A program made the translations under genes and the position numbers. DNA of 64,000 bases from an uncultured Rhodoblastus sp. (lineage in GTDB: Bacteria > Pseudomonadota > Alphaproteobacteria > Rhizobiales > Beijerinckiaceae): assembly GCF_903903185.1 (NCBI RefSeq), contig NZ_CAIUXT010000074.1, positions 1 to 64,000 on the forward strand, given 5' to 3'. The stretch's first letter is position 1, and every line of letters starts with the position of its first letter. Shown one piece after another: positions 1 through 64,000 of this stretch. Below the pieces are notes generated by a model that saw only the letters and a list, made by a program, of their open reading frames with translations, did no database searches and was not told the origin of the DNA.

Positions 1-122
1 AGCTCGCGGGTCGGATCGTAGGACACGTTGAGCAGGCGGGTTTCGGCCGCAGGCGCCGCCGAAGCCAAGGCCAGCGCGACAAGGATGGTCGCCGCGCGAA
101 ACACCGGGATCGTGAATTTCAT
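1..122 (-). CDS. Sulfate/thiosulfate ABC transporter substrate-binding protein, N-terminal fragment
   Basis: Only the first 40 residues lie in the window; the gene runs off the left edge. The translation starts MKFTIPVFRAATILVALALA, a Sec signal peptide with a likely cleavage after an A-x-A motif, followed by LLNVSYDPTRE, which is the hallmark start of mature sulfate/thiosulfate-binding proteins (Sbp/CysP family). Family knowledge: such proteins bind sulfate in the periplasm and deliver it to the CysTWA permease. The ATG is not in the supplied ORF track because the frame is cut by the edge. It is transcribed away from the IS relic and the protease island, so it probably marks the conserved chromosome on the left side of the island. 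Sbp and CysP cannot be told apart from this much sequence. Confidence 0.8.
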   Translation of the reverse strand, partial: MKFTIPVFRAATILVALALASAAPAAETRLLNVSYDPTRE

Positions 123-912
123 CTTCGCTTATTCTTTCGGCGCGACCCTGGCGGGGGCGGCGCTTCGCCCTGCTCAGGGAATTGATTTTCTCTCGAAATT
201 TCTAGCTTTGCCTATCGAATGGGTCAACTCGCGACCAGCCCCGGCGCGGGCTTGCGGAACAACGATCAGGCCGACGTCGGAGCCGGCGCCTGCCGGCGAT
301 CTGGCCCGGCCAGCGGCCGGGCGCGACGAAAAAACCAATACAGCACCCAAAAACCTTGAGGCTCCGAAAAGCGGATTGCAGCCTTTCGCAAACGATCGTG
401 ACCGCCCGCCCGGCGTGGAGGCGGAGTGTGGCGCGGTTAAGGTTGGGTGGAGCCTATCTGTTGCCGCCTCTTTCGTCTGCGCCGTGCCCCGCATCGGCCT
501 CAGGCACAAGCAATTCACCGACGCCACCGCAGGCACGATCCGGCTAAAGTTGTTCAAGATCGGCGCGCTGGCGAAAGTGAGCGCGCGGCGGATCAAATTC
601 GCGCTTCCCGCCGCATGCCCCGACGCCAACGAATGGCGCCTGGCCGCCGGCAACATCGCCCGCGCTGCTCCTGTTTGACGCATCGTCGCGAAGCGCGCAA
701 GCGCGGCAACCCGACCCAAACCCCACCGGAGACACCGAAGCCCCCTCCCAGACAATCGATCCGAATTCCCGGGCGAAAAAGGCGCAACGGACGCCCGCGC
801 CTTTACGATTACGGCCCGCCATGAACGGCCAAAGCTGCGGCGTTACCTGTCGGAGTTCGAGAAAGGCGTTCTTGGGATATCGACATCAGGCGACCGATCA
901 CGAACAATGAGT
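123..912. other. Intergenic region holding an IS1380 relic
   Basis: No intact gene is supported in these 790 bases. The first 100 bases are the upstream region of the sulfate-binding protein gene and include an A/T-richer patch that may hold its promoter, but no clear -35/-10 pair was found. The centre carries the tail of a transposase, listed separately. The last 230 bases, up to the stop of the STAND NTPase gene, show no recognisable coding or RNA feature. The overlapping ORFs in the track on both strands have no family resemblance outside the transposase tail. Confidence 0.6.
448..678 (+). pseudogene. IS1380-family transposase, C-terminal remnant
   Basis: The last 75 or so residues of the frame ending at 678 read PRIGLR, then TAGTIRLKLFKIGALAKVSA and RRIKFALPAACPDANEWRLA. 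This is the characteristic C-terminal block of IS1380-family DDE transposases (consensus of the type TIRLKLLKIGA followed by RRIKFAMASACP). Upstream in the same frame the similarity fades at about 448, and neither the catalytic domain nor a plausible start is present, so only the 3' end survives. No terminal inverted repeat could be identified. It lies directly beside the accessory protease/NTPase operon and is evidence that this spot has received mobile DNA. The family call rests on remembered consensus; an ISfinder search would settle it. Confidence 0.7.
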
Positions 913-3900
913 TTAGGCCCCTTCCTCGCCTAATTCGCGATAACGTGGCTGAATGCCTTCGTCCCGAACCGGCGCTCCCCCCTGCGCCTCGGCGCTCCAG
1001 TCCGACGTCGCGCCAGCGCAGAGCGCGGCGTCCCATGCCAGGAAGGCGCGCGCCACGCGAACGACCATTCCGCGCGCTTCGGTCGGCGCGTCGACTTGGC
1101 TCAGCAATCGGAACATCCTTGGCAGGCGTCGCGCGCGGTCGGCGAACGGAACGAGAATTGTCCATGCTCCGAACAGGTCGCGCTCCATGCGCGCTTCGAA
1201 CTCCTCGCCAAACTCGCGCGTTCTGAACGCCATGCCGAGCAGGGTCTCGCGCGCGATCGCAACCAGTTCGGTCCGGCTCGACGGCTCGGCTTCCAGCCAT
1301 CGCTTGATCGCCGCTCTCAGCGGCCGATGGAACTCCGTCGTCTCTCCGCGCAACAACAGGATTGTTTCAGCGGGATCCGCCCTGGGGCCGATTTCGACGC
1401 GTTCGTCCCGCAGTTCGCTCAGCCGCTTGTTGAAGCTGGCAAGATCTTCGACCCGCTCGAACGGCAGCAAGAGAAGCCGCTGGTTGAAGCCGCCCTCCGC
1501 TTCCAGGAGCTTGTTGAAACGCGCCGGCCAATCAGGCTGCGCCACGAACAGCGCCTCGACATTGGGACGGAAAGTTCCCTTGAAGCCAAACAACAAGCGA
1601 TGCGTCAGATAGGCGCGCACCTGCGTTTCAATGACCCCGCGCGCCTCCAGCCATGCCGGCGGCGTGATCGGGCCGCGCTCGGGCGAGAAGGCTTCCGCAA
1701 CCGCCAGGATCGAAGGCAGGAGCAGCAAAGGGCCATTTACATTGATCCCGGCGACGGCCTCCTGCAACAGGCGCCGGTGCGGCTCGGACAGGGGTCCGGG
1801 TCTGGCGAGCAGCGCAAGCCGCGTCAGCCAGTAGAGGCGCCCGTGGATGATCTGGCGCGCCGCGCGATCCCCCTCGGCGAATTCGATCGCGAGCGCGTCG
1901 ATCGCCGCCGCGATGTCGACGTCTTCAGCATCCCATTGCGCGTCATCGGCGAGCGCCTGAATGACAAAGGTCGGCGGCAACCCGTCCGGCCGCGTCGGCC
2001 GGCGCCGGTAGAGCGCCAACGCCTCCGCCGCGCGCGCGCGCCTGACGAGCCGGCCGCCTTCTCCTTCGGTCTTGCCGTCGCCTTCGAGCCGGAGGCGCCA
2101 CTGCGCGTCGCTCTCGAAACCCTCGACGCCCTCCGGGCTCGCTTCCGTATTGAAGAGACGCGCGCGCGCCGCTTCGGACAGGTCTTCCAGCGCCGCGCCC
2201 AGCGTCGAGGCGGAAAGCGTCCTCCCGTCGCCACGCGGCAGCTTTTCCCCGATCATTTCCGCGTAATAGGAGGCGAGCGTTCGGTCGGCGTCATTCGACT
2301 TGCCGTTGTGATAAGCGAGTCCGGCGCGGCGAACCTTTTCGATGAGCGCGGCCTGTTCCGGGTTCGCCCGCATCATCGACAGGATCAGCCGGCGCACTTC
2401 GGGATGGAAGGAGATCTGGTCGGTCGACAGGTCGATTCTGGTCAGCCAGCCCGCCGCCGCGAGGCCCGAATAGACAGCTTCGGCGGAAACGGGACCGGGC
2501 GCGTCGTCGACCACGGGCGCCACCACCGCGTCGAGGATGTCCCTCGTGACGAAGGGCGGGACGCAGGCCGCGAGCACATAGGGCCGCGCGGCGACCGAGG
2601 AGAGATGCCGCACGACGCGTTCGGTCAGGTACCGCGCGGCGACGGCGCCATCGACTTTTCCGCGCGAAATCGCATCGACGAAACCGGGGCGCTCGGCGTC
2701 ATTCTCCCAGACCCCGGCGGCGATACGCAGCACGAGAGGCGATCGGGGCAGAACCTGCGCGGTCATCGCGGCGATCTTCGGATCGTCGACGCCCAGGGCC
2801 TGCAGCATGGCGACCGCATTCCTTTCGTCGAGGTCCGCCAGTTCGATCGGCGGCGAGACGCTCCAAAAATCAGACAGGGACGTCGCCAGCGTCTGAGGGC
2901 CAAGCGCGGCGGCGGGCGTGCGTCCGGCGAGAATGACGCGCAAATCCGCGACGCCCATCGACCCGCCGATGGTTTCGAACCAATCGCGGAGCACGGAGAC
3001 ATCCTCGGAACCGCGCGCGAAGATCAACTCCGCCGTGTCGATCAGCAGCACGAGCGGCCGCCCGGATGCGCAGACGCGACGCAACGCGTCGAATACCACC
3101 GATTGCAGGACGCTTTGCGTTTCCGTCGCGACGCTTTCGAGGCTCTCGAAGGAAGGCGCGGCCTCGAGCGTCAAGGATCGCCGGGCCGCGAGCTTCGCCG
3201 CCTGCCCGCGATGCGCGCCGATGCGCTCGCCAAGACTGACGATGGCGTCCTGCGCGGCGCCAGCGAGTTGGCGGGACCTTTCGCGCAACGTCTTCGCCTC
3301 TTCCGGCGACACGACGAGGCTCATCTGGCGGAACAGCGTGGTTACCAGCGCGACCGGATCGGCGGGATCGAATCCCGGCTGATCGCAGTCGATATGAACG
3401 AGCAGCGGCGGCGCCGGCAGACCTTGGAAGCGCCTCTCCAGGTGAGCGAAAAGCGTCGATTTTCCGGCGCCGCCGACGCCCCAAACATAGATGTAACGCC
3501 TGACGGGGAGACTATTCCCCGCCTCCAGAACCGCCGCCGGCGCCGTGGCGAATTCGACGAGTTGATCGAGTTCGCCTTCGCGCCCGAAAAAGGGCGCGGC
3601 CGTGATGCGGGCGATGTCGGCGTCCCGGCGGCGTCGGGCGAGCAGCGCGGCGACGCGTTCGCGCAAAAGTTGCGGATCGCCGTAGCCCTCGAAGTCGGGC
3701 GCCCAGGCCAGCGACGCCAGCAGCGCCGACAGACCGTCTTCGTCCAGGCGATCGATGGCGTCGGCCGATGGATCGCGGCGCGCTTTGAGCGCCTTGCGCA
3801 GGGGGTCGTCGTCATTGCCCGGCGAAGGTTCCAGCGCCGCTTCGAGTTCCGCCGGCGACGCCGCTTGAAGCGTCCGTCGCCGCACCGCGTCGCGGAGCCG

Positions 3901-4131
3901 CCATTTTCCGGGATGGACGATATTGGTTTCAACGTCGGGGGCGAGCGCCTCCAGCGTCTCCTCGCTCACCTGTGGCGCGAGGCTGTGCGGATCGGTCCAG
4001 CCGCGGACGGCCATGGCAAGGCGCAAATGCTCGGCCGTCGCCGCAGCCGGCGACGTTTCCGCCAAAGAGCCCGCGCTCGCCTCGAACCGCCCGTCGGCGA
4101 TGCTTTTCAAAATGTTGAGGTAGGCGATCAT
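913..4131 (-). CDS. Large STAND-type P-loop NTPase (third gene of protease/NTPase operon)
   Basis: A 1072-residue cytosolic protein with no signal peptide or membrane segment. Residues 181-191 read FFGREGELDQL, the GRExEL entry motif of STAND/NACHT-like NTPases; Walker A is GVGGAGKST (218-226), Walker B is LVLLIDTAE (360-368), a sensor-like RVILAGRT follows near 398, and LPRSPLVLRIA near 461 resembles the GxPLAL motif of STAND proteins. A winged-helix-like stretch follows (about 515-590), then some 480 mostly helical residues with no recognised repeat, which would be the natural place for ligand sensing. The first 170 residues are also helical and unassigned. The ATG overlaps the stop of the upstream protease-NTPase gene by 4 bp, so translation is probably coupled. 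Family knowledge says STAND proteins are signal-dependent oligomerising switches; the signal here is unknown. Confidence 0.75.
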   Translation of the reverse strand: MIAYLNILKSIADGRFEASAGSLAETSPAAATAEHLRLAMAVRGWTDPHSLAPQVSEETLEALAPDVETNIVHPGKWRLRDAVRRRTLQAASPAELEAALEPSPGNDDDPLRKALKARRDPSADAIDRLDEDGLSALLASLAWAPDFEGYGDPQLLRERVAALLARRRRDADIARITAAPFFGREGELDQLVEFATAPAAVLEAGNSLPVRRYIYVWGVGGAGKSTLFAHLERRFQGLPAPPLLVHIDCDQPGFDPADPVALVTTLFRQMSLVVSPEEAKTLRERSRQLAGAAQDAIVSLGERIGAHRGQAAKLAARRSLTLEAAPSFESLESVATETQSVLQSVVFDALRRVCASGRPLVLLIDTAELIFARGSEDVSVLRDWFETIGGSMGVADLRVILAGRTPAAALGPQTLATSLSDFWSVSPPIELADLDERNAVAMLQALGVDDPKIAAMTAQVLPRSPLVLRIAAGVWENDAERPGFVDAISRGKVDGAVAARYLTERVVRHLSSVAARPYVLAACVPPFVTRDILDAVVAPVVDDAPGPVSAEAVYSGLAAAGWLTRIDLSTDQISFHPEVRRLILSMMRANPEQAALIEKVRRAGLAYHNGKSNDADRTLASYYAEMIGEKLPRGDGRTLSASTLGAALEDLSEAARARLFNTEASPEGVEGFESDAQWRLRLEGDGKTEGEGGRLVRRARAAEALALYRRRPTRPDGLPPTFVIQALADDAQWDAEDVDIAAAIDALAIEFAEGDRAARQIIHGRLYWLTRLALLARPGPLSEPHRRLLQEAVAGINVNGPLLLLPSILAVAEAFSPERGPITPPAWLEARGVIETQVRAYLTHRLLFGFKGTFRPNVEALFVAQPDWPARFNKLLEAEGGFNQRLLLLPFERVEDLASFNKRLSELRDERVEIGPRADPAETILLLRGETTEFHRPLRAAIKRWLEAEPSSRTELVAIARETLLGMAFRTREFGEEFEARMERDLFGAWTILVPFADRARRLPRMFRLLSQVDAPTEARGMVVRVARAFLAWDAALCAGATSDWSAEAQGGAPVRDEGIQPRYRELGEEGA

Positions 4132-6164
4132 CCCACCGCCTCCGCTAGGTCGGGGACCAGCATCCCGATGACAAGGAGCGCGGCTTCAGCCGTCGCAATG
4201 TTTGGCGCGGCGGCATGCAGCATCGCAGGGCTGTCGAACGCCTGCTCGGCCGCCGCGACCTCCTCGGCGCTGAACGCGGCGCCGTCGAGCCGACCGTTCG
4301 TCCGCAGAAAATCGGCGACATCGCGCCCCGTCAGATGACCAAGCGTCGTCAGGTCGATGATCCCGCCCCTGGTGTCGGGATCGGCCTCCAGAGCATCTTC
4401 GAGCCTGACCCGGCTGTCGCGCGACAAACCGCAAATGAGCAGGCGCGACCAGGGTGCTTTCGCCAGCGCCAGCGTCAAATGCAGCCAGCCCTCGTCATCA
4501 TGGACGAAGGCGTCGGCGTTCTCGCCTGCGTCAATGGCTACGAAGAGCGGATGCGCCTGACGATCGTGCGCGCGGTCCCGCTGGCCCCAGCGCGCGAGCG
4601 CGGCGACGATATCCTCGACCGTATCGTAGCGAATCTGGCCGTCGCGCGTGCGCGTTGCGTCTTCGGCCCGCAACTGCGCTGCAAGCGCCCTGGCCATGTC
4701 AAGCAGGCTCTTGTCCGGCGACATGCCCTCCAGTCTGAGGAGATCGCGCTCGGGGCTCGCGAGCGCGGCCTCGAGCAGATTGATGGAGAAGCTCTTGCCG
4801 CAGCCCGGCGGACCTTCGACGGACATGATCCTTTCCGCCAGAGATCCATCCGACGCGGTCGCCGTTTCGAACCATTTGTTGAGATTGCGCCGCGCGATGT
4901 CTTTCGCGCCCAGAATCGGGTGGCGTGTGAACGGAACGGTCGCCGCATCGGGGGGGGCGCCGACAATTTTCTCAAAGGCGCGGCTCCAGGCCGACCCGAG
5001 GGCCTCGCCGCAAAGCTGCTGGCCTCGCCGTCCCAGGCGCTGCACCAGCGACGCCTTCTGAAGGAGAAGCCGCGGCGCCGCCTTCGCCGCCGCCAGGGCG
5101 GCCTGCGCCGCGATGACGTTCTTGATCGCGCACAGAAGAATGGCGCGATTGGCCTGCCCGCCGGGGGCGCCCGCCCAGGGGATGGAGCCTTCATGCAGGC
5201 CGATGGGAAGAGCGCCCTCGCCGGAGCAGCAACTCCCGCTCATGCCCGGTACGGCGTTCATGGAATGGATGACGCGAGACCCCCCCGGGATGACCTGCAT
5301 CAGCGAGTCCGCGTCCATCGCCGGATCGCTGCCGCCGCGATAACCGATCACGAAAGAGAGCGGACCCTTGCTCGGGTTCTGGACGCCGTCGATGGGCACG
5401 GGCTTTGCGCCATAAATGGTCCGATCGAGTTTCAGCAATGCGAAGTCGAGATGCTTCTGCGGCTCGTCTTGCGCGTCATAGGTCGAAATCAGATGGTCCT
5501 GATTGCTGAAATAGGGTGGCGAGGAGGCGAGGAGGTTCTTGACCGACGCAATCTGTTCGCCGCCCTCCGTTTCTGGAAAAACCAGCTGAAGGTCGCCCGC
5601 CAGTCTTGGACCATATTCGACGCGCGCGTCGGTCTCGCGCTTCTCCAGCGCGACATGGGCGCAGGTGAGCGCCTCGTCCTTTCCGACGAGGAAGGCCGTC
5701 CCGAGATCACCGCCCGCCGCGCGCCGGACGCGCGCTGTCGCCTTGAAGATCTCGGAGAGCTTGCCCAGGATGCGCGGATTCGCGAGGCCCCTTGCCGAGT
5801 TGAGCACCGTATGCGGCGTTCCGCCGCCGCCGATGCGCTCGACGATCGCGTCGGCTTCGGACTTGTCGCGTTGATAATCATCGACCTCGGCATTGGCGAC
5901 CGCGACGCACAATTCTCCAAGCAGACTCGATTTCCGCGCGGCGACGCAGAGCGCCAGCATCGAGGCGAAAGGCTCGCCGCGCGGATCGGAGGGATGGTCG
6001 AGCAAGGCCACTTCGACTGCGGGCATCCCTGCGAAACGCCTTTGCAGCATCCTGTAAATCGCCCGAAAGATCGACAGATCGAGCCGCGTCCACTCGGCGA
6101 GAATCCTTGCGTCGTCCCGCATCGCCGCCGCCATTCCGGCATCGATCGTCGAAGCGTCATTCAT
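4128..6164 (-). CDS. Trypsin-like protease fused to P-loop NTPase (second gene of operon)
   Basis: A 678-residue cytosolic protein with three parts. Residues 1-95 are all-helical and resemble the small adaptor domains (effector-associated or CARD-like death-fold type) that precede proteases in bacterial conflict systems; this part is inference. Residues about 150-350 form a trypsin-like serine protease: His170 in TCAHVAL, Asp240 in LDFALLKLD and Ser309 in PGMSGS, the Ser followed by Gly-Ser rather than Gly-Gly. Residues about 415-600 form a P-loop NTPase with Walker A GPPGCGKS (451-458) and a probable Walker B at LFVAIDAGEN (540-549). Its ATG overlaps the stop of the upstream double protease, and its stop overlaps the ATG of the STAND gene. 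The fusion suggests nucleotide-dependent assembly controlling proteolysis. Domain calls for the triad and Walker A are firm; the biological role is inferred. Confidence 0.8.
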   Translation of the reverse strand: MNDASTIDAGMAAAMRDDARILAEWTRLDLSIFRAIYRMLQRRFAGMPAVEVALLDHPSDPRGEPFASMLALCVAARKSSLLGELCVAVANAEVDDYQRDKSEADAIVERIGGGGTPHTVLNSARGLANPRILGKLSEIFKATARVRRAAGGDLGTAFLVGKDEALTCAHVALEKRETDARVEYGPRLAGDLQLVFPETEGGEQIASVKNLLASSPPYFSNQDHLISTYDAQDEPQKHLDFALLKLDRTIYGAKPVPIDGVQNPSKGPLSFVIGYRGGSDPAMDADSLMQVIPGGSRVIHSMNAVPGMSGSCCSGEGALPIGLHEGSIPWAGAPGGQANRAILLCAIKNVIAAQAALAAAKAAPRLLLQKASLVQRLGRRGQQLCGEALGSAWSRAFEKIVGAPPDAATVPFTRHPILGAKDIARRNLNKWFETATASDGSLAERIMSVEGPPGCGKSFSINLLEAALASPERDLLRLEGMSPDKSLLDMARALAAQLRAEDATRTRDGQIRYDTVEDIVAALARWGQRDRAHDRQAHPLFVAIDAGENADAFVHDDEGWLHLTLALAKAPWSRLLICGLSRDSRVRLEDALEADPDTRGGIIDLTTLGHLTGRDVADFLRTNGRLDGAAFSAEEVAAAEQAFDSPAMLHAAAPNIATAEAALLVIGMLVPDLAEAVG

Positions 6165-9037
6165 GAGAACAGGCCACCGAATCCCGGCAGGGCGTCTTTC
6201 AGCGCCGGAAACGAAAGCGCGAAATTGCTGTCGCTGTCATAACCCGTGAAATGCAGCCCGAATCCTGGCGTATCCGCGTCCTTGAACGCGAAGAGCAACG
6301 ATCCGGAAGCGCCCTTCAGCGTCGTGGCGTCGTGGCCGATCGTGTTCTTGAGCGTATCCCGGACGTCCGAGCCGAGCGCCCGGGAGTAGGCGCCCGGCGC
6401 CAGCCGCTTCACGCCGAAGCTCCCGCCAAACAGCTGGGACGCAACGAAGCCCCAGTCGATCTTGTCCGAAACGCCTTCGCTGCGCGCCGGCGGACCAGGG
6501 AAGCCGATTGTCGCCAGCGTGGGTTTTTCACCGGTTACATATTCCGCCGCTGCCGACAGTTTGGCGCGCGTGTAGGGCGCGGCGGGCCCCCCGGTGGGCA
6601 AAGGCTTCCCGTCGACCGAGTCGCCGAGCTTCAGCAGCACCGCGTCGATGAAGCCAAACCCTGGCCCGGCGCGCGTCGGGTACACGGCCTCGACAATCTT
6701 GAAGCGACTGAAGTCCGCCCGGCCTGTTTCTCCGAGGAAATCGATTTCGAGTCCGCTCTCGATGGCGGCTCCGCCCGGCTTGTCTACGGCGAGGACGGGG
6801 TAACTCCGGCGCGCCATCGCGAGCACGTGGAAATTGGTCAGCACCCAGGGGCCCTGAGCGTCAACCAGCGTTCCCGTCCCGCAGTAACGATTGGCGTGCC
6901 CGCCGCTCGGCTGAATCCGACCCACCAGCGCGGCCACGGCCTTCAGTCCGTCGCGGCCCCCGACAAGGTCGTTGCGCCATCCGCGGATCAGCGGGTTCGC
7001 TTCGTCGATCCAGTTTTCCTTGATCATGAAGCTCGGCCGCGACCCGTCGGCCTTGATCACGGCCTCCATCGCCGCGACATCGTCGCCGGACAGGACCGCA
7101 GCCGGATCGATGACCTTGCGCAGGCCGGCGGCGCCATGCTCGCGCACAATGTCGAGCGCCCGCTCAAAATCCGCGCGGTCGGCGATTTCGCTCTCCGGCA
7201 TGTCCTTGAATAGCCGCTCGACCGACTTTTCGAATTCGTCCGCGCTCGGCAGATCCTCGCCCGTCGACTCCAGCGCCGCGCGCTCCGCCCGCGCGCCGGA
7301 CGACAACGCCTTGCCCATGCTGAGCGCGCGCTTCACCGCGTCGATGCGCGCAACGAGGGATGTGTCCTGTTCCGCCCTCGGACGCGGGATGGCCGGCGCG
7401 GCGGGAAAAGGCGCGGCGCCGGGTCTGACGATCGGAGGCGCATCGAGCGCCGCGCGGACCGTCGGCGTAAGCGTCGCTTCCAGCTCTTTCGAAAGCGTGA
7501 CGGGCGCCGTCGGGTCGAGACGGCGCGCCAGCAGCGCCGCGGCAAGTTCGCCGCCATGGGCGAGCAGGGCGTCGTCGGCCATCCCCGGATCGGCGCCGAT
7601 CGCTTCCGCGACGAAAACGCGCATCTCCTCGGCCGGCGTACGCGGCGTCGCCGCGACGGGCGCCTCGACGCCGCGGCCAAGATCGAAAGGCGCCTCGATC
7701 AGAGCCAGTGCGTCGATCACGCCGCCGCCCATATTGACGCCGTCCCAACCCGCCGGTCGTCTGGCGCTGGCGCGCGCTATGCGGCGAAACATGGTCTGAA
7801 GCGTCTCGCCCCGGGCCTCGGCCTCATCGATCAGCCTTTCGCGGCCATGATGCGCGATCCAGCAGGCCGCCGCGCCTGCGGCGAGCGCGACGGCGAAACT
7901 CGTGCCCTGGCCCTGGCCGACGCCGTCCTTCTCAATCGTCGCGCGATAGACGTTCTGCGCCGGCGCGGCGAATTCGACCTCGGGTCCCGACGAGGAGCCA
8001 GGCCATTTCTGGTCCTGCGCATTGACGCCGGCGACCGCGATGCACGCTTCGAGGCGCGCCGGGAATACGACGAGGCCGACGCAATTGCCAGCCGCCGCCA
8101 TGACGATCACATGACGCTTGACCGCGCGTTCGATCGCCTCTCTCAGGGGCGAAAACGGCAAAGGCGGACCGCCAAGCGACATGGTGATCACCTGCGCGCC
8201 GTTCTCAACCGCCTTGTCGATCGCCGCCGCGATGGGAATTTCCTCGTGCAGCCAGACGCTGCGAATGGCGCGGATCGGCAGGTGACGCGCTTTCGGCGCG
8301 CTGCCGATAAACGGGTCGCCCGGGCCGGTTCCGCGGCTGACGACGACGCTCGCCGTTCCGGTCCCATGTCCGGGATTGAGCGCGAAACCGGATTGCAGAG
8401 GATCGGTGGCGTCGTTCGCCGGGCCGTCGCCCAAAGTGTTGAAAGCGGCGACGACATCGACGCCCGCGAGTTCCGGATGTTTGGTTATCCCCGTGTCCGG
8501 TTGCGCGATGATGATTCCTTCGCCGCGCGCCGGCCGCCCGAGCGCCTCGGAACGCGCCCAGGCGGCGAAAAGATTCATGCCTTCGAGCGCCCAGCGCGGC
8601 GGAAGCGCCGGCTCCGCCGGACTCCAGCACCCCAGCGGAAAATTGTCGAGGCCTTCGAGATTTTCCTGGCCCGGCTCGCGCGGCGTCTGATCCGGCGCGG
8701 CGACGCGCGGCAGATCGGGTTCGACGAAACGCGCTCCCGTCGCCTTGGCCAAAGCGCGGCCCAGTTCATGCGCCTGGTCGGGTCGCTGATAGGCGCGCGC
8801 AAGCGAGAAGGCGCGCCCGGAGAATTCCAGCACGCCGATTCCTTGCGGGAGCGCTGTCAGTGCGAAGGGCTCGTTGGGCAAGCGCCGCCTCAGCGCCTCG
8901 CGCGCGGCTTCGAGGCCGCCTTCGTTGGAAACGACGAGAAAGCGCGCGGGCGGCGTCCTGGATTGCGCCCCGTCCGCGCGCGGATCCAGTGTGCTGTCTA
9001 TCAGGCCGCCAAGCTCCAGGGAGTCCGAACCCGTCAT
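6161..9037 (-). CDS. Subtilase-trypsin double serine protease (first gene of operon)
   Basis: A 958-residue protein carrying two complete serine protease domains and no signal peptide. The N-terminal 110 residues look like a subtilase propeptide-type region. The S8 subtilase domain has Asp181 (AQPDTGI), His224 (GHGTGTAS), oxyanion Asn318 (AAAGNCVG) and Ser380 (GQGTSFAVA). After a helical, proline-rich linker of about 250 residues comes a trypsin-like domain with His737 (LTNFHVLA), Asp798 (FIDAVLL) and Ser911 (KGASGSL). The ATG was chosen over the TTG given in the ORF track because GAGGAG lies 8 nt upstream of it. The stop overlaps the next gene's ATG by 4 bp. Having both protease folds in one cytosolic polypeptide, beside a trypsin-NTPase and a STAND NTPase, suggests a proteolytic cascade; the substrate is unknown and no pore-former gene is visible nearby. 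Confidence 0.8.
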   Translation of the reverse strand: MTGSDSLELGGLIDSTLDPRADGAQSRTPPARFLVVSNEGGLEAAREALRRRLPNEPFALTALPQGIGVLEFSGRAFSLARAYQRPDQAHELGRALAKATGARFVEPDLPRVAAPDQTPREPGQENLEGLDNFPLGCWSPAEPALPPRWALEGMNLFAAWARSEALGRPARGEGIIIAQPDTGITKHPELAGVDVVAAFNTLGDGPANDATDPLQSGFALNPGHGTGTASVVVSRGTGPGDPFIGSAPKARHLPIRAIRSVWLHEEIPIAAAIDKAVENGAQVITMSLGGPPLPFSPLREAIERAVKRHVIVMAAAGNCVGLVVFPARLEACIAVAGVNAQDQKWPGSSSGPEVEFAAPAQNVYRATIEKDGVGQGQGTSFAVALAAGAAACWIAHHGRERLIDEAEARGETLQTMFRRIARASARRPAGWDGVNMGGGVIDALALIEAPFDLGRGVEAPVAATPRTPAEEMRVFVAEAIGADPGMADDALLAHGGELAAALLARRLDPTAPVTLSKELEATLTPTVRAALDAPPIVRPGAAPFPAAPAIPRPRAEQDTSLVARIDAVKRALSMGKALSSGARAERAALESTGEDLPSADEFEKSVERLFKDMPESEIADRADFERALDIVREHGAAGLRKVIDPAAVLSGDDVAAMEAVIKADGSRPSFMIKENWIDEANPLIRGWRNDLVGGRDGLKAVAALVGRIQPSGGHANRYCGTGTLVDAQGPWVLTNFHVLAMARRSYPVLAVDKPGGAAIESGLEIDFLGETGRADFSRFKIVEAVYPTRAGPGFGFIDAVLLKLGDSVDGKPLPTGGPAAPYTRAKLSAAAEYVTGEKPTLATIGFPGPPARSEGVSDKIDWGFVASQLFGGSFGVKRLAPGAYSRALGSDVRDTLKNTIGHDATTLKGASGSLLFAFKDADTPGFGLHFTGYDSDSNFALSFPALKDALPGFGGLFS

Positions 9038-9626
9038 CCAGCCACTCCTCAATAAATCAATAAATTAAGGGCGTCTCAACGAAAGAAAAAGCCGGAGATT
9101 TACTGAATGTCTCCACCCGAACTAGATATAATGATGGCCCAATATGACGCTCCTGACAAGCGGCAAGGCGGATACTGTCGATAGCGAATCAAATTGGCCG
9201 GATTTGGTGGCGCCTCAAATATCCGAGAACGGGCTTATGGAAACTGGATAGATCGATAATTGGCTTTTCTGTTGCGCAGGCGAAGCTAGCGTGATCCTGC
9301 CGGCGCAAGTACGGCCGGCTAACCGGGATGATTCACAGCGTGTGATTTTTGGGGTGGCGGACATAGCTTAAGGCCATGATACCGCGTAGGATTCGGGCGC
9401 CTAAGCCAACCCTTCACGCGTTTCACGCCAGCCACGCCCGCCATGATCGAAAATACGATTCTGCCCTTCTCGTTTCCAGCCGTCGCGCGCAAGAAAGTCA
9501 CAACTGATTTCGACGGCGGTCGGCTCACCTAGGCAATCAATTCAATTTTACTAAAAAGATCTGAATTACCTATGGTCATTCACCACAGGCGTCATCGACA
9601 CGCAACGTTGCGGCTGATTTACAAAA
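9038..9626. other. Intergenic region between protease operon and addA
   Basis: These 589 bases are A/T-richer than the surroundings and hold no intact gene. The part next to 9037 is the leader of the protease operon, with an A/T-rich run just before the Shine-Dalgarno; no convincing sigma70 promoter was found. The centre holds a possible coding relic on the minus strand, listed separately. The 9319..9528 ORF of the track overlaps this relic in another frame and has no family resemblance. addA genes of related bacteria are often followed by trxA; none is seen here, which agrees with an insertion downstream of addA. Confidence 0.5.
9401..9535 (-). pseudogene. Possible coding relic, function unknown
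   Basis: A minus-strand frame without a usable start reads DFLARDGWKREGQNRIFDHG and ends at a TAG at 9401. The amino-acid composition and the alternation of charged and glycine residues look like the tail of a real protein rather than random sequence, and it seems to begin abruptly near 9535. I do not recognise the family. If real, it is a leftover of a gene interrupted when the neighbouring island arrived. A translated database search of this frame would confirm or dismiss it. Confidence 0.25.
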
Positions 9627-12600
9627 TCAAGCCATATTCCGCGCCGGGGCTTTCGCCAGAGCTTCGACCAGCGCCGCGTCGAGTTTGACGGCGTCGATTT
9701 CCTCGACGCGCGGTCCGGAAGTGTAGACCAGAAAGCAGCGGATGTTGCGGCCCGGATAAAGCAGCGCTGCGGCGGCGCGATAGAGCGCCATTTGCGCGAC
9801 ATGGGCCGCGGATTGGGCCGGCGGCGTGGATTGGGCCGCGCCGGTCTTGAAATCGGCGAGCCAGACCGCGTCGCCCTGTTCGGCCAGCCGGTCGATGGCG
9901 CCGGCGATCTCGACAAAGCCGCCGCCGGGCTTTTGCAACCGCGCCGCGATGCGCGCCTCGGCGACGGCGTTTTCGCCAAACAAAGGCGCGAGGCGCGGAT
10001 CGTCGAGCACGCGAAAGACCTGGGTTGCCAAAAGCGCCGCCCGGTCCGGCTCGATTTTTTGCGCCGCCAGATCGCGCAAAACCGCATCGCGGCGCAAAGC
10101 CGGCGCCAACGCCGGAACGAACTGGAACAGGCGGTGCAATTGCCGCCCCTCTTCGAGCGCCCGCAGACGGGTCGCCGCCATGGCGCCGCCCTCGGCAAAA
10201 TCCTCCTCCGCGCCATCGAGCGCGCCGGAGGGACGCAAGGGGGGGGCGGCGGAAACTTCCGCCGGCGCGGGCGCGAAAAGCCAGGAGGGCGGCGCGGGCG
10301 GCGCGCCGGCCGGCGCGGGCGCCACGGCGGGATCGGGCGGTTGGGGCAGGAATTCCGGCCCAAAGCGCAACACCTTGTCGTCGCCGCCCCAAGGCGCCGG
10401 CGCGACAAAACTCTCATTGGCCAGCGCCGTCGCGATCATCGCCCGCCAGCTTTCCGGCGAAAGCTCCTTCTTGCCGCGATGTCCCGCGATATAGAGCCGT
10501 TCCTCGGCGCGCGTCATGGCGACATAGAGCAGGCGGCGATATTCCTGCGCCGCCGCCTCGCGTCGCCCCTCCCGCGCCCGCGCGACGACCGCGCAATCGC
10601 TCGCCCGGTTGGGCGACCACAGCGGAAAAATCCGGCCGTCCAGGGCCGTCGCGGCAAAAAGCTTGCCGTCATGATGGCCGCCCGGCGCGGCGCAGGTGTC
10701 GGGCAGAAAAACGATCTTGGCTTCGAGCCCCTTGGCGGCATGGACGGTCATCACCCGCACGTAACGCTCCGACAGGTCCATATCGCGCTTGATCGAGACG
10801 TCGAGCGCTTCGACCTCGGCGAGAAAAGCCCCGAGCGAAGGCGCGCGTTCGCGCTCATGCGCCAAAGCGAGGTTGAGGAATTCGTCGAGCGCGTCGCCGG
10901 CCTCCGGCCCCAGCCGGGCGAGAAAGGCCCGCCTGCCGCCGCGCGGGCCGAGCAGGCGCGCAAAAAAGGCGAAAGGCGGCAAGGCGCGGCCCATGTCGCG
11001 CAACAGATCGAGCCTGGCGCAGGCCGCCTGAACCTTGAGATCGCCGGACGCCAGCATCGCCTCGTGCAGCGAGCCGGCGCGCCTTGGCGCGATGGCGATG
11101 AGATCGTCGTCGTCGAAGCCAAACAAAGGGGTTTTCAACACGGTCGCCAGATTGAGATCGTCGGCCGGCATCAAAGCCGCGCGGCCGATGGCGACAAGAT
11201 CCATCACCGCGATATGTTCGGCAAGTTTCAGACGATCGGCGCCGGCGACGGGGACGTTTTTTTCCTTGAGCGCCCGGATCATCGCCTCGAAAAACGCATC
11301 GCGCCGGCGCACCAGAATCATGATGTCGCCGGGACGGACCGGGCGGCGCTTGCCCTCCGCCAGCACGGTCTCGCCGGAGCCGGGTTCGAGCCAGCGGCGG
11401 ATGGTTTCAGCGATTCTCCGCGCGCTCGCCACGGGAGGGTCGGCCTCGTCGGAATAATCGAGCGGCAGTTTCCAGTCGCGCGGCTCCTCCTGCTCCGCCC
11501 GCGCGAGCACGTCCCAGATTTCGACGCGCGACGGCGCATCGCGCTTGAGCGCCTCATGGACGGTGTTGACATGATCGGCCTGCGCCGACAGGCCGCGATA
11601 ATTTTCAGGATAGGAGAATACCTTGTCCACCGCCGCCAGCACGCCGGGCGCCGAGCGGAACGACAGGGTCAGTTCGACCGGCTCGAAACGCTTGCCGGCG
11701 TGCGTCGCGCGGCGCTGGAAATCCCCTTTCATCCGCGCGAAAAGATCCGGCGCCGCGCCCTGGAAGGAAAAGATCGACTGTTTCTCGTCGCCCACCGCGA
11801 AAAAGCTGCGATTGGCCCGGCTCTGCCCGGCGCCCGCGAAAAAATCCTCGCAGATGCGGGTGAGGATTTTCCATTGCGCGGCGCTGGTGTCCTGCGCTTC
11901 ATCGACCAATATGTGATCGATGCCGGCGTCGAGTTTCTTTAACACCCATTGCGCCGAGGAACGGTCGAGCAGGCGCTGGGTGAAGGCGATGAGATCGTCG
12001 AAGTCGAGATATTGCCGCTCGGCCTTGAGCCTCTCGTAACGATCGAGAATGGCGTTGACGATCAGGCTCAGGCTCAGCGTGCGCTCCGCCGTTTCCGCCG
12101 CCTTCATCTTTTCGCGCATCCGGATCAGCCGGACCTGTTCGTCCTCGAGTTCGCGCAGCAACCCGGGGTGAGACTCGGCCAGCTTCTTGTTGAGAAGCGT
12201 TTTCGCCGGCTCGCCTTGCTGGGTGAAAAAGATGGCGGTGATTTTATCGAGCGCCTCGTCGAAATTCTTGCCGAGCCAGTCCGCATAGGCTTGCGAAAAC
12301 AGCACGGCCTTCTTGGCGTCCGTGCTGGTTCCGCCGACCAGCACGCTGGCCAGATCGGGCCAGCGCGCCGGCGCCAGACCGCCTTCGAGCGTGTCGCGCA
12401 GGACCGTTTCGGGCGTGTCGTCGGGGCCAAGCCCCAGCGTCAGTCTCAGTGCCCTGTCAGCGTCCGATGAAGCGGCGGCGCGAAACATCGGCCTTTGGCG
12501 CAATGCCTCTTCGAGCAGCTTTGCGAAGACCAGTCCGGCGTCCTCGGCGATCCGCTCCAGCGCCGCCGCCATTTTCCCGTCATGGCGCGCCCGCGCCAGC

Positions 12601-13100
12601 ACGTCCTGCCTGGCGCGGGCGATCAATTGCGCCTGTTCGACCTCCTCGACGATCGAAAATCCCGCCGCGACATTGGCCTCGAAAGGCGCGGCGTGCAGCA
12701 CGCTTTCGCAGAAGGCGTGCAACGTCTGGATCTTTAAACCGCCCGGCGTCTCGACGGCGCGAGCGAAAAGTTTGCGCGCAGAATCGAGCTGGCTTTTTTC
12801 ATCGGGCCGTCTGGCGCCGGTCGCCTCGATGGCGCTCGCCAGCCTTTCGTCATCGAGCGACGTCCATTCGCCCAGAGTCTTGAACACCCGCTCGGCCATA
12901 TTGGCCGCCGCCGCCTTGGTGAAAGTCAGGCACAAGATTCGCCCCGGCGCGAAATCCGCCAGCAGCAGGCGCACCACCCTTTGCGCCAGCACATGGGTCT
13001 TGCCCGAGCCGGCATTGGCCGAGACCCAGGCAGACAGATCGGGATCGGAAGCCATGGCTTGAAGCGCCAGCGTCGATGACGGAATTTTCGGCGCTTTCAT
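9627..13100 (-). CDS. addA: Double-strand break repair helicase-nuclease subunit AddA
   Basis: A 1157-residue UvrD/Rep-superfamily helicase with a C-terminal RecB-type nuclease. Helicase motifs are all present: Walker A in SANAGSGKTHV, motif Ia CLTFTKAAA, Walker B ILVDEAQDT, motif III VGDEKQSIFSFQGA, motif V VMTVHAAKGLE and motif VI YVAMTRAEERL. The nuclease centre is the PD-(D/E)XK signature ending in LADFKTG near the C-terminus. With AddB it forms the AddAB complex that processes double-strand ends for RecA-dependent recombination, the alphaproteobacterial counterpart of RecBCD. The start was set at MKAPKI instead of the ORF-track start because its ATG overlaps the addB stop by 4 bp, as expected for a coupled pair, while the earlier start lies well inside addB. 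Confidence 0.95.
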   Translation of the reverse strand: MKAPKIPSSTLALQAMASDPDLSAWVSANAGSGKTHVLAQRVVRLLLADFAPGRILCLTFTKAAAANMAERVFKTLGEWTSLDDERLASAIEATGARRPDEKSQLDSARKLFARAVETPGGLKIQTLHAFCESVLHAAPFEANVAAGFSIVEEVEQAQLIARARQDVLARARHDGKMAAALERIAEDAGLVFAKLLEEALRQRPMFRAAASSDADRALRLTLGLGPDDTPETVLRDTLEGGLAPARWPDLASVLVGGTSTDAKKAVLFSQAYADWLGKNFDEALDKITAIFFTQQGEPAKTLLNKKLAESHPGLLRELEDEQVRLIRMREKMKAAETAERTLSLSLIVNAILDRYERLKAERQYLDFDDLIAFTQRLLDRSSAQWVLKKLDAGIDHILVDEAQDTSAAQWKILTRICEDFFAGAGQSRANRSFFAVGDEKQSIFSFQGAAPDLFARMKGDFQRRATHAGKRFEPVELTLSFRSAPGVLAAVDKVFSYPENYRGLSAQADHVNTVHEALKRDAPSRVEIWDVLARAEQEEPRDWKLPLDYSDEADPPVASARRIAETIRRWLEPGSGETVLAEGKRRPVRPGDIMILVRRRDAFFEAMIRALKEKNVPVAGADRLKLAEHIAVMDLVAIGRAALMPADDLNLATVLKTPLFGFDDDDLIAIAPRRAGSLHEAMLASGDLKVQAACARLDLLRDMGRALPPFAFFARLLGPRGGRRAFLARLGPEAGDALDEFLNLALAHERERAPSLGAFLAEVEALDVSIKRDMDLSERYVRVMTVHAAKGLEAKIVFLPDTCAAPGGHHDGKLFAATALDGRIFPLWSPNRASDCAVVARAREGRREAAAQEYRRLLYVAMTRAEERLYIAGHRGKKELSPESWRAMIATALANESFVAPAPWGGDDKVLRFGPEFLPQPPDPAVAPAPAGAPPAPPSWLFAPAPAEVSAAPPLRPSGALDGAEEDFAEGGAMAATRLRALEEGRQLHRLFQFVPALAPALRRDAVLRDLAAQKIEPDRAALLATQVFRVLDDPRLAPLFGENAVAEARIAARLQKPGGGFVEIAGAIDRLAEQGDAVWLADFKTGAAQSTPPAQSAAHVAQMALYRAAAALLYPGRNIRCFLVYTSGPRVEEIDAVKLDAALVEALAKAPARNMA

Positions 13101-16100
13101 CCCTCGTCTCCGCCGGTCGCGTCCGCGCCCGAAGCCGACCATTCGCGGGTGCGCGCCAGATGATCGAAATCATTGTAGCGCGCGGCAAATTGCGGGTAGG
13201 GCCGCGCCGGATAGCCCTTGCTCAAAATGCGGAAGTCGTTCAGCAGGCCGATCAGCTGGGCGAAATGCCCGGCGATCAGATCGGCGAAGGTCCCCTTTTT
13301 CGGTTCGTCGAGATTTTGCGGTCTGGTCTTGTCGCCGCCGAGCGGCAGGTAAAAGGCCGTCTCGACCTTGCGTGGGCCAAGGCCGCGAAAGGCCCCGCGC
13401 TCCATCATCGCCGCCTCCAGCGTCAATTGCGGCGCCCAGCCGGCGCGCACCTCCTTGTTGGAGGGCGGCTTGCCGGTCTTGTAATCGACGATGACCGCGC
13501 CGCCGTTGTTCAGCAATTCGATGCGATCGGCTTCGGCGGTGAGCGAGAATGTCGAGCCGTCGGCGAGCAGCAGCGACAAATTGCCGCCAATCTCGACGAC
13601 GATTCTTTCGATGTACGGACGCCGCCTGGCCTCGAAGGCCAGATAGGCCTCGAGCCCGCGCACCAGACGCGGCCAGCGAAAGCTCAGGAACTCCGCGTCG
13701 CTTTCGAATTCCGCAAGCTTTTCCCTTGCGGCGACGAGGAGAATTTCGCGGGCGCGCTCCGGCAAGACGCCGCTCTCATGCGCGCGCACGAATTCTTCCA
13801 GCACTTCATGAATGGCTTCACCGATTTCGCGCGGTCCCGGATTGGCGTCGAGCCCGGGCATGGGCTTCAATTTCAGGATATGTTCGGCATAGATCGCATA
13901 GGGGTCGCGGCGCAGCATTTCGATGCGCGTCACCGAAAGCCTTTGCGGACGCAATTCGAGCGGCGGCCGGGGCTCGGGACGGGCCAAAGGTTTTTCCGCC
14001 GGCGCGGCGTCGATTTCTTGCGCCAGATCGAGCCAGCGCGCGCCACGCTCCCGAAGCCCGGAGAAGATCTCGGGGCCGGCCAGAGCCTCGATGCGCAGCA
14101 GAAAGCGCGAGGACGTCGTCGGCGATCCGCCGCGCTTTTTCGCGCGGGTCAGAATCACTTCGGGAGCGCCGAACGCCTGCGCGAAATCATGCGCCGTCTG
14201 GCCGATGCGCCGGTCGGGCGAAGACAGGCCGAGCGCCGCGCGAAATTGCCGGTTGAGGAAGGAATCGGTCTCGCCGCGTGGCGGCCAGACGGTCTCGTCC
14301 AGTCCCGCCAGCACCATCAGGTCGGCGCCGATCAGGCGCGCTTCGAGCAGGCCGAGAATTTTCAGACGCGGATGGGCGCGCGCCGGGCCGCGCAGGATGC
14401 GCTCGCCGATCAGCGCGTCGAAAAACACCGCATAGCTTTCGCCGTGAAAGGTGAAAGCCTGATTGGCGGCGGCGGCCAGCTCCTCGAACATCGCAGCCAA
14501 AGCCTCGCCGTCGGCGCCGCCGGGAAAGGCCTGCTCGTCGCCGGCGACGATCAGGCCCAGCGTCTTTCGATGGGCGTCGAGCCAGGGTTTGAGGTCCGTC
14601 TCGCCGGCTTGCGCCAGAACCCGAAGCGACGCGAAAGCCATGTCAAGGCTCCGCGCGAAATCTTCCAGCGCCGACCAGTCGGCGTCGGAAATTTCCCTTT
14701 GGCGCGGATGGGCGTGGCGGTCGGCCGCCGCAGCGCGGGCGGGCGCGACGCAATCGGCGAAAGGCGGCGCCTGAAAGCCGGAGCGCAGCACCCCGATTTC
14801 GAACAGGGCGCAAAGCCTTTGCGCCCGCGGCCCGAACCCGAGCGAAAAATCGGGATGGGCGAGCAAAGGCGCCCAGTCGTCGGCGCCGCCGCACAGCGCG
14901 GCGAGCGCCAGCCGCGCCAGCACGCCGGCGCGCGAAGCGCCGAGCGGCGAGCCGCCGGAATCGTCGATCTCGACGTTCCAGCGCAACAATTCCGCGCGCA
15001 CGCGCTCCCCCAGCCCCCGATCCGGCGTCACCAGCGCCGCTGTGCGGCCCGGCGTCTCCAGCGCCTCGCGTAGCGCAATCGCGATCGCCAGCGCCTCCTC
15101 GCGCTCGCCGTCGGCCTCGATCAGGGCGACCTCGGCCAGGGCCGCCGACACTTCCCTTGCGTCATTTCTGGCCCGCCAGAGCGGCCAGAGGTCGGTGCTG
15201 TCGGCGGGCCGGAAAGCCTCGCAGAGGAATATTTCGCGCGCCGCCAGCCGGGGCGCCCTTTCGCCAAGCGCCACGACATTTTCGCGCGCGACGCCGATGG
15301 TTTCGATCAGGCGCGCGAGAAAAGCCTGCGGATGGGTGGCGCAGGGCTCCTTGGCGTCCCGGATCGCAGCGAAGGATGGGTCGTCGAGAGTCTGGTCGAG
15401 ACCGGGCAGCACCACGGCGCCGTTTTGCGCATGGGCGATGGCGGCGAGCAGCCGCGCGGTGACGATGTTCGAACCGGTCGAACCGATGGCGACGACCGGC
15501 GTGGAATCGCGCCCGACCGCCTCGATGGCCCGGGCGATCAGCGCCTGCTGGCGCGCCGCCGGATCGACAAAGCCGCGCTCGCTCTGGATTTGCGGCCAGC
15601 TGGCGATGGCGATGTCGAGAAAGCGCAAGGTGATGCGCCAGTAATCGTCGAAATCGCCGCCGAGCGCCTCCAGCCCGCGCCAGGCGACATTCTCGACGAT
15701 CATTTCGTCGATCAGCGCCGCCAGTTCGCCGGACAGGTTCCAGGCGTCGGCGGGATGCGTGGCAACAAGCAGGCTTTCCTCGGCGTAGCGCGCCTCCCCA
15801 TTTGCGTCGATGGAGACGATGGCTTGCCGGAGGCTGCGCCCCCATTTCAGAATCAGTTCGCCCAAAATCATCCGGCGCTCCATGTCTCCCACGGCGCGCG
15901 GAAAATCGGGGTCGAGCGGATTGTCGAAACCGGCCTCCCCGCTCTCGCCGTCGAGCGCGCCAAGGGCCAGGATGTTGGGCAGCAGCATGGCCGGGGCTCC
16001 GGCGCAGCGCGCCAGTTCCGCCGCCAGCGCCCGGCCGGCGCGCCGCGTCGGCACATAGATTTTTGCCCGGGCCAGCGCCAGCGGGCCGGAAGCCCGGTCG

Positions 16101-16192
16101 AGACCGGGAACGATGTTTCCATCGAGAAATGCCTCAGCGAAAGTCGCCAGAAAGGGCGCGCCCGGAGCAATGGTGAAAACACGCGGCGTCAC
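13097..16192 (-). CDS. addB: Double-strand break repair protein AddB
   Basis: A 1031-residue partner of AddA, of the alphaproteobacterial AddB type. The N-terminal part is a degenerate helicase fold (start TPRVFTIAPGAPFL, then IYVPTRRAGRALA), and the C-terminal RecB-like nuclease has the PD-(D/E)XK core VIVDYKTGKPP. The GTG at 16192 is preferred to the TTG in the ORF track because AGGAA sits 6 nt upstream of the GTG but only 1 nt from the TTG. The stop overlaps addA's ATG. The gene lies 52 bp downstream of murU in the same direction. Two nuclease domains in the AddAB complex, one per subunit, are established for this family. Confidence 0.93.
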   Translation of the reverse strand: MTPRVFTIAPGAPFLATFAEAFLDGNIVPGLDRASGPLALARAKIYVPTRRAGRALAAELARCAGAPAMLLPNILALGALDGESGEAGFDNPLDPDFPRAVGDMERRMILGELILKWGRSLRQAIVSIDANGEARYAEESLLVATHPADAWNLSGELAALIDEMIVENVAWRGLEALGGDFDDYWRITLRFLDIAIASWPQIQSERGFVDPAARQQALIARAIEAVGRDSTPVVAIGSTGSNIVTARLLAAIAHAQNGAVVLPGLDQTLDDPSFAAIRDAKEPCATHPQAFLARLIETIGVARENVVALGERAPRLAAREIFLCEAFRPADSTDLWPLWRARNDAREVSAALAEVALIEADGEREEALAIAIALREALETPGRTAALVTPDRGLGERVRAELLRWNVEIDDSGGSPLGASRAGVLARLALAALCGGADDWAPLLAHPDFSLGFGPRAQRLCALFEIGVLRSGFQAPPFADCVAPARAAAADRHAHPRQREISDADWSALEDFARSLDMAFASLRVLAQAGETDLKPWLDAHRKTLGLIVAGDEQAFPGGADGEALAAMFEELAAAANQAFTFHGESYAVFFDALIGERILRGPARAHPRLKILGLLEARLIGADLMVLAGLDETVWPPRGETDSFLNRQFRAALGLSSPDRRIGQTAHDFAQAFGAPEVILTRAKKRGGSPTTSSRFLLRIEALAGPEIFSGLRERGARWLDLAQEIDAAPAEKPLARPEPRPPLELRPQRLSVTRIEMLRRDPYAIYAEHILKLKPMPGLDANPGPREIGEAIHEVLEEFVRAHESGVLPERAREILLVAAREKLAEFESDAEFLSFRWPRLVRGLEAYLAFEARRRPYIERIVVEIGGNLSLLLADGSTFSLTAEADRIELLNNGGAVIVDYKTGKPPSNKEVRAGWAPQLTLEAAMMERGAFRGLGPRKVETAFYLPLGGDKTRPQNLDEPKKGTFADLIAGHFAQLIGLLNDFRILSKGYPARPYPQFAARYNDFDHLARTREWSASGADATGGDEG

Positions 16193-16244
16193 GGGCAATT
16201 CCTCGTCGGGTCAACACACGAAACGATGGCTTTGGCGCCCCGCC

Positions 16245-16970
16245 TCACACGGCGACGGCGCTGGCGTAAATCCTTTCCGCTTCGCCGATCGCTTCGGGGT
16301 CGCCGACATGCAGCCAGCGGCCTTCGAGCGGCAGGCCGAACAGGCGCCCCTGTTCCGCCGCCGCGAAGAAAAACGGCGCGAGACGGAAGGGCGCGAGCGG
16401 ACAATCGACGAACAGCGAACTCTTGATGATCCCGACGCCGGAATAGACAAAAGGCGCCGTCTCGCCCGGACCCGGCCGTCGCAGCCGGCCTTGCGCGTCG
16501 GCGAAAAAATCGCCGCGCCAATCGACGCCGACGCTGGTTCCGGTTTCGGCGAGCAGCAGCAGCACGTCCATCTTGTCGCCGTCCCAGGCGCACGCCAGAC
16601 GCGCGAGCTGCGATCTCGGCTCTTCGATCCACAAGGCGTCGGTATTGCAGATGAAAAACGGCCGGCCGTGAAATTCGTCCAATACCTTGACGATGCCGCC
16701 GCCCTGGTCGAGCAGCGTCTCGCGCTCGTCCGAAATCTTGATGCGCGGCGCCGTTCGGTCGCGCAAATGATCCTCGATCTGGTCGGCCAGCCAGTGGACA
16801 TTGACGATGGCCTCAGCGATTCCCGCCTCGTCGAGCCGGTCGAGCATGTGATCGAGCATGGCCCTGCCGCCGACGCGCACCAGAGGCTTCGGGACGGTCA
16901 AGGTGATCGGGCGCATCCGCGTGCCGAGCCCGGCGGCGAAGACCAGCGCCTTTTCCGGACGCGCGCTCAA
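16245..16970 (-). CDS. murU: Nucleotidyltransferase, probable MurNAc-1-phosphate uridylyltransferase MurU
   Basis: A 241-residue NTP-transferase of the glucose-1-phosphate thymidylyltransferase fold. The N-terminus KALVFAAGLGTRMRPITLTV contains the nucleotide-binding GLGTRMRP signature, and TVPKPLV holds the conserved PKP lysine. In Pseudomonas, MurU activates MurNAc-1-phosphate to UDP-MurNAc in a peptidoglycan recycling route that bypasses de novo synthesis, with AmgK making the substrate; here the gene directly follows the amgK part of a tsaE-amgK gene, which supports the assignment. The start is a TTG that overlaps the TGA of the upstream frame (TTGA). Proteins of this type are often annotated as mannose-1-phosphate guanylyltransferase, so the exact sugar is inferred from context. 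If the upstream kinase is dead, this enzyme may lack its substrate. Confidence 0.8.
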   Translation of the reverse strand: MSARPEKALVFAAGLGTRMRPITLTVPKPLVRVGGRAMLDHMLDRLDEAGIAEAIVNVHWLADQIEDHLRDRTAPRIKISDERETLLDQGGGIVKVLDEFHGRPFFICNTDALWIEEPRSQLARLACAWDGDKMDVLLLLAETGTSVGVDWRGDFFADAQGRLRRPGPGETAPFVYSGVGIIKSSLFVDCPLAPFRLAPFFFAAAEQGRLFGLPLEGRWLHVGDPEAIGEAERIYASAVAV

Positions 16971-17539
16971 GTGGCCGCCTCCTGGTCCTCATTGGCGAAA
17001 ATCTGCGGCATCGCGGCGTCGAACCAGTTCTTCAGATCGGCCATGACCGGATGGCCGAGGTTTTTTCGCAGGTAATTTTTCACCCGGGGAATATGGGCGA
17101 GATAGTTCGGCTTGCCGTCCCGCTTGTCGAGCCGGGCGAAAATGCCGAGAATCTTGCTTGAGCGCTGCGCGCCCATCAGCGCATAGGCGCAAGCGAAGGC
17201 CGCCATGTCGAATTCCGGCTGCGCCTGTTTGCGCGCCCGGGCATAATGGCCGAGCAGCTTCAATTCCAGATCGTCGGGCACATCGACCCGCGCGTCCTGC
17301 AAAAGCGAAACCACGTCATAGGCGGGCGGTCCCAGGACGCAATCCTGAAAATCCAGCAGGCCGATCCGGCGCGCGCCCTCGCGCTCTGGCAGCCAGAGCA
17401 GATTGGGCGAATGAAAATCGCGCAGGCTCCAGGTCCGCGCCTCGGCGAGCAGCGGCGCCAGCAGGCCGCGCCAGATGTTTTCATATTGCGCCCGCGCGCC
17501 CGACGCGATGTGCCTGCCGCCAAGATGCGGCGCATACCA
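16967..17539 (-). pseudogene. amgK: Detached C-terminal half of AmgK kinase after an in-frame stop
   Basis: This is the continuation, in the same reading frame, of the tsaE-amgK gene beyond a TAA codon at 17540-17542. Straight after the stop the frame reads WYAPHLGGRHIASGA and continues without further interruption to a TGA at 16967. It contains the catalytic part of the aminoglycoside-phosphotransferase fold: the catalytic-loop motif WSLRDFHSPNLLW and the metal-binding motif LLDFQDCVLGPP. No good start codon or Shine-Dalgarno follows the stop; the first start-like codon, a GTG at 17314, lies after both motifs. So this half is unlikely to be made on its own. A single G-to-T change (GAA or similar to TAA) would explain it; a sequencing error, readthrough or genuine decay are all possible. 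Confidence 0.75.
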
Positions 17540-18517
17540 TTAGGGCAGCAGATCGGCCTCGATCAGCAGCGCGTCGAGATCGTAGGGCGGGATTTTATAG
17601 GTTCCCCCGTCTATCGGCAGGCTTTCGGGCAGGTCGCGGGCGTGCAATTGCGCCAGCAGCGCCGCCGCCTGCGCGTAGCGCTCGAAGTTCGGCCCGTCGG
17701 GTCCTGCCACGCCCTCGGTTCCGAAATATTCGAGTACGGCGAAGCCGGTCTCGAGATCGGAGGCGTAGATTTCGGGCGCCGACAGATCTTGCGCGCGCAG
17801 GGCTTCGTCCACGGCGACAAAGGGAAGGATGTTTTCGGCGAGACGGGCGATGGCGCTATAGGGCTTGCCGAAGCGCACCGGCGGCCCGTCGGGGCGCGGC
17901 GGCGAAATCATCAAAAGGGCCTTTTCGCCGCTCGCCTTGGTCAAAAGCTCATAGGCGCGCGAAGAGGCGTCGCCCTGCAAATGTTCGCGTTCGGCCTCGT
18001 CCCAGCCCGAGCGCTCGAGCACCGATTGGGCGCCGCGCTTGGACAGGAGTCTTGCCGCCATGGCGCCGTGGCCGGTGATTTCGGCGCGGCGATAGTCCGC
18101 GCCGCGCCGCGCGTCGGTGAACAGCGCGATGTCGAGCCGGTCGCCGGTCAGCGCCGCGCCGGCGCGCTCGGCCCATTCGACCAGCACCAGCGCGCCCTCC
18201 GCCGCCTCGTCCCAACCGAGTTCCGCCAGTTCGGACGGGTCCTTGACCCGATAGAGATCGGCGTGAACGATGGGAAAGGCCGGCGTATCGTAAATCTGCA
18301 GCAGGGTGAAGGTCGGGCTTGGCGTCTCGAGTTCCGGGTCGCCGGTCAGGCGGCGGATCAGCGCCCGCGCGAAAGTGGTCTTGCCGGCGCCAAGCTCCCC
18401 GGACAGGGTCACCAGATCGTCGGCGCCGACCAGCGCCGCCACCTCGCGCGCCAGACCTTGCGTCGCCGCCTCTGTGGGCAATTCGGCGCGCCACACCGGC
18501 GCGATGACGGAATTCAT
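17540..18517 (-). CDS. tsaE: TsaE tRNA t6A ATPase fused to the N-terminal part of an AmgK sugar kinase (truncated)
   Basis: The first 155 or so residues are TsaE, the ATPase of the TsaBDE complex that makes threonylcarbamoyladenosine at tRNA position 37: Walker A is SGELGAGKTTFARAL, followed by PSPTFTLLQIY and the VEWAER motif. Then comes a phosphotransferase domain (GDASSRAYELL, FVAVDEALRAQDL) of the AmgK type, which phosphorylates MurNAc/GlcNAc for recycling. Such TsaE/kinase fusions of about 500 residues are common in Hyphomicrobiales. Here the frame stops at residue 325, before the catalytic loop; see the downstream remnant. TsaE itself is intact. The start was moved from the ORF-track start to MNSVIAPVWR, whose ATG overlaps the divL stop by 4 bp. 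Confidence 0.88.
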   Translation of the reverse strand: MNSVIAPVWRAELPTEAATQGLAREVAALVGADDLVTLSGELGAGKTTFARALIRRLTGDPELETPSPTFTLLQIYDTPAFPIVHADLYRVKDPSELAELGWDEAAEGALVLVEWAERAGAALTGDRLDIALFTDARRGADYRRAEITGHGAMAARLLSKRGAQSVLERSGWDEAEREHLQGDASSRAYELLTKASGEKALLMISPPRPDGPPVRFGKPYSAIARLAENILPFVAVDEALRAQDLSAPEIYASDLETGFAVLEYFGTEGVAGPDGPNFERYAQAAALLAQLHARDLPESLPIDGGTYKIPPYDLDALLIEADLLP

Positions 18518-21021
18518 GCCTCTTCCCTCGCCTCGTCCATTGTCGGCGGGCGCCTCTCCGCTCCGGCCTCCGCCAGAGGGAACAGACAGGTCACCACCGT
18601 TCCTTCGCCCGGCGCCGAATCGATCAGCACCTTGCCGCCATGGCGCTCGACAAAGGCGCGCACGATCGACAGGCCGAGGCCGACGCCGCGATGACGCGAT
18701 TGCAGCGTGTGGCTCTCGAAGCGGTCGAACACCTTGTCGAGCAGTTCCGGCGGAATGCCCCGCCCCTGATCGGAAACCTTGAACACGATTTCCCCCTCGC
18801 GACGCAAGGCGGCGAGGGTCACCGTCTGACCCGGCTCGGAAAAGCCGATGGCGTTGGACAGAAGATTGAACAGGATCTGGCGGATGCGCTTGCCGTCGGC
18901 CCGGAAGGCGCCGATGCCCTTGCCGGCGACCACGCACAGTTCGACCTGCGATTCGGCCAGCCGGTCCTGCACGCCCGCCGTCGCCTCTTCGATCGTGCGC
19001 GCGATATCGACGTCGCCAAGCTGCAATTCCATGGCGTCGCGGTCGATGGTGGCGAGGTCGAGAATATCGTTGATGATCGCCAGCAGCGCCGCCGAGGATT
19101 TCATCACATAGCCGGCATATTCGCGCTGCTTTTCATTGAGCGGGCCGACGCCCTGGTCGCCGAGCAGCTGGATGAAGCCGATGATATTGGTCAAAGGCGA
19201 GCGCAACTCGTAGGACACATGGTGGACGAAATCGTTGCGCAATTGTTCGGCGGCGAGCAAAGCCGCATTCCGTTCGGTCAGCGCGCGCTCGACATTGACC
19301 CCGTCGGTCACGTCGATGAAGGTGAGCAGCGTGCCGCCGTCCGGCAGCGGCGCCGCGGCGCAATCGACGATCGAGCCGTCGGTGCGCGCCATCCGCCGCT
19401 GGAACCCCGTGCGCGCGTCATGGAGGCCCGCCACCGCCGAGCGCAGGTCGGCCCAGGCGCCCTCGTCCGGCAGCAGCGCCTTGCAGTCCGCCGTCACCGT
19501 GTCGATATGCGGTTTGGCGGCGAGTTGCGCCACCGGCAGGCGCCAGATCTTGCCGAAGGCCGGATTGTAGAATTTGAGCCGCCCGTCGGCGCCGAAAACC
19601 GCTACCCCTTCCTGCAGCGCGTCGAGCGTCTCGCTCTGCACCCGCGCCAGGGCGTTATATTGCGATTCGAGATTGAAGCGTTCGGTGACGTCGTCGAACA
19701 GATAGGTGACGCCGCCCTGCGGGTTGGCGTCGAAACCGACCCGAAGCGTTTTCCCGTCCGGCAGGTGCCAGACCTGCGGGGCCGGCTCCAGACTGTGATA
19801 GATTTCCAGCAGCGCGCTTTTCCAGGCGCGGTAGTCGGCCTGTTCGGGCAGCCGGCGGGCGGCGCGCAGGCGGTCGAGGATTTCCGAATCGCTCGGCCCC
19901 TGGTCGAGAAAGGCCTGGTCGAGCGACCATAATTGCCGATAGGCGGCATTGGCGAAGACCAGTTTTTTCGCGCGGTCGAAAATGGCGACGGCGGTGGCGA
20001 GCTGGTCGAGGGTGCGGATATGCGATTCCATCTGCCGCGCATGATCGACGCGTAAAGTTTCGAGCTCGGACAGATCGTCGGCCATGCCGGCGGCGCCATT
20101 GGGCAAGGGCGCCTCGATCACGTCCATCAGCCGCCTTTCGCCAGCCGCGACCACCGGCAGGCGCTGGCGGAAGACGTCACCCGCTTCGCGCGCGCGAACC
20201 GCCGCATCGCGCGCGCCGCGGTCCAGAAGTTCGAGATCGCGATCGATGGCCTCCTGGGCGGTCCGGGCGTCCACGGCGCGGGCATAGGCCCGATTGACCC
20301 AGTTCAGCCGCCGGTCCGTCCCGCGCGTCCAGACGAGATGCGGCGAGAGGTCGAGCAGTCCGCGCAGCATTTCGAGCTGCGCCTTCTGTTCGGCCTGGAT
20401 CTCGCGCAGCCGCACCAGTTCGAGCCGCTCCCCGGAAACGTCGCGCACCCGCATCACCACGCGACTGCCGATGGCGCGGCCTTCGGCTTCGAGATGGCGC
20501 CCGTTGAGCCCGATCAGATTCTGGCAGAACCCCTGGCCTCGTTCGCGCAGCCGCGCGACATTGGCCTCCAGCGCCTGCGCCTGTTCGGGCGGCAGCCAGG
20601 CGCCGAAGCCAAGCGCGCGGCGCGGCGCCGGCGTGTCGAGCACCAAAGTCACGTCGCCCTCGATGTCGGGTTCGCCGCGCGCGCCGCCCCAGACCACGAC
20701 GAATTGCGTCTCGGCGGCGAGAAAGGCGCGCGAGCGCTCGGCCTGCTGGCGCAAATGCTCGGCCCCGGCGAGCAGTTCCGCCTCGCGCCGGCTCCAGTTT
20801 TTCCGCCCGGCGAGCAGCAAGAGGGCGGCGCCGGCGGCGAAAACCACCAGTCCGGCCCCGAGCGAAAGCCGGGCCAGACCATTGGCGCCGTCGAATTGCG
20901 CCAGCGAAGCCAAAGCCTGGGCGCGGACGCCGGACGCAAGCAGGACCGGCGATACGGCGAAACAGGCCGCGAGACGCAGGCGCGCCGGTCGGCGCGCGAT
21001 CTGGCTTTCTCGCTCGGACAT
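18514..21021 (-). CDS. divL: DivL-type cell-cycle pseudo-histidine kinase with phospho-acceptor Tyr
   Basis: An 835-residue membrane protein: two N-terminal hydrophobic segments (about 15-34 and 50-70), several PAS-like regions, a HisKA-like helix and a full HATPase domain (N box NLLSNAIGF, DQGRGIPPELLDKVF, GVGLGLSIV). At the expected His of the H box the sequence is HHVSYELRSPLTNI, so Tyr604 replaces the phospho-acceptor. This substitution is the hallmark of DivL, which in Caulobacter binds DivK and controls the CckA-CtrA pathway rather than acting as an ordinary kinase. The start at MSERES is preferred over the ORF-track start because GGAGGAA lies about 10 nt upstream. Its stop overlaps the tsaE start, so the cell-cycle regulator and tRNA-modification gene are co-transcribed. 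Confidence 0.85.
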   Translation of the reverse strand: MSERESQIARRPARLRLAACFAVSPVLLASGVRAQALASLAQFDGANGLARLSLGAGLVVFAAGAALLLLAGRKNWSRREAELLAGAEHLRQQAERSRAFLAAETQFVVVWGGARGEPDIEGDVTLVLDTPAPRRALGFGAWLPPEQAQALEANVARLRERGQGFCQNLIGLNGRHLEAEGRAIGSRVVMRVRDVSGERLELVRLREIQAEQKAQLEMLRGLLDLSPHLVWTRGTDRRLNWVNRAYARAVDARTAQEAIDRDLELLDRGARDAAVRAREAGDVFRQRLPVVAAGERRLMDVIEAPLPNGAAGMADDLSELETLRVDHARQMESHIRTLDQLATAVAIFDRAKKLVFANAAYRQLWSLDQAFLDQGPSDSEILDRLRAARRLPEQADYRAWKSALLEIYHSLEPAPQVWHLPDGKTLRVGFDANPQGGVTYLFDDVTERFNLESQYNALARVQSETLDALQEGVAVFGADGRLKFYNPAFGKIWRLPVAQLAAKPHIDTVTADCKALLPDEGAWADLRSAVAGLHDARTGFQRRMARTDGSIVDCAAAPLPDGGTLLTFIDVTDGVNVERALTERNAALLAAEQLRNDFVHHVSYELRSPLTNIIGFIQLLGDQGVGPLNEKQREYAGYVMKSSAALLAIINDILDLATIDRDAMELQLGDVDIARTIEEATAGVQDRLAESQVELCVVAGKGIGAFRADGKRIRQILFNLLSNAIGFSEPGQTVTLAALRREGEIVFKVSDQGRGIPPELLDKVFDRFESHTLQSRHRGVGLGLSIVRAFVERHGGKVLIDSAPGEGTVVTCLFPLAEAGAERRPPTMDEAREEA

Positions 21022-21118
21022 GGACTCAGGGTTCCTCCATCCGCCGGACGCGCGCGCCTCAAACGAATCACCCCAATTTACCCCCTCGATTCGCCTCAGA
21101 GAAAGGGGAACGAATAGG

Positions 21119-21148
21119 AAAACGCCTCCGTGAAGGGTCACGGAGGCG
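21119..21148 (-). terminator. Intrinsic terminator downstream of ahcY
   Basis: A perfect 11-bp inverted repeat, CGCCTCCGTGA / TCACGGAGGCG, encloses a 4-base loop. Read on the minus strand it is followed immediately by TTTTCC. It lies 54 bp after the ahcY stop and upstream of the divL start, so it probably ends the ahcY transcript and insulates the divL-tsaE-murU-add operon. Confidence 0.85.
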
Positions 21149-21201
21149 CAGTATTTTTCCCGGCGCGTGTTTCGCGCGGCGAAAGCCTGAGCGAAACCGG
21201 C

Positions 21202-22614
<1,413 letters not shown>

Positions 22615-22642
22615 GGTTTTTTGGTTCCCGTGAATTTCGCGT

Positions 22643-22671
22643 TCTATAGCAGGCGCGCGCGACACAGACAA
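22643..22671 (-). promoter_or_regulatory. Sigma70-type promoter of ahcY
   Basis: On the minus strand TTGTCT (-35) and TATAGA (-10) are separated by exactly 17 bases. Transcription would start about 20-25 nt before the ahcY ATG, leaving a leader too short for a riboswitch. Confidence 0.65.
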
Positions 22672-22696
22672 TAAAGATATAAGCAACTCTTTATAT
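22671..22696 (-). promoter_or_regulatory. Inverted repeat at the ahcY -35 region, possible SahR-type operator
   Basis: The A/T-rich element ATAAAGA-N10-TCTTTAT, extended by ATAT on one side, abuts the -35 box and stands out from the GC-rich surroundings. ATATAAAG-type half sites in front of methionine-cycle genes are, as I recall, associated with the ArsR-family SAH-responsive regulator SahR in proteobacteria. The repeat is seen directly; the regulator is inference, and no ArsR gene is present in this window. Confidence 0.45.
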
Positions 22697-22714
22697 GGTT
22701 TCGCAAAGCGGACC

Positions 22715-23161
22715 TCAATCTTTTGGCCGCCGCGCCTGCATCGCCCGGAAATCCAGCGCCTTGTCGCCGATGTTGAGGCCCATCTGGAAACTTTCGGCGA
22801 TGCGCCGGGCGCGGGCGATGAAGAAAGCCGCGCCTTCGGGCGGCAGAACCTCGCGCGCCGTCGCCTCGAACAGGCCGAGCCAGGCCTCGAAATGCGCCGG
22901 TTCGAGTCCCATCCCGAAATGGGCGGGCAGCGGCCGGCCGCTGTAGCGCCCGCTGCGCAGGCCGATCTGCGACCAGAAATCGGTCAGCTTGGCGATATGC
23001 TCTTCCCAGTGGCCGGCAAGCCTTTCCTCGAAAATCGGCCCGAGCACGGGGTGCTTCCGCCCGGCCCCGTAAAAGGCGCGCACCAGATTCTCCATCATCG
23101 CTTCGGTGAGGCCGGCGGGCGGCTCGGCGTCGGGGGCGCGGTCGGCGGGCGGATGGACCAT
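22715..23161 (-). CDS. Group III truncated haemoglobin
   Basis: A 148-residue globin. The stretch [19 protein letters not shown], then [14 protein letters not shown] and [14 protein letters not shown] are the group III truncated-haemoglobin pattern; His in PAHFEAW is the probable proximal haem ligand. The N-terminal 15 residues are proline-rich and variable. Members of this family bind O2, NO or other small ligands in the cytosol and their role is often unclear. The ORF-track start lies 78 codons further upstream; the internal ATG is chosen because GGGAGAAA precedes it by a few bases. It is divergent from the acyl carrier protein operon and lies upstream of the ahcY promoter. Confidence 0.88.
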
Positions 23162-23439
23162 GATTTCTCCCTTTCGCAGCGGCCCCGGTCCCTGGCGCGA
23201 CGGCGCAAGTCCGGGGCATGTTCGCGGCTTATAAGGGCCCAGGAAAAAATTGTCTTGGTTCCGCGACACACAACTTGCTACATGAAGGGGCGTCGCGCGG
23301 CCTTCCCGCAAGCCTTTCGCGGCGCTCCCGAAGGCTCTCGGGCTGGCGCGCGGAAAACGCCCCGCCCCGCAAGACCGGGGAATTTCAAAATGCAATCAAG
23401 GGTGCGCCAGTGAATTCGGGTCCGAACGAAACGCAATCC

Positions 23440-23685
23440 ATGACCAGCGAAATCATCGACGTGATCGCCACAGAGGGCATGATCCCGCGCGAAAAACTCG
23501 AGGACGACGCCACGATCGAAAGCCTCGGCTTGAAATCGATCGACATCGTGATGATCCTCACCGCCATCGAGGAAAAGTTCGACGTCTATATCCCGATGGA
23601 CGGCTCTTTTCAGGAAGCCAAGGATCTCAAGGGACTGGTCGATGCGATCAGCGCGCATATCCTGCGCGAAAAAGCCGCCAAATGA
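23440..23685 (+). CDS. Acyl carrier protein of a small lipid/ketide operon
   Basis: An 81-residue acyl carrier protein. Ser33 in LGLKSIDIVMI is the phosphopantetheine attachment site, at the position expected for an ACP, and the acidic helix II follows. It is clearly not the housekeeping AcpP, since the DSL core is changed to KSID and the N-terminus differs. A GTG at 23410 in the same frame has a better Shine-Dalgarno (AAGGG, 7 nt) and would add ten residues; the ATG gives the normal ACP length and was kept. The stop overlaps the start of the ketoacyl synthase gene, which it presumably serves. Confidence 0.85.
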   Translation: MTSEIIDVIATEGMIPREKLEDDATIESLGLKSIDIVMILTAIEEKFDVYIPMDGSFQEAKDLKGLVDAISAHILREKAAK

Positions 23686-24902
23686 GTCAAAGACGCGTCG
23701 TGGTCACCGGCATGGGCGCGGTGTCGGCCGCCGGAATCGGGGCGCAACTGCTGTGGCGCGCCGCCCGCGACGGCAAGCCCTGCATCGGCCCGGTGCAGGT
23801 GCGCCAACCCTATGGCGGCCGCATCAAGATTACCGCCCAGGTGCGCGATTTCGACATCGAAGCGCTGCTCGGTCCTAAAATCACGCCCTTTTGCGATCCC
23901 TTCGCCGCCTATGCGCTGGTCGCCGCCGACGAAGCGGTCGCACAGGCCGGACTCGACCCGGAAGTGCGCCAGGGCGCGCGCTGCGCCGCCCTGCTCGGCA
24001 CCGGAATCGGCGGCATGAACACCATCGACGACGGTATTTTCAACGTCTATTTCGCCGACAAGCGCCCCGAGGCGCTGACCGTCCCGCGACTCATTCCGAG
24101 CGCCGGGCCGTCGCAACTCTCGATGCGCTATGGCGCCACCGGACCCTGTTTCGCCGTCGCCAGCGCCTGTTCCTCCGGCAGCCAGGCGGTGGGCCTCGCG
24201 TTCCAGATGATCCGCGCCGGCATGATCGACCGCGCCATCGTTGGCGGCTCCGAAGCCTGCGTCACCAATGGTTCGATGCGCGCCTGGGAATCGCTGCGGG
24301 TGCTGACGCCAGACTTTTGCCGGCCCTTCGCCAAGAACCGCAACGGCATGGTGCTCGGCGAGGGCGCGGCGATGTTCGTGATCGAAGCCGAGGAGGTTGC
24401 GCTGGCGCGCGGCGCGAAACCGCTCGCCGTGCTGGCGGGCTACGGCACCAACGCCGACGCGCTCGATCCGGTGCGTCCCGACGCCGCCAGCGCCAGCGCC
24501 TGCATGGACATGGCGCTCGACGACGCCGGCCTGACGCCGCGCGACATCGACTATGTCAACGCCCATGGCACCGCGACGGTGATGAACGACGTCACCGAGG
24601 CGGAGGCGCTGAACCGCAGTTTCGGGGACCATATCGCAAAGCTGCTGGTCTCCTCGACCAAGCCGGTGCATGGCCATGCGCTCGGCGCCGGCGGCGCGCT
24701 CGAACTGCTGATTTCGATCCAGGCGCTGCGGGAAAACATCGCCCCGCCAAATCTCAATGTCGAAATCCAGGACCCCGCCTGCGCGATCCGGCTGGTCGGG
24801 CTGCAGGCCATCGAGGCGCCGATGCGCGCCGTGCTCTCCAATTCCTTCGCTTTCGGCGGGATCAACGCTTCGCTGATCGTCACCCCCGCCGCACCGGCCT
24901 GA
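23682..24902 (+). CDS. Beta-ketoacyl-ACP synthase, FabF/KAS II family
   Basis: A 406-residue thiolase-fold condensing enzyme with the full Cys-His-His triad: the nucleophile in VASACSSGSQA, the first His in VNAHGTATVMND and the second in KPVHGHALGAGG. The N-terminus RRVVVTGMGAVSAAGIG is typical for KAS II. It would condense a malonyl-ACP with an acyl-ACP carried by the adjacent dedicated ACP. The ATG overlaps the ACP stop (ATGA). The N-terminal third is less conserved than in housekeeping FabF (RPYGGRIKITA region), and the genomic setting without fabG, fabD or acpP suggests a specialised rather than primary fatty-acid role. Confidence 0.88.
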   Translation: MSQRRVVVTGMGAVSAAGIGAQLLWRAARDGKPCIGPVQVRQPYGGRIKITAQVRDFDIEALLGPKITPFCDPFAAYALVAADEAVAQAGLDPEVRQGARCAALLGTGIGGMNTIDDGIFNVYFADKRPEALTVPRLIPSAGPSQLSMRYGATGPCFAVASACSSGSQAVGLAFQMIRAGMIDRAIVGGSEACVTNGSMRAWESLRVLTPDFCRPFAKNRNGMVLGEGAAMFVIEAEEVALARGAKPLAVLAGYGTNADALDPVRPDAASASACMDMALDDAGLTPRDIDYVNAHGTATVMNDVTEAEALNRSFGDHIAKLLVSSTKPVHGHALGAGGALELLISIQALRENIAPPNLNVEIQDPACAIRLVGLQAIEAPMRAVLSNSFAFGGINASLIVTPAAPA

Positions 24903-24906
24903 CGGG

Positions 24907-25320
24907 ATGGACAGCGCCGCGCCCCCGATCCAGCGCGCCGGGCCATTGCGCGTCTCGGCCTCGCCCGACGCGGTGCGCCGGTTTCGCCGCGAGACCGGCT
25001 GGAGCGAGGCCGACGGCCCGCCGCCCGCCAGCTTTCCCGTGGTGTGGATGCGCCTGCCGGAAATCGGCGAGCCGATCAGGGCGGCGGCGCAAGAAGTCGG
25101 CCTGCCGGTGCACGAAGCCCAGCATTTCGACTATGCGCGGCCGCTGGAAACCGGCCGCGATTACGATCTGATGCTGGAATTGCGCCGCGAGGCGCATCCG
25201 GCCCGGCTCATCGCCACGGCCGAGGTCTTAGACCTCGACGGCGCCTTCGTCGCGCGCATCGTCTCGATTTTGCGGCTCATCGATCCGAAATCCGTTCCCG
25301 CGCCGGCGGCAAAGTCATGA
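24907..25320 (+). CDS. Hot-dog-fold protein, probable partner of the adjacent MaoC dehydratase
   Basis: A 137-residue protein with the look of the N-terminal half of a two-domain MaoC-type (R)-hydroxyacyl dehydratase: PPPASFPVVWMRLPEIG, then the HEAQHFDYARPLETGRDYDL segment, where a substrate-binding hot-dog half usually has the E-x-x-F-x-Y-x-R-P-L pattern. It lacks the D-x(4)-H active-site motif itself, which is supplied by the next gene, whose ATG overlaps this stop by 4 bp. The pair therefore looks like a split heterodimeric dehydratase. The assignment is by pattern and context only; it could also be a non-catalytic hot-dog protein. Confidence 0.6.
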   Translation: MDSAAPPIQRAGPLRVSASPDAVRRFRRETGWSEADGPPPASFPVVWMRLPEIGEPIRAAAQEVGLPVHEAQHFDYARPLETGRDYDLMLELRREAHPARLIATAEVLDLDGAFVARIVSILRLIDPKSVPAPAAKS

Positions 25321-25739
25321 GCGCCGATGTTGCCGCGCCGCTGCCCGGCGAAAAACTGTCTTCCCTGCCGATCGGTCCGTTTCGCGCCGCCGATCTCGCC
25401 TCTTACGCCGAGGCTTCGGGCGACGACAATCCGCTGCACCTCGACCTCGCTTTCGCCCAAAGCTTCGGCTTTCCGTCCCGGCCTGCCCATGGCATGAGGC
25501 TGTTGGCGGCGTTCGAGCCGCTGCTCAGCGACTGGCGCCCCGATCTGATGCTGATCGGACTGCGCGGCCATTTCCTGACGCCGGTGTTCGAAGAGGAGAT
25601 CGCCACCCTGAGCGGCCGCGTCGCCAAGATCGAACCGACCGAAACCGGGTATATCGCCATTTTGCGGCTGATGGCGCATACAGGCAGCGGCGCCCCGGCG
25701 CTGATGGGCGAGGCGCGGCTGACGCCCGCCGCCAGGTAA
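25317..25739 (+). CDS. MaoC-family (R)-specific dehydratase/hydratase
   Basis: A 140-residue hot-dog enzyme. YAEASGDDNPLHLDLAFAQS contains the hydratase-2 motif with its catalytic Asp and His (D-x(4)-H), and FPSRPAHGMRLLA matches the conserved G-x-x-x-P-x-A-H-G-M segment. It should hydrate or dehydrate 3-hydroxyacyl thioesters, here probably the 3-hydroxyacyl-ACP made after KAS condensation and ketoreduction. The start was moved from the ORF track to the ATG that overlaps the previous stop. It is the last gene of the four-gene operon; a ketoreductase and enoyl reductase are not present and would have to come from elsewhere. Confidence 0.83.
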   Translation: MSADVAAPLPGEKLSSLPIGPFRAADLASYAEASGDDNPLHLDLAFAQSFGFPSRPAHGMRLLAAFEPLLSDWRPDLMLIGLRGHFLTPVFEEEIATLSGRVAKIEPTETGYIAILRLMAHTGSGAPALMGEARLTPAAR

Positions 25740-25837
25740 AACCGGATCGTCAAAACTTTGCCGAAGAGTCGGATGGACGCGCGGCCCCGTTTTGACTAAG
25801 CAACAAGCCGCGCGCGCTCGAATCGAAAGCCCTGCCG

Positions 25838-26845
25838 ATGACCGAATTTCTCGAACCCACCGATCGCATCATCACTGTTTTCGGCGGCTCCGGGTTCATC
25901 GGCCGCCATCTGGTGCGGGCGCTGGCGCGCGACGGCTGGCGCGTGCGCGTCGCCACCCGGCGTCCGGATCTGGCCTTTTATCTCCAGCCGCTCGGCGAAG
26001 TCGGTCAGGTTCATGCGGTCCAGGCCAATCTCCGCTATCCCGACTCGCTGGCGCAGGCTTTGCGCGGCGCCGTCGCCGCCGTCAATCTGGTCGGTATTCT
26101 CGCTCCCTCGGGCGCCCAGACTTTCGACGCCGTGCAGGCCGAGGGCGCCGGGGCCGTTGCGCAAGCCGCGCAGGCGGCGGGGATCCCCAATTTCATCCAT
26201 TTTTCAGCCATCGGCGCCGACGCCAACTCCGCTTCGGCCTATGCGCGCAGCAAGGCGGCCGGCGAAGCGGCGGTCCTCGCCGCCGTTCCCTCGGCCAAGA
26301 TCCTGCGTCCCTCGGTGGTGTTTGGCCCGGAAGACCAGTTTTTCAACCGTTTCGCCGCCATGGCGCAGAAAATGCCGGCGCTGCCGCTGATCGGCGGCGG
26401 CGCAACCAGGCTGCAACCGGTCTACGTCGGCGACGTCGCCGAAACCGCCGCGCGGCTGTTGAACGGCGCGGGCGCGGCGGGCGCGGTCTATGAACTGGGC
26501 GGCCCCTCGATCAAGACCCTGCGCGAAATCTTCGAATTCGTGCTGGCGACGACCCACCGCGCGCGCCCCCTGGTCGCGCTGCCGTTCGGCGTCGCCGGCG
26601 CCATCGGCGCGGTCTCCGAAACCTTGAACAAATGGCTGCTCGGCCTGATCCCGGCGGAATTTTCCGTCACCCGCGACCAGGTGGAGCTGTTGCGCCACGA
26701 CAATATCGTCTCGGAAAAAGCCATCGCCGAGGGCCGCACTCTGGCCGGCCTCGGATTGACGCCGGAATCGGTCGAGGCGATCGTCCCCGCCTATCTCTAC
26801 CGCTATCGCAAGAGCGGCCAGTTCGCCGACGAGCGCGCGGTATAA
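25838..26845 (+). CDS. NDUFA9-like NAD(P)-binding protein (complex I associated family)
   Basis: A 335-residue atypical short-chain dehydrogenase. The Rossmann motif is ITVFGGSGFIGRHLVRALA, followed by VRVATRRPDL and FIHFSAIGADANSASAYARS, KILRPSVVFGPEDQFFNRF and LQPVYVGDVAET. These are the signatures of the NDUFA9/39-kDa family, an accessory subunit of complex I in mitochondria with homologues throughout alphaproteobacteria. The classical SDR Tyr-Lys pair is replaced, so redox catalysis is doubtful. The stand-alone bacterial homologue is often far from the nuo operon, as here. Its precise bacterial role (lipid or quinone related, or complex I linked) is unsettled. Confidence 0.88.
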   Translation: MTEFLEPTDRIITVFGGSGFIGRHLVRALARDGWRVRVATRRPDLAFYLQPLGEVGQVHAVQANLRYPDSLAQALRGAVAAVNLVGILAPSGAQTFDAVQAEGAGAVAQAAQAAGIPNFIHFSAIGADANSASAYARSKAAGEAAVLAAVPSAKILRPSVVFGPEDQFFNRFAAMAQKMPALPLIGGGATRLQPVYVGDVAETAARLLNGAGAAGAVYELGGPSIKTLREIFEFVLATTHRARPLVALPFGVAGAIGAVSETLNKWLLGLIPAEFSVTRDQVELLRHDNIVSEKAIAEGRTLAGLGLTPESVEAIVPAYLYRYRKSGQFADERAV

Positions 26846-26914
26846 GGTTTTCCCCTTCGACGCGCCCTCCTTCGGGCATGGCGCCGTTTGGGCCGGGCGC
26901 ACGTTCGCCGGCGG

Positions 26915-28090
26915 CTATTGCGCCACGGCGCCGATGATCTTGACGGGCGCGCCGAGCAATGTGACCAGCGAATTCGTCGCCACCGCCGCAGCGCCGGGGC
27001 CGCGACCCGCTTTGACTCCCGTGGCGAGAACAGAGCGCAGCTGCGGTCCGATCGTGGCGAGTTCCATGAACTTGCCGTGATTGACCGGATCGTTCGCCTG
27101 GACGTCGCTCAGATCGATGACCGTCGCGCCGAGCGCCGTCAGTTCGGCGGCGTTGGTCGCGTTGCCGACCCTTGTTTGGCCGCCGGCGATGAAACTCGAA
27201 ATCCCCAGCGCCTTGTCGTCGCGGGAAAGGATCACATAGAACGGGTGGTTGATTTTGCCGAAGCTGCGCAACTGCGATTTGAACACGTCGAAATCGAGGT
27301 CGGGCGCCGCCAGCAGGATCACGCCGATCTTGGACTTGTCCTTGACGCCGTTGGTCAATTTCAATTGCCGGAACGCCTCGACCGTCGCCCAGTTTCCCAT
27401 CGAATGGGCGAGGATGTTGATCTTCTCGGCGTTGCTGGCCAGCAGCAGCTTCAGCGTGTGGACGAGGTTGTCGCGCGCCACGGTGGCGCTGTTGTTGTCG
27501 TAGACATATTGGAAAGGATCGCCGCGCGACGCCCAGGTGAAGACCACGGGCACCGAGACCGTGGCGGAATCGTGCACCACCTGCGCCTGGGTATAGGCCG
27601 CCTCGGCGAATAAAGTGTTGAATCCGTGAATGAAAAGGAAGATATCGCGCTTGCCTTTCGGGCGCTGCGCGAGTTGCGCGTTCAGCGCCTGCAGGAACGC
27701 CCTGTCGCCGTCGAGAATTTCCGCGCTGCGCGCCACGAACTCGGTGTTGGGGTCGCCCGGCGCCGCTCTTGCAAATTCGACCGCGCCGGGAACATGGGTG
27801 GGCGGGACCGAAACCGTCAGTTCGGCGAAACTGAGCGTGGGCGACCTTTCGCCGTTGAACAGCGTCCCCGGCGTGGCGTCGCGCTGACGAGTCGTGGCGA
27901 CGAATAAAGTGTGTTCGGTCGCGCCTTGCACCTGCGTCGCCACGGGAGCGAGAAACCCGCTTACCGGTCGCGGCGGCGCGCAGGCGGCCAAAGTCCCCGC
28001 GACCAGCAGCACGGCGACGACGGTCCGCGACCGGCGCAGCGCGGCGAAAGCAACGACAAAGCGCGTCCGTCGATCGGATTTTCGAACCAA
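26915..28090 (-). CDS. Alpha/beta-hydrolase lipoprotein (DUF900 / esterase-lipase type)
   Basis: A 391-residue alpha/beta hydrolase of the COG4782/DUF900 group. After a basic start the hydrophobic stretch VVAVLLVAGTLAAC ends in a lipobox, with Cys37 the likely lipidated residue. The core has IFLFIHGFNTLFAEA (oxyanion region), NILAHSMGNWATVEA with the nucleophile Ser, and a late NHGKFME His. The TTG at 28090 is proposed as the start because AGGAG lies 6 nt upstream and it gives a sensible signal peptide; the ORF-track start 75 bases upstream has no ribosome-binding site. It should act in the cell envelope on an ester or amide substrate that cannot be named from sequence. It is divergent from the export genes that follow. 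Confidence 0.78.
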   Translation of the reverse strand: MVRKSDRRTRFVVAFAALRRSRTVVAVLLVAGTLAACAPPRPVSGFLAPVATQVQGATEHTLFVATTRQRDATPGTLFNGERSPTLSFAELTVSVPPTHVPGAVEFARAAPGDPNTEFVARSAEILDGDRAFLQALNAQLAQRPKGKRDIFLFIHGFNTLFAEAAYTQAQVVHDSATVSVPVVFTWASRGDPFQYVYDNNSATVARDNLVHTLKLLLASNAEKINILAHSMGNWATVEAFRQLKLTNGVKDKSKIGVILLAAPDLDFDVFKSQLRSFGKINHPFYVILSRDDKALGISSFIAGGQTRVGNATNAAELTALGATVIDLSDVQANDPVNHGKFMELATIGPQLRSVLATGVKAGRGPGAAAVATNSLVTLLGAPVKIIGAVAQ

Positions 28091-28282
28091 ATTCGTCTCC
28101 TGGACATGCACGCCGCTACCGACAAACCGAAACTTTCTCGCCAATACCATCAAATATGTCCACAAAAATCGTCGGGCGCCCGGCGGATCGTGCGAAGTTC
28201 GAACGGCGGCCGAAGTCCGGAAAGCCGAGGCGCGCCGCCGTTGACCCCGCCAGTTTAATTTCCTATCGCATTAGAAGGATGG

Positions 28283-29362
28283 ATGATTGCAGCGAGGGCG
28301 ACCATGGTCGAAACCGGGAACAGCCGCAAGCCGGACACAGCCTCGGCCGCGCCAGGCGTGAACCCGCCCTCGGCGCCCTCCGTCGCCAGGGCGCCCGCCG
28401 CCATCCTGACCATCGTCATTGCTTCGATTGTCGGGCTGTCGATGTGGTATCTGATGCGGCCGCAGCCGATCCTCATCCAGGGCGAGGTTGACGCGACCCG
28501 CATCGACATTGCCGGGCGGGTCAATGGCCGCGTCGGCAAACTTCCCGTGGCGCGCGGAGAGAATGTCGCCAAGGGCCAGCTGCTGGTCGAAATCGACAAT
28601 CCGGAATTGATGACCAAACTGCGCGCCGCGACGGCGGCGCTCGGCGTGGCGAAGGCCAATCTGGCCAATATCGAAGCCGGCGTGCGGCCGGAACAGATCG
28701 CCCAGAAAAAGGCCGCGACGGACATCGCCAACGCCAATCTGCTGCTGTCCGACAAGACCTACAAGCGCGTCAACGAACTCGCCGCCGGCGGCAACGCGCC
28801 GCTGCAACGTCTCGACGAGGCCAGCAACGCGCTTCAGGTCGCCCAGCGCAGCGCCGAACAGGCGAAACTGGCCCATGAGGAGGCCGTAGCCGGCGCCACC
28901 GCCGAACAGAAGGCGATTGCGCGGGCGAATGTCGCGCAGGCCGAGGCGTCGATCGATACGGTGCAGGCGCAGGTCGACGAACTCGTCGTGCGGGCGCCGA
29001 TCGCCGCGCAGGTCTATCAGGTCGGGGCCGAACTCGGAGAATTCGTTTCTCCGGGAGCGCCGCTCTTGTCCCTGGTCGATCTCAACGACGTCTATATCCG
29101 CTTCGATCTGCGCGAGGATCTGGTCCGGGGACTGAAGGTCGGCGACGAGATCGCGATGCAGGCGCCGGCCCTCAGCGACCGCGCCTTCAAGGCAAAGGTC
29201 AAGACCATCGCCGCGCGCGGCGAATATGCCGGCTGGCGCGCGACCCGCGCGACCGGCGATTTCGACCTCAGAACCTTCGAGGTGCGGCTCAGCCCCACGC
29301 CGGCCGTTCCCGAACTGCGGCCCGGAATGAGCGTCTACGCCGAAGCGCCCTCGCGCAAATGA
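28283..29362 (+). CDS. HlyD-family membrane fusion protein (first of pair)
   Basis: A 359-residue periplasmic adaptor with one N-terminal membrane anchor (AILTIVIASIVGLSMWYLM, about 40-58). The lipoyl-like halves (GRVNGRVGKLPVARGENVAKGQLL and VVRAPIAAQVYQVGAELGEF) enclose a long alanine-rich coiled coil of about 150 residues with the LANIEAGVRPEQI motif of YbhG/YhiI-type adaptors. The first ATG has AAGGATGG just upstream; a second ATG at 28304 with GAGGG is also possible. The stop overlaps the permease start by 4 bp. Together with the next two genes it should form an ABC-2 type exporter across both membranes. Confidence 0.86.
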   Translation: MIAARATMVETGNSRKPDTASAAPGVNPPSAPSVARAPAAILTIVIASIVGLSMWYLMRPQPILIQGEVDATRIDIAGRVNGRVGKLPVARGENVAKGQLLVEIDNPELMTKLRAATAALGVAKANLANIEAGVRPEQIAQKKAATDIANANLLLSDKTYKRVNELAAGGNAPLQRLDEASNALQVAQRSAEQAKLAHEEAVAGATAEQKAIARANVAQAEASIDTVQAQVDELVVRAPIAAQVYQVGAELGEFVSPGAPLLSLVDLNDVYIRFDLREDLVRGLKVGDEIAMQAPALSDRAFKAKVKTIAARGEYAGWRATRATGDFDLRTFEVRLSPTPAVPELRPGMSVYAEAPSRK

Positions 29363-31701
29363 AGCGGCCGCCCCGCCCCGGCCTCCTGCTCGTGATGGCG
29401 CGCGAAGCGCGCTGGATGCGCCGCGACAAGCATGCGCTGCTGCTGACGCTGGCCGTGCCGCTGCTGGCCTTCGCGCTGCTGGCCTATACGTTCAGCGGCG
29501 CCGTGATCCGCAATCTCGGCGTCGCCGTGGTGGACGCCGACCGCACGCCGACGTCGATCGAATATGTTCAGAAGATCGACTCCGCGCCCGGCGTCCAGGT
29601 GACTTTGCGCGCCGACGACCTGTCGGCCGCGATGGAGGCGGTGCGCAGCGGCGGCGCCCTTGCGGCAGTCTATATTCCCCGAAACTTCGAACGCGATCTG
29701 ATGGCCAGCCGCCGGCCGCAGATCGTCTCGTTCTACAACCGGCAATTCTTCACGCCCGGCAACAACGCGTCGAGCGCGATCTCCGGCGCCATCGGCGCGG
29801 CGACGGCGGCGCTGCCATCCTTTGCGCCGCCGCAAGGGGGCGGCGCTCGAATCGGCGCCATCGCAATCGAAAAATATGTTCTCACCAATCCGGAGCTAAA
29901 TTACGCCCAGTTCCTGCTTCGCGCGATCCTGCCGACCGTGCTGCACGTGATCGCGGCGATCGCCGGCGGTTACGCCGTCGGGTCCGAATTCGCCTCCCGC
30001 AGCATGGGGGCCTGGCTGCGCACGGCGGGCGGCAGCCCGCTTACGGCGCTGGTCGGCAAACTCGCGCCGCTGTTTGGCATTCTGGTTCTGATGATGGTGG
30101 TCGTCGCCGCGATCATCCACGGCGTGTTCGCCGTTCCATTCCGGGGCGACGCGATCCTCATGGGCGCGTCGGCCTGCCTGATGCTCATCTCCTATCTGGC
30201 GATGGGCGCCTTGTTCCAGCTGCTGGTCAGGAAGCTCGCGCTCGGCTTGAGCCTCACCGCCATCATTTGTTCGCCGGCTTTCGGCTTCGCCGGCATCGGC
30301 TTCCCGATCCTCGCGATGAACGGTTTCTCCAGGGCCTGGGGCGCGGCGCTGCCGCTGCGCTGGTACATGCAGGTGCTGTTCGATCAGGCGGTCCGGGGCT
30401 TGCCGGCCTCGGTATCGGTCGCGCCCTTCGCCATTCTCGGGGCGATCGCAACGATTCTGTTCGGGCTGGCGTGGCTGCGTCTCGCCGCCATTGCCGGTTC
30501 GCCCGCCAAGGCGGCGGCGCAGCCGGCGCGAGCGGTCGTAAAGGGCTACGGCGTCGCGAGCGCGATGATGGCGGAATTGCGCGCCGCGCTCAACGATTCC
30601 GGGGCGTTCGGCCTGATCGTGATCGCGCCCCTCGTCTATGGCGTCCTCTATCCGCAGCCCTATCTTGGACAATTGCTGCGCAACCTGCCCATCGCGGTCG
30701 TCGATCAGGACCAGACCGAAGTCAGCCGCCAACTCATCCAGGCGCTCGACAGCGACGAAGCGCTCAGCGTCGTCGCACGCGCCGGCGCCCTGGCCGAGGC
30801 GCAGGCGATCCTGGCGCGACGGGACGTCTTCGCCATCGTCGCCATTCCCAAGGGGACCGAACGCGACATTCTCAAGGGCGCCAGGGCGCGGGTGGCGGCC
30901 TATGTCGATTCCGCCTATTTCCTGCTCTACAATCGCACGCTTCAGGGAATTCTGGAGGCGACCGCCGCCGCCAACCGGGATTTATCGGCCGGCGCCGCCC
31001 GGGCCGACGGCAGCCTCGCCCGCGCGGCTCTCGTCAGGGCCTCGCCGGTCGAATTCGTGAACGAACCTTTGTTCAACCCGACGGGCGGCTATGCGAGCTA
31101 TGTCGTGCCGGCTGCGTTCATTCTGATCGTTCAGCAAACTTTGCTGATGGGGGCGGCGACGCTCGGCGCGGTCGGTTTCGAGCAAGGCGGCGCCGCGGCG
31201 CGACGGCGGCGCGGCGGTTTCCGGGCGATGCTCGGCCAGGCTTTCGCCCACGCCAGCCTCGCCCTGCCCGGCCTCTTGCTCTATCTGATCGTGCTGCCGC
31301 GGGTTTATGGATTTTCCACTCTGGGACGGCCGCTGGATATGCTCCTGTTCGCCGTTCCGTTCCTTTTGTCGGCGAGTTTCCTCGGACAATTCGTCAGCCT
31401 GGGGTTCAAGCGGCGCGAGCGGGCGGTTCTGGTGTTCATCGCCACGAGCCTGCCGCTGTTCTTCATGGTCGGCGTGGCCTGGCCGATCGAGGCCCTTCCG
31501 GAAACCTTGCGCGTTTTCAGCCGCGCCTTCCCGAGCACCTCGGCCATCGACGGACTGGTGCGCATCAACCAGATGGGCGCGACGCTGGAGGACGTCCGGC
31601 GCGACTGGATCAATCTCTGGATCCTGACCGGCGCCTACGCGGGCCTCGGCGCAGCCGCCGCATGGCTGATGAACCGGGCGGAGACCACAGATGCAGGCTA
31701 G
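29359..31701 (+). CDS. Double ABC-2 type transporter permease
   Basis: A 780-residue inner-membrane protein made of two tandem ABC-2 permease units. The first (1-385) and second (about 395-775) each have one N-terminal membrane helix, a large periplasmic loop with the same order of motifs (VAVVDADRTPTS and IAVVDQDQTEVS; LAAVYIPRNFERDL and AIVAIPKGTERDI) and then five membrane helices. Such fused permeases belong to the YhhJ/YbhR-YbhS group of drug or xenobiotic exporters. The usual partner ATPase is absent from both flanks, so the transporter must borrow one encoded elsewhere or work differently. The gene overlaps the following adaptor gene by 11 bp. Confidence 0.85.
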   Translation: MKRPPRPGLLLVMAREARWMRRDKHALLLTLAVPLLAFALLAYTFSGAVIRNLGVAVVDADRTPTSIEYVQKIDSAPGVQVTLRADDLSAAMEAVRSGGALAAVYIPRNFERDLMASRRPQIVSFYNRQFFTPGNNASSAISGAIGAATAALPSFAPPQGGGARIGAIAIEKYVLTNPELNYAQFLLRAILPTVLHVIAAIAGGYAVGSEFASRSMGAWLRTAGGSPLTALVGKLAPLFGILVLMMVVVAAIIHGVFAVPFRGDAILMGASACLMLISYLAMGALFQLLVRKLALGLSLTAIICSPAFGFAGIGFPILAMNGFSRAWGAALPLRWYMQVLFDQAVRGLPASVSVAPFAILGAIATILFGLAWLRLAAIAGSPAKAAAQPARAVVKGYGVASAMMAELRAALNDSGAFGLIVIAPLVYGVLYPQPYLGQLLRNLPIAVVDQDQTEVSRQLIQALDSDEALSVVARAGALAEAQAILARRDVFAIVAIPKGTERDILKGARARVAAYVDSAYFLLYNRTLQGILEATAAANRDLSAGAARADGSLARAALVRASPVEFVNEPLFNPTGGYASYVVPAAFILIVQQTLLMGAATLGAVGFEQGGAAARRRRGGFRAMLGQAFAHASLALPGLLLYLIVLPRVYGFSTLGRPLDMLLFAVPFLLSASFLGQFVSLGFKRRERAVLVFIATSLPLFFMVGVAWPIEALPETLRVFSRAFPSTSAIDGLVRINQMGATLEDVRRDWINLWILTGAYAGLGAAAAWLMNRAETTDAG

Positions 31702-32683
31702 AATCGCGCGTCGGCTCATTTTTTTGCTGGCCCTGCTGGCGGCGGGCGGCGGGCTCGCCTGGAACGCCCTGGAACGGCGGCGCGCCGGCGCGAACGCGTC
31801 CGAAATAATCGGCGTCGTGCGCGAGACGGAGATCCGCATCGCCGCCGAAAAAGGCGGGCGGCTCGGCTCCATCGCGGTCGCGCCGGGACAAGGAGTCCGG
31901 ACGGGCGATCTCCTCGCCGTCCTCGACAGCCCCGAACTGGCGGCTTCGGTGGAAGAGACGCGAGCGGCCGAGAAACAGGCGCGCGCCGACCGCGACAACG
32001 TCCTCGCCGGCGTGCGAAACGAGCAGATCGACACCGCCGAGCATAATGTGCGCATCGCCGAGGCGAATATCGGCCTCGGACGCAAGGAGTATGAGCGGAC
32101 GCGCGTCCTTGCCGGCAAGAATGTCGCAAGCCAGCAAAAGCTCGATGAGGCGACGGCGTCGCTGCGCCGGGCCGACGCCAGTCTCGAACAGGCGCAGGCG
32201 TTTTATCGCCAGCTGGTCGCCGGCGCGACGGCTGAGGAACGCGCAAAGGCCGAAGCCGAATTCGCCCTCGCCAGGGCGAAGACCGCCGACATCGAAGCGG
32301 TTTTTGCAAAAACCCGCGTCCTCTCCCCCGTGGACGGCGTCGTCGGGGTCCTTGTCGCGACGCCGGGCGAAGTCGTATCGCCGGGCCAGGCGATCATGAC
32401 GCTCAATGCGCCCGCGCGCCGATGGTTTTCCTTCACCGTGCGCGAGGATCGGCTCGGCGGCCTCGCCATCGGTTCGAAGACGACGGTCGCCGTTGCAGGC
32501 CACAGCGTGGCGGGCCGCGTCACGGAACTGCGCCCGCTTGGCGAGTTCGCGACCTGGCGCGCCGCGCGGGCGGTCGGCGACCATGACCTCAACAGTTTTC
32601 TGGTTCGCGTCGATCCGGAAACGCCGGACGATTCCATCGAACCCGGAATGACCGTCCGCCTCGCGCCCGCCGGATCACGTTAA
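31691..32683 (+). CDS. HlyD-family membrane fusion protein (second of pair)
   Basis: A 330-residue adaptor with an N-terminal membrane segment (LIFLLALLAAGGGLAWNAL). As in the first adaptor, two lipoyl halves (KGGRLGSIAVAPGQGVRTG and VLSPVDGVVGVLVATPGEVV) flank a coiled coil with the motif VLAGVRNEQID. It is only moderately similar to the first adaptor, so it is an old duplication rather than a recent repeat. Having an adaptor on each side of a double permease suggests a heteromeric adaptor assembly. No outer-membrane TolC-type gene is seen nearby. There is no obvious terminator after it. Confidence 0.85.
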   Translation: MQARIARRLIFLLALLAAGGGLAWNALERRRAGANASEIIGVVRETEIRIAAEKGGRLGSIAVAPGQGVRTGDLLAVLDSPELAASVEETRAAEKQARADRDNVLAGVRNEQIDTAEHNVRIAEANIGLGRKEYERTRVLAGKNVASQQKLDEATASLRRADASLEQAQAFYRQLVAGATAEERAKAEAEFALARAKTADIEAVFAKTRVLSPVDGVVGVLVATPGEVVSPGQAIMTLNAPARRWFSFTVREDRLGGLAIGSKTTVAVAGHSVAGRVTELRPLGEFATWRAARAVGDHDLNSFLVRVDPETPDDSIEPGMTVRLAPAGSR

Positions 32684-33279
32684 AGCCTGTTCGACGAATT
32701 GCGTCGCGAGGATTGTGGGAGCGCCTTTACGGCGAGGATCGAACCGATTGCGGCGCTCTCCCTCGCGACAATGAATATTGGCGGCTGCTTTGGCAGGTCA
32801 GCGGTTTCGTCCGCGCTGAAACCGCCGCATGCTTCTGCTTTTGTGTTGCGCCAAAGTCGCGGCCGCCGGGTTTTTTCCGCGAATGCGCCGCCGCCGGCTT
32901 GACGCTTGTCGCAAGCCGGCGGACCAGGCCGCAGAAGAAAGCGACGACAGGATTGGGGAGAATCGGTCATTCCGGATCGTTTCGACACAGCGCCGGGGAT
33001 TGATGCGAGGATTTGCTGTTCCGTTGCGTAACTCTTTAAATTCAGTTGGTTATAAAACTCTGCAAACGCTTCGAAATTCCGTCGAAGCCGGAGTCTATGC
33101 AGGCGACGATCCCGTTCTATCCATCAACGACTTATTTCAAAATGCGGAATTGCCAAAACTTCCTGCGCCTTTTTACCCGCACCGGACAGGTCAACTCTGC
33201 CCATAATTCCATTAAGTGCTTGTAGTTGCTTTATCATCGAGCCTAGCATGTCCTCCATTGTTTTCGAGGGAGACGCGCC
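32684..33279. other. Intergenic region upstream of the autotransporter
   Basis: 596 bases without a supported gene. The first half is GC-rich with short inverted repeats such as GCCGGCTTG / CAAGCCGGC near 32894-32920; the second half (33000-33260) is A/T-richer and would hold the autotransporter promoter. The small ORFs in the track here (32680..32988 minus, 32829..33206 plus) have unbiased composition and no family resemblance. Confidence 0.5.
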
Positions 33280-36200
33280 ATGAGACGTTCGTTGGCGCAT
33301 TTGTGGCTTTCAGCAGGCGTCGCATCGATGGCGACAGCGCTTTGCATTGAAGCGGCGTGGGCGGAATCCCTCAACGATGAGGCGGCGCTCGCGGCCGGCG
33401 GCATCGGCAAATACTATGACGACGCCGCAGTCTACGCCCGAGTGCTGAATGGGCAGCCAGCCGGCGGCGTCGCCGCCTATTTTGTCGACGGAAACGCCTT
33501 CTCGGACGTGGTTGCGCTAACAAACAAAATTGAGGACAAGAAAAACCCTGGCCCTGACTGCACCGGGACTTTGATCGATGCTCGAACGATCCTGACGGCG
33601 GCGCACTGCAAGTTCGACCCGGCGACCGACGTGATCGTCACCACGTCGAAGGGCGTCTCCCAGAAAGTCCTCGTAACAAGCGTCTACTCCCACACGGGCT
33701 ACCGCTCGGAGAGCGGGGCCGCCGACATCGCCTTGCTATCGCTCGCCAAGCCGGTGACCGGGATCACGCCCGCGACTTTGGTGACGTCGCTGGATTCGCC
33801 GCCGAGTTCAAAGTCGCTCGTCGGCAGACAGTTCGTCAGCGTCGGGTTTGGCATGATCGGCACGGGAACGAAGTCGCCCGGCAACAACACCGAATACTAC
33901 CGGCTCGCGACGACCGGGACGATTGGCGCCTACGCGCCCGGGAACACTTTTATAAAAGTGGCGACCTACAACCCCAATCCGCCGGAAACCTGCTCGAACA
34001 AGGTAGGCACGCCAGACTGTATATGGGGACATTCAGCCCAATATTATTTTGCAGCTCAGTTCCAGAATCTCAATTCCAACAATCCTGCTCCCACTCCAAA
34101 TCCAAATTATTTCGGTCGGACAAAAAGCTCAAAGCCGGGTTACTATACGTTCGAAGGCGCCGTCGCGGGCGGCGACAGCGGTGGCCCGCTTTTTGTCGTC
34201 ATCGATGGCCGTCTGGTCGAAATCGGCATCGTTGGAGGGGGAAGCAATCCAGTCGGTAAAGACGGCCAGTATGGCGACGTCAATCTCTGGACGCCGCTCA
34301 GCCGGTTCTCCAGGTGGCTGGCGCGCAACAACCCATTGCGCACCGTCACCGCCGTTGCTGGGTCCCACGACTGGAGCGATGCCGCCGCCTGGAAGGACAA
34401 CGCCACGGACCGTATCTATGGAAAGAAAGGCGTGGCGCCCGACAATACCGATTCGGCAAATGAAACGAACGTCGCCCGCTATTACAACGTCGAGTTGAGG
34501 AACGATGGGACCATCACACTCGACAGGAATGTGACCATCGACAAGCTGACCGTGTCCGGAATGGAATCGGTTTTGGTCCTGCAGACCGGAACCTCGCTGA
34601 CAACGGTGCTGAACACGAGCCTCTCGGCGGGAAAACTCAGTTTCACTGGCGGCGCCCTGGTGTCTCCGGAAGTCGGCGTCACCGGCGGCGTCGTGACCGG
34701 AAACGGGACGATCGTGGCGACGGGCGGCAATACCGGGGTTTGCCCCACCGGCGTCTGCAACACCGGCGGCGTATTCGCGCCCGTCGGCACGTTGAAGATC
34801 GAGGGCAATTATACCCAGGGTCCGAAGGGGACACTCTCGGTTGTCTTCGGTTCCGCCGGGCCGGACAAACTGGACGTGAGCGGGGATGTCACCCTGGGCG
34901 GCGCGCTGCAGGTCAAGCTTGGCCCGTTGACCAGTCCGGTCAAGAGCGGCGTGACCTCTACAATTGTGGATCCGAAATCGGTGACCGGGAACTTCTCTTC
35001 GGTCACAACCAACCTGTCGGAGTTCATCAGCGACAAGGTCTCCTATGAGCAGAAAGACGTAAAGCTGTCGTTGATTCGCAGCGCCAGCTACGCCTCCGTG
35101 GCCGACCGGAAAAATCAGAAAGACTTCGCCAACGGCCTGAGCGCCGGCCTCGCCACCGAAACCCTGACGCCGGACATGAACGGCATCCTCGGCAGGCTCG
35201 ACGGCGCCCAGACCGCCGACGAAGCCAGACATTTCTTCGATCAGGCGGACGCGGACGGGGGCGAGGAAGACGTCGTTGGCAACCAGCTGCTGGCGAACCT
35301 CGCGGCGAACCGCGTCGTCGGCGCCGCGCTCGACCGCCACCTCGAAGTGATGAGCGACGACGACGCGCTCGAAGCGCGCCGCGCGGCCGGTCTGCACGGT
35401 CTCAGCTTCGACTATGGCCGCGCCACCGGACTCGGACTGACCCCATCAGCCAGCGATCCCGCCCCCGGCGACGCCGCGCTCCCGGCGGCCAAAGGCCCGT
35501 CGCCGGCGCCGGCGCCCGGCGTCGGCGGATGGGCGCAGGCGATCGGCGGCTGGCAGAACCTCAGCGGCGACAACAACGCCTATGGCCTGTCGCAGACCCT
35601 CGGCGGGTTTGTCGGCGGCGTCGACATCAACCCGTTCGGCGGTTGGGACCCGAACTTCAAGGGCGGCGTCGCCTTCAGCTATCTGCATGGGTCGCTCGGC
35701 AGGGGCTCGGAAACCGGCTCGACCAACGCCTACAGCGGGTACGTCTATGCGACGCAGCCGTTCGGGCGGGCCTACGTCGAAGGGCGCGCGGGCTTCGGCA
35801 TGACGCAAATGTCGACGATCCGGCGAATCACCGCGCTCGGCCTCGATCGAACGGCTTATGGCTCCGCATCCGGAAACGACTGGTCGGCCGCGCTCGGCGC
35901 CGGCTATCGCTTCAGCCAGCACCTTTTCAACATCGAGCCCTCGCTTCATGTCGCCTGGGATCAGGTCGGGCGCCGCGCCTATACCGAAACCGGCGCCGGC
36001 GCCCTGAACCTCGCGATCGAAAACAATATGCTCAACGCCCTGCAGTTTTCCGCCGGACTGCGGATCAACGCCAATTTCGCCCTCGGCAACGGACTCGCGG
36101 CCCAACCGGAACTGCGCGTCCGCTATGCCTACGACGCGCTCAATCTCGTCCCGGCCACCACGGCAAGCCTGGTGGGCATGCCGGGCATCCCATTCACGTT

Positions 36201-36357
36201 CGAAGGGGTGAACGTCGGACGCAGCGCCGCCGTGCTCGGCGCCAGCCTGACCGTCGTCCGCCGCAACTCCGTGGCCGTTTTCGCCGACTATAATGCGGAG
36301 TTGCGCCAGCACGAGACCGCGCAGGTTGTCATGGGCGGCGTGCGGATCGTCTGGTGA
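33280..36357 (+). CDS. Autotransporter with N-terminal trypsin-like protease domain
   Basis: A 1025-residue type V secreted protein. Signal peptide 1-28 ends AAWA. The passenger starts with a chymotrypsin-fold protease: His109 (LTAAHCKF), Asp149 (GAADIALLSL) and Ser300 (AGGDSGGPLF), a complete triad with paired cysteines. A beta-helix-like repeat region follows (about 390-560, GTLKIEGNYTQG), then a linker and the outer-membrane beta-barrel from about 760 to the C-terminal GGVRIVW, which ends in the required aromatic residue. GAGGGAG precedes the ATG by 7 nt. The protease should therefore be displayed on or released from the surface. Bases 33940-34140 are distinctly A/T-richer and encode an Asn/Pro-rich loop, which may be a recent insertion in the protease domain. 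Confidence 0.87.
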   Translation: MRRSLAHLWLSAGVASMATALCIEAAWAESLNDEAALAAGGIGKYYDDAAVYARVLNGQPAGGVAAYFVDGNAFSDVVALTNKIEDKKNPGPDCTGTLIDARTILTAAHCKFDPATDVIVTTSKGVSQKVLVTSVYSHTGYRSESGAADIALLSLAKPVTGITPATLVTSLDSPPSSKSLVGRQFVSVGFGMIGTGTKSPGNNTEYYRLATTGTIGAYAPGNTFIKVATYNPNPPETCSNKVGTPDCIWGHSAQYYFAAQFQNLNSNNPAPTPNPNYFGRTKSSKPGYYTFEGAVAGGDSGGPLFVVIDGRLVEIGIVGGGSNPVGKDGQYGDVNLWTPLSRFSRWLARNNPLRTVTAVAGSHDWSDAAAWKDNATDRIYGKKGVAPDNTDSANETNVARYYNVELRNDGTITLDRNVTIDKLTVSGMESVLVLQTGTSLTTVLNTSLSAGKLSFTGGALVSPEVGVTGGVVTGNGTIVATGGNTGVCPTGVCNTGGVFAPVGTLKIEGNYTQGPKGTLSVVFGSAGPDKLDVSGDVTLGGALQVKLGPLTSPVKSGVTSTIVDPKSVTGNFSSVTTNLSEFISDKVSYEQKDVKLSLIRSASYASVADRKNQKDFANGLSAGLATETLTPDMNGILGRLDGAQTADEARHFFDQADADGGEEDVVGNQLLANLAANRVVGAALDRHLEVMSDDDALEARRAAGLHGLSFDYGRATGLGLTPSASDPAPGDAALPAAKGPSPAPAPGVGGWAQAIGGWQNLSGDNNAYGLSQTLGGFVGGVDINPFGGWDPNFKGGVAFSYLHGSLGRGSETGSTNAYSGYVYATQPFGRAYVEGRAGFGMTQMSTIRRITALGLDRTAYGSASGNDWSAALGAGYRFSQHLFNIEPSLHVAWDQVGRRAYTETGAGALNLAIENNMLNALQFSAGLRINANFALGNGLAAQPELRVRYAYDALNLVPATTASLVGMPGIPFTFEGVNVGRSAAVLGASLTVVRRNSVAVFADYNAELRQHETAQVVMGGVRIVW

Positions 36358-36469
36358 ACCGCCATCGCGGAACCGCGGCGTGAAACGCAAAACGTCGCCG
36401 CCAACCGTTCGCCATCATATTCCCGATCGTCGCACCCGCGCGAATTGCGGCCGCGCGTCGAGATCGGGT

Positions 36470-37588
36470 TCAAAGATCTGTTGCTCCGCCCGCCTCGGGT
36501 TGCGGACCGGAGGGCTTCGATTCGTCGGCGTCGAGCCAGGTTGAAATCAGCTCCCAGGTCACGGCGAGGACGATCGGGCCCAGAAAGAGCCCGGTGACGC
36601 CGTAGGAGAGCGTCCCGCCGATGACGCCGAACAGGATGACGATCAGCGGGGTCGAGATCCCTCGAGTCATGACCAGCGGTTTTAGAATATTGTCGATGAC
36701 ATTGACCGGGAGCATGTAGAGCGTGAACAGCAATGCCGATTTTGTGTCCAACGCCATCCACGCCCAGCCCATCACCGGGAGTATGATCACCGCCCCCCCG
36801 ATCTGCACGATCCCCAGCACCAGCACCGCCGTGGTCAGCAACGTCGCGCCGGGAACGCCGGCTACCGTGAACCCGATGCCGGCGAGTGTCGCCTGCAACG
36901 CGGATACGCCGACCACACCGCGCGCGACGGTGCGGATCGTGGCGCCGGTCATGCTGACGAATTTGTCGCCCCGCTCGGGCGAGAGCCGCCGGGCGACCGA
37001 CCGGACCGATTCCACCATTTTGGGCGCCGGCGCGAACAAGAACCCGGCAACGCAGATGGCGGCGAACAGCCGCAGCGCGCCGGCCCCCGCGCCGGCGGCG
37101 ATGGCGAGCAGTCCCGACGCGGCCGAATGCAGCTGCGGAGCGACCTTCGCCGCCGCCGCCTTCAGGTTGGTCGACGCCAGCATCCAGAATTCATAGAGCG
37201 GCCCGCCGATCAGCGGCCATGACTTGATCTCGGCCGGCGGCGGCGAAAAGATTTTGGGATCGACCCAGTCCGAAAGCAGCCGAAGCGAATCGACCAGCCC
37301 CCCGATCAGCCACAACGCCGGCCCGACGACAACCACGAGGCAAATGAAGGTCAGCAGGGCGGCGGCCAACTTCCTGCGTCCTCCGAGCGCGGAGGCGAGC
37401 CTTTCATAGGCGGGATAAAGCGCGACGGCGAGAATCACGCTCCAGGCGACGATCGTCAGAAAGGGCTGAACCAGCGTGAACGACCAATAGGCGAAGGCGC
37501 CGATGGCGCAAAACCTGAGAATCCAGTCGATGGAGACGGGTGGAGCGCTTTTCGACGCGCTATCCCGACGATTGGCTTGATAAGACAT
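36470..37588 (-). CDS. AI-2E family (UPF0118/PerM) membrane transporter
   Basis: A 372-residue polytopic membrane protein with about eight predicted helices. The pattern of two N-terminal helices (AYWSFTLVQPFLTIVAWSVI, FICLVVVVGPALWLIGG), an amphipathic middle and the C-terminal segment DNILKPLVMTRGI ... GLFLGPIVLAV matches the AI-2E transporter family. Members export or take up diverse small molecules or act as Na+/H+ antiporters, and the autoinducer role is known for only a few. The true ATG is 7 codons inside the ORF-track start, which is a TTG. It converges with the autotransporter gene; no clear terminator lies in the 112 bp between them. Confidence 0.87.
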   Translation of the reverse strand: MSYQANRRDSASKSAPPVSIDWILRFCAIGAFAYWSFTLVQPFLTIVAWSVILAVALYPAYERLASALGGRRKLAAALLTFICLVVVVGPALWLIGGLVDSLRLLSDWVDPKIFSPPPAEIKSWPLIGGPLYEFWMLASTNLKAAAAKVAPQLHSAASGLLAIAAGAGAGALRLFAAICVAGFLFAPAPKMVESVRSVARRLSPERGDKFVSMTGATIRTVARGVVGVSALQATLAGIGFTVAGVPGATLLTTAVLVLGIVQIGGAVIILPVMGWAWMALDTKSALLFTLYMLPVNVIDNILKPLVMTRGISTPLIVILFGVIGGTLSYGVTGLFLGPIVLAVTWELISTWLDADESKPSGPQPEAGGATDL

Positions 37589-37627
37589 GCGCGCCCCCGA
37601 AACCCGCAAAAGATGAGCTTAACAAGC

Positions 37628-38635
37628 TCAACCCCTTATGCCGACGCGCAGACCGGGCGACGGGCGTTCCTGCAACACTTCGCGGCGGAAGCGGAACAGC
37701 GCCGCCGGGCGCCCGCCGGTGGCGTGCGACATTTCACCGGTCGCCTCGACCACGGCGGCGGCTTCGACGAGACGGCGGAAATTCTGCTTGTGCAGATGGC
37801 GCCCCGATATGGCCTCGACCGTGGTTTGCAGCGCGGTCAGGGTGAAACTTTCCGGCATGAGTTCGAAAATCACCGGGCGATATTTCATCTTGGCGCGCAG
37901 CCGGCCCATGGCGGTGGCGAGGATGCGGCGATGGTCGGCCTGCATGGACTCCCCCAGCGGCGGCCAGTTGGCGACGCCCGGCGCCGGTTCGCGCCCGTCG
38001 CGCGCGCTTTCCTCGACCAGTCCGGCCTCGTAGAGCAATTCATAGCGGTCGAGCACGTTGTCCTCGTCGAAACGGTCGCCCTCCTCGCCGAATAATTGCC
38101 GCATCCGCTCGATCCGGGTCAGACCGCGCCGGTGCGTCGAGGCGCCGGCGTCGCGCCCGCGCTCGACGAAAGCGCGCAAGCCCGGCATGATGGTCGAGTC
38201 GATCAAGGCGGGGCGGCCGTTGCGCCAGTCCTCCCAGGGGAAGAAGCGATACCATTCGCGAAAGCCCGCGCCCGGCGCCGTGGCGAGATCCTCGCGCAAA
38301 AGCCGGGTCAGCGCCAGATAGCCGACCGATACTTCATGCGGATCGCGGCTGCCGGCGCGGCTTTGGCGGCCCCGGTCGCCGAATGTATAAAGCTGTTCGA
38401 CATAGCCGACCGGCACGCCGGTCTGTTCGGCCACCCAGGCGCGCAGGCCCATCTCGAAAGTGCGGTGATGGAGCGGATCGAAGGGACCGGATGGCAAGGC
38501 CGCGCCGGCGCCGCGCAAATCCCTGCCGTCGGCGCCGCGCGCCACCAGAATCAGCGGCGTGTCGCCGCGCACCGCGACAATGGCCGCCGTCAGGCCGATT
38601 TCGACGGCGATCGAAGGATGGGGTAAGTCTTTCAT
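37628..38635 (-). CDS. nadQ: NadQ-type transcriptional regulator of NAD metabolism (Nudix-like + winged helix)
   Basis: A 335-residue protein of the COG4111 group. The N-terminal half has a Nudix fold (IAVEIGLTAAIVAVRGDTPL, then LPSGPFDPLHHRTFEMGLRAWV) in which the catalytic Nudix box is degenerate, and the C-terminal part (TALQTTVEAISGRHLHKQNF and following) is a winged helix like that of NrtR. Family knowledge: in alphaproteobacteria NadQ represses NAD biosynthesis genes and senses a pyridine nucleotide or precursor. The ORF track joins this gene to a long meaningless frame across its neighbours; the real ATG overlaps the phosphatase stop by 4 bp. It is the last gene of the tag-HD-phosphatase-nadQ operon. 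Confidence 0.8.
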   Translation of the reverse strand: MKDLPHPSIAVEIGLTAAIVAVRGDTPLILVARGADGRDLRGAGAALPSGPFDPLHHRTFEMGLRAWVAEQTGVPVGYVEQLYTFGDRGRQSRAGSRDPHEVSVGYLALTRLLREDLATAPGAGFREWYRFFPWEDWRNGRPALIDSTIMPGLRAFVERGRDAGASTHRRGLTRIERMRQLFGEEGDRFDEDNVLDRYELLYEAGLVEESARDGREPAPGVANWPPLGESMQADHRRILATAMGRLRAKMKYRPVIFELMPESFTLTALQTTVEAISGRHLHKQNFRRLVEAAAVVEATGEMSHATGGRPAALFRFRREVLQERPSPGLRVGIRG

Positions 38636-39141
38636 GCCGTCTCCATCCAGAAAACCTCGCCCTCGAAACAATCCGCGCCGCGCCCGATCGACTCGATCGC
38701 GGCCACCATCCGGCCATCGCGCGACAATAGCGCGTCGGCGAGTTCCACCAGCCGCTTGTTTGGCGTGGCGGACGGCGAAAGCCGTCGCAAATTGCGCGCG
38801 ATCTCGATTTCCGGCGCAGCTTCGAGCGCGCAGAGCCCGATGAAAGCCGCCGCCGGCGAACGGCTGACCCCGGCATAGCAATGCACGACCAGCGGCCGGG
38901 CGCGGTCCCAGTTTTGGAAAAAGGCGATCAGGCTTTCGACATGCCGGCTTTCGGGCAGCACCTGCCCGGCCATTGGCGCAACGATGTCGGACAGGCCGAT
39001 CGCCAGATGGCGGTCGCGCGCGATCGCCGCCAGCCGGGGCGCCCGATAGGGCGGGCTGAGCAGCGACACCAGCGAATCGGCCCCGCATTGCGCGACCACC
39101 TGCTCGACCCGGCTCAAAGGGCAGACATAGACGAGGCCCAT
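38632..39141 (-). CDS. Tyrosine/dual-specificity phosphatase family protein
   Basis: A 169-residue cysteine-dependent phosphatase. The P-loop is VVHCYAGVSRSPAAA, with the catalytic Cys and Arg in the C-x(5)-R signature, and an aspartate in IGLSDIVAP could act as general acid. No signal peptide is present. It sits directly against the HD gene with no gap between that stop and this ATG, and overlaps nadQ. This close packing between a nucleotidase-like HD protein and an NAD regulator suggests that the substrate might be a phosphorylated small molecule or protein connected to nucleotide metabolism, but that is inference. Confidence 0.85.
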   Translation of the reverse strand: MGLVYVCPLSRVEQVVAQCGADSLVSLLSPPYRAPRLAAIARDRHLAIGLSDIVAPMAGQVLPESRHVESLIAFFQNWDRARPLVVHCYAGVSRSPAAAFIGLCALEAAPEIEIARNLRRLSPSATPNKRLVELADALLSRDGRMVAAIESIGRGADCFEGEVFWMETA

Positions 39142-39741
39142 TCACCGCCCCCCGTCGAAATCTTGGAAGCGGCGCAGAAAAATCGCCTGCGCCGCTTCCG
39201 GCGGCATTGGCGCCAGCAGGGTTTTCAGACGATTCGGCTCGATGTCCGGGGCGCCGAACAGCCGCGCCGCCTCGTCGGCGTCGAATCCGGCGTAAAGCGT
39301 GGCCTCGAAATAGGCCGAAATGCGGTCGGCCCGTTTGGTCAGGCGGCGCAGCGCCGGCGCGGGCTCGGGATTGAGCGAGAACCGCAGCAGGATGGCGCGC
39401 TCCAGCCGCGCCTCGAACTCGCGGTAGGCCTCGCCGAGCGCCGCCTTGAACGGCGAGATCATGTCGCCGATGACATATTCCGGCGCATCGTGCAGCAGCG
39501 CGAACAGCCGCCAGCGCGCAGGGGCGGCGGGATCGAGCAGGCCGAGCACTTCCGCGACCAGCACGGAATGCTGCGCCACCGAGAAAATCACCCCGCCCCG
39601 CGTCTGGCCGTTCCAGCGCGCGACGCGGGCGAGGCCATGGGCGATATCCTCGATCTCCACGTCGAGCGGCGACGGATTCAAGATGTCGAGCCGACGCCCG
39701 GAGAGCATCCGTTGCCAGGCGCGCGGGCTTTTGCCGTTCAT
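39142..39741 (-). CDS. HD-domain phosphohydrolase, YfbR-like
   Basis: A 199-residue metal-dependent HD protein. The metal ligands are in FSVAQHSVLVAEV and ALLHDAPEYVIGDM (the HD pair), and later KRADRISAYFEATL provides a final Asp. The MLSGRRLDILNPSP start is conserved in alphaproteobacterial homologues of the E. coli 5'-deoxynucleotidase YfbR. It should dephosphorylate a nucleoside monophosphate in the cytosol. The ATG overlaps the stop of tag by 4 bp. Confidence 0.85.
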   Translation of the reverse strand: MNGKSPRAWQRMLSGRRLDILNPSPLDVEIEDIAHGLARVARWNGQTRGGVIFSVAQHSVLVAEVLGLLDPAAPARWRLFALLHDAPEYVIGDMISPFKAALGEAYREFEARLERAILLRFSLNPEPAPALRRLTKRADRISAYFEATLYAGFDADEAARLFGAPDIEPNRLKTLLAPMPPEAAQAIFLRRFQDFDGGR

Positions 39742-40367
39742 CCGCGCCCCGTCTTTTGGTAAGCGAGCTGACAGGCCTCATGTCTATGGCAATCGACGAG
39801 GTGGTCGTTGACCATGCCGACCGCCTGCATGAAGGCGTAGACGATGGTCGGGCCGCAGAATTTGAAGCCGCGCTGCTTGAGATCGCGCGCCATTTTTTGG
39901 GAGGTTTCGGTCAGGGCCGGGACTTCCTCCATCGCGCGAAAGGCGTTGACGATGGGCCGCCCCTCGACAAAATCCCAGATATAGCCGGAAAAACCCCGGT
40001 CGGCCTCGATGTCGAGATAAAGCCGCGCCGCGCCGACGGCGCCGAGGATCTTGGCGCGGTTGCGGACGATGCCGGCGTCCTGCATCAGAAGCGCGATTTT
40101 GGCTTCGTCATAGGCGGCGATTTTCCGCGCGTCGAAACCATCGAAGGCGGCGCGGAAATTGTCGCGCTTGCGCAGGATGGAAATCCACGACAGGCCGGCC
40201 TGAAACCCATCGAGCAGCAGCTTTTCGAACAAGGCGCGCGAGTCGAATTCGGCCACGCCCCATTCCTCGTCATGATAGGCAAGGTAGGCCGGATCGCAGC
40301 CCGGCCAGGGGCAGCGATGCAGCCCGTCGGGATGTTCCCGAACGATTCGTTTCGGCGCGTCGGTCAT
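39738..40367 (-). CDS. tag: DNA-3-methyladenine glycosylase I
   Basis: A 209-residue base-excision repair enzyme. It begins HRCPWPGCDPAYLAYHDEEW, the Tag signature with the first zinc Cys and His; FQAGLSWISILRKRDNFRAAF holds the helix-hairpin-helix region; and DCHRHEAC near the end gives the second zinc His and Cys. It removes 3-methyladenine from alkylated DNA. First gene of a four-gene operon with HD, phosphatase and nadQ genes; DNA-repair and NAD-regulator genes have no obvious functional tie, so this may be simple co-transcription. Confidence 0.94.
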   Translation of the reverse strand: MTDAPKRIVREHPDGLHRCPWPGCDPAYLAYHDEEWGVAEFDSRALFEKLLLDGFQAGLSWISILRKRDNFRAAFDGFDARKIAAYDEAKIALLMQDAGIVRNRAKILGAVGAARLYLDIEADRGFSGYIWDFVEGRPIVNAFRAMEEVPALTETSQKMARDLKQRGFKFCGPTIVYAFMQAVGMVNDHLVDCHRHEACQLAYQKTGRG

Positions 40368-40462
40368 GCGCCAGATTTAGCCAATCCGGAGGGTTCCGCC
40401 AATGGCGCCCTGCGGCGCGCCAGCGCGTCGAGCGACTTTCGGGCCAGAAAATCGCCGCCCGA

Positions 40463-41290
40463 TCACATCAGCCGCAGCCGCGTCTCGCCGCTGACCAGGA
40501 CCTGGCCGGTCTGCGCCGCTTCTTCGGCGCGGTCGAGGCGCAACAGCGCCAGGCCGCGCGCGCCGGCGCTCGATCCCATCACGCCGACACGCAGATCGCC
40601 AGCCATGACGGCGGCGCCGGGCGTCGCCGGGGCGCCTTCGAGAGTGACCTTGATCACCCGGTTGCGGGTCAAGCCGCGATATTGCATCCGCGCCACCACT
40701 TCCTGCCCGACGAAACAGCCTTTCTTGAAATCGACGCCATTGAGCTGGTCCATGTCGGCCTCATGCGGAAAGGCGTCGCCATAGACGAAATCGACGCCGC
40801 CCTCGGGAACGCCAAGCGCAATGCGATGCGCGTCATAAGCGGCGATTCCGGCGTCGCCGCCAAAGGTCAGCATCACCGCTGCGATGTCGGCAGCCGGCGC
40901 GACGAGGCGCGCGCCCATGTCGGGATGGCGGCTGTCCTGCGCGCCCTCGGCGACGACGCCGCCATAAAGCGCGATCACGCCAAGCGACTCGCTGAGGTCG
41001 GCGATCTCGACCTTCGCCCGCAATTTATACATCGACAGGCGCTTGACCAGTTCCGGGATTTTCTCGCGCTTGACGTCGAGCAGAATGGCGTCGGGCCCAT
41101 TGGCGCAAGAATTGGCGGTCATCAGAAAATCGAACAGGATCTTGCCCTGTGGCGTCAACAGCGCCGCCCAGCGCGCCTCGTCGGCGCCGAGCGTCACGAC
41201 ATTGCCGGTGACCAGCCCTTGCAGGAAGGCGCGCGCTTCCGCTCCGCCGACGCGAACGATACCACGATCCGACAAATAAGACGCTTTCAT
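40463..41290 (-). CDS. ygfZ: Folate-binding Fe-S cluster protein YgfZ
   Basis: A 275-residue member of the aminomethyltransferase-like family. The motif FKKGCFVGQEVVARMQYRG is the YgfZ signature (K-G-C-x-x-G-Q-E), with the functionally important cysteine. YgfZ helps assemble or repair certain Fe-S enzymes in a tetrahydrofolate-dependent way. The ORF track begins 289 codons too early; the ATG at 41290 has GGGGAATGG just upstream and gives the usual N-terminus (YLSDRGIVRVGGAEARAFLQ). It is divergent from pyrC, a pairing common in this bacterial order. Confidence 0.9.
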   Translation of the reverse strand: MKASYLSDRGIVRVGGAEARAFLQGLVTGNVVTLGADEARWAALLTPQGKILFDFLMTANSCANGPDAILLDVKREKIPELVKRLSMYKLRAKVEIADLSESLGVIALYGGVVAEGAQDSRHPDMGARLVAPAADIAAVMLTFGGDAGIAAYDAHRIALGVPEGGVDFVYGDAFPHEADMDQLNGVDFKKGCFVGQEVVARMQYRGLTRNRVIKVTLEGAPATPGAAVMAGDLRVGVMGSSAGARGLALLRLDRAEEAAQTGQVLVSGETRLRLM

Positions 41291-41452
41291 GCCATTCCCC
41301 GTCGTCCGCCGGCCCGACGAGGTCCTGCCTCCGGCCTGTTCCGCCCCTGTTCCAGCCAATCCGCCCATTGTTTCATGGCGAAAGCCGTTATGATAACGCA
41401 TGCATGCAAGCTTCGGTCCGTAGCCGCGGCAAAATTTCCGGAAAAAGCCTCC

Positions 41453-42781
41453 ATGACTGCGAAAAATTTCGATTTCATCCTGCGCGGCGGCCTGGTGGTC
41501 AATCACGACGGCGTCGGCCCGCGCGACATCGGCATTCGGGCTGAAACCATCGCCGCCATCGGCGACCTGTCGCTGGCGAGCGCCGGAACGACCATCGATT
41601 GCGACGGCCTGCATATCCTGCCGGGCGTCATCGACACCCAGGTGCATTTCCGCGAGCCGGGGCCCACCCACAAGGAAGATCTCGAAACCGGCTCGCGCGC
41701 CGCCGTGCTTGGCGGCGTCGTCGGCGTGTTCGAAATGCCCAATACCAATCCTTTGACCACGACGCCGGAAGCGCTGGCCGATAAAGTGGCCCGGGCGACC
41801 GGGCGGATGCACTGCGATTTCGCCTTCTATGTTGGCGGCACCCATGAAAACGCCAAAGATATCGCGGAGCTGGAGCGCCTGCCCGGCGCCGCCGGCATCA
41901 AGGTCTTCATGGGGTCGTCCACCGGTTCGCTGCTGGTCGCCGACGACGCCGGCGTGACCGAAATCCTGCGTCATGCGCGCCGCCGCGCCGCCTTCCACAG
42001 CGAGGACGAATTTCGCCTGATCGAACGCATGGGCGAGCGCGTCCCCGGCGATCCCGCCTCGCATCCGGTCTGGCGCGACGTCGAGACCGCGATGGCCTGC
42101 ACCCGGCGTCTCATCGCCATCGCCCGCGCGCAGCGCGCGCGCATCCACGTGCTGCATGTCTCGACCGGCGAAGAGATCGAGTTATTGAGCCGGCACAAGG
42201 ACATAGCCAGCGTCGAGGTGACGCCGCACCACCTCACCCTGTCGGCGGACGACTACGCGACTTTGGGGACGAAAATCCAGATGAACCCGCCGGTGCGCGA
42301 CAAGAGCCATCGCGAGATCCTCTGGCGGGGGCTCGACCAGGGCGTCGTCGATGTGATCGGCTCCGACCATGCGCCGCATACGCTGGAGGAAAAGGCGAGA
42401 GCCTATCCCGACAGCCCCTCCGGCATGACCGGGGCGCAGACGCTTGTGCCGATCATGCTCGACCATGTCGCGGCGGGGCGGCTGACGCTGCAACGCTTCG
42501 TCGATCTGACCAGCGCCGGCCCGGCCCGGCTGTTCCAGATCGCGCGCAAGGGGCGCATCGCGGTCGGCTTCGACGCCGACCTGACCATCGTCGATCTGAA
42601 GCGGCGCGAAACCATAAGAAACAGCTGGATCGCCTCGCGCTGCGGCTGGACCCCCTATCACGGCAAGCAAGTGACAGGCTGGCCGGTGGGGACCTTCGTG
42701 CGCGGCGCCCGGGTAATGTGGGAGGGCGAGGTCTTGGCGCCCTCGACGGGCCAGCCGATCCGCTTTCTGGAGGCTTTGTGA
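41453..42781 (+). CDS. pyrC: Dihydroorotase (class I)
   Basis: A 442-residue amidohydrolase that closes N-carbamoyl-aspartate to dihydroorotate in pyrimidine synthesis. Metal ligands: DTQVHFREPGPTHKED (two His), the probable carboxylated Lys in IKVFMGSSTG, HVLHVSTG and VEVTPHHL (His), and VIGSDHAPHTLEEKA (Asp). This is the longer class I type rather than the E. coli class II type. The ATG at 41453 is well inside the ORF-track frame; the 163 bp to the divergent ygfZ holds both promoters. Confidence 0.9.
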   Translation: MTAKNFDFILRGGLVVNHDGVGPRDIGIRAETIAAIGDLSLASAGTTIDCDGLHILPGVIDTQVHFREPGPTHKEDLETGSRAAVLGGVVGVFEMPNTNPLTTTPEALADKVARATGRMHCDFAFYVGGTHENAKDIAELERLPGAAGIKVFMGSSTGSLLVADDAGVTEILRHARRRAAFHSEDEFRLIERMGERVPGDPASHPVWRDVETAMACTRRLIAIARAQRARIHVLHVSTGEEIELLSRHKDIASVEVTPHHLTLSADDYATLGTKIQMNPPVRDKSHREILWRGLDQGVVDVIGSDHAPHTLEEKARAYPDSPSGMTGAQTLVPIMLDHVAAGRLTLQRFVDLTSAGPARLFQIARKGRIAVGFDADLTIVDLKRRETIRNSWIASRCGWTPYHGKQVTGWPVGTFVRGARVMWEGEVLAPSTGQPIRFLEAL

Positions 42782-42796
42782 CGCCGCCGCCCGGCG

Positions 42797-43165
42797 TCAG
42801 TCCTTTGGCGGCTTGCGGCATACCCGCAGGTAGGGGTGCTGGAAATCCCAGGTGCTGATCGGGACGCGTTTCCTGAAGACGCAGTTCTGCTTGCCGGCAT
42901 GATCGGCATAGACCGTCATTTCATGCAACTGGTCGGCGTCGCGCCAGTTTCTCTCCAGATAGCCGTTTGGATCGTATTTATACAGACCCGAGGTCCAGTA
43001 GGAACCGGGGTCAATGGGGCCGGGATCGACATCCCAATAGGCCGTGCCATTGGCGTAGCGCATTTTTTGCGCCTGCGCCGGCGATGTCAACGCCCAGCTT
43101 GCGAAGACGGCGAGCGCCACAACGCCGGCCAACTGAATTTTCAAAAGCCAAGCCTGATGATTCAT
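42797..43165 (-). CDS. Small secreted protein of unknown function
   Basis: A 122-residue protein, not recognised. The first 32 residues (LLKIQLAGVVALAVFASWAL, then SPAQAQ) are a Sec signal peptide with an A-Q-A cleavage site. The mature 90 residues are rich in Tyr, Trp and Asp (GTAYWDVDPGPIDPGSYW) with two cysteines that could form one disulfide, and carry a basic C-terminus (RVCRKPPKD). AAGGAG lies 9 nt before the ATG, which is well inside the ORF-track frame. It is probably a periplasmic protein. It stands next to the penicillin-binding protein in the same direction, 105 bp downstream of it. Confidence 0.7.
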   Translation of the reverse strand: MNHQAWLLKIQLAGVVALAVFASWALTSPAQAQKMRYANGTAYWDVDPGPIDPGSYWTSGLYKYDPNGYLERNWRDADQLHEMTVYADHAGKQNCVFRKRVPISTWDFQHPYLRVCRKPPKD

Positions 43166-43269
43166 GCGATCGGCTCCTTGTCGCCGCGCCCGCCGACGGC
43201 GCCATGCCCGCATCCATTGCATATAGGCAAAAATTGCGGCGGCGCGAGACCCGATCGAAGAACAACGCT

Positions 43270-45483
43270 TCAGAATTTTTGTCCGAACAGCTGTTCGAAA
43301 AAATTGCCGCTTTCCGCGGCCGGACGCGGGCGGCGGCCCGGCGGCGAATTGGGAATGTTTTCCGGCGGCGTCGGCTCGTCGTCGCGTTCGGGCGCATCGG
43401 CCACGACCCGGCCGGGACCATTGATCGCCATCGGCGCGCCGGGATTTGACGTGTCCATATGGACGGCGGCCAGACGCGGCGGCGCGGCGGGCGGCGGCGT
43501 CGGCTGCGGCCAAAGCGACGCCGCCAGCCCCGCCGCCAGACTTTCGCTGCGCCAGCCCCCCGTCGGCAGGCCGGCGACGACCATTCCCTTCAACGCCTCG
43601 CGCATGTAGCGCGACCAGATTTCGACCGGCAGATTGGCGCCCGAGGCTTTTTTGGTCGGCGCATTATCGTCGTTGCCGAGCCAGACGCCGGTGACGAGCT
43701 GGCTGGTGTAGCCGACGAACCAGGCGTCGCGGTAATCCTGGCTGGTGCCGGTTTTCCCCGCCGCCTCCCAGCCCGGCAGGTCGGCTTTCTTGCCGGTGCC
43801 GATGGTCAGGGTCTGCTCCAGCATGGCGTTCATCATCGCCACATATTGCGGATCGACGACGCGCCCGTTGCTTGAGCCTTTTCGCGCGTAAAGCAGCTTG
43901 CCGTCCGCCGTCCGCACCTTGGTGACGATGTGCGGCTGCACGCCGATGCCGCCATTGGCGAAGGGGACGTAGGACGAAACCAGCTCCAGCGGCGTGACCT
44001 CGGAAGTGCCGAGCGCGATCGAGGCGTTGGGCTGCATTTCCGAGACGATTCCGAGCCGATGCGCGGTCTGGATCACCGCGCGCGGACCGACCTCCCGCCC
44101 CAGCCGCACCGACACCGTATTGAGCGAGAGAGCCAGCGCCGTGGTGAGGTTGACCGGGCCCAGGTATTTATGGGTGGAATTTTCCGGCCGCCAGCCGTTC
44201 ACATCGATGGGCGCGTCGTCGCGCACACTGTCGGGCGTCAGGCCATGTTCGAGCGCGGTCAGGTAGACGAAGGGCTTGAAGGCGGAGCCGGGCTGGCGCC
44301 GCGCCGAGACCGCGCGGTCAAACTGGCTGTCCTCGTAATCGCGCCCGCCGATCAGCGCGCGGATGGCGCCGGCGCTGTCGAGCGAGACCAGCGCGCCTTG
44401 CGCCACGCCATATTTCCCGCCCTGCCGGTTGAGCACATCGACGAGCGCGCGTTCGGCGGCGGCCTGCATCGCCGGATCGATGGTCGAGGTCACGACAATA
44501 TCCTCGTCGATGGCGCCGATGGTGTCGTCGAGCACGTCCATGACGTAGTCGGCGGCGTAATTGAGCGAGCCGCCGGCTTTCGCGCGCACCGCATGGGCCG
44601 GGTGGGACAAGGCCACCTGCGCCATGGCCTCGGTGATATGGCCCTCCTGCGCCATGGCGGCGACGACCTGGTTGGCGCGCTCGACCGCCGCAGGCTCATT
44701 ATGATTGGGCGCTAGCTTGCTCGGCGCCTTCATCAGGCCGGCCAGCATCGCCGACTCGGGCAGGGTGGCGAGCCTGGCCGAATGGCCGAAATATTTCTGC
44801 GCCGCCGCATCGACGCCATAGGCGCCCGAGCCGAAATAGACGCGGTTGAGGTAGAGTTCGAGAATCTGGTCCTTGGAATAGCGATGCTCCAGCCAGAGCG
44901 CCAGAATGGCCTCCTGAATCTTGCGCGAGACCGTGCGCTCCTGAGTCAGGAACAGGTTTTTCGCCAATTGCTGGGTCAGGGTCGAGCCGCCCTGGACGCC
45001 GCCCCGCCCGAGCGCGTTGCGAAACAGGGCGCGGACAACCCCGACCGGATCGAGGCCCCAGTGGCTGTAGAAGCGGCGGTCCTCGATGGCGACGAAGGCT
45101 TTCGGCAGATAGGGGGGCAGGTCCTGCAGGCGGATCGCCGCCCCGCCGGTGTCGCCGCGATTGGCGAGCAGGGAGCCGTCGACGCCGAGCACGGCGATAT
45201 TGGGCGGGCGCTTGGGCACTGCGAGATGGTCGATATGGGGCAGTTGCGAACCGTAATAAATGACCATCCCGCCGGCTCCGATCAGGCCCCAGACGGCAAG
45301 GACGAAGCCCCAATAGACCAGCCGGCCGAGGCCGAAACCCTTTTTGCCGCGCGCCGGCTTTTCGGTTCTTTGGGCTCGTCTCGGACCGCGCGGCTCCGCC
45401 TCGACGCGCGGCGCGCGGCCGGAATCGGCTCGGGCGGCAAAGCCAGGCTCGATTCGCTCGCCGCCCGATTTCTTTCGCGCCAT
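43270..45483 (-). CDS. Class A penicillin-binding protein (PBP1A/1B type)
   Basis: A 737-residue bifunctional peptidoglycan synthase. A basic cytosolic tail and one membrane helix (YWGFVLAVWGLIGAGGMVIYY) precede the GT51 transglycosylase with its catalytic Glu in FVAIEDRRFYSHWG, then GGSTLTQQLAKNLFL. The transpeptidase has SxxK in PGSAFKPFVYL, SxN in LSLNTVSVRLG and KTG in AGKTGTSQDYRDAWF. The C-terminal 90 residues are proline-rich and disordered. The ATG at MARKKS is preferred over the TTG start of the ORF track, although its ribosome-binding site is weak. It polymerises and crosslinks cell-wall glycan in the periplasm. Confidence 0.92.
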   Translation of the reverse strand: MARKKSGGERIEPGFAARADSGRAPRVEAEPRGPRRAQRTEKPARGKKGFGLGRLVYWGFVLAVWGLIGAGGMVIYYGSQLPHIDHLAVPKRPPNIAVLGVDGSLLANRGDTGGAAIRLQDLPPYLPKAFVAIEDRRFYSHWGLDPVGVVRALFRNALGRGGVQGGSTLTQQLAKNLFLTQERTVSRKIQEAILALWLEHRYSKDQILELYLNRVYFGSGAYGVDAAAQKYFGHSARLATLPESAMLAGLMKAPSKLAPNHNEPAAVERANQVVAAMAQEGHITEAMAQVALSHPAHAVRAKAGGSLNYAADYVMDVLDDTIGAIDEDIVVTSTIDPAMQAAAERALVDVLNRQGGKYGVAQGALVSLDSAGAIRALIGGRDYEDSQFDRAVSARRQPGSAFKPFVYLTALEHGLTPDSVRDDAPIDVNGWRPENSTHKYLGPVNLTTALALSLNTVSVRLGREVGPRAVIQTAHRLGIVSEMQPNASIALGTSEVTPLELVSSYVPFANGGIGVQPHIVTKVRTADGKLLYARKGSSNGRVVDPQYVAMMNAMLEQTLTIGTGKKADLPGWEAAGKTGTSQDYRDAWFVGYTSQLVTGVWLGNDDNAPTKKASGANLPVEIWSRYMREALKGMVVAGLPTGGWRSESLAAGLAASLWPQPTPPPAAPPRLAAVHMDTSNPGAPMAINGPGRVVADAPERDDEPTPPENIPNSPPGRRPRPAAESGNFFEQLFGQKF

Positions 45484-45717
45484 GATGCCGCTGTCCGAGT
45501 CTGTAAGGTGAGGAGCATGGAGAAGTGAAAGGCGTGTTTTCAATTTAAAGGGGGCGAATTAAGGGCCGGTTAAGTGTTTTGCCGCCGCGCTCGATTTGGG
45601 GCTGGGCGCCGCATCGGCTAAAATCTTGGGCTCACGTCCTTGCTTTGGCGGCGCAGCCGCTGCAAAGTTGCGCCCCCGTAAAACCTCCGGTTTTTTCTGC
45701 ATTCGGATTGCCGCCCC

Positions 45718-46836
45718 ATGAAAGTCACGCTCGAGAGATCGGCTCTCCTCAAATCGCTCGGCCATGTGCATCGCGTCGTCGAGCGGCGCACGACCATTCC
45801 GATCCTCTCCAATGTCCTGCTCAGCGCCGGCGGCGGCGGATTGCAGCTCAAGGCCACCGATCTCGATCTCGAAGTCACCGAAACCGTCCCCGCCGATGTC
45901 GGCAAGGCCGGCGCCACTACCTTGCCGGCCCATGTTCTCTACGAAATCGTCCGCAAATTGCCCGATGGCGCCCAGGTGTCGCTGGAGTCGGGGACCGACG
46001 GCGGCCAGCTGCAACTGCGTTCGGGCCGCTCGCGCTTCAACCTGCAATCCCTGCCGGAAAGCGATTTTCCCGACCTCGCCGCCGGCGACATGAGCCATAA
46101 GTTCAAGCTCCCCGCGGGCGAACTCAAGCGGCTGATCGACAAGACCCAATTCGCCATCTCCAACGAGGAAACCCGCTATTACCTCAACGGCGTCTTCATG
46201 CACGTCGCCGAGGCCGACGGCGTGTCGGTGCTGCGCGCGGTGGCGACCGACGGCCACCGTCTCGCGCGGCTGGAGACGCCGGCCCCCGCAGGCGCCGCCG
46301 GAATGCCGGGCGTCATCGTGCCGCGCAAGGCGGTGGCGGAAGTGCAGAAACTGATCGAAGAGCCGGATCTGGAAGTCGGCGTCGAGCTTTCCGCGACCAA
46401 GATCCGCTTTACGCTTGGCGAAGTGGTGCTGACCTCGAAACTGATCGACGGCTCCTTCCCCGATTACGGGCGGGTCATTCCGGCGCATAACGACAAGTTT
46501 CTGACCGTCGAGCGCAAGGATTTCGCCGATGCGGTCGATCGCGTCTCGACCATTTCCTCGGAGCGCGGACGCGCCGTCAAACTCGCGGTTTCCGAAGGCA
46601 AGCTGGTGCTCTCCGTCACCAATCCGGATTCAGGGTCGGCGGTGGAGGAGCTGGAGGTCGATTACAACGCCAGCCCGCTGGAGATCGGGTTCAACGCCCG
46701 CTACCTGATCGATATCGCCAACCAGCTCGACGGCGACACGGCTTTGTTCAAGCTCAACGATTCCGGCTCGCCGACCATCGTGCAGGACCGCGAAGGCGCG
46801 AGCGCGCTTTATGTCTTGATGCCGATGCGGGTGTGA
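45718..46836 (+). CDS. dnaN: DNA polymerase III beta sliding clamp
   Basis: A 372-residue protein of normal length. It begins MKVTLERSALLKSLGHVHRV, has NEETRYYLNGVFMH and ATDGHRLARLE from the middle domains, and ends YVLMPMRV, the typical clamp C-terminus. The dimeric ring tethers DNA polymerase III to DNA. It is divergent from the penicillin-binding protein gene; the 234 bp between them hold the promoters. dnaA and recF are not beside it, so this is not the classic dnaA-dnaN-recF arrangement and no replication origin was recognised here. Confidence 0.95.
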   Translation: MKVTLERSALLKSLGHVHRVVERRTTIPILSNVLLSAGGGGLQLKATDLDLEVTETVPADVGKAGATTLPAHVLYEIVRKLPDGAQVSLESGTDGGQLQLRSGRSRFNLQSLPESDFPDLAAGDMSHKFKLPAGELKRLIDKTQFAISNEETRYYLNGVFMHVAEADGVSVLRAVATDGHRLARLETPAPAGAAGMPGVIVPRKAVAEVQKLIEEPDLEVGVELSATKIRFTLGEVVLTSKLIDGSFPDYGRVIPAHNDKFLTVERKDFADAVDRVSTISSERGRAVKLAVSEGKLVLSVTNPDSGSAVEELEVDYNASPLEIGFNARYLIDIANQLDGDTALFKLNDSGSPTIVQDREGASALYVLMPMRV

Positions 46837-46857
46837 ACGGCGCCGCTTGTGCCGGCA

Positions 46858-48849
46858 ATGCCCCAATTCCCTATGCACCTGACTTTCCGGCCCGATATCA
46901 ATGGATTGCGCGCCATCGCGGTGGTCAGCGTGGTCGCCTTTCATGTCGAGCGGCGGCTGGCGCCGGGCGGCTTCGTCGGCGTCGATATTTTTTTCGTCAT
47001 TTCCGGCTATCTGATTTCGCGGATCATTTTTTCCGAAATTTCGGTGGGCCAATTCAGCTTGCGGCGGTTTTACGCGCGCAGGGTGCGCCGCATTTTCCCG
47101 GCTTTGGCGCTGGTGCTCGGCGCCGTCTGGCTTGGCGGCCTGTTATGGCTGCCGCCGCCGGCCCTGACCGTGCTCGGCCAGCATCAGCTCGAAGCCGCCG
47201 CCTATATCCTCAATTTCAGTCTGGCGGCGGAGGTCAATTATTTCGCCCCCTCGGCGCAAGGCAATCCGCTCCTGCATTTGTGGTCGCTGAGCATCGAGGA
47301 GCAATTCTACATCGTCTGGCCGGCGCTGCTGATTCTGGGCCTCCGCCTAAGGCTGCCTACCGCCGCGCTGATCCTTGCCGTCACGGCGCTGTCATTCGGG
47401 TTCAATCTCTATTCCACGCCTCGCGATCCCACCGCCGCCTTTTATCTCCCCTGGGGTCGCGTCTGGGAGCTGGCGCTGGGCGCCGCCGTAGCGCGCTTCG
47501 AGCTTTCGCGCGGACCGCCGCCGGGCGGCGCACGGCGAGGAGGACTGGCGCTCGCCGGAATCGCGCTGATGGCGGCGGCCATCGTGCTGTTCGACGAAAA
47601 CCAGGCTTTTCCGGGCTGGCGCGCGGTGGTTCCGACGCTGGGCTGCGCCATGGTCATCGCCTTTCCGGGCCGCTGGAGCGAAAAACTCCTTTGCGCGGCG
47701 CCGATGCAATTTTTCGGCAATCTGTCCTATCCCTTCTATCTCTGGCACTGGCCTTTGCTGGCTTTCGCCTTTCTGCGCTGGGGCGCGCTGGCGCCGCCGG
47801 GCCTGCGGCCGGCGCTGGCGGCGCTGGCGCTGATTCTCGCGGCGCTGACCAATCGCTTCGTCGAGCGGCCGATCTTCGCTTTTTCCGTTCGGCGTCCATG
47901 GAAAACCGTCGCGGCGCTGGCGGCGGCGCTGGCGGCGCTCGGGCTGATCGGAATGCTGACGCGCGCCGAAAAAGGCTTCCCCGGCCGCTATCCCGCGCAG
48001 GTCGCGGCGATATTCGCCTTCCCGCCGCATGGATTCGAGCAGCAAGCCTATCGCGCCGGCCTTTGTTACGACGACCGGCGCGACGAACACCTGACGCCTG
48101 AGACGGTAGCGCAGGCCTTTGCGCCCCAATGCCTGCAAAAGGCCGATCCCGCCAAACCCACCCTCCTGCTGCTCGGCGATTCGCATGGGGCGCATCTTTA
48201 TGCGGGGCTTAGCGCCGTATTCGGCGACAGGGCCAATATCCTGCAACTCAACGCCAGCTATTGCGCGCCGCTGATCGAAAACATCGAACCGGAAGCGGGG
48301 AGCAAGTCGGCGACGCCACGCTGCCGCGCCATCAATGACCATGTGTTCGCCCAGGTCGAAGCGCTGAAGCCCGATATTGTGGTTGTAGGCGCCTATTTTG
48401 GCGTCTTTCTGGACACGCCGGGCTGGGCCACGCGCGATTTTCTCCAGAATTTCCGCGCCGGCGCCCAGGCCTTGCGGGCGCGCGGCGTCGGCCGGGTGAT
48501 CGTCGCCGGACAGATTCCGACCTGGACGCCGAGCCTGCCGCAGCTGGCGGCGAACGAGATTTTGCGCGACGGGAGGACGCCGGTCTTTTCCTCGAATGGT
48601 CTCAATCGCCAGAGTCTTGACGTTGACGCCGCCTTGCGCCGGCAGGATTTTGGCCCGGGCGTGTCTCTTATATCGTTGGCCGAGAAGCTCTGCGACGACA
48701 GAGGCTGCCGCCGCCGCCTTGGCGACGATCTGCCCGAAGATCTGATGGCCATCGATTACGGCCATTTTTCAACGCGCGGATCGGCTTATGTCGCGCGCGA
48801 AATTCTGGGCCCGGCGATCGAGCAAGCGCTCGCCGGCGTCAAACGCTGA
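46858..48849 (+). CDS. Acyltransferase-3 with C-terminal SGNH domain (OafA/YrhL type)
   Basis: A 663-residue membrane O-acyltransferase. The first 375 residues form about ten helices with the family motifs FRPDINGLRAIAVVSVVAFH (catalytic His), GVDIFFVISGYLIS, RRFYARRVRRIFPAL and LWSLSIEEQFYIVWP. The periplasmic SGNH hydrolase-like domain follows, with Ser in LLLGDSHGAH and Asp/His in YGHFSTRGSAYVA. Such proteins acetylate surface polysaccharides or peptidoglycan. The ATG at 46858 is taken rather than the GTG of the ORF track; MHLTF at 46873 is also possible. It follows dnaN by 21 bp and may be co-transcribed with it. Confidence 0.88.
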   Translation: MPQFPMHLTFRPDINGLRAIAVVSVVAFHVERRLAPGGFVGVDIFFVISGYLISRIIFSEISVGQFSLRRFYARRVRRIFPALALVLGAVWLGGLLWLPPPALTVLGQHQLEAAAYILNFSLAAEVNYFAPSAQGNPLLHLWSLSIEEQFYIVWPALLILGLRLRLPTAALILAVTALSFGFNLYSTPRDPTAAFYLPWGRVWELALGAAVARFELSRGPPPGGARRGGLALAGIALMAAAIVLFDENQAFPGWRAVVPTLGCAMVIAFPGRWSEKLLCAAPMQFFGNLSYPFYLWHWPLLAFAFLRWGALAPPGLRPALAALALILAALTNRFVERPIFAFSVRRPWKTVAALAAALAALGLIGMLTRAEKGFPGRYPAQVAAIFAFPPHGFEQQAYRAGLCYDDRRDEHLTPETVAQAFAPQCLQKADPAKPTLLLLGDSHGAHLYAGLSAVFGDRANILQLNASYCAPLIENIEPEAGSKSATPRCRAINDHVFAQVEALKPDIVVVGAYFGVFLDTPGWATRDFLQNFRAGAQALRARGVGRVIVAGQIPTWTPSLPQLAANEILRDGRTPVFSSNGLNRQSLDVDAALRRQDFGPGVSLISLAEKLCDDRGCRRRLGDDLPEDLMAIDYGHFSTRGSAYVAREILGPAIEQALAGVKR

Positions 48850-48855
48850 AACACT

Positions 48856-49296
48856 TCACAGCGCCTTGCTCAAAAAGGTCCGCTCGGCGCCGGGCGGGAA
48901 ATTCTCGATCCGCCCGGAGATTGCAAAACCGCATTTGCAGTAAAAATCCAGCGGACCCGCTTCGAACGTGTCGAGATAAAGCCCGACGCAGGCGGTTTCG
49001 CGGGCGAAATTTTCGACTTCGGCGAGGAGGGCGCGGCCAAGCCCGTTGCGGCGCCAATCCGGCGCCAGATAGAACTGGCTGATATAAAGCCAGCGCCAGT
49101 GGATCACGCCATTGACGCCGCCGATCCACTCGCCTCGTTGATCGCGCGCCGCCAGCGTGAAGGTTTTTTCATTGCGCGGGCCGTGGCTCCCGGCGATTTC
49201 CCGTCCCAGACGCGCCGAAACCAGTTTTGAAGCCTCGCTCCCGGCGACTTCCCTTGCGATATGAAAGGGCTTGGTCGGGACCTGTTTTTTTGTCAT
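48856..49296 (-). CDS. GNAT-family N-acetyltransferase
   Basis: A 146-residue acetyltransferase. The acetyl-CoA loop is FYLAPDWRRNGLGRALLAEV (R/Q-x-x-G-x-G/A signature), and the C-terminal GPLDFYCKCGFAISGRI matches motif B. Substrate unknown. The ATG of MTKKQV is chosen; its CAT overlaps the start region of the divergent polysaccharide deacetylase, so the two genes share almost no intergenic space and each promoter must lie inside the other gene. It converges with the acyltransferase gene 6 bp away. Confidence 0.83.
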   Translation of the reverse strand: MTKKQVPTKPFHIAREVAGSEASKLVSARLGREIAGSHGPRNEKTFTLAARDQRGEWIGGVNGVIHWRWLYISQFYLAPDWRRNGLGRALLAEVENFARETACVGLYLDTFEAGPLDFYCKCGFAISGRIENFPPGAERTFLSKAL

Positions 49297-49306
49297 GGAT
49301 CCGCGC

Positions 49307-50290
49307 ATGAAAAAAGTTCTGGGTTTTCTCGCCGCACTCTGGCCGCTCGCCGGCATCGGCGCAAGGGCCGAGCCCGATTGCGCTTCCCCTGCCAGAATCG
49401 AGGCGCCGATTGGCGGACCGCTGCAACGGCTGCATCGCGTGGAAGATTACCAGGCGATCCTGCAAAGCTGCACAAACGCCGACAAGGAGCGGTTGGCCAT
49501 CCGCGCCATGCGCGTCGGCGGCGAGGAATTCTTGCTGACCGTGGACTCGAAAAGTCTCGACACGAGCATCGAGCGCCGCACTTGCTGGACCTGCCGCGAA
49601 CCGAAGGGGACGAGCCGCTTCCAGCAATTGGTCGCGCAATTCGCCGACGATCCGGGGAACAGGCTCAAACCCGGCGCTACATGGCTCGACAATGCGGGGC
49701 TGAAACATGGACACGGCGAAGGCGCCTTCCTCACCGCCGACCTCTGTCCGTCACGAAAATCGCTCGACCGCGACTTCCTGCAAAAGCTCGAAAAGGCCGG
49801 CCCCGCGACGCAGATCGCCCTGTCGGTCTCCGGCCTCTGGATCGCCCATCACCCCGAGGATTTCGACTGGCTGCGGCGGGAAAAGGCGGAAGGCCGGCTG
49901 GCCATCACCTTCGTCAATCACTCTTACACCCATCCCTACCGCCCCGGCCTGCCGACAGGGCAGAATTTCCTGCTCGCGCCCGGCCTCGACAAGGACCGCG
50001 AGATTTTCGACGTCGAAAGGCTGCTGATCGCCAATGGCGAGACGCCTTCGGTGTTTTTCCGTTTTCCCGGCCTGATTTCCGACGCCGGCTGGATGCAGGC
50101 GCTAAAGGACGACCATCTGATACCGCTCGGCGCCGACGCCTGGCTGGCGCTGGAGCAAAAGCCGCGCGAGGGCGCCATTATTCTGGTCCACGTCAATGGC
50201 AACGAGCCGCTGGGACTGAGCAAATTTCAGGATCTAAGCCTCCGGGGCGCTCTGCCGACGCCGTTCCTCCCGCTCACCCGGGCGCCTTGA
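49307..50290 (+). CDS. Secreted polysaccharide deacetylase-like protein
   Basis: A 327-residue periplasmic protein with signal peptide KKVLGFLAALWPLAGIGARA. The NodB-fold markers are ITFVNHSYTHPYRPG, giving the metal-binding His pair (H-S-x-x-H), and VFFRFPGLISD (the R-x-P substrate groove). The first aspartate motif is less clear: the usual TFDDG is replaced by DLCPSRKSLD. A cysteine cluster TCWTCRE near residue 90 is unusual and could form a disulfide or bind metal. The start MKKVL follows GGAT by a few bases; an ATG 12 bases earlier overlaps the divergent GNAT start. The sugar substrate is unknown. Confidence 0.75.
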   Translation: MKKVLGFLAALWPLAGIGARAEPDCASPARIEAPIGGPLQRLHRVEDYQAILQSCTNADKERLAIRAMRVGGEEFLLTVDSKSLDTSIERRTCWTCREPKGTSRFQQLVAQFADDPGNRLKPGATWLDNAGLKHGHGEGAFLTADLCPSRKSLDRDFLQKLEKAGPATQIALSVSGLWIAHHPEDFDWLRREKAEGRLAITFVNHSYTHPYRPGLPTGQNFLLAPGLDKDREIFDVERLLIANGETPSVFFRFPGLISDAGWMQALKDDHLIPLGADAWLALEQKPREGAIILVHVNGNEPLGLSKFQDLSLRGALPTPFLPLTRAP

Positions 50291-51173
50291 GCGCCGTCTC
50301 GATAAAGGCGATGGCGTCGTCGAGGACCGGCGCGCGCCAGCGGAACGGACGCGAAAGGGTCAGCACCAGCCCGACGTGGCCAAGTCCCGGATAGATCCTG
50401 TTCTCGACGAAAACGCCGTTTTCCTCCAGAGCCTTCGCCATGTCGTCGGCGTTGAAGTCGGCGACCACGCCGTCCTTGTCGCCGCGCGCCAACAGCATGG
50501 GCGGCGCTTTCGCCGAGGCGAAGGCCAGGGGCCGCGCGCTTTCCGGATTTTGCGCGGCGGCGGCGAAAATTTTCTGGGTGCGCGGCCAGGTGGTCGGATC
50601 GAAGGCATAGGGACCGGCGAGACCGACCACGGCGGCGGGCGGCGGCGCGCCCATGGCGGCCTCGTCCAGATAATGCGGGTCGAGCGCCAGCAGCGCGGCG
50701 ATATGGGCGCCTGCGGAATGGCCCATCAGCACGATGCGGCGCCTTTCCCTGGGCGTGGCGACATGGCGCTGCACCCAGGCATAGCTGAGCGCCGCATCCT
50801 CCATGAAATCGGGGAAGGCCGACTGCGGGAACAGACGGTAATCGGGAATCACCGCCGTATAGCCCCGCGCCGCCAGAGCCGCGCCGACGAAACGATAGAC
50901 GGCGCGTTCGCCCCGCCGCCAGCCGCCGCCATAAAAGAAAATCACGATCGCCTTGCGGTCGATTTCCGGCGCCGGGCGGTAAATATCGAGCTTCTGGCGC
51001 GCCAACGGGCCATAGGCGAGGCCTCGGGCGACGGCGCCGTGCTTTTCCGCGACGATGGCGTTGAACAGGACGCCCGGCAGGCGCCATTCGGTGTCGGCGC
51101 GCGCGCCGGCCTCCGCATAGGCCGCGATCGCGCCCATCAGGGCGACGCTGACAGCCAGAGTTTTCTTCGACAT
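50274..51173 (-). CDS. Secreted alpha/beta-hydrolase (hormone-sensitive lipase/carboxylesterase type)
   Basis: A 299-residue esterase with signal peptide (SKKTLAVSVALMGAIAAYA). The oxyanion segment IVIFFYGGGWRRGER replaces the common HGGG with YGGG; the nucleophile is in VLMGHSAGAHIAALL; the acid is in LLARGDKDGVV and the His in YPGLGHVGL. The family hydrolyses small esters. The ORF-track start lies 100 codons upstream; the ATG at 51173 gives a clean signal peptide. Its 3' end overlaps the 3' end of the convergent deacetylase by 17 bp. Confidence 0.85.
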   Translation of the reverse strand: MSKKTLAVSVALMGAIAAYAEAGARADTEWRLPGVLFNAIVAEKHGAVARGLAYGPLARQKLDIYRPAPEIDRKAIVIFFYGGGWRRGERAVYRFVGAALAARGYTAVIPDYRLFPQSAFPDFMEDAALSYAWVQRHVATPRERRRIVLMGHSAGAHIAALLALDPHYLDEAAMGAPPPAAVVGLAGPYAFDPTTWPRTQKIFAAAAQNPESARPLAFASAKAPPMLLARGDKDGVVADFNADDMAKALEENGVFVENRIYPGLGHVGLVLTLSRPFRWRAPVLDDAIAFIETALKAPG

Positions 51174-51437
51174 TCCCGTTACGTTTCCTTCTGATAGGCG
51201 TTGCTCTTTGTTGCATACTGTCAGCCGCCGAAAAAGTTTCATCGGCCCGCAACCGCGCCGGCGACACGGCGCGGTTGTCACCGCAGACAGGAGGCTTGCT
51301 CGAAGCGCGCTCTCGACAAGGCATTTTGTTCGAAAGACTCTCGTTTCAAGCCATCCCGGCCCAAAGCATCTTGGCCGGCGGCGAACGCCATGCGAACTTG
51401 TCGGCCAAGACCAATCCGGGCGGGTCGGACGGATCCG

Positions 51438-52925
51438 ATGAAACATGTCGACAAGCGTTTTCTTGCCTATCATGTGCTGCTGGCGGCCGCCGCCGGCGCG
51501 GTATTGCTATGGATTTCGCTGCGGGCCGCCGAATATGGCAAGGCGGTCCAGCAGGATTTCAAATTATCGGAGAGCGTCGGCCGGGCCGAGCGCGCGCTCG
51601 GCGACCTGATGGAGACCCTGCTCCAGTCCGAATCCGGGGTGCGGCGTTTCCTGCTGACTCCCGAGGACAAGTGGCTGGCGGACCCGGCCGGCGCCAAAGC
51701 CAGGGCATTGGCGGATGTCGAGAATTATCGGGCCGAACGCATGGCGGGCGATGGGGCGCCGGCCGTCGAGACCCTGCTGCGTCAGGAGGTCGAGGCGAAA
51801 TTCGAGCATTGGTCGCGCATGGTCGAACTGGCGCGCGCCGAGGGCGCCGAGGCCGCGCTGCGGGTCGCCGCCGACGAGCCGGGCGCCGCTTCGATGCGCC
51901 GCATCGGCGACGCCGTGGCCGAGGCGCGCAACAACACTGGAATCCTTCGCCAGAAACGTCATGACGAAACCTCGCGGACGCTGCAAAGCCTGCGGCGGAC
52001 CACCTGGGAGGGGATGGTCGCCATTCTCGCCTTGTCGGGCGCCGCCATTTTCGCCATCGCCACCCGCACCAGCCAGTTGATCCGCGCGCGGCACGACTTG
52101 CGCGAGGCCAACCGGCAGCTGGAATCGCGCGTGCGCGAACGAACCCGCGAACTCCAGCGCTCGAACGAGGACATCCAGCGTTACGCCCATGTCGTCGGCC
52201 ACGATCTGCGGGCGCCGCTGGTCAATATCATGGGATTCACCCGCGAACTGGAAAACGCCGCCGAAGTGCTCAAGGCCTATGTCGACTCGATGCGCGCCGG
52301 CGCGCCTTTCGCGCGGATGGACGAGGTTTACGCCGCCGTCGACGAGGAGGCGCCGGAAGCCTTGCGCTTCATTCAATCCTCGCTCAAGCGCATGGACTCG
52401 CTGATTGCCGGCATTTTGCAATTGTCGCGGCTCGGGCGCGCGCCGCTGCATCCCCAGCGCATCGACATGGGCGAGTTGCTCGAAGACTGTTTGTCGCAGA
52501 TCCGCAAGCAGCTGGTGGAGAGCGGCGGCGAGGCGAGCGTCGTCAAGCCGCTGCCCGACATTGTCAGCGACGCCAATGCGGTGAAGCAGATCTTCACCAA
52601 CCTTCTCGACAACGCCGTCAAATATTTCGCTCCCGGCCGCGCCGGAAAAATCGCGATCAGCGGAGAGGCGCGCGGGGCGATGGCCTATTTCGAAATCCGC
52701 GACAATGGCCGGGGCGTCGCGGCCAAGGACCGCGAGCGCGTTTTCGACCTGTTTCGCCGCGCGGGTCCTCAGGACCGGCCGGGCGAAGGCGTCGGCCTCG
52801 CCCATGTGCGCAGTCTGACGCGGCGGCTCGGCGGCGAAATCCAGGTCGAGTCCGATGGCGTCACCGGTTCGGTGTTTCGCTTCTCGCTGGCGCGCAATCT
52901 CGACCGAATCGTGCAAGAGAACTAA
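51438..52925 (+). CDS. CHASE3-type sensor histidine kinase
   Basis: A 495-residue membrane kinase. Two membrane helices (about 10-28 and 196-215) enclose a periplasmic CHASE3-like domain with the motif SESGVRRFLLTPEDKWLADP. A coiled coil (LESRVRERTRELQRSNEDIQ) leads to the HisKA domain with phospho-acceptor His in AHVVGHDLRAPLVNI, then HATPase motifs NLLDNAVKYF, EIRDNGRGVA and GEGVGLAHV. The ATG is 79 codons inside the ORF-track frame. The next gene, 29 bp on, encodes a single-domain response regulator, the probable phosphate acceptor. The signal is unknown. Confidence 0.88.
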   Translation: MKHVDKRFLAYHVLLAAAAGAVLLWISLRAAEYGKAVQQDFKLSESVGRAERALGDLMETLLQSESGVRRFLLTPEDKWLADPAGAKARALADVENYRAERMAGDGAPAVETLLRQEVEAKFEHWSRMVELARAEGAEAALRVAADEPGAASMRRIGDAVAEARNNTGILRQKRHDETSRTLQSLRRTTWEGMVAILALSGAAIFAIATRTSQLIRARHDLREANRQLESRVRERTRELQRSNEDIQRYAHVVGHDLRAPLVNIMGFTRELENAAEVLKAYVDSMRAGAPFARMDEVYAAVDEEAPEALRFIQSSLKRMDSLIAGILQLSRLGRAPLHPQRIDMGELLEDCLSQIRKQLVESGGEASVVKPLPDIVSDANAVKQIFTNLLDNAVKYFAPGRAGKIAISGEARGAMAYFEIRDNGRGVAAKDRERVFDLFRRAGPQDRPGEGVGLAHVRSLTRRLGGEIQVESDGVTGSVFRFSLARNLDRIVQEN

Positions 52926-52954
52926 AGGGCGAAAATTGAAGGCCGGAGAATGGA

Positions 52955-53413
52955 ATGGCGGAGACCGTGAACACCAGCGACGCCAAGCCCGTCCTGATCG
53001 TCATGATCGAGGACGACGAAGGCCATGCCCGGCTGATCGAGAAACATATCCGCCGCGCCGGCGTCACCAATGACATCGTCGGCTTCCGCGATGGCGCCAG
53101 CGCGCTGGATTTTCTGCTCGGCGACGGCCCCGACCGGATGAAACCCGGCGCGCCCTGCCTGATTCTGCTCGATCTGAACCTGCCGGACATGACCGGGATC
53201 GACATTCTCGCCAGAATCAAGGGCGACGCCCAATTGCGCCGTTCCCCGGCGATCGTGCTGACCACCGCCGACGACCAGCGCGAAATCCAGCGCTGCTACG
53301 ATCTCGGCGCCAATGTCTATATCACCAAGCCCCTGATTTACGAGCACTTCGCCAACACCATCCGGCAACTCGGCCTGTTCCTTTCGGTGATGCAGATCCC
53401 GGAGGTCGATTGA
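52955..53413 (+). CDS. Single-domain response regulator (Rcp1-like)
   Basis: A 152-residue receiver domain with no output domain. Acidic pocket VMIEDDEGHA, phospho-acceptor Asp in LILLDLNLPDMTG, Thr in IVLTTADDQ and Lys in YITKPLIYEHF are all present. The HARLIEKHIRRAG region and the extended C-terminal helix are like cyanobacterial Rcp1 and similar partners of PAS/GAF kinases. GGAG precedes the ATG by 6-7 nt. It sits between two kinase genes with 1 bp to the next, so it probably carries phosphate between them. Confidence 0.9.
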   Translation: MAETVNTSDAKPVLIVMIEDDEGHARLIEKHIRRAGVTNDIVGFRDGASALDFLLGDGPDRMKPGAPCLILLDLNLPDMTGIDILARIKGDAQLRRSPAIVLTTADDQREIQRCYDLGANVYITKPLIYEHFANTIRQLGLFLSVMQIPEVD

Positions 53414-53414
53414 C

Positions 53415-54467
53415 ATGACGCAGGCGGCCGAGGGAAGGCATCCCATCCGAGTGCTCTATATCGACGACGATCCGGCCTTCGCCGCCCTGACGCGCAAGGC
53501 GCTGTCGCGGCGCGGGCACGAGGTCGCGCATGTCAAGAGCGGCGCCGAGGGGCTAAGTCTGCTCGCCGAAGGTAAAATCGACGTGATCGCGCTCGACCAC
53601 ATGCTCGAAGGCGAGACCGGCTTCGACGTGCTGCGCCGCCTCGGACCGCGCGAAAGCCGCCCGCCGGTGGTCTATGTCACGGCGGCGATCGACGCCCAAA
53701 CCGCGATCCAGGCGATCCGCGCCGGCGCCGACGAATATGTCGTCAAGGATTCAGCCGAGGCCTTTTTCGATTTGCTGGTCGTCGCCATGGAACAGGTACT
53801 AGAACGCTGGCGCCTCAGGGAGGTGCAGGAGCGCAACGAACGCGAAGTGCGCGTCGCGCGCGACCGCGCCGAAACCCTGTTGCGCGAGGTCAATCACCGC
53901 ATCGCCAATAGTCTGGCGCTCGCCGCCGCCATGGTGCGGATGCAGGCCGGCGCGCTGACGGACCCCGCCGCCGTCGCCGCCCTGAACGAGACGCGGCGGC
54001 GCATCATCGCCATCGCCGGCGTGCATCGCCGCCTTTACGTATCGGACAAGGTCGGCCAGGTCGAAATCGACGACTATCTCGGCCATCTGACGGCGGAACT
54101 GGCGGAATCCCTGCGCGACACCGCTCACGACCACCGCATCGCGCTCAGCGCCGAAAAATTCGCCATTCCCATCGACAAGGCGGTGACGCTCGGCGTCATC
54201 GTCGGCGAACTGGTGACCAACGCCTTCAAATATGCTTATCCGCACCAGCGCCGGGGCGAAATTCGCGTCGCCGTCGGCCGGGCCGGCGCCAAAGGCTTTG
54301 TCAGCGTCGAGGATGACGGCCAAGGGTTCGACGCCGCGGCGCCAAGCCAGGGCACCGGGCTGGGGTCGAAAATTCTCTCCGCCATGGCCCGGACCTTGGG
54401 CGCAACCCTGACGCAGAACGTCGGCGCCAGCGGGGTGCGGACCCGGCTCGAATTTCCGCTGGCGTGA
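53415..54467 (+). CDS. Receiver domain fused to a HisKA_2/HWE-type histidine kinase
   Basis: A 350-residue soluble hybrid. Residues 1-125 are a receiver (VLYIDDDPAFAA, Asp in VIALDHMLEGE, Thr in VVYVTAAID, Lys in YVVKDSAEAF). After a short coiled coil the kinase core begins with the HisKA_2 H box LLREVNHRIANSLALAAAMV, followed by GVIVGELVTNAFKYAYP (N box), FVSVEDDGQGFD and TGLGSKIL. Input by phosphorylation and output by a kinase suggests a relay step. Family knowledge: such kinases often feed general stress or light responses in alphaproteobacteria. Last gene of the three-gene operon. Confidence 0.88.
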   Translation: MTQAAEGRHPIRVLYIDDDPAFAALTRKALSRRGHEVAHVKSGAEGLSLLAEGKIDVIALDHMLEGETGFDVLRRLGPRESRPPVVYVTAAIDAQTAIQAIRAGADEYVVKDSAEAFFDLLVVAMEQVLERWRLREVQERNEREVRVARDRAETLLREVNHRIANSLALAAAMVRMQAGALTDPAAVAALNETRRRIIAIAGVHRRLYVSDKVGQVEIDDYLGHLTAELAESLRDTAHDHRIALSAEKFAIPIDKAVTLGVIVGELVTNAFKYAYPHQRRGEIRVAVGRAGAKGFVSVEDDGQGFDAAAPSQGTGLGSKILSAMARTLGATLTQNVGASGVRTRLEFPLA

Positions 54468-54473
54468 TTTTCC

Positions 54474-54773
54474 TCAGCCGCAGGCGATCACTTTCTTTTT
54501 GCCGTGACCGTCCCTGTCGCGCAGGTCCGCGATCTTTTCGCGGCCCTTGCGCGCGTCCGTTGCGGAATCGGCCTCTTCGCGCGGAACCAGCAGGCATTGT
54601 TCGGGAACGGTCCGTTCCATGACCGTGGCCAGAATGATCGGCTCGGGGCGCGGCGTCTGGACCCTCATTCCGGGCTTTTCAGGCCGCGCCGCATGAGCCG
54701 CCATTCCGGCCAGACCGCTCCCGAGCGCCAGAACCAGTGAAAAACGCAAAATTTGGCGATTCCATTCACCCAT
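54474..54773 (-). CDS. Small secreted protein of unknown function
   Basis: A 99-residue protein, not recognised. The first 28 residues are a signal peptide (RFSLVLALGSGLAGMAAHA). The mature part is charged, has cysteines in PEQCLLVPREEA and in the C-terminal KKKVIACG, which could pair in the periplasm, and no membrane helix. The ATG lies after AGGAGGGG at good spacing, which decides this start inside a much longer ORF-track frame. It converges with the receiver-kinase gene, 6 bp apart. No clue to function beyond location next to signalling genes. Confidence 0.65.
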   Translation of the reverse strand: MGEWNRQILRFSLVLALGSGLAGMAAHAARPEKPGMRVQTPRPEPIILATVMERTVPEQCLLVPREEADSATDARKGREKIADLRDRDGHGKKKVIACG

Positions 54774-55118
54774 GACCAACCCCTCCTGCAGAGCCTCGAC
54801 CCAATGACCAATACGACTGAAAATTAGAATAGTTCCGCTCGTCCTCAGGCGATTTGACACTTTTTTTACCTCCGAAGCCGGAGGCCGCGCCCAAATGGCT
54901 TCAGCACAACCATTGACGCGTAAACCGGACGGCGCGACAAAAGTTCCGCAACAATTTTCGGGCAGGATCGCGCTCCTGCCGAATCGCTCAGGTTGAAGCC
55001 TCGGGGATTGGGCGGGGGCGCGAGGGCGCCGCCGAACGGGAGAGGGAGTCGTCGATCGCGAGGAGCCGCGATCGACGAAAAAGGGAAAAATCCGGCGTCT
55101 CGGGGAGAAACGCACCAA
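54774..55118. other. Divergent regulatory region
   Basis: 345 bases between the divergent small secreted protein and the phytochrome-like gene. It contains an A/T-rich patch (about 54810-54870) and a short GC hairpin CCTCCG-AAGC-CGGAGG near 54869, which is not followed by a T-run in either coding direction and so is not a terminator. A second short inverted repeat surrounds CGATCGCGAGGAGCCGCGATCG near 55053. No gene is visible. Confidence 0.5.
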
Positions 55119-56453
55119 ATGGCGGGAATATTGGCCAGAACCTTGGCCAGAGCCGAAACCCCGGACGCGATCCAGCCGCAGGGCTGGCTGATTGTCTGCG
55201 ACTCCGGCGCCTCCCGGGTGCGGCGCCATTCGAGCAATCTCGCCGGGCTGTTTCCCGCCTGGCCGGGACCGTTCATCGGCGCCAACTTGCGGGAAATACT
55301 GGGTCCTCAGGTCACGCACAGCCTCCGCAACGCTCTGTCGCGCTTCGCCTCCCCGGCGCCGCCGGCCTTGCTTACGGGATTGCTGCTTCCCGGCTGCGCA
55401 GGCGCCTATGATCTCGCCGTCCACGCGATCGAAGACGAAACCGTGATCGAAATCGAACCGGCGGCGCCGGAAAACGACCGTTCGCTGCTGGACCGTCTGA
55501 GGGCGTTTATCGCGCGCCTCGCCCAGGCCGGCGATCTCGACAAGACCTTGCAGGCGGCGGCGCGCCTGTGCTTCGCGATGTTGCAATATGATCGCGTCGC
55601 GGTGCTGCGCCTCGACGCGCTGGGGCGGGCGACCCTCGTCGCGGAGCAAAAAGCCGGGGACCTCGACTCCTGGTCCGGCTCCGCCGGTCCACCGGCGATT
55701 TTCAGCGAGGAAACCCGCGCGAAATGGCTCGCCTGTCGCCTCCGGCTGCTCATCGACGCCGATTCGCCGCCTGCCGCCATCCTCGGCGCGCCCGAGGCGG
55801 GGGCGCTCGACCTGACGCTGGCTTTCTTGCGCGCCCCCAGCCCCGACGAGCGCGCTGTCTTGCGCCAGAGCGGCGCCGCCGCGGCGCTGGCGATCGCGAT
55901 CGTCGTCGATGGCCTGCTGTGGGGTCTGGTGTTCTGCGCGCACCGGACGCCGCGCCATCCGGCGATGGAACTGCGCGCCGCCGCCGAACTATTCGGCGAA
56001 TTCCTCTCGCTGCGCCTGCAGGTCCTGTCGCCGCAGCGGACCGCACAAAAACGCGCGGCGCGGCCAGCGGCGGCGCTTGACGGGTTGCGGGTGATGATCG
56101 TCGAGGATCAGGCGCTGATCGCGATGGATCTCGAAGCCTCGCTCACCGAAACCGGCGTGACCGTCGCCAGCGTCTGCACCAGTTGCGCAGAAGCGCTGAT
56201 GGCGCTGGAAAGCGTCGAGATCGACGCCGCCATACTCGATTACCATCTCCACGGCGAAACCTCGCTCGCGGTGGCGGAGGCGCTGGAAAAACGGGCCATT
56301 CCGTTCATTTTCGTCACCGGGGAGAGCCTGTCGGGCCAGGGCGACGACCCGAAGCCGCTGACCCGTCTCGCCGGCAGGGCGCTGGCGCGCAAGCCCTATG
56401 AAATGGGGCGAATCATGGCGGCTCTCGGCGAGGCTCTGGCGGATCCTGAATGA
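55119..56453 (+). CDS. Phytochrome-like PAS-GAF protein with C-terminal receiver domain
   Basis: A 444-residue soluble protein. Residues 15-110 match the phytochrome PAS_2 domain (DAIQPQGWLIVCDSG), and 130-310 the phytochrome GAF domain (MLQYDRVAVLRLDALGRATL, then the strong match GLLWGLVFCAHRTPRHPAME). The conserved bilin residues are missing: no Cys precedes the PAS domain, the DIP motif is replaced by GPPAIFSEE, and the conserved SPxHLxYLRN His segment reads SPDERAVLRQ. The PHY domain is absent; instead a receiver follows directly (VMIVEDQALIAMD, Asp in AAILDYHLHGE, Lys in ALARKPYEM). It therefore probably does not sense red light, and may bind another ligand or act as a scaffold. The ATG at 55119 is 42 codons inside the ORF-track frame. 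Confidence 0.8.
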   Translation: MAGILARTLARAETPDAIQPQGWLIVCDSGASRVRRHSSNLAGLFPAWPGPFIGANLREILGPQVTHSLRNALSRFASPAPPALLTGLLLPGCAGAYDLAVHAIEDETVIEIEPAAPENDRSLLDRLRAFIARLAQAGDLDKTLQAAARLCFAMLQYDRVAVLRLDALGRATLVAEQKAGDLDSWSGSAGPPAIFSEETRAKWLACRLRLLIDADSPPAAILGAPEAGALDLTLAFLRAPSPDERAVLRQSGAAAALAIAIVVDGLLWGLVFCAHRTPRHPAMELRAAAELFGEFLSLRLQVLSPQRTAQKRAARPAAALDGLRVMIVEDQALIAMDLEASLTETGVTVASVCTSCAEALMALESVEIDAAILDYHLHGETSLAVAEALEKRAIPFIFVTGESLSGQGDDPKPLTRLAGRALARKPYEMGRIMAALGEALADPE

Positions 56454-56518
56454 GGCCGGCGCCCGATGAAGGCAGAGGCTGGACTTCTCTCCTGGGCCGC
56501 GGCTCCGGTCGCCTTCCG

Positions 56519-56977
56519 TCAGTCGCCCGCTATGCCGCCGACGGCGACGCCGGTGATCTTGCCGGCGGTGTCGAATCCGAACAGGAGGCTGGTCGCATCG
56601 CCGCGCGGAAAGACGAATTTCACGATGGCGAACGTCTGATCGCCGTCCTTCCTGGTTTGCACGATTTCGGCGCGCAGCGGCGCGGCGCCGTATTCGTTGA
56701 GGTCGTGCGCCATCCCTGCGACTGCCGCATCGGTGACCTGGGACGCAAAGGCGGTCGCATATTGAGAGCGGTCGGTCCGTCCGGCCATCATCTCCGTGAA
56801 CCAGCGCATCGCCCACGCAGAGAGGCCAGCCGAATCGGTCGGCTCGGAGACAGCCGGGATTTCGCCGGCGCGAACGGTCGCGACCGGAGAGGCTGCGAAC
56901 ATGGCGATGGCGAAGGCGGCGGCGACGCGTCGCACCCGCTTGGCCGTGCTTTGAAATGAGACCTCGGATCGTTTCAT
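56519..56977 (-). CDS. Secreted protein of unknown function (possible DUF3887-like)
   Basis: A 152-residue protein with a signal peptide (VAAAFAIAMFAASPVATVRA). The mature part is a small alpha+beta domain: helices around WAMRWFTEMMAGRTDRSQYA, then strands APLRAEIVQTRKDGDQTFAI and KFVFPRGDATSLLFGFDTAG. This order of a helical start followed by a curved sheet resembles DUF3887/SnoaL-like cystatin folds, but I cannot name the family with confidence. It lies 66 bp downstream of the sulfatase gene in the same direction and may be co-transcribed with it. Confidence 0.6.
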   Translation of the reverse strand: MKRSEVSFQSTAKRVRRVAAAFAIAMFAASPVATVRAGEIPAVSEPTDSAGLSAWAMRWFTEMMAGRTDRSQYATAFASQVTDAAVAGMAHDLNEYGAAPLRAEIVQTRKDGDQTFAIVKFVFPRGDATSLLFGFDTAGKITGVAVGGIAGD

Positions 56978-57043
56978 CAGCCTTCGCGCTTCATGAAATC
57001 GAAGCATGGGGCGGCCAGGACCGCCCCTTCCATTTGCTCACGA

Positions 57044-58735
57044 TCAGCCGCCGCCGCCCTGGACATGCGGATCGCCATGCTTCTCGATCTGCTCCCTCAA
57101 CAGCGGCGCCGGGTCCTCGGGACGCTGGAGATTGGGGATGAGATCGGTGGAGGCGCCGCCGACAAAGCGCTTGATATTCGGGAACTTGATGATCGTCTTG
57201 TCGAACTCGATCATCACCGGGCCCGTCAACCCGGCGATCCAGCCATTGTCCTGTCCGGCATATTTTCCCGGCGAGGCCTGCCGAACCGTCGACGGCGCCG
57301 CGCCATTGAACGTCATGTCATATTTCTCGAACGGGTCCATGGTCAAATTGTAGATAGCGGGAACGGCGCCGAGGTCCGACTTCACGCCGAGCCAGGAGTC
57401 TCTGGCGGTGTAGAGCATCTTCCAGGCGATGTTGAGCCACGGCTCCTTGGGATCGCCGGCGATATCGACCCGGGTTCCCTCAAAGACCTCGCCGTCGATA
57501 TAGATCCAGGACCGGCGCGCCGAATGCTCGGCCTTTCCCAAAATGTAGGCGCTGTTGTCGATCGAGTCGAAATAGATCGGTTGGCCGTCATTGCCGACCC
57601 ATTCGTGCGGCGGAGGCGTCAGGCCGACCATGGACGCGAGCGTCGCCCAGGCGTCGATATGCGACATCATCTCGTCGTACTTCGCGCGCGCGGGGATATG
57701 GCCCGGCCACCACATGATGCCGGGAACCCGCCACCCGCCTTCGAACGGCGAGCCCTTCTCGCCGCGGAACGGAGTCGTGCCCGCGTCGGGATAAGCGTCC
57801 AGCCACGCGCCGTTGTCGGCGGTCACGATCACGATGGTGTTGGGCGCATGCTTGCGGACCGCGTCAATGATCTTGCCGATGTCGGCGTCAAGCTCCATCA
57901 GCGAGTCCGAATAGTCCCCAAGATGCGACCGGCCCGCAAAGTCCGGCGCGGCGTTGGTCGGGTTGTGCATCTTGAGAAAGTTTACATCCATGAAGAACGG
58001 CCTTTCGGCGCTGGCGTGCGCTTTGATGTAGGCGACTGCATTTTCTGCCTGCTCCTCGTCGAAGGTGGCGAAGCGTTCGTAAGTAATCTTGCCGAGGTTC
58101 TTCGCCGGCTTACCGGCAAACCCTTCCCATTCGGCCAGGTTCACGTTTTCGGTATAATATTTGGCGAATTGCGGATTATAGGAGGGGAACCAGGGATGAA
58201 ACCACTTGTTGGTATAGTCGTAGGCATAGACGCCGGCGTAGTAGGCGGCGAAGTTCTTCATCTCGTCGAAACCGTGCTCCGTCGGATAGGATTCCGGAAT
58301 GTCGCCCATATGCCACTTGCCTGAAAAGTACGTCGAATAGCCTTTCTTCTGGAAGAACTCGGCGATCGTCGGCGTTTCCTTGCGCAAGTAGTTCGGATCT
58401 CCCGGCGCCACGACGATAGACAGCGCCGAGCGGACCGGGATTCGTCCGGTCATGAATGAGGCGCGTCCGGCCGTGCAACTTGCCTGGCCGTACCAATTGG
58501 TGAAGGTCGCGCCTTCCTCGGCGATCCTGTCGATGTTGGGCGTCGGGTGGCCGAGCGCCTTTCCGCCGCCGGAGTAGGCGCCGAAGTCGTTCCAGCCCGT
58601 GTCGTCCGTCATCAACATGATGATGTTCGGCTGTTTCTGCGTCTGGGCTTGTGCGGGGGTCAGGGGGAAGGTCGCCAAGGCTGCGGTGACGACCGTTACG
58701 CCGCCGAGGAGCGACGTGCGCTTGCATGATTTCAT
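57044..58735 (-). CDS. Secreted arylsulfatase (formylglycine-dependent sulfatase)
   Basis: A 563-residue periplasmic enzyme with signal peptide (through TPAQAQ at residue 31). The sulfatase signature is SCTAGRASFMTGR, a Cys-type C-x-A-x-R motif in which Cys would be turned into formylglycine. Metal ligands are in MLMTDDTGWNDFGAYSGG and VIVTADNGAWLD, and FSGKWHMGD gives a catalytic Lys and His. It releases sulfate from organic sulfate esters, which fits a bacterium that also carries a sulfate-binding protein, although the two genes are 57 kb apart. No formylglycine-generating enzyme gene is visible in the window. GGGAG precedes the ATG. Confidence 0.92.
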   Translation of the reverse strand: MKSCKRTSLLGGVTVVTAALATFPLTPAQAQTQKQPNIIMLMTDDTGWNDFGAYSGGGKALGHPTPNIDRIAEEGATFTNWYGQASCTAGRASFMTGRIPVRSALSIVVAPGDPNYLRKETPTIAEFFQKKGYSTYFSGKWHMGDIPESYPTEHGFDEMKNFAAYYAGVYAYDYTNKWFHPWFPSYNPQFAKYYTENVNLAEWEGFAGKPAKNLGKITYERFATFDEEQAENAVAYIKAHASAERPFFMDVNFLKMHNPTNAAPDFAGRSHLGDYSDSLMELDADIGKIIDAVRKHAPNTIVIVTADNGAWLDAYPDAGTTPFRGEKGSPFEGGWRVPGIMWWPGHIPARAKYDEMMSHIDAWATLASMVGLTPPPHEWVGNDGQPIYFDSIDNSAYILGKAEHSARRSWIYIDGEVFEGTRVDIAGDPKEPWLNIAWKMLYTARDSWLGVKSDLGAVPAIYNLTMDPFEKYDMTFNGAAPSTVRQASPGKYAGQDNGWIAGLTGPVMIEFDKTIIKFPNIKRFVGGASTDLIPNLQRPEDPAPLLREQIEKHGDPHVQGGGG

Positions 58736-59339
58736 TGACCAGCTCCCGGAACAAATTCGAAAATTGACCGGTCACGACGATAGCACAAGAGAGACTTTTA
58801 ACCTATTGTTTTTTATTAATAAAGCGCCGCGTTCGAGTCCGTTCGGGATTAAAAAGTTCCCGGTCGGCTGGGTCGTTATTGTAATATTGGGGCCGTTTTT
58901 ATTGTGCCCTCAAACTGGAGAAGGGTGGTATACAGATTATAAAATCACGGGGAATTTCACTTGAAAATTATTTGCCCGGGTTTGACGCGAGAGGTTGCTC
59001 TCGCCTGCTGGATGGCATCGGCGTTATCGTCCAAAATCCTGAATTTTGCTTTTCGAAACAATGCTCGACTTGTTCGCCAGCGTGAACGCCGGGCGATGCT
59101 CGGCGAATCCGTTCGGCTGCCGCCGCCGTTCGAGATTTACACGCGGAAGAATATCGAATTGGAAGGGCAGGAAGTCGGATCGACGCGGCTTCGGCCCCCA
59201 AGGCTCTCGCCTTGGTCGTTCAGGAAGGACCGCAAATGCGCATCCTTGCCGTTCCGGGCGCCACTTTCCGCAGTCCGCTCGCCGCCGCGAACCGACTCCG
59301 GTTACCCTTCGCGAACGTCGGGATTTCGCCTTCGGCGCC
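58736..59339. other. Intergenic region upstream of the sulfatase
   Basis: 604 bases. The part nearest the sulfatase (58780-58980) is clearly A/T-rich for this genome and would hold its promoter; the rest is GC-rich and ends at the convergent-side edge of the YchJ gene. The plus-strand ORFs here (58961..59437 and 59046..60287) have no family resemblance and run antisense through YchJ, so they are not accepted. A decayed gene cannot be excluded. Confidence 0.45.
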
Positions 59340-59849
59340 TCAGGCGCCGCAGCACTTCTTGTATTTCTTGCCCGATCCGCAGGGGCAGGGATCGTTGCGG
59401 CCGGGTTGCGGGCCGAGCACCACGGGTTCGCTCTTGATCGTCAGTTCGCCGGCGAATTGCCAGCGCCGGCTTTTGGAATCACGGGCGAACAGCGACTTTT
59501 CCTTGTGCGTCAGCTTTTTGCCGTCGTGCGTGTAATGGGCGACAAAGGTCACCGTGCCGGTCTCGTCCTCCTCCAGCCCCTTTTCGGTCTCGACGATCTC
59601 CAGTCCGAGCCACTCGGACTGGCGCGCCCATTCGGTCGTCGCCTTGCGGTTGAAATCGCTGCGCTGGTCGAGCGACAGGGTTTCATGGAGGTAATCGACA
59701 TCGCCCTTGGCGAAGGCGCTGTAGCGCGCACGCATCAGCGCCTCGGCGGTGGTGGGCAGCTTTGCGCGGGCCAGATAGGGACCGCAGCAGGCGGCGAATT
59801 CGAGCTTCTCGGGCGCCGTGGCGCGGCAGGGGCAGATTTCTTGCGTCAT
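59340..59849 (-). CDS. ychJ: YchJ family protein with C-terminal SEC-C metal-binding motif
   Basis: A 169-residue protein. It begins with a metal-binding-like CPC motif and [10 protein letters not shown], has the YchJ core ([20 protein letters not shown], then the NTF2-like strand segment [15 protein letters not shown]) and ends with [20 protein letters not shown], a SEC-C zinc-binding module like that of SecA. The function of YchJ is not established. The ATG three codons inside the ORF-track start is used, because the track's start is a TTG. Confidence 0.9.
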
Positions 59850-59892
59850 GGCGCGCAAACTAGCCGATTTTGCACGGCATGCAATTGCAACA

Positions 59893-60300
59893 TCAGGGTT
59901 TTGGGAAACTTTCGAGGCTCAGTTCGCCATAAGGCGAGAGCGAGGGCGAAACGGCCGACGACGGCGGCTTGGGCTTTTTGGGGGGCACGGCGGCCGCCGG
60001 ACGGTCCGCCAGCAAGTCCGCGCCGCCCGCGCGCGAGTCCGGCTCAAGGTTGGCGGCCTGTTCTTCCGGCTCGCTCGACGGTTTGGTGGGCCCGCGATAG
60101 GTCGGTCCATAATAAACATGCCGCCCGACCGCCTCGCGTTTCGCGACGCAGACATTTTTCGAAACCCGCAGGATCTGGCCGCGCGGGCAATGCCGGGCCA
60201 GCGCCGGTCCCGCCGCGAGCGGCAGCAGGGTGGAAAAGGCCAGCGCGAGACGCGGCAAAAAGGTTGGGCCGACGCGAGGCCCCTTGAGAATTCGGCGCAT
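59893..60300 (-). CDS. Small secreted proline-rich protein of unknown function
   Basis: A 135-residue protein, not recognised. A signal peptide ([20 protein letters not shown], cleaved near ALA-R) is followed by a short Cys-containing segment [20 protein letters not shown], typical of small envelope proteins with one disulfide, and then a long proline-rich, disordered tail. Similar short proteins with a CPRGQ...C start occur widely in Hyphomicrobiales without known role. It is divergent from ychF with 176 bp between them. Confidence 0.65.
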
Positions 60301-60476
60301 GATCCGATCTTTGGTCGTGGCGGCCCGATTTTAAGCAGGCCTATCGTGACCAAATTAAGGCTGCGATTAAGCCGCGCGCGGGCTTGCCTTTTGCGTTCCT
60401 GCGCCGCATAGGGCGCAAAGCCACGGGCGCCGCGTTGGCGCGCCGCACGCTTTCACTCTCAGGCGAGCCAGATTCC

Positions 60477-61574
60477 ATGGGTTTCAAATGCGGCATTGTC
60501 GGCCTGCCGAACGTCGGCAAATCGACGCTTTTCAACGCCCTGACGCAAACGGCGGCGGCGCAGGCGGCCAATTATCCGTTCTGCACCATCGAACCCAATG
60601 TCGGCGACGTCGCGGTGCCCGATCCGCGCCTCGAAACCCTGACCAAAATCGCCGGCTCCAAAGAGATCATCCCGACCCGGCTGACATTCGTCGATATCGC
60701 CGGGCTGGTGCGCGGCGCCTCCAAGGGCGAGGGCCTCGGCAACCAGTTTCTCGCCAATATCCGCGAATGCGACGCCATCGCCCATGTCGTGCGCTGTTTC
60801 GTCGATGGCGACATCACCCATGTCGATGGCGAGGTCGATCCGATCCGCGACATCGACACCATCGAGACAGAACTGATGCTGGCCGATCTCGATTCGCTCG
60901 AAAAGCGCATCGTGGCGCTCGAAAAAAAGGCCAAGGGCGGCGACAAGGAGGCGAAGGAAATCGTCGACCTGATGAACCGCAGCCTCGTGCTGTTGCGCGA
61001 GGGCCAGCCCGCCCGCCTCGCCAAGATCGAGCCGTTCGAGCGCAAACTCTTCAACCAGCTCGGGCTGCTGTCGTCCAAGCCCGTGCTTTACGTCTGCAAT
61101 GTCGAGGAGGCCTCCGCCGACCAGGGCAATGAATTTTCCCAAAAAGTGCTGGCGCGGGCGGCGGACGAAGACGCGGTGGCGGTGGTCGTCTCGGCGCAGA
61201 TCGAGAGCGAAATCGCCGTCATGCCCGCCGCCGAGCAGAAGGATTATCTCGAAGCCGTCGGCCTCGACGAGCCCGGCCTCAACCGCGTCATCCGCGCGGG
61301 CTACGGGCTGTTGCACCTGATCACCTATTTCACTGTCGGCCCGAAAGAGGCGCGCGCCTGGACGGTGGAAAAAGGCACCAAGGGACCGGCGGCGGCGGGC
61401 GTGATCCATTCCGATTTCGAAAAAGGCTTTATTCGCGCCGAGACCATCGCCTATGACGATTATGTCGCCTGCAACGGCGAGGCGGGCGCGCGCGAGGCGG
61501 GAAAGTTCCGGCTCGAAGGCAAGGAATATGTAGTCGCCGACGGCGATGTGCTGCATTTCCGGTTTGCGAACTAA
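60477..61574 (+). CDS. ychF: Redox-regulated GTPase/ATPase YchF (OLA1 family)
   Basis: A 365-residue protein of exactly the usual length. G1 is GIVGLPNVGKSTLFNALT, G3 is FVDIAGLVRGASKGEGLGNQ, the helical insert follows, and the C-terminal TGS domain has YFTVGPKEARAWTVEKGTKG and the end YVVADGDVLHFRFAN. YchF binds ribosomes and prefers ATP over GTP in many species. The ORF-track frame begins 31 codons too early; MGFKCGIVG is the conserved start. In many relatives pth precedes ychF; here it does not. Confidence 0.96.
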   Translation: MGFKCGIVGLPNVGKSTLFNALTQTAAAQAANYPFCTIEPNVGDVAVPDPRLETLTKIAGSKEIIPTRLTFVDIAGLVRGASKGEGLGNQFLANIRECDAIAHVVRCFVDGDITHVDGEVDPIRDIDTIETELMLADLDSLEKRIVALEKKAKGGDKEAKEIVDLMNRSLVLLREGQPARLAKIEPFERKLFNQLGLLSSKPVLYVCNVEEASADQGNEFSQKVLARAADEDAVAVVVSAQIESEIAVMPAAEQKDYLEAVGLDEPGLNRVIRAGYGLLHLITYFTVGPKEARAWTVEKGTKGPAAAGVIHSDFEKGFIRAETIAYDDYVACNGEAGAREAGKFRLEGKEYVVADGDVLHFRFAN

Positions 61575-61706
61575 ACGGCGAGTCCTGCGCGCAATTCTTC
61601 CCGCCAGCTTGACGCCGACCGCTCTTGCCTCGGCAGGACGACCTAGCTTAATTTTCCGCCTCGCCGAACCGCCGGTCCAGCCGCGCGCGGCCTTAACGAG
61701 GTTCAG

Positions 61707-63146
61707 ATGATGATCACAAGACGAAACCTGCTCAGCCAGACCGCCCTTTCCGCCGCCCTTGTTTCGATTTCAGGTCTCGCCGCGCGGGCCGAGGAAACCG
61801 CCGGGCGTCCCGGCTTCTTCGCCGCCAAAAATATTGCCGAGGCCGGCTATGTCTATGGTCTGCCGATCGTGATGAATTACGCTGTGCTCTATGAATTCTT
61901 CATCGACAAGACGTCGAGCCAATATAAAGGCCCGTTCAACGAGATTCACAGCGCCGCCAATGTGTTCACCTACAAAGACACGGCGGTGGTCACGCCCAAC
62001 AGCGACACGCCCTATTCGATGCTGGGGATGGATTTGCGCGCCGAACCCATTGTGATTTCGGTCCCCGCCATCGAGAAGGAGCGCTATTATTCGGTGCAAC
62101 TCGTCGACGGCAATACCTATAATTTCGGCTATATCGGCACCCGCGCCACCGGCCCCGAAGCGGGCGACTATCTGGTCGTCGGCCCGGACTGGCAGGGCGA
62201 CAAGCCGCAGGGGATCGGCAAGATCTTCCGCTCGACGACGCAATTCGCGGTGGCGATTTTCCGCACCCAATTGTTCAATCCCGCCGACATCGACAATGTG
62301 CGCAAAATCCAGGCGCTTTACCGGGCGCAGCCGCTTTCGGCGTTTTTGCATCAGCCGGCGCCGCCCGCCGCGCCGGCGCTCGATTTTCCGAAGATCGACA
62401 AGGAACTGGCGAAGCAGAATTTCTTCGACTATCTCGACTTCGCCCTGCAATTCGCCCCGGCAGCGGAAAATGAAAAGGAGATCAGGGCGCAGCTTGCCCA
62501 GATCGGCGTCGGTCCCGGCAAGACATTCCGTTTCAAGGAACTGTCGCTCGAAAAGAAGCTCGAAACCGTGATCGGGCTCAAGCAGGGCAAGGACAAGGTG
62601 GACGCCGCCGTCGAGACGGCCGGGACGAAAATCAACGGCTGGAACATTTCCGCGCCGTTCGGCGACGCCGCGCATTTCAACGGCGACTGGCTGTTGCGCG
62701 CCGCCGCCGCCCAGGCCGGCATTTACGGCAATAATGCCGAAGAGGCGATGTATCCGATGACGCGCAACGCCGTCAGCGGCGAGATCATCGACGCCGGCGC
62801 CCATGCCTATACGCTGACCTTCCCCGCCGGCGATCTGCCGCCGGTCAACGCCTTCTGGTCGGTGACGATGTATGACAGCAAGACGCAATTGCTGATCAAG
62901 AATCCGATCGACCGCTATCTGATCAATTCGCCGATGTTGCCGGGCATGAAGAAAAACCCCGACGGTTCGGTGACGATTTACATCCAGCACGCCTCGCCCG
63001 GCCCGGACAAGGAATCGAACTGGCTGCCGGCGCCCGACGGTCCGGTCTATCTGGTGATGCGGCTCTACTGGCCGAAGAAAAACCCGCCCTCGATTTTGCC
63101 CGCCGGCAAGGGCGACTGGAAACCGCCGGGCGTGGTCAAGGTTTAG
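61707..63146 (+). CDS. DUF1254/DUF1214 periplasmic protein
   Basis: A 479-residue exported protein. The N-terminus MMITRRNLLSQTALSAALVS is a twin-arginine-like signal peptide, cleaved near ARA-EE. The DUF1254 part (about 50-190) has NIAEAGYVYGLPIVMNYAVL and VVTPNSDTPYSMLGMDLRAE; the DUF1214 part (about 345-460) has PPVNAFWSVTMYDSKTQLL and VTIYIQHASPGPDKESNWLP. These are standard family blocks. Function unknown; members are often linked to lipid or steroid metabolism or stress. A Tat signal would mean that the protein is exported folded, possibly with a cofactor. Confidence 0.88.
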   Translation: MMITRRNLLSQTALSAALVSISGLAARAEETAGRPGFFAAKNIAEAGYVYGLPIVMNYAVLYEFFIDKTSSQYKGPFNEIHSAANVFTYKDTAVVTPNSDTPYSMLGMDLRAEPIVISVPAIEKERYYSVQLVDGNTYNFGYIGTRATGPEAGDYLVVGPDWQGDKPQGIGKIFRSTTQFAVAIFRTQLFNPADIDNVRKIQALYRAQPLSAFLHQPAPPAAPALDFPKIDKELAKQNFFDYLDFALQFAPAAENEKEIRAQLAQIGVGPGKTFRFKELSLEKKLETVIGLKQGKDKVDAAVETAGTKINGWNISAPFGDAAHFNGDWLLRAAAAQAGIYGNNAEEAMYPMTRNAVSGEIIDAGAHAYTLTFPAGDLPPVNAFWSVTMYDSKTQLLIKNPIDRYLINSPMLPGMKKNPDGSVTIYIQHASPGPDKESNWLPAPDGPVYLVMRLYWPKKNPPSILPAGKGDWKPPGVVKV

Positions 63147-63171
63147 CAGGCTGGGAAAAACCCACGGGCCG

Positions 63172-63218
63172 CCCTCGTGGTTCGAGACGCCCGCTTCGCG
63201 GGCTCCTCACCATGAGGG
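63172..63218 (-). repeat. Hyphomicrobiales-type palindromic repeat, copy 1
   Basis: A palindromic element whose minus-strand reading runs CCCTCATGGTGAGGAGCCCG ... GGCGTCTCGAACCACGAGGG, folding through the CCCGCGAAGCGGG hairpin. Elements of this sequence occur in many copies between genes in Hyphomicrobiales. It lies 25 bp after the stop of the DUF1254 gene and may also serve as a transcription stop for it. Confidence 0.75.
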
Positions 63219-63239
63219 CTACCCTATTGATTCCATTGA

Positions 63240-63290
63240 CCCTCTCATGCTGAGGAGCGATGCGAAACATCGCGTCTCGAAGCACGGGGG
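63240..63290 (+). repeat. Hyphomicrobiales-type palindromic repeat, copy 2 (inverted to copy 1)
   Basis: A second, more divergent copy in the opposite orientation, running CTCATGCTGAGGAGCGATG ... CGCGTCTCGAAGCACGGGG with a GATGCGAAACATCGC central hairpin. The two copies are 21 bp apart and face each other, like paired REP units. No transposase is present. Confidence 0.7.
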
Positions 63291-63328
63291 GATCAACCCA
63301 AGCATTTTTCAGCAGCCTGTCAGGGCTT

Positions 63329-64000
63329 CTAAAAATTCCACAAAGGCGCGTTGGCGACGATAAAGTCGCGGAACGCCTGCAGCCGCGCGACGTTCTTCAT
63401 TTCCTCGGGGTAGGCCAGCCAGCATTCGAACACCGGCATATCCGCGTTGAGATTGAGCCGCGACAGCGCCGAAGTCGCGGAGACGAAATAATCGGGCAGC
63501 ACGCCGACGCCGCCGCCTTTTTCGATCACCTGCATCATGGCGAAAATATTATTGATCGAGATCGCGGGAATGCGCGGCTTTTTCGCCTCGCGTCCAAGCG
63601 TCAGCAACAGGTTGAGATTATTCAGAAAGGTCGCGCCGGCGACGCCGAAGGCGACGATGCGATGGTCGTCGAGGTCCGCCACGGATTGCGGCCGCCCGAA
63701 GCGCTCGAGATAAGCGCCCGAGGCATAGGCGTGGTAGTGGACCGGGAAGAGTTTCTTGCGGATCAGGTCGGGCTGGGTCGGTTCGCGCAGGCGCAGGGCG
63801 ATGTCGGCCTCGCGCATCGACAGGTCGAGTTCCTCGTCGGTCAGGATGACGGTGAGGTCGATGTCCGGATAAAGCTCGCGGAATTCCGCGAGACGCGGCG
63901 CGAGCCAGGCGCCGCCGAAGCCGGTATTGGCGGTGACCTTGAGTTCGCCATGCGGCTTGTCGCGCGCGTCCGACAGGCGCAGCCGCGCGCCTTCGAGCTT
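63329..64000 (-). CDS. LysR-family transcriptional regulator, C-terminal part
   Basis: The gene enters from the right edge on the minus strand; 223 residues of the effector-binding domain are visible. It reads GELKVTANTGFGGAWLAPRL (start of the LysR substrate-binding domain), then LYPDIDLTVILTDEELDLSM, READIALRLREPTQPDLIRK and EKGGGVGVLPDYFV. The ORF track starts only at an internal Met at 63817, but the frame is open to the edge. The helix-turn-helix is outside the window, so target genes are unknown. The DUF1254 gene is convergent to it. Confidence 0.9.
   Translation of the reverse strand, partial: KLEGARLRLSDARDKPHGELKVTANTGFGGAWLAPRLAEFRELYPDIDLTVILTDEELDLSMREADIALRLREPTQPDLIRKKLFPVHYHAYASGAYLERFGRPQSVADLDDHRIVAFGVAGATFLNNLNLLLTLGREAKKPRIPAISINNIFAMMQVIEKGGGVGVLPDYFVSATSALSRLNLNADMPVFECWLAYPEEMKNVARLQAFRDFIVANAPLWNF

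Follow-up and report, generated by a model that had tools for sequence, protein, structure and literature searches.

The operon at positions 913 to 9037 on the minus strand of the window (the whole analysed stretch of DNA, 64,000 nucleotides) is, with a probability that we put at roughly 85%, a subtilase-type CARD-NLR immune system acting by a route that leads from a sensor through a CARD-bearing protease to a subtilase-trypsin. This identification is based on the homology and synteny of the operon with that of Azospirillum sp. TSO35-2, whose CARD has been solved, and on the matching CARD recognised by profile and fold in gene 2. DefenseFinder divides CARD_NLR systems into subtypes, one of which is subtilase. 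The operon adds a member to a kind already described, in the branch to which the Azospirillum operon with the crystallised CARD also belongs.

Gene 1 (6161-9037, 958 aa) encodes a subtilase-trypsin fusion, a putative executing or activating double protease; gene 2 (4128-6164, 678 aa) a CARD-trypsin-NTPase, the putative LypA-like adaptor protease; and gene 3 (913-4131, 1072 aa) a STAND/NLR-like NTPase, the putative LypB-like sensor. An ORF check confirmed that, as the first-pass annotation had it, the three genes lie at these coordinates on the minus strand and are joined by ATGA overlaps, visible on the plus strand as TCAT at 6161-6164 (genes 1 and 2) and 4128-4131 (genes 2 and 3). A ribosome-binding site, GAGGAG, is located at 9045-9050, 7 nt upstream of the gene 1 ATG. 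The GC content by codon position is about 0.71/0.51/0.80 in genes 1-3, a strong coding bias, and since these values are the same as those of addA, the ORFs were regarded as real genes. The hydropathy scan gave a Kyte-Doolittle maximum of 1.85, with no evident transmembrane helix or signal peptide in the three proteins, which makes their proposed cytosolic location plausible.

Upstream, the operon is followed by addA and an AddB-like nuclease gene. The spacer between addA and the operon (9038-9626, 589 bp), in which the promoter is presumed to lie, has a GC content of 0.50 versus about 0.65 in the surroundings, which suggests that it is either the scar of an insertion or regulatory DNA. The IS1380 relic noticed earlier at the downstream edge is real: a remnant at 460-666 on the plus strand matches PF13701 (4.6e-10) over the C-terminal 69 residues of the transposase. 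The first base of the window is the start of contig C74, where the view downstream of gene 3 ends.

The gene 2 protein carries a trypsin-like domain (5115-5777; Trypsin_2, PF13365, 1.4e-10), whose triad H170/D240/S309 is invariant in relatives, and an NTPase domain (4131-4919; AAA_22, PF13401, 4.4e-5) with an intact Walker A motif, GPPGCGKS. The PADLOC model PDLC03017 matches the protein at 3e-40. In front of the protease, residues 18-115 (5820-6113) form a predicted CARD-like death-fold domain, assigned by profile and Foldseek. The single-sequence search of this N-terminus against the PDB found nothing. A profile was then built from the N-termini of the window, Ancylobacter and Azospirillum agricola proteins (n = 3), with the solved proteins left out to avoid circularity; its PDB matches were 8ss1 (2e-6) and the CARD of Lysobacter enzymogenes (9frr/8srz, 2e-5 to 8e-5), with nothing else below 1. 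The AlphaFold2 model of residues 1-133, for which the input alignment included the Azospirillum TSO35-2 sequence, has a pLDDT of about 90 over residues 21-110. When the model was compared with the PDB by Foldseek, six bacterial CARD chains took the top six places with a probability of 1.00, the rest remaining below 0.5; the TM-scores to the targets were 0.64-0.83, and the short length of the domain kept the E-values modest (0.007-0.04). On profile and predicted-fold grounds, the N-terminus of gene 2 is a bacterial CARD.

The solved CARD (8ss1, 9cs7, 9cs8), which the PDB titles name a 'bacterial CARD' or a 'bacterial death-like domain', is 100% identical to the N-terminus of the gene 2 homologue in the syntenic TSO35-2 locus (L018), and gene 2 is 31% identical to the protein that carries it over 608 columns. 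The TSO35-2 operon has the same genes in the same order and on the same strand, with the same domains, including the CARD and the S8-trypsin fusion. The two operons differ by a moderate divergence (43/31/36% identity for genes 1/2/3) and in their flanks, which hold transposase-like ORFs in Azospirillum and addA and the IS1380 relic here.

In gene 3, the N-terminal domain (residues 1-175; 3607-4131), delimited by homology, is followed by the NTPase domain (2872-3606) with an intact Walker A motif, GVGGAGKS; the Pfam matches of the protein are AAA_22 (PF13401, 5.3e-6), nSTAND1 (PF20703, 6.7e-4) and AAA_16. The C-terminal region (residues 601-1072; 916-2331) is presumed to be the sensor by analogy with NLRs and LypB. 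Gene 3 is 36% identical to its TSO35-2 homologue over about 1090 columns, and in the tree of gene 3 homologues the window sequence groups with those of Ancylobacter, Azospirillum agricola and TSO35-2 (L016, L017 and L018) at 100/99 support.

Gene 1 begins with a predicted subtilisin-type prodomain (residues 31-107; 8717-8947), continues with the S8 subtilase domain (7688-8590; Peptidase_S8, PF00082, 4.8e-25) and a helical linker without a known domain (residues 468-663; 7049-7636), and ends in a trypsin-like domain (6167-6937). The subtilase triad D181/H224/S380 is invariant among 27 aligned sequences. The Trypsin_2 match of 8.5e-6, taken alone, falls slightly below the family cut-off; the domain is made clear by the triad H737/D798/S911, which is kept in relatives, and by the PADLOC model PDLC03010, which matches residues 600-955 at 5e-92. 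That model is named 'nacht', a name that looks misleading, as it matches the trypsin-like region (window 6173-7240) and no NTPase. Among the Pfam domains of gene 1 there is no Endonuclease_NS match.

The AlphaFold2 model of gene 1 has a mean pLDDT of 85. It shows a small alpha/beta domain at the N-terminus with a beta-alpha-beta-beta-alpha-beta fold (pLDDT about 85-90), joined to the subtilase by a flexible loop at residues 116-135. In alignments, unprocessed pro-subtilisin E (3whi) covers 428-434 columns versus about 305 for mature subtilisins. Because a prodomain-like domain and loop are modelled and pro-subtilisin aligns over more columns, gene 1 is likely a zymogen, to be activated by cleavage at about residues 116-135. 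The three assignments of the first-pass annotation (subtilase-trypsin, trypsin-NTPase, STAND NTPase) all held, with the catalytic and Walker A motifs intact; what it had overlooked are the CARD at the gene 2 N-terminus and the likely prodomain of gene 1.

Complete trios related to the one described here were found in several bacteria. The trio of Ancylobacter polymorphus, among the three closest, is 54/42/43% identical to the window for genes 1/2/3, and that of Azospirillum agricola 52/36/41%. When plasmids were searched by tblastn with gene 1, Rhizobium phaseoli, Ruegeria pomeroyi and Polaromonas proved to carry this trio; in Paracoccus it is split, and in Sinorhizobium the STAND gene is broken. 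The species-wide contig scan, covering one genome per species from 85,462 species with query A3 (A4 and A6 being too diverged), yielded 77 loci. In plasmids and genomes together, an S8 gene, a gene 2 homologue and a gene 3 homologue follow each other in this order and on the same strand at 40 loci, a few of them near-identical copies, with Alpha- and Betaproteobacteria and Actinomycetota among the hosts. The lack of synteny named earlier as speaking against an immune or cell-death system was thus not borne out, and the double protease, which had been taken for a peculiarity of this operon, is the usual form in this clade.

Two other arrangements were observed. Subtilase-trypsins 40-44% identical to gene 1 occur at L019, L020, L021, L022 and L052, loci where homologues of neither gene 2 nor gene 3 were found; at L020, in Rhodomicrobium, a caspase-domain gene directly follows the subtilase-trypsin. 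These proteins are possibly the same executioner under another sensor. At L056, L068, L071, L073, L075, L078 and L081, a single protein of about 1260-1310 aa combines trypsin, NucA nuclease and subtilase, in this order, and its gene is followed by a separate trypsin and by gene 2 and gene 3 homologues.

Close to the host, the system appears to be sparse. No gene 3 homologue turned up in the 10 congeners searched, and a search of 385 alphaproteobacterial genomes with the gene 3 profile, in which few candidates were scored per genome, found it in at least one besides the window. This rarity within the class is in line with what has been reported for CARD-NLR systems, which DefenseFinder detects in about 0.35% of bacterial genomes according to a figure cited in PMC13236601. 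The congeners do carry addA, and by eye the ORFs up to 1.5 kb beyond it are unlike the trio; because this flank holds no trio-like ORFs, the trio was probably inserted next to addAB as an accessory element.

Several characterised or predicted systems are comparable with the operon. Those of TSO35-2 and L. enzymogenes are described in the literature as CARD-NLR anti-phage systems, and Wein et al. (2025, Nature) reported the function of bacterial CARDs, as cited in PMC13236601, PMC12409349 and PMC12805718. The gasdermin CARD-NLR system of L. enzymogenes (8srz, 9frr) likewise has a CARD-bearing trypsin-like protease and an NLR-like sensor, and its CARD matches that of gene 2 by both profile and fold. 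This Lysobacter relative defends against phage and kills by a gasdermin pore, whereas the window has the subtilase-trypsin and no gasdermin was seen between addA and the contig start. Phage T4 RIIB is reported to switch on a gasdermin defence system (PMC12409349).

The LypABC system of Caulobacter crescentus drives lysis for the release of gene transfer agents (GTA) (PMC13236601). The LypB ATPase and the LypA and LypC peptidases are all required for lysis, and their misregulation is toxic; the N-terminal domain of LypB is needed and binds the LypA CARD, and LypC bound neither LypA nor LypB in a two-hybrid test (PMC13236601). As in the window, LypA is a CARD-trypsin-NTPase, LypB consists of an N-terminal domain, an NTPase and helical repeats, and a third protein contains a trypsin. 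The differences concern LypC, which is a trypsin-NucA fusion where gene 1 is an S8-trypsin, the absence of conserved Walker residues in LypA as opposed to the intact motif of gene 2, and the part that Lyp plays in GTA release. Pairwise BLAST of gene 2 against a Paraburkholderia LypA-like protein gave nothing significant; the relation is visible only by profile and through closer relatives.

Systems with S8 and trypsin peptidases, a death-like domain and a STAND NTPase were predicted in 2020 as 'System 3' (Kaur et al. 2020, PMC7159879). They are mostly alphaproteobacterial and comprise S8 and trypsin peptidases, NucA, the death-like domain bDLD2 and a STAND NTPase fused to trypsin and the death-like domain. 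System 3 is defined by its NucA nuclease, but the window operon has none, and the trypsin-NucA of this genome lies on another contig, C120. PADLOC holds models for two of the proteins, with the strong matches to genes 1 and 2 given above, and the loci L016 and L018 also give hits to PDLC03014, its model for the subtilase. The earlier description of the operon as undescribed was therefore wrong, given the PDB CARD of the syntenic TSO35-2 operon, the prediction of 2020 and these PADLOC models. The immune or cell-death function that it proposed is supported by homology to the CARD-NLR and LypABC systems, as are its order of action, from the STAND protein through the trypsin-NTPase to the double protease, and its parallel with gasdermin operons.

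From homology to the characterised relatives, gene 3 is assigned as the sensor, gene 2 as the CARD-adaptor protease and gene 1 as the downstream protease. The C-terminal part of gene 3 would pick up a signal of infection; the protein would assemble with ATP, and its N-terminal domain would bind the gene 2 CARD, as LypB does with LypA. Once clustered, the gene 2 trypsin would process gene 1; the cut at residues 116-135 or thereabouts could be made by gene 2 or by the trypsin of gene 1 itself. We infer the activation of gene 1 by gene 2 from analogy, although the failure of LypC to bind LypA or LypB in the two-hybrid test speaks against it, and we likewise infer the step from active gene 1 to cell death. 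In that last step the activated zymogen would destroy the cell by proteolysis or cleave a separate death effector, and either way the phage would be kept from spreading.

The subtilase is probably the executioner itself or the activator of something unlinked; an effector may also have gone unrecognised. That the CARD-recruited protease activates a subtilase zymogen whose proteolytic activity kills without the help of a pore, a nuclease or a lipase is a tenable proposal to which we give somewhat less than even odds. In the stretch of the window from addA to the contig start, neither a NucA nor a PLD gene was seen, and no gasdermin candidate was recognised by a reading made without a gasdermin model. 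Across the relatives, the trypsin-NucA gene of Ancylobacter adjoins the trio in divergent orientation, a trypsin-phospholipase D lies just upstream of the Azospirillum agricola trio on the same strand, and other loci have a trypsin-NucA fused to the subtilase or a NucA downstream. Altogether, NucA or PLD is present at 15/40 trio loci, and BLAST found neither gene at the other 25, with flanks of up to 10 kb. Because related trypsin domains are paired with a subtilase, a NucA nuclease or a phospholipase D at different loci, a modular executioner slot is suggested.

A variant of the main explanation, which we consider less likely than not, regards the operon as the activating part only, with the subtilase-trypsin activating an unlinked effector such as the C120 trypsin-NucA. 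The two closest relatives, with trypsin-NucA or trypsin-PLD beside the trio, point in this direction, as does LypABC, which also lacks an obvious executioner and whose nuclease is dispensable (PMC13236601). So does the genome itself, which encodes on C120 both the trypsin-NucA and a 399-aa protease akin to the C-terminal trypsin of gene 1. However, 25 trio loci have no NucA or PLD gene by BLAST, so that as a rule such systems can do without a linked effector of this sort, and C120 has a STAND NTPase of its own and could be self-contained.

The C120 locus (L099, C120:58000-77500) is a second multi-protease conflict locus of the same genome. It encodes an nSTAND1-WD40 protein (1362 aa) with an N-terminus TIR-like in appearance, the trypsin-NucA (734 aa), a caspase-trypsin (1040 aa), a lone trypsin and the 399-aa protease, which is closely related to the gene 1 C-terminus. 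It could serve the operon in trans or be a separate system.

It is unlikely that the operon, of CARD-NLR ancestry, serves the host or a domesticated phage by lysing the cell for the release of gene transfer agents and has no part in phage defence. LypABC, homologous in architecture, acts in this way in Caulobacter (PMC13236601), and a phage- or GTA-like gene cluster of this genome includes a GTA_TIM-family domain. This cluster (L100, C150:75000-94000; GTA_TIM, PF13547) is relevant because LypABC controls GTA release, but it may be either a GTA or a prophage. Against this reading, the Azospirillum CARD-NLR operon is the nearest one in which a protein has been studied, and the absence of gene 3 from the 10 congeners, together with the plasmid-borne trios of relatives, fits an accessory defence cargo.

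An ordinary protease or secretion locus, with a mycosin- or cyanobactin-like subtilase and a regulatory ATPase, is highly improbable: the subtilase domain does give hits to TIGR03921 (mycosin) and to models of PatA type, but at 133 bits against a cut-off of 279 (mycosin) and 41 against 421 (PatA-PatG), the CARD and STAND partners are conserved, and the location in a secretion or secondary-metabolism locus that the first-pass annotation had named as speaking against its proposal was not borne out, since addA and the AddB-like nuclease gene lie upstream and no secretion or RiPP genes accompany them.

Read as a subtilase-type CARD-NLR system, the module resembles an animal inflammasome in combining a sensor with two proteases, an adaptor that bears a CARD and an executing one. 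If the subtilase alone executes, a protease cascade would kill the cell with neither a pore nor a nuclease; alternatively, the subtilase would need a separate substrate, in the manner of fungal HET-Q2, which acts on a gasdermin (PMC10989679). The operon extends to a new host a rare family that bridges animal inflammasomes and bacterial immunity.
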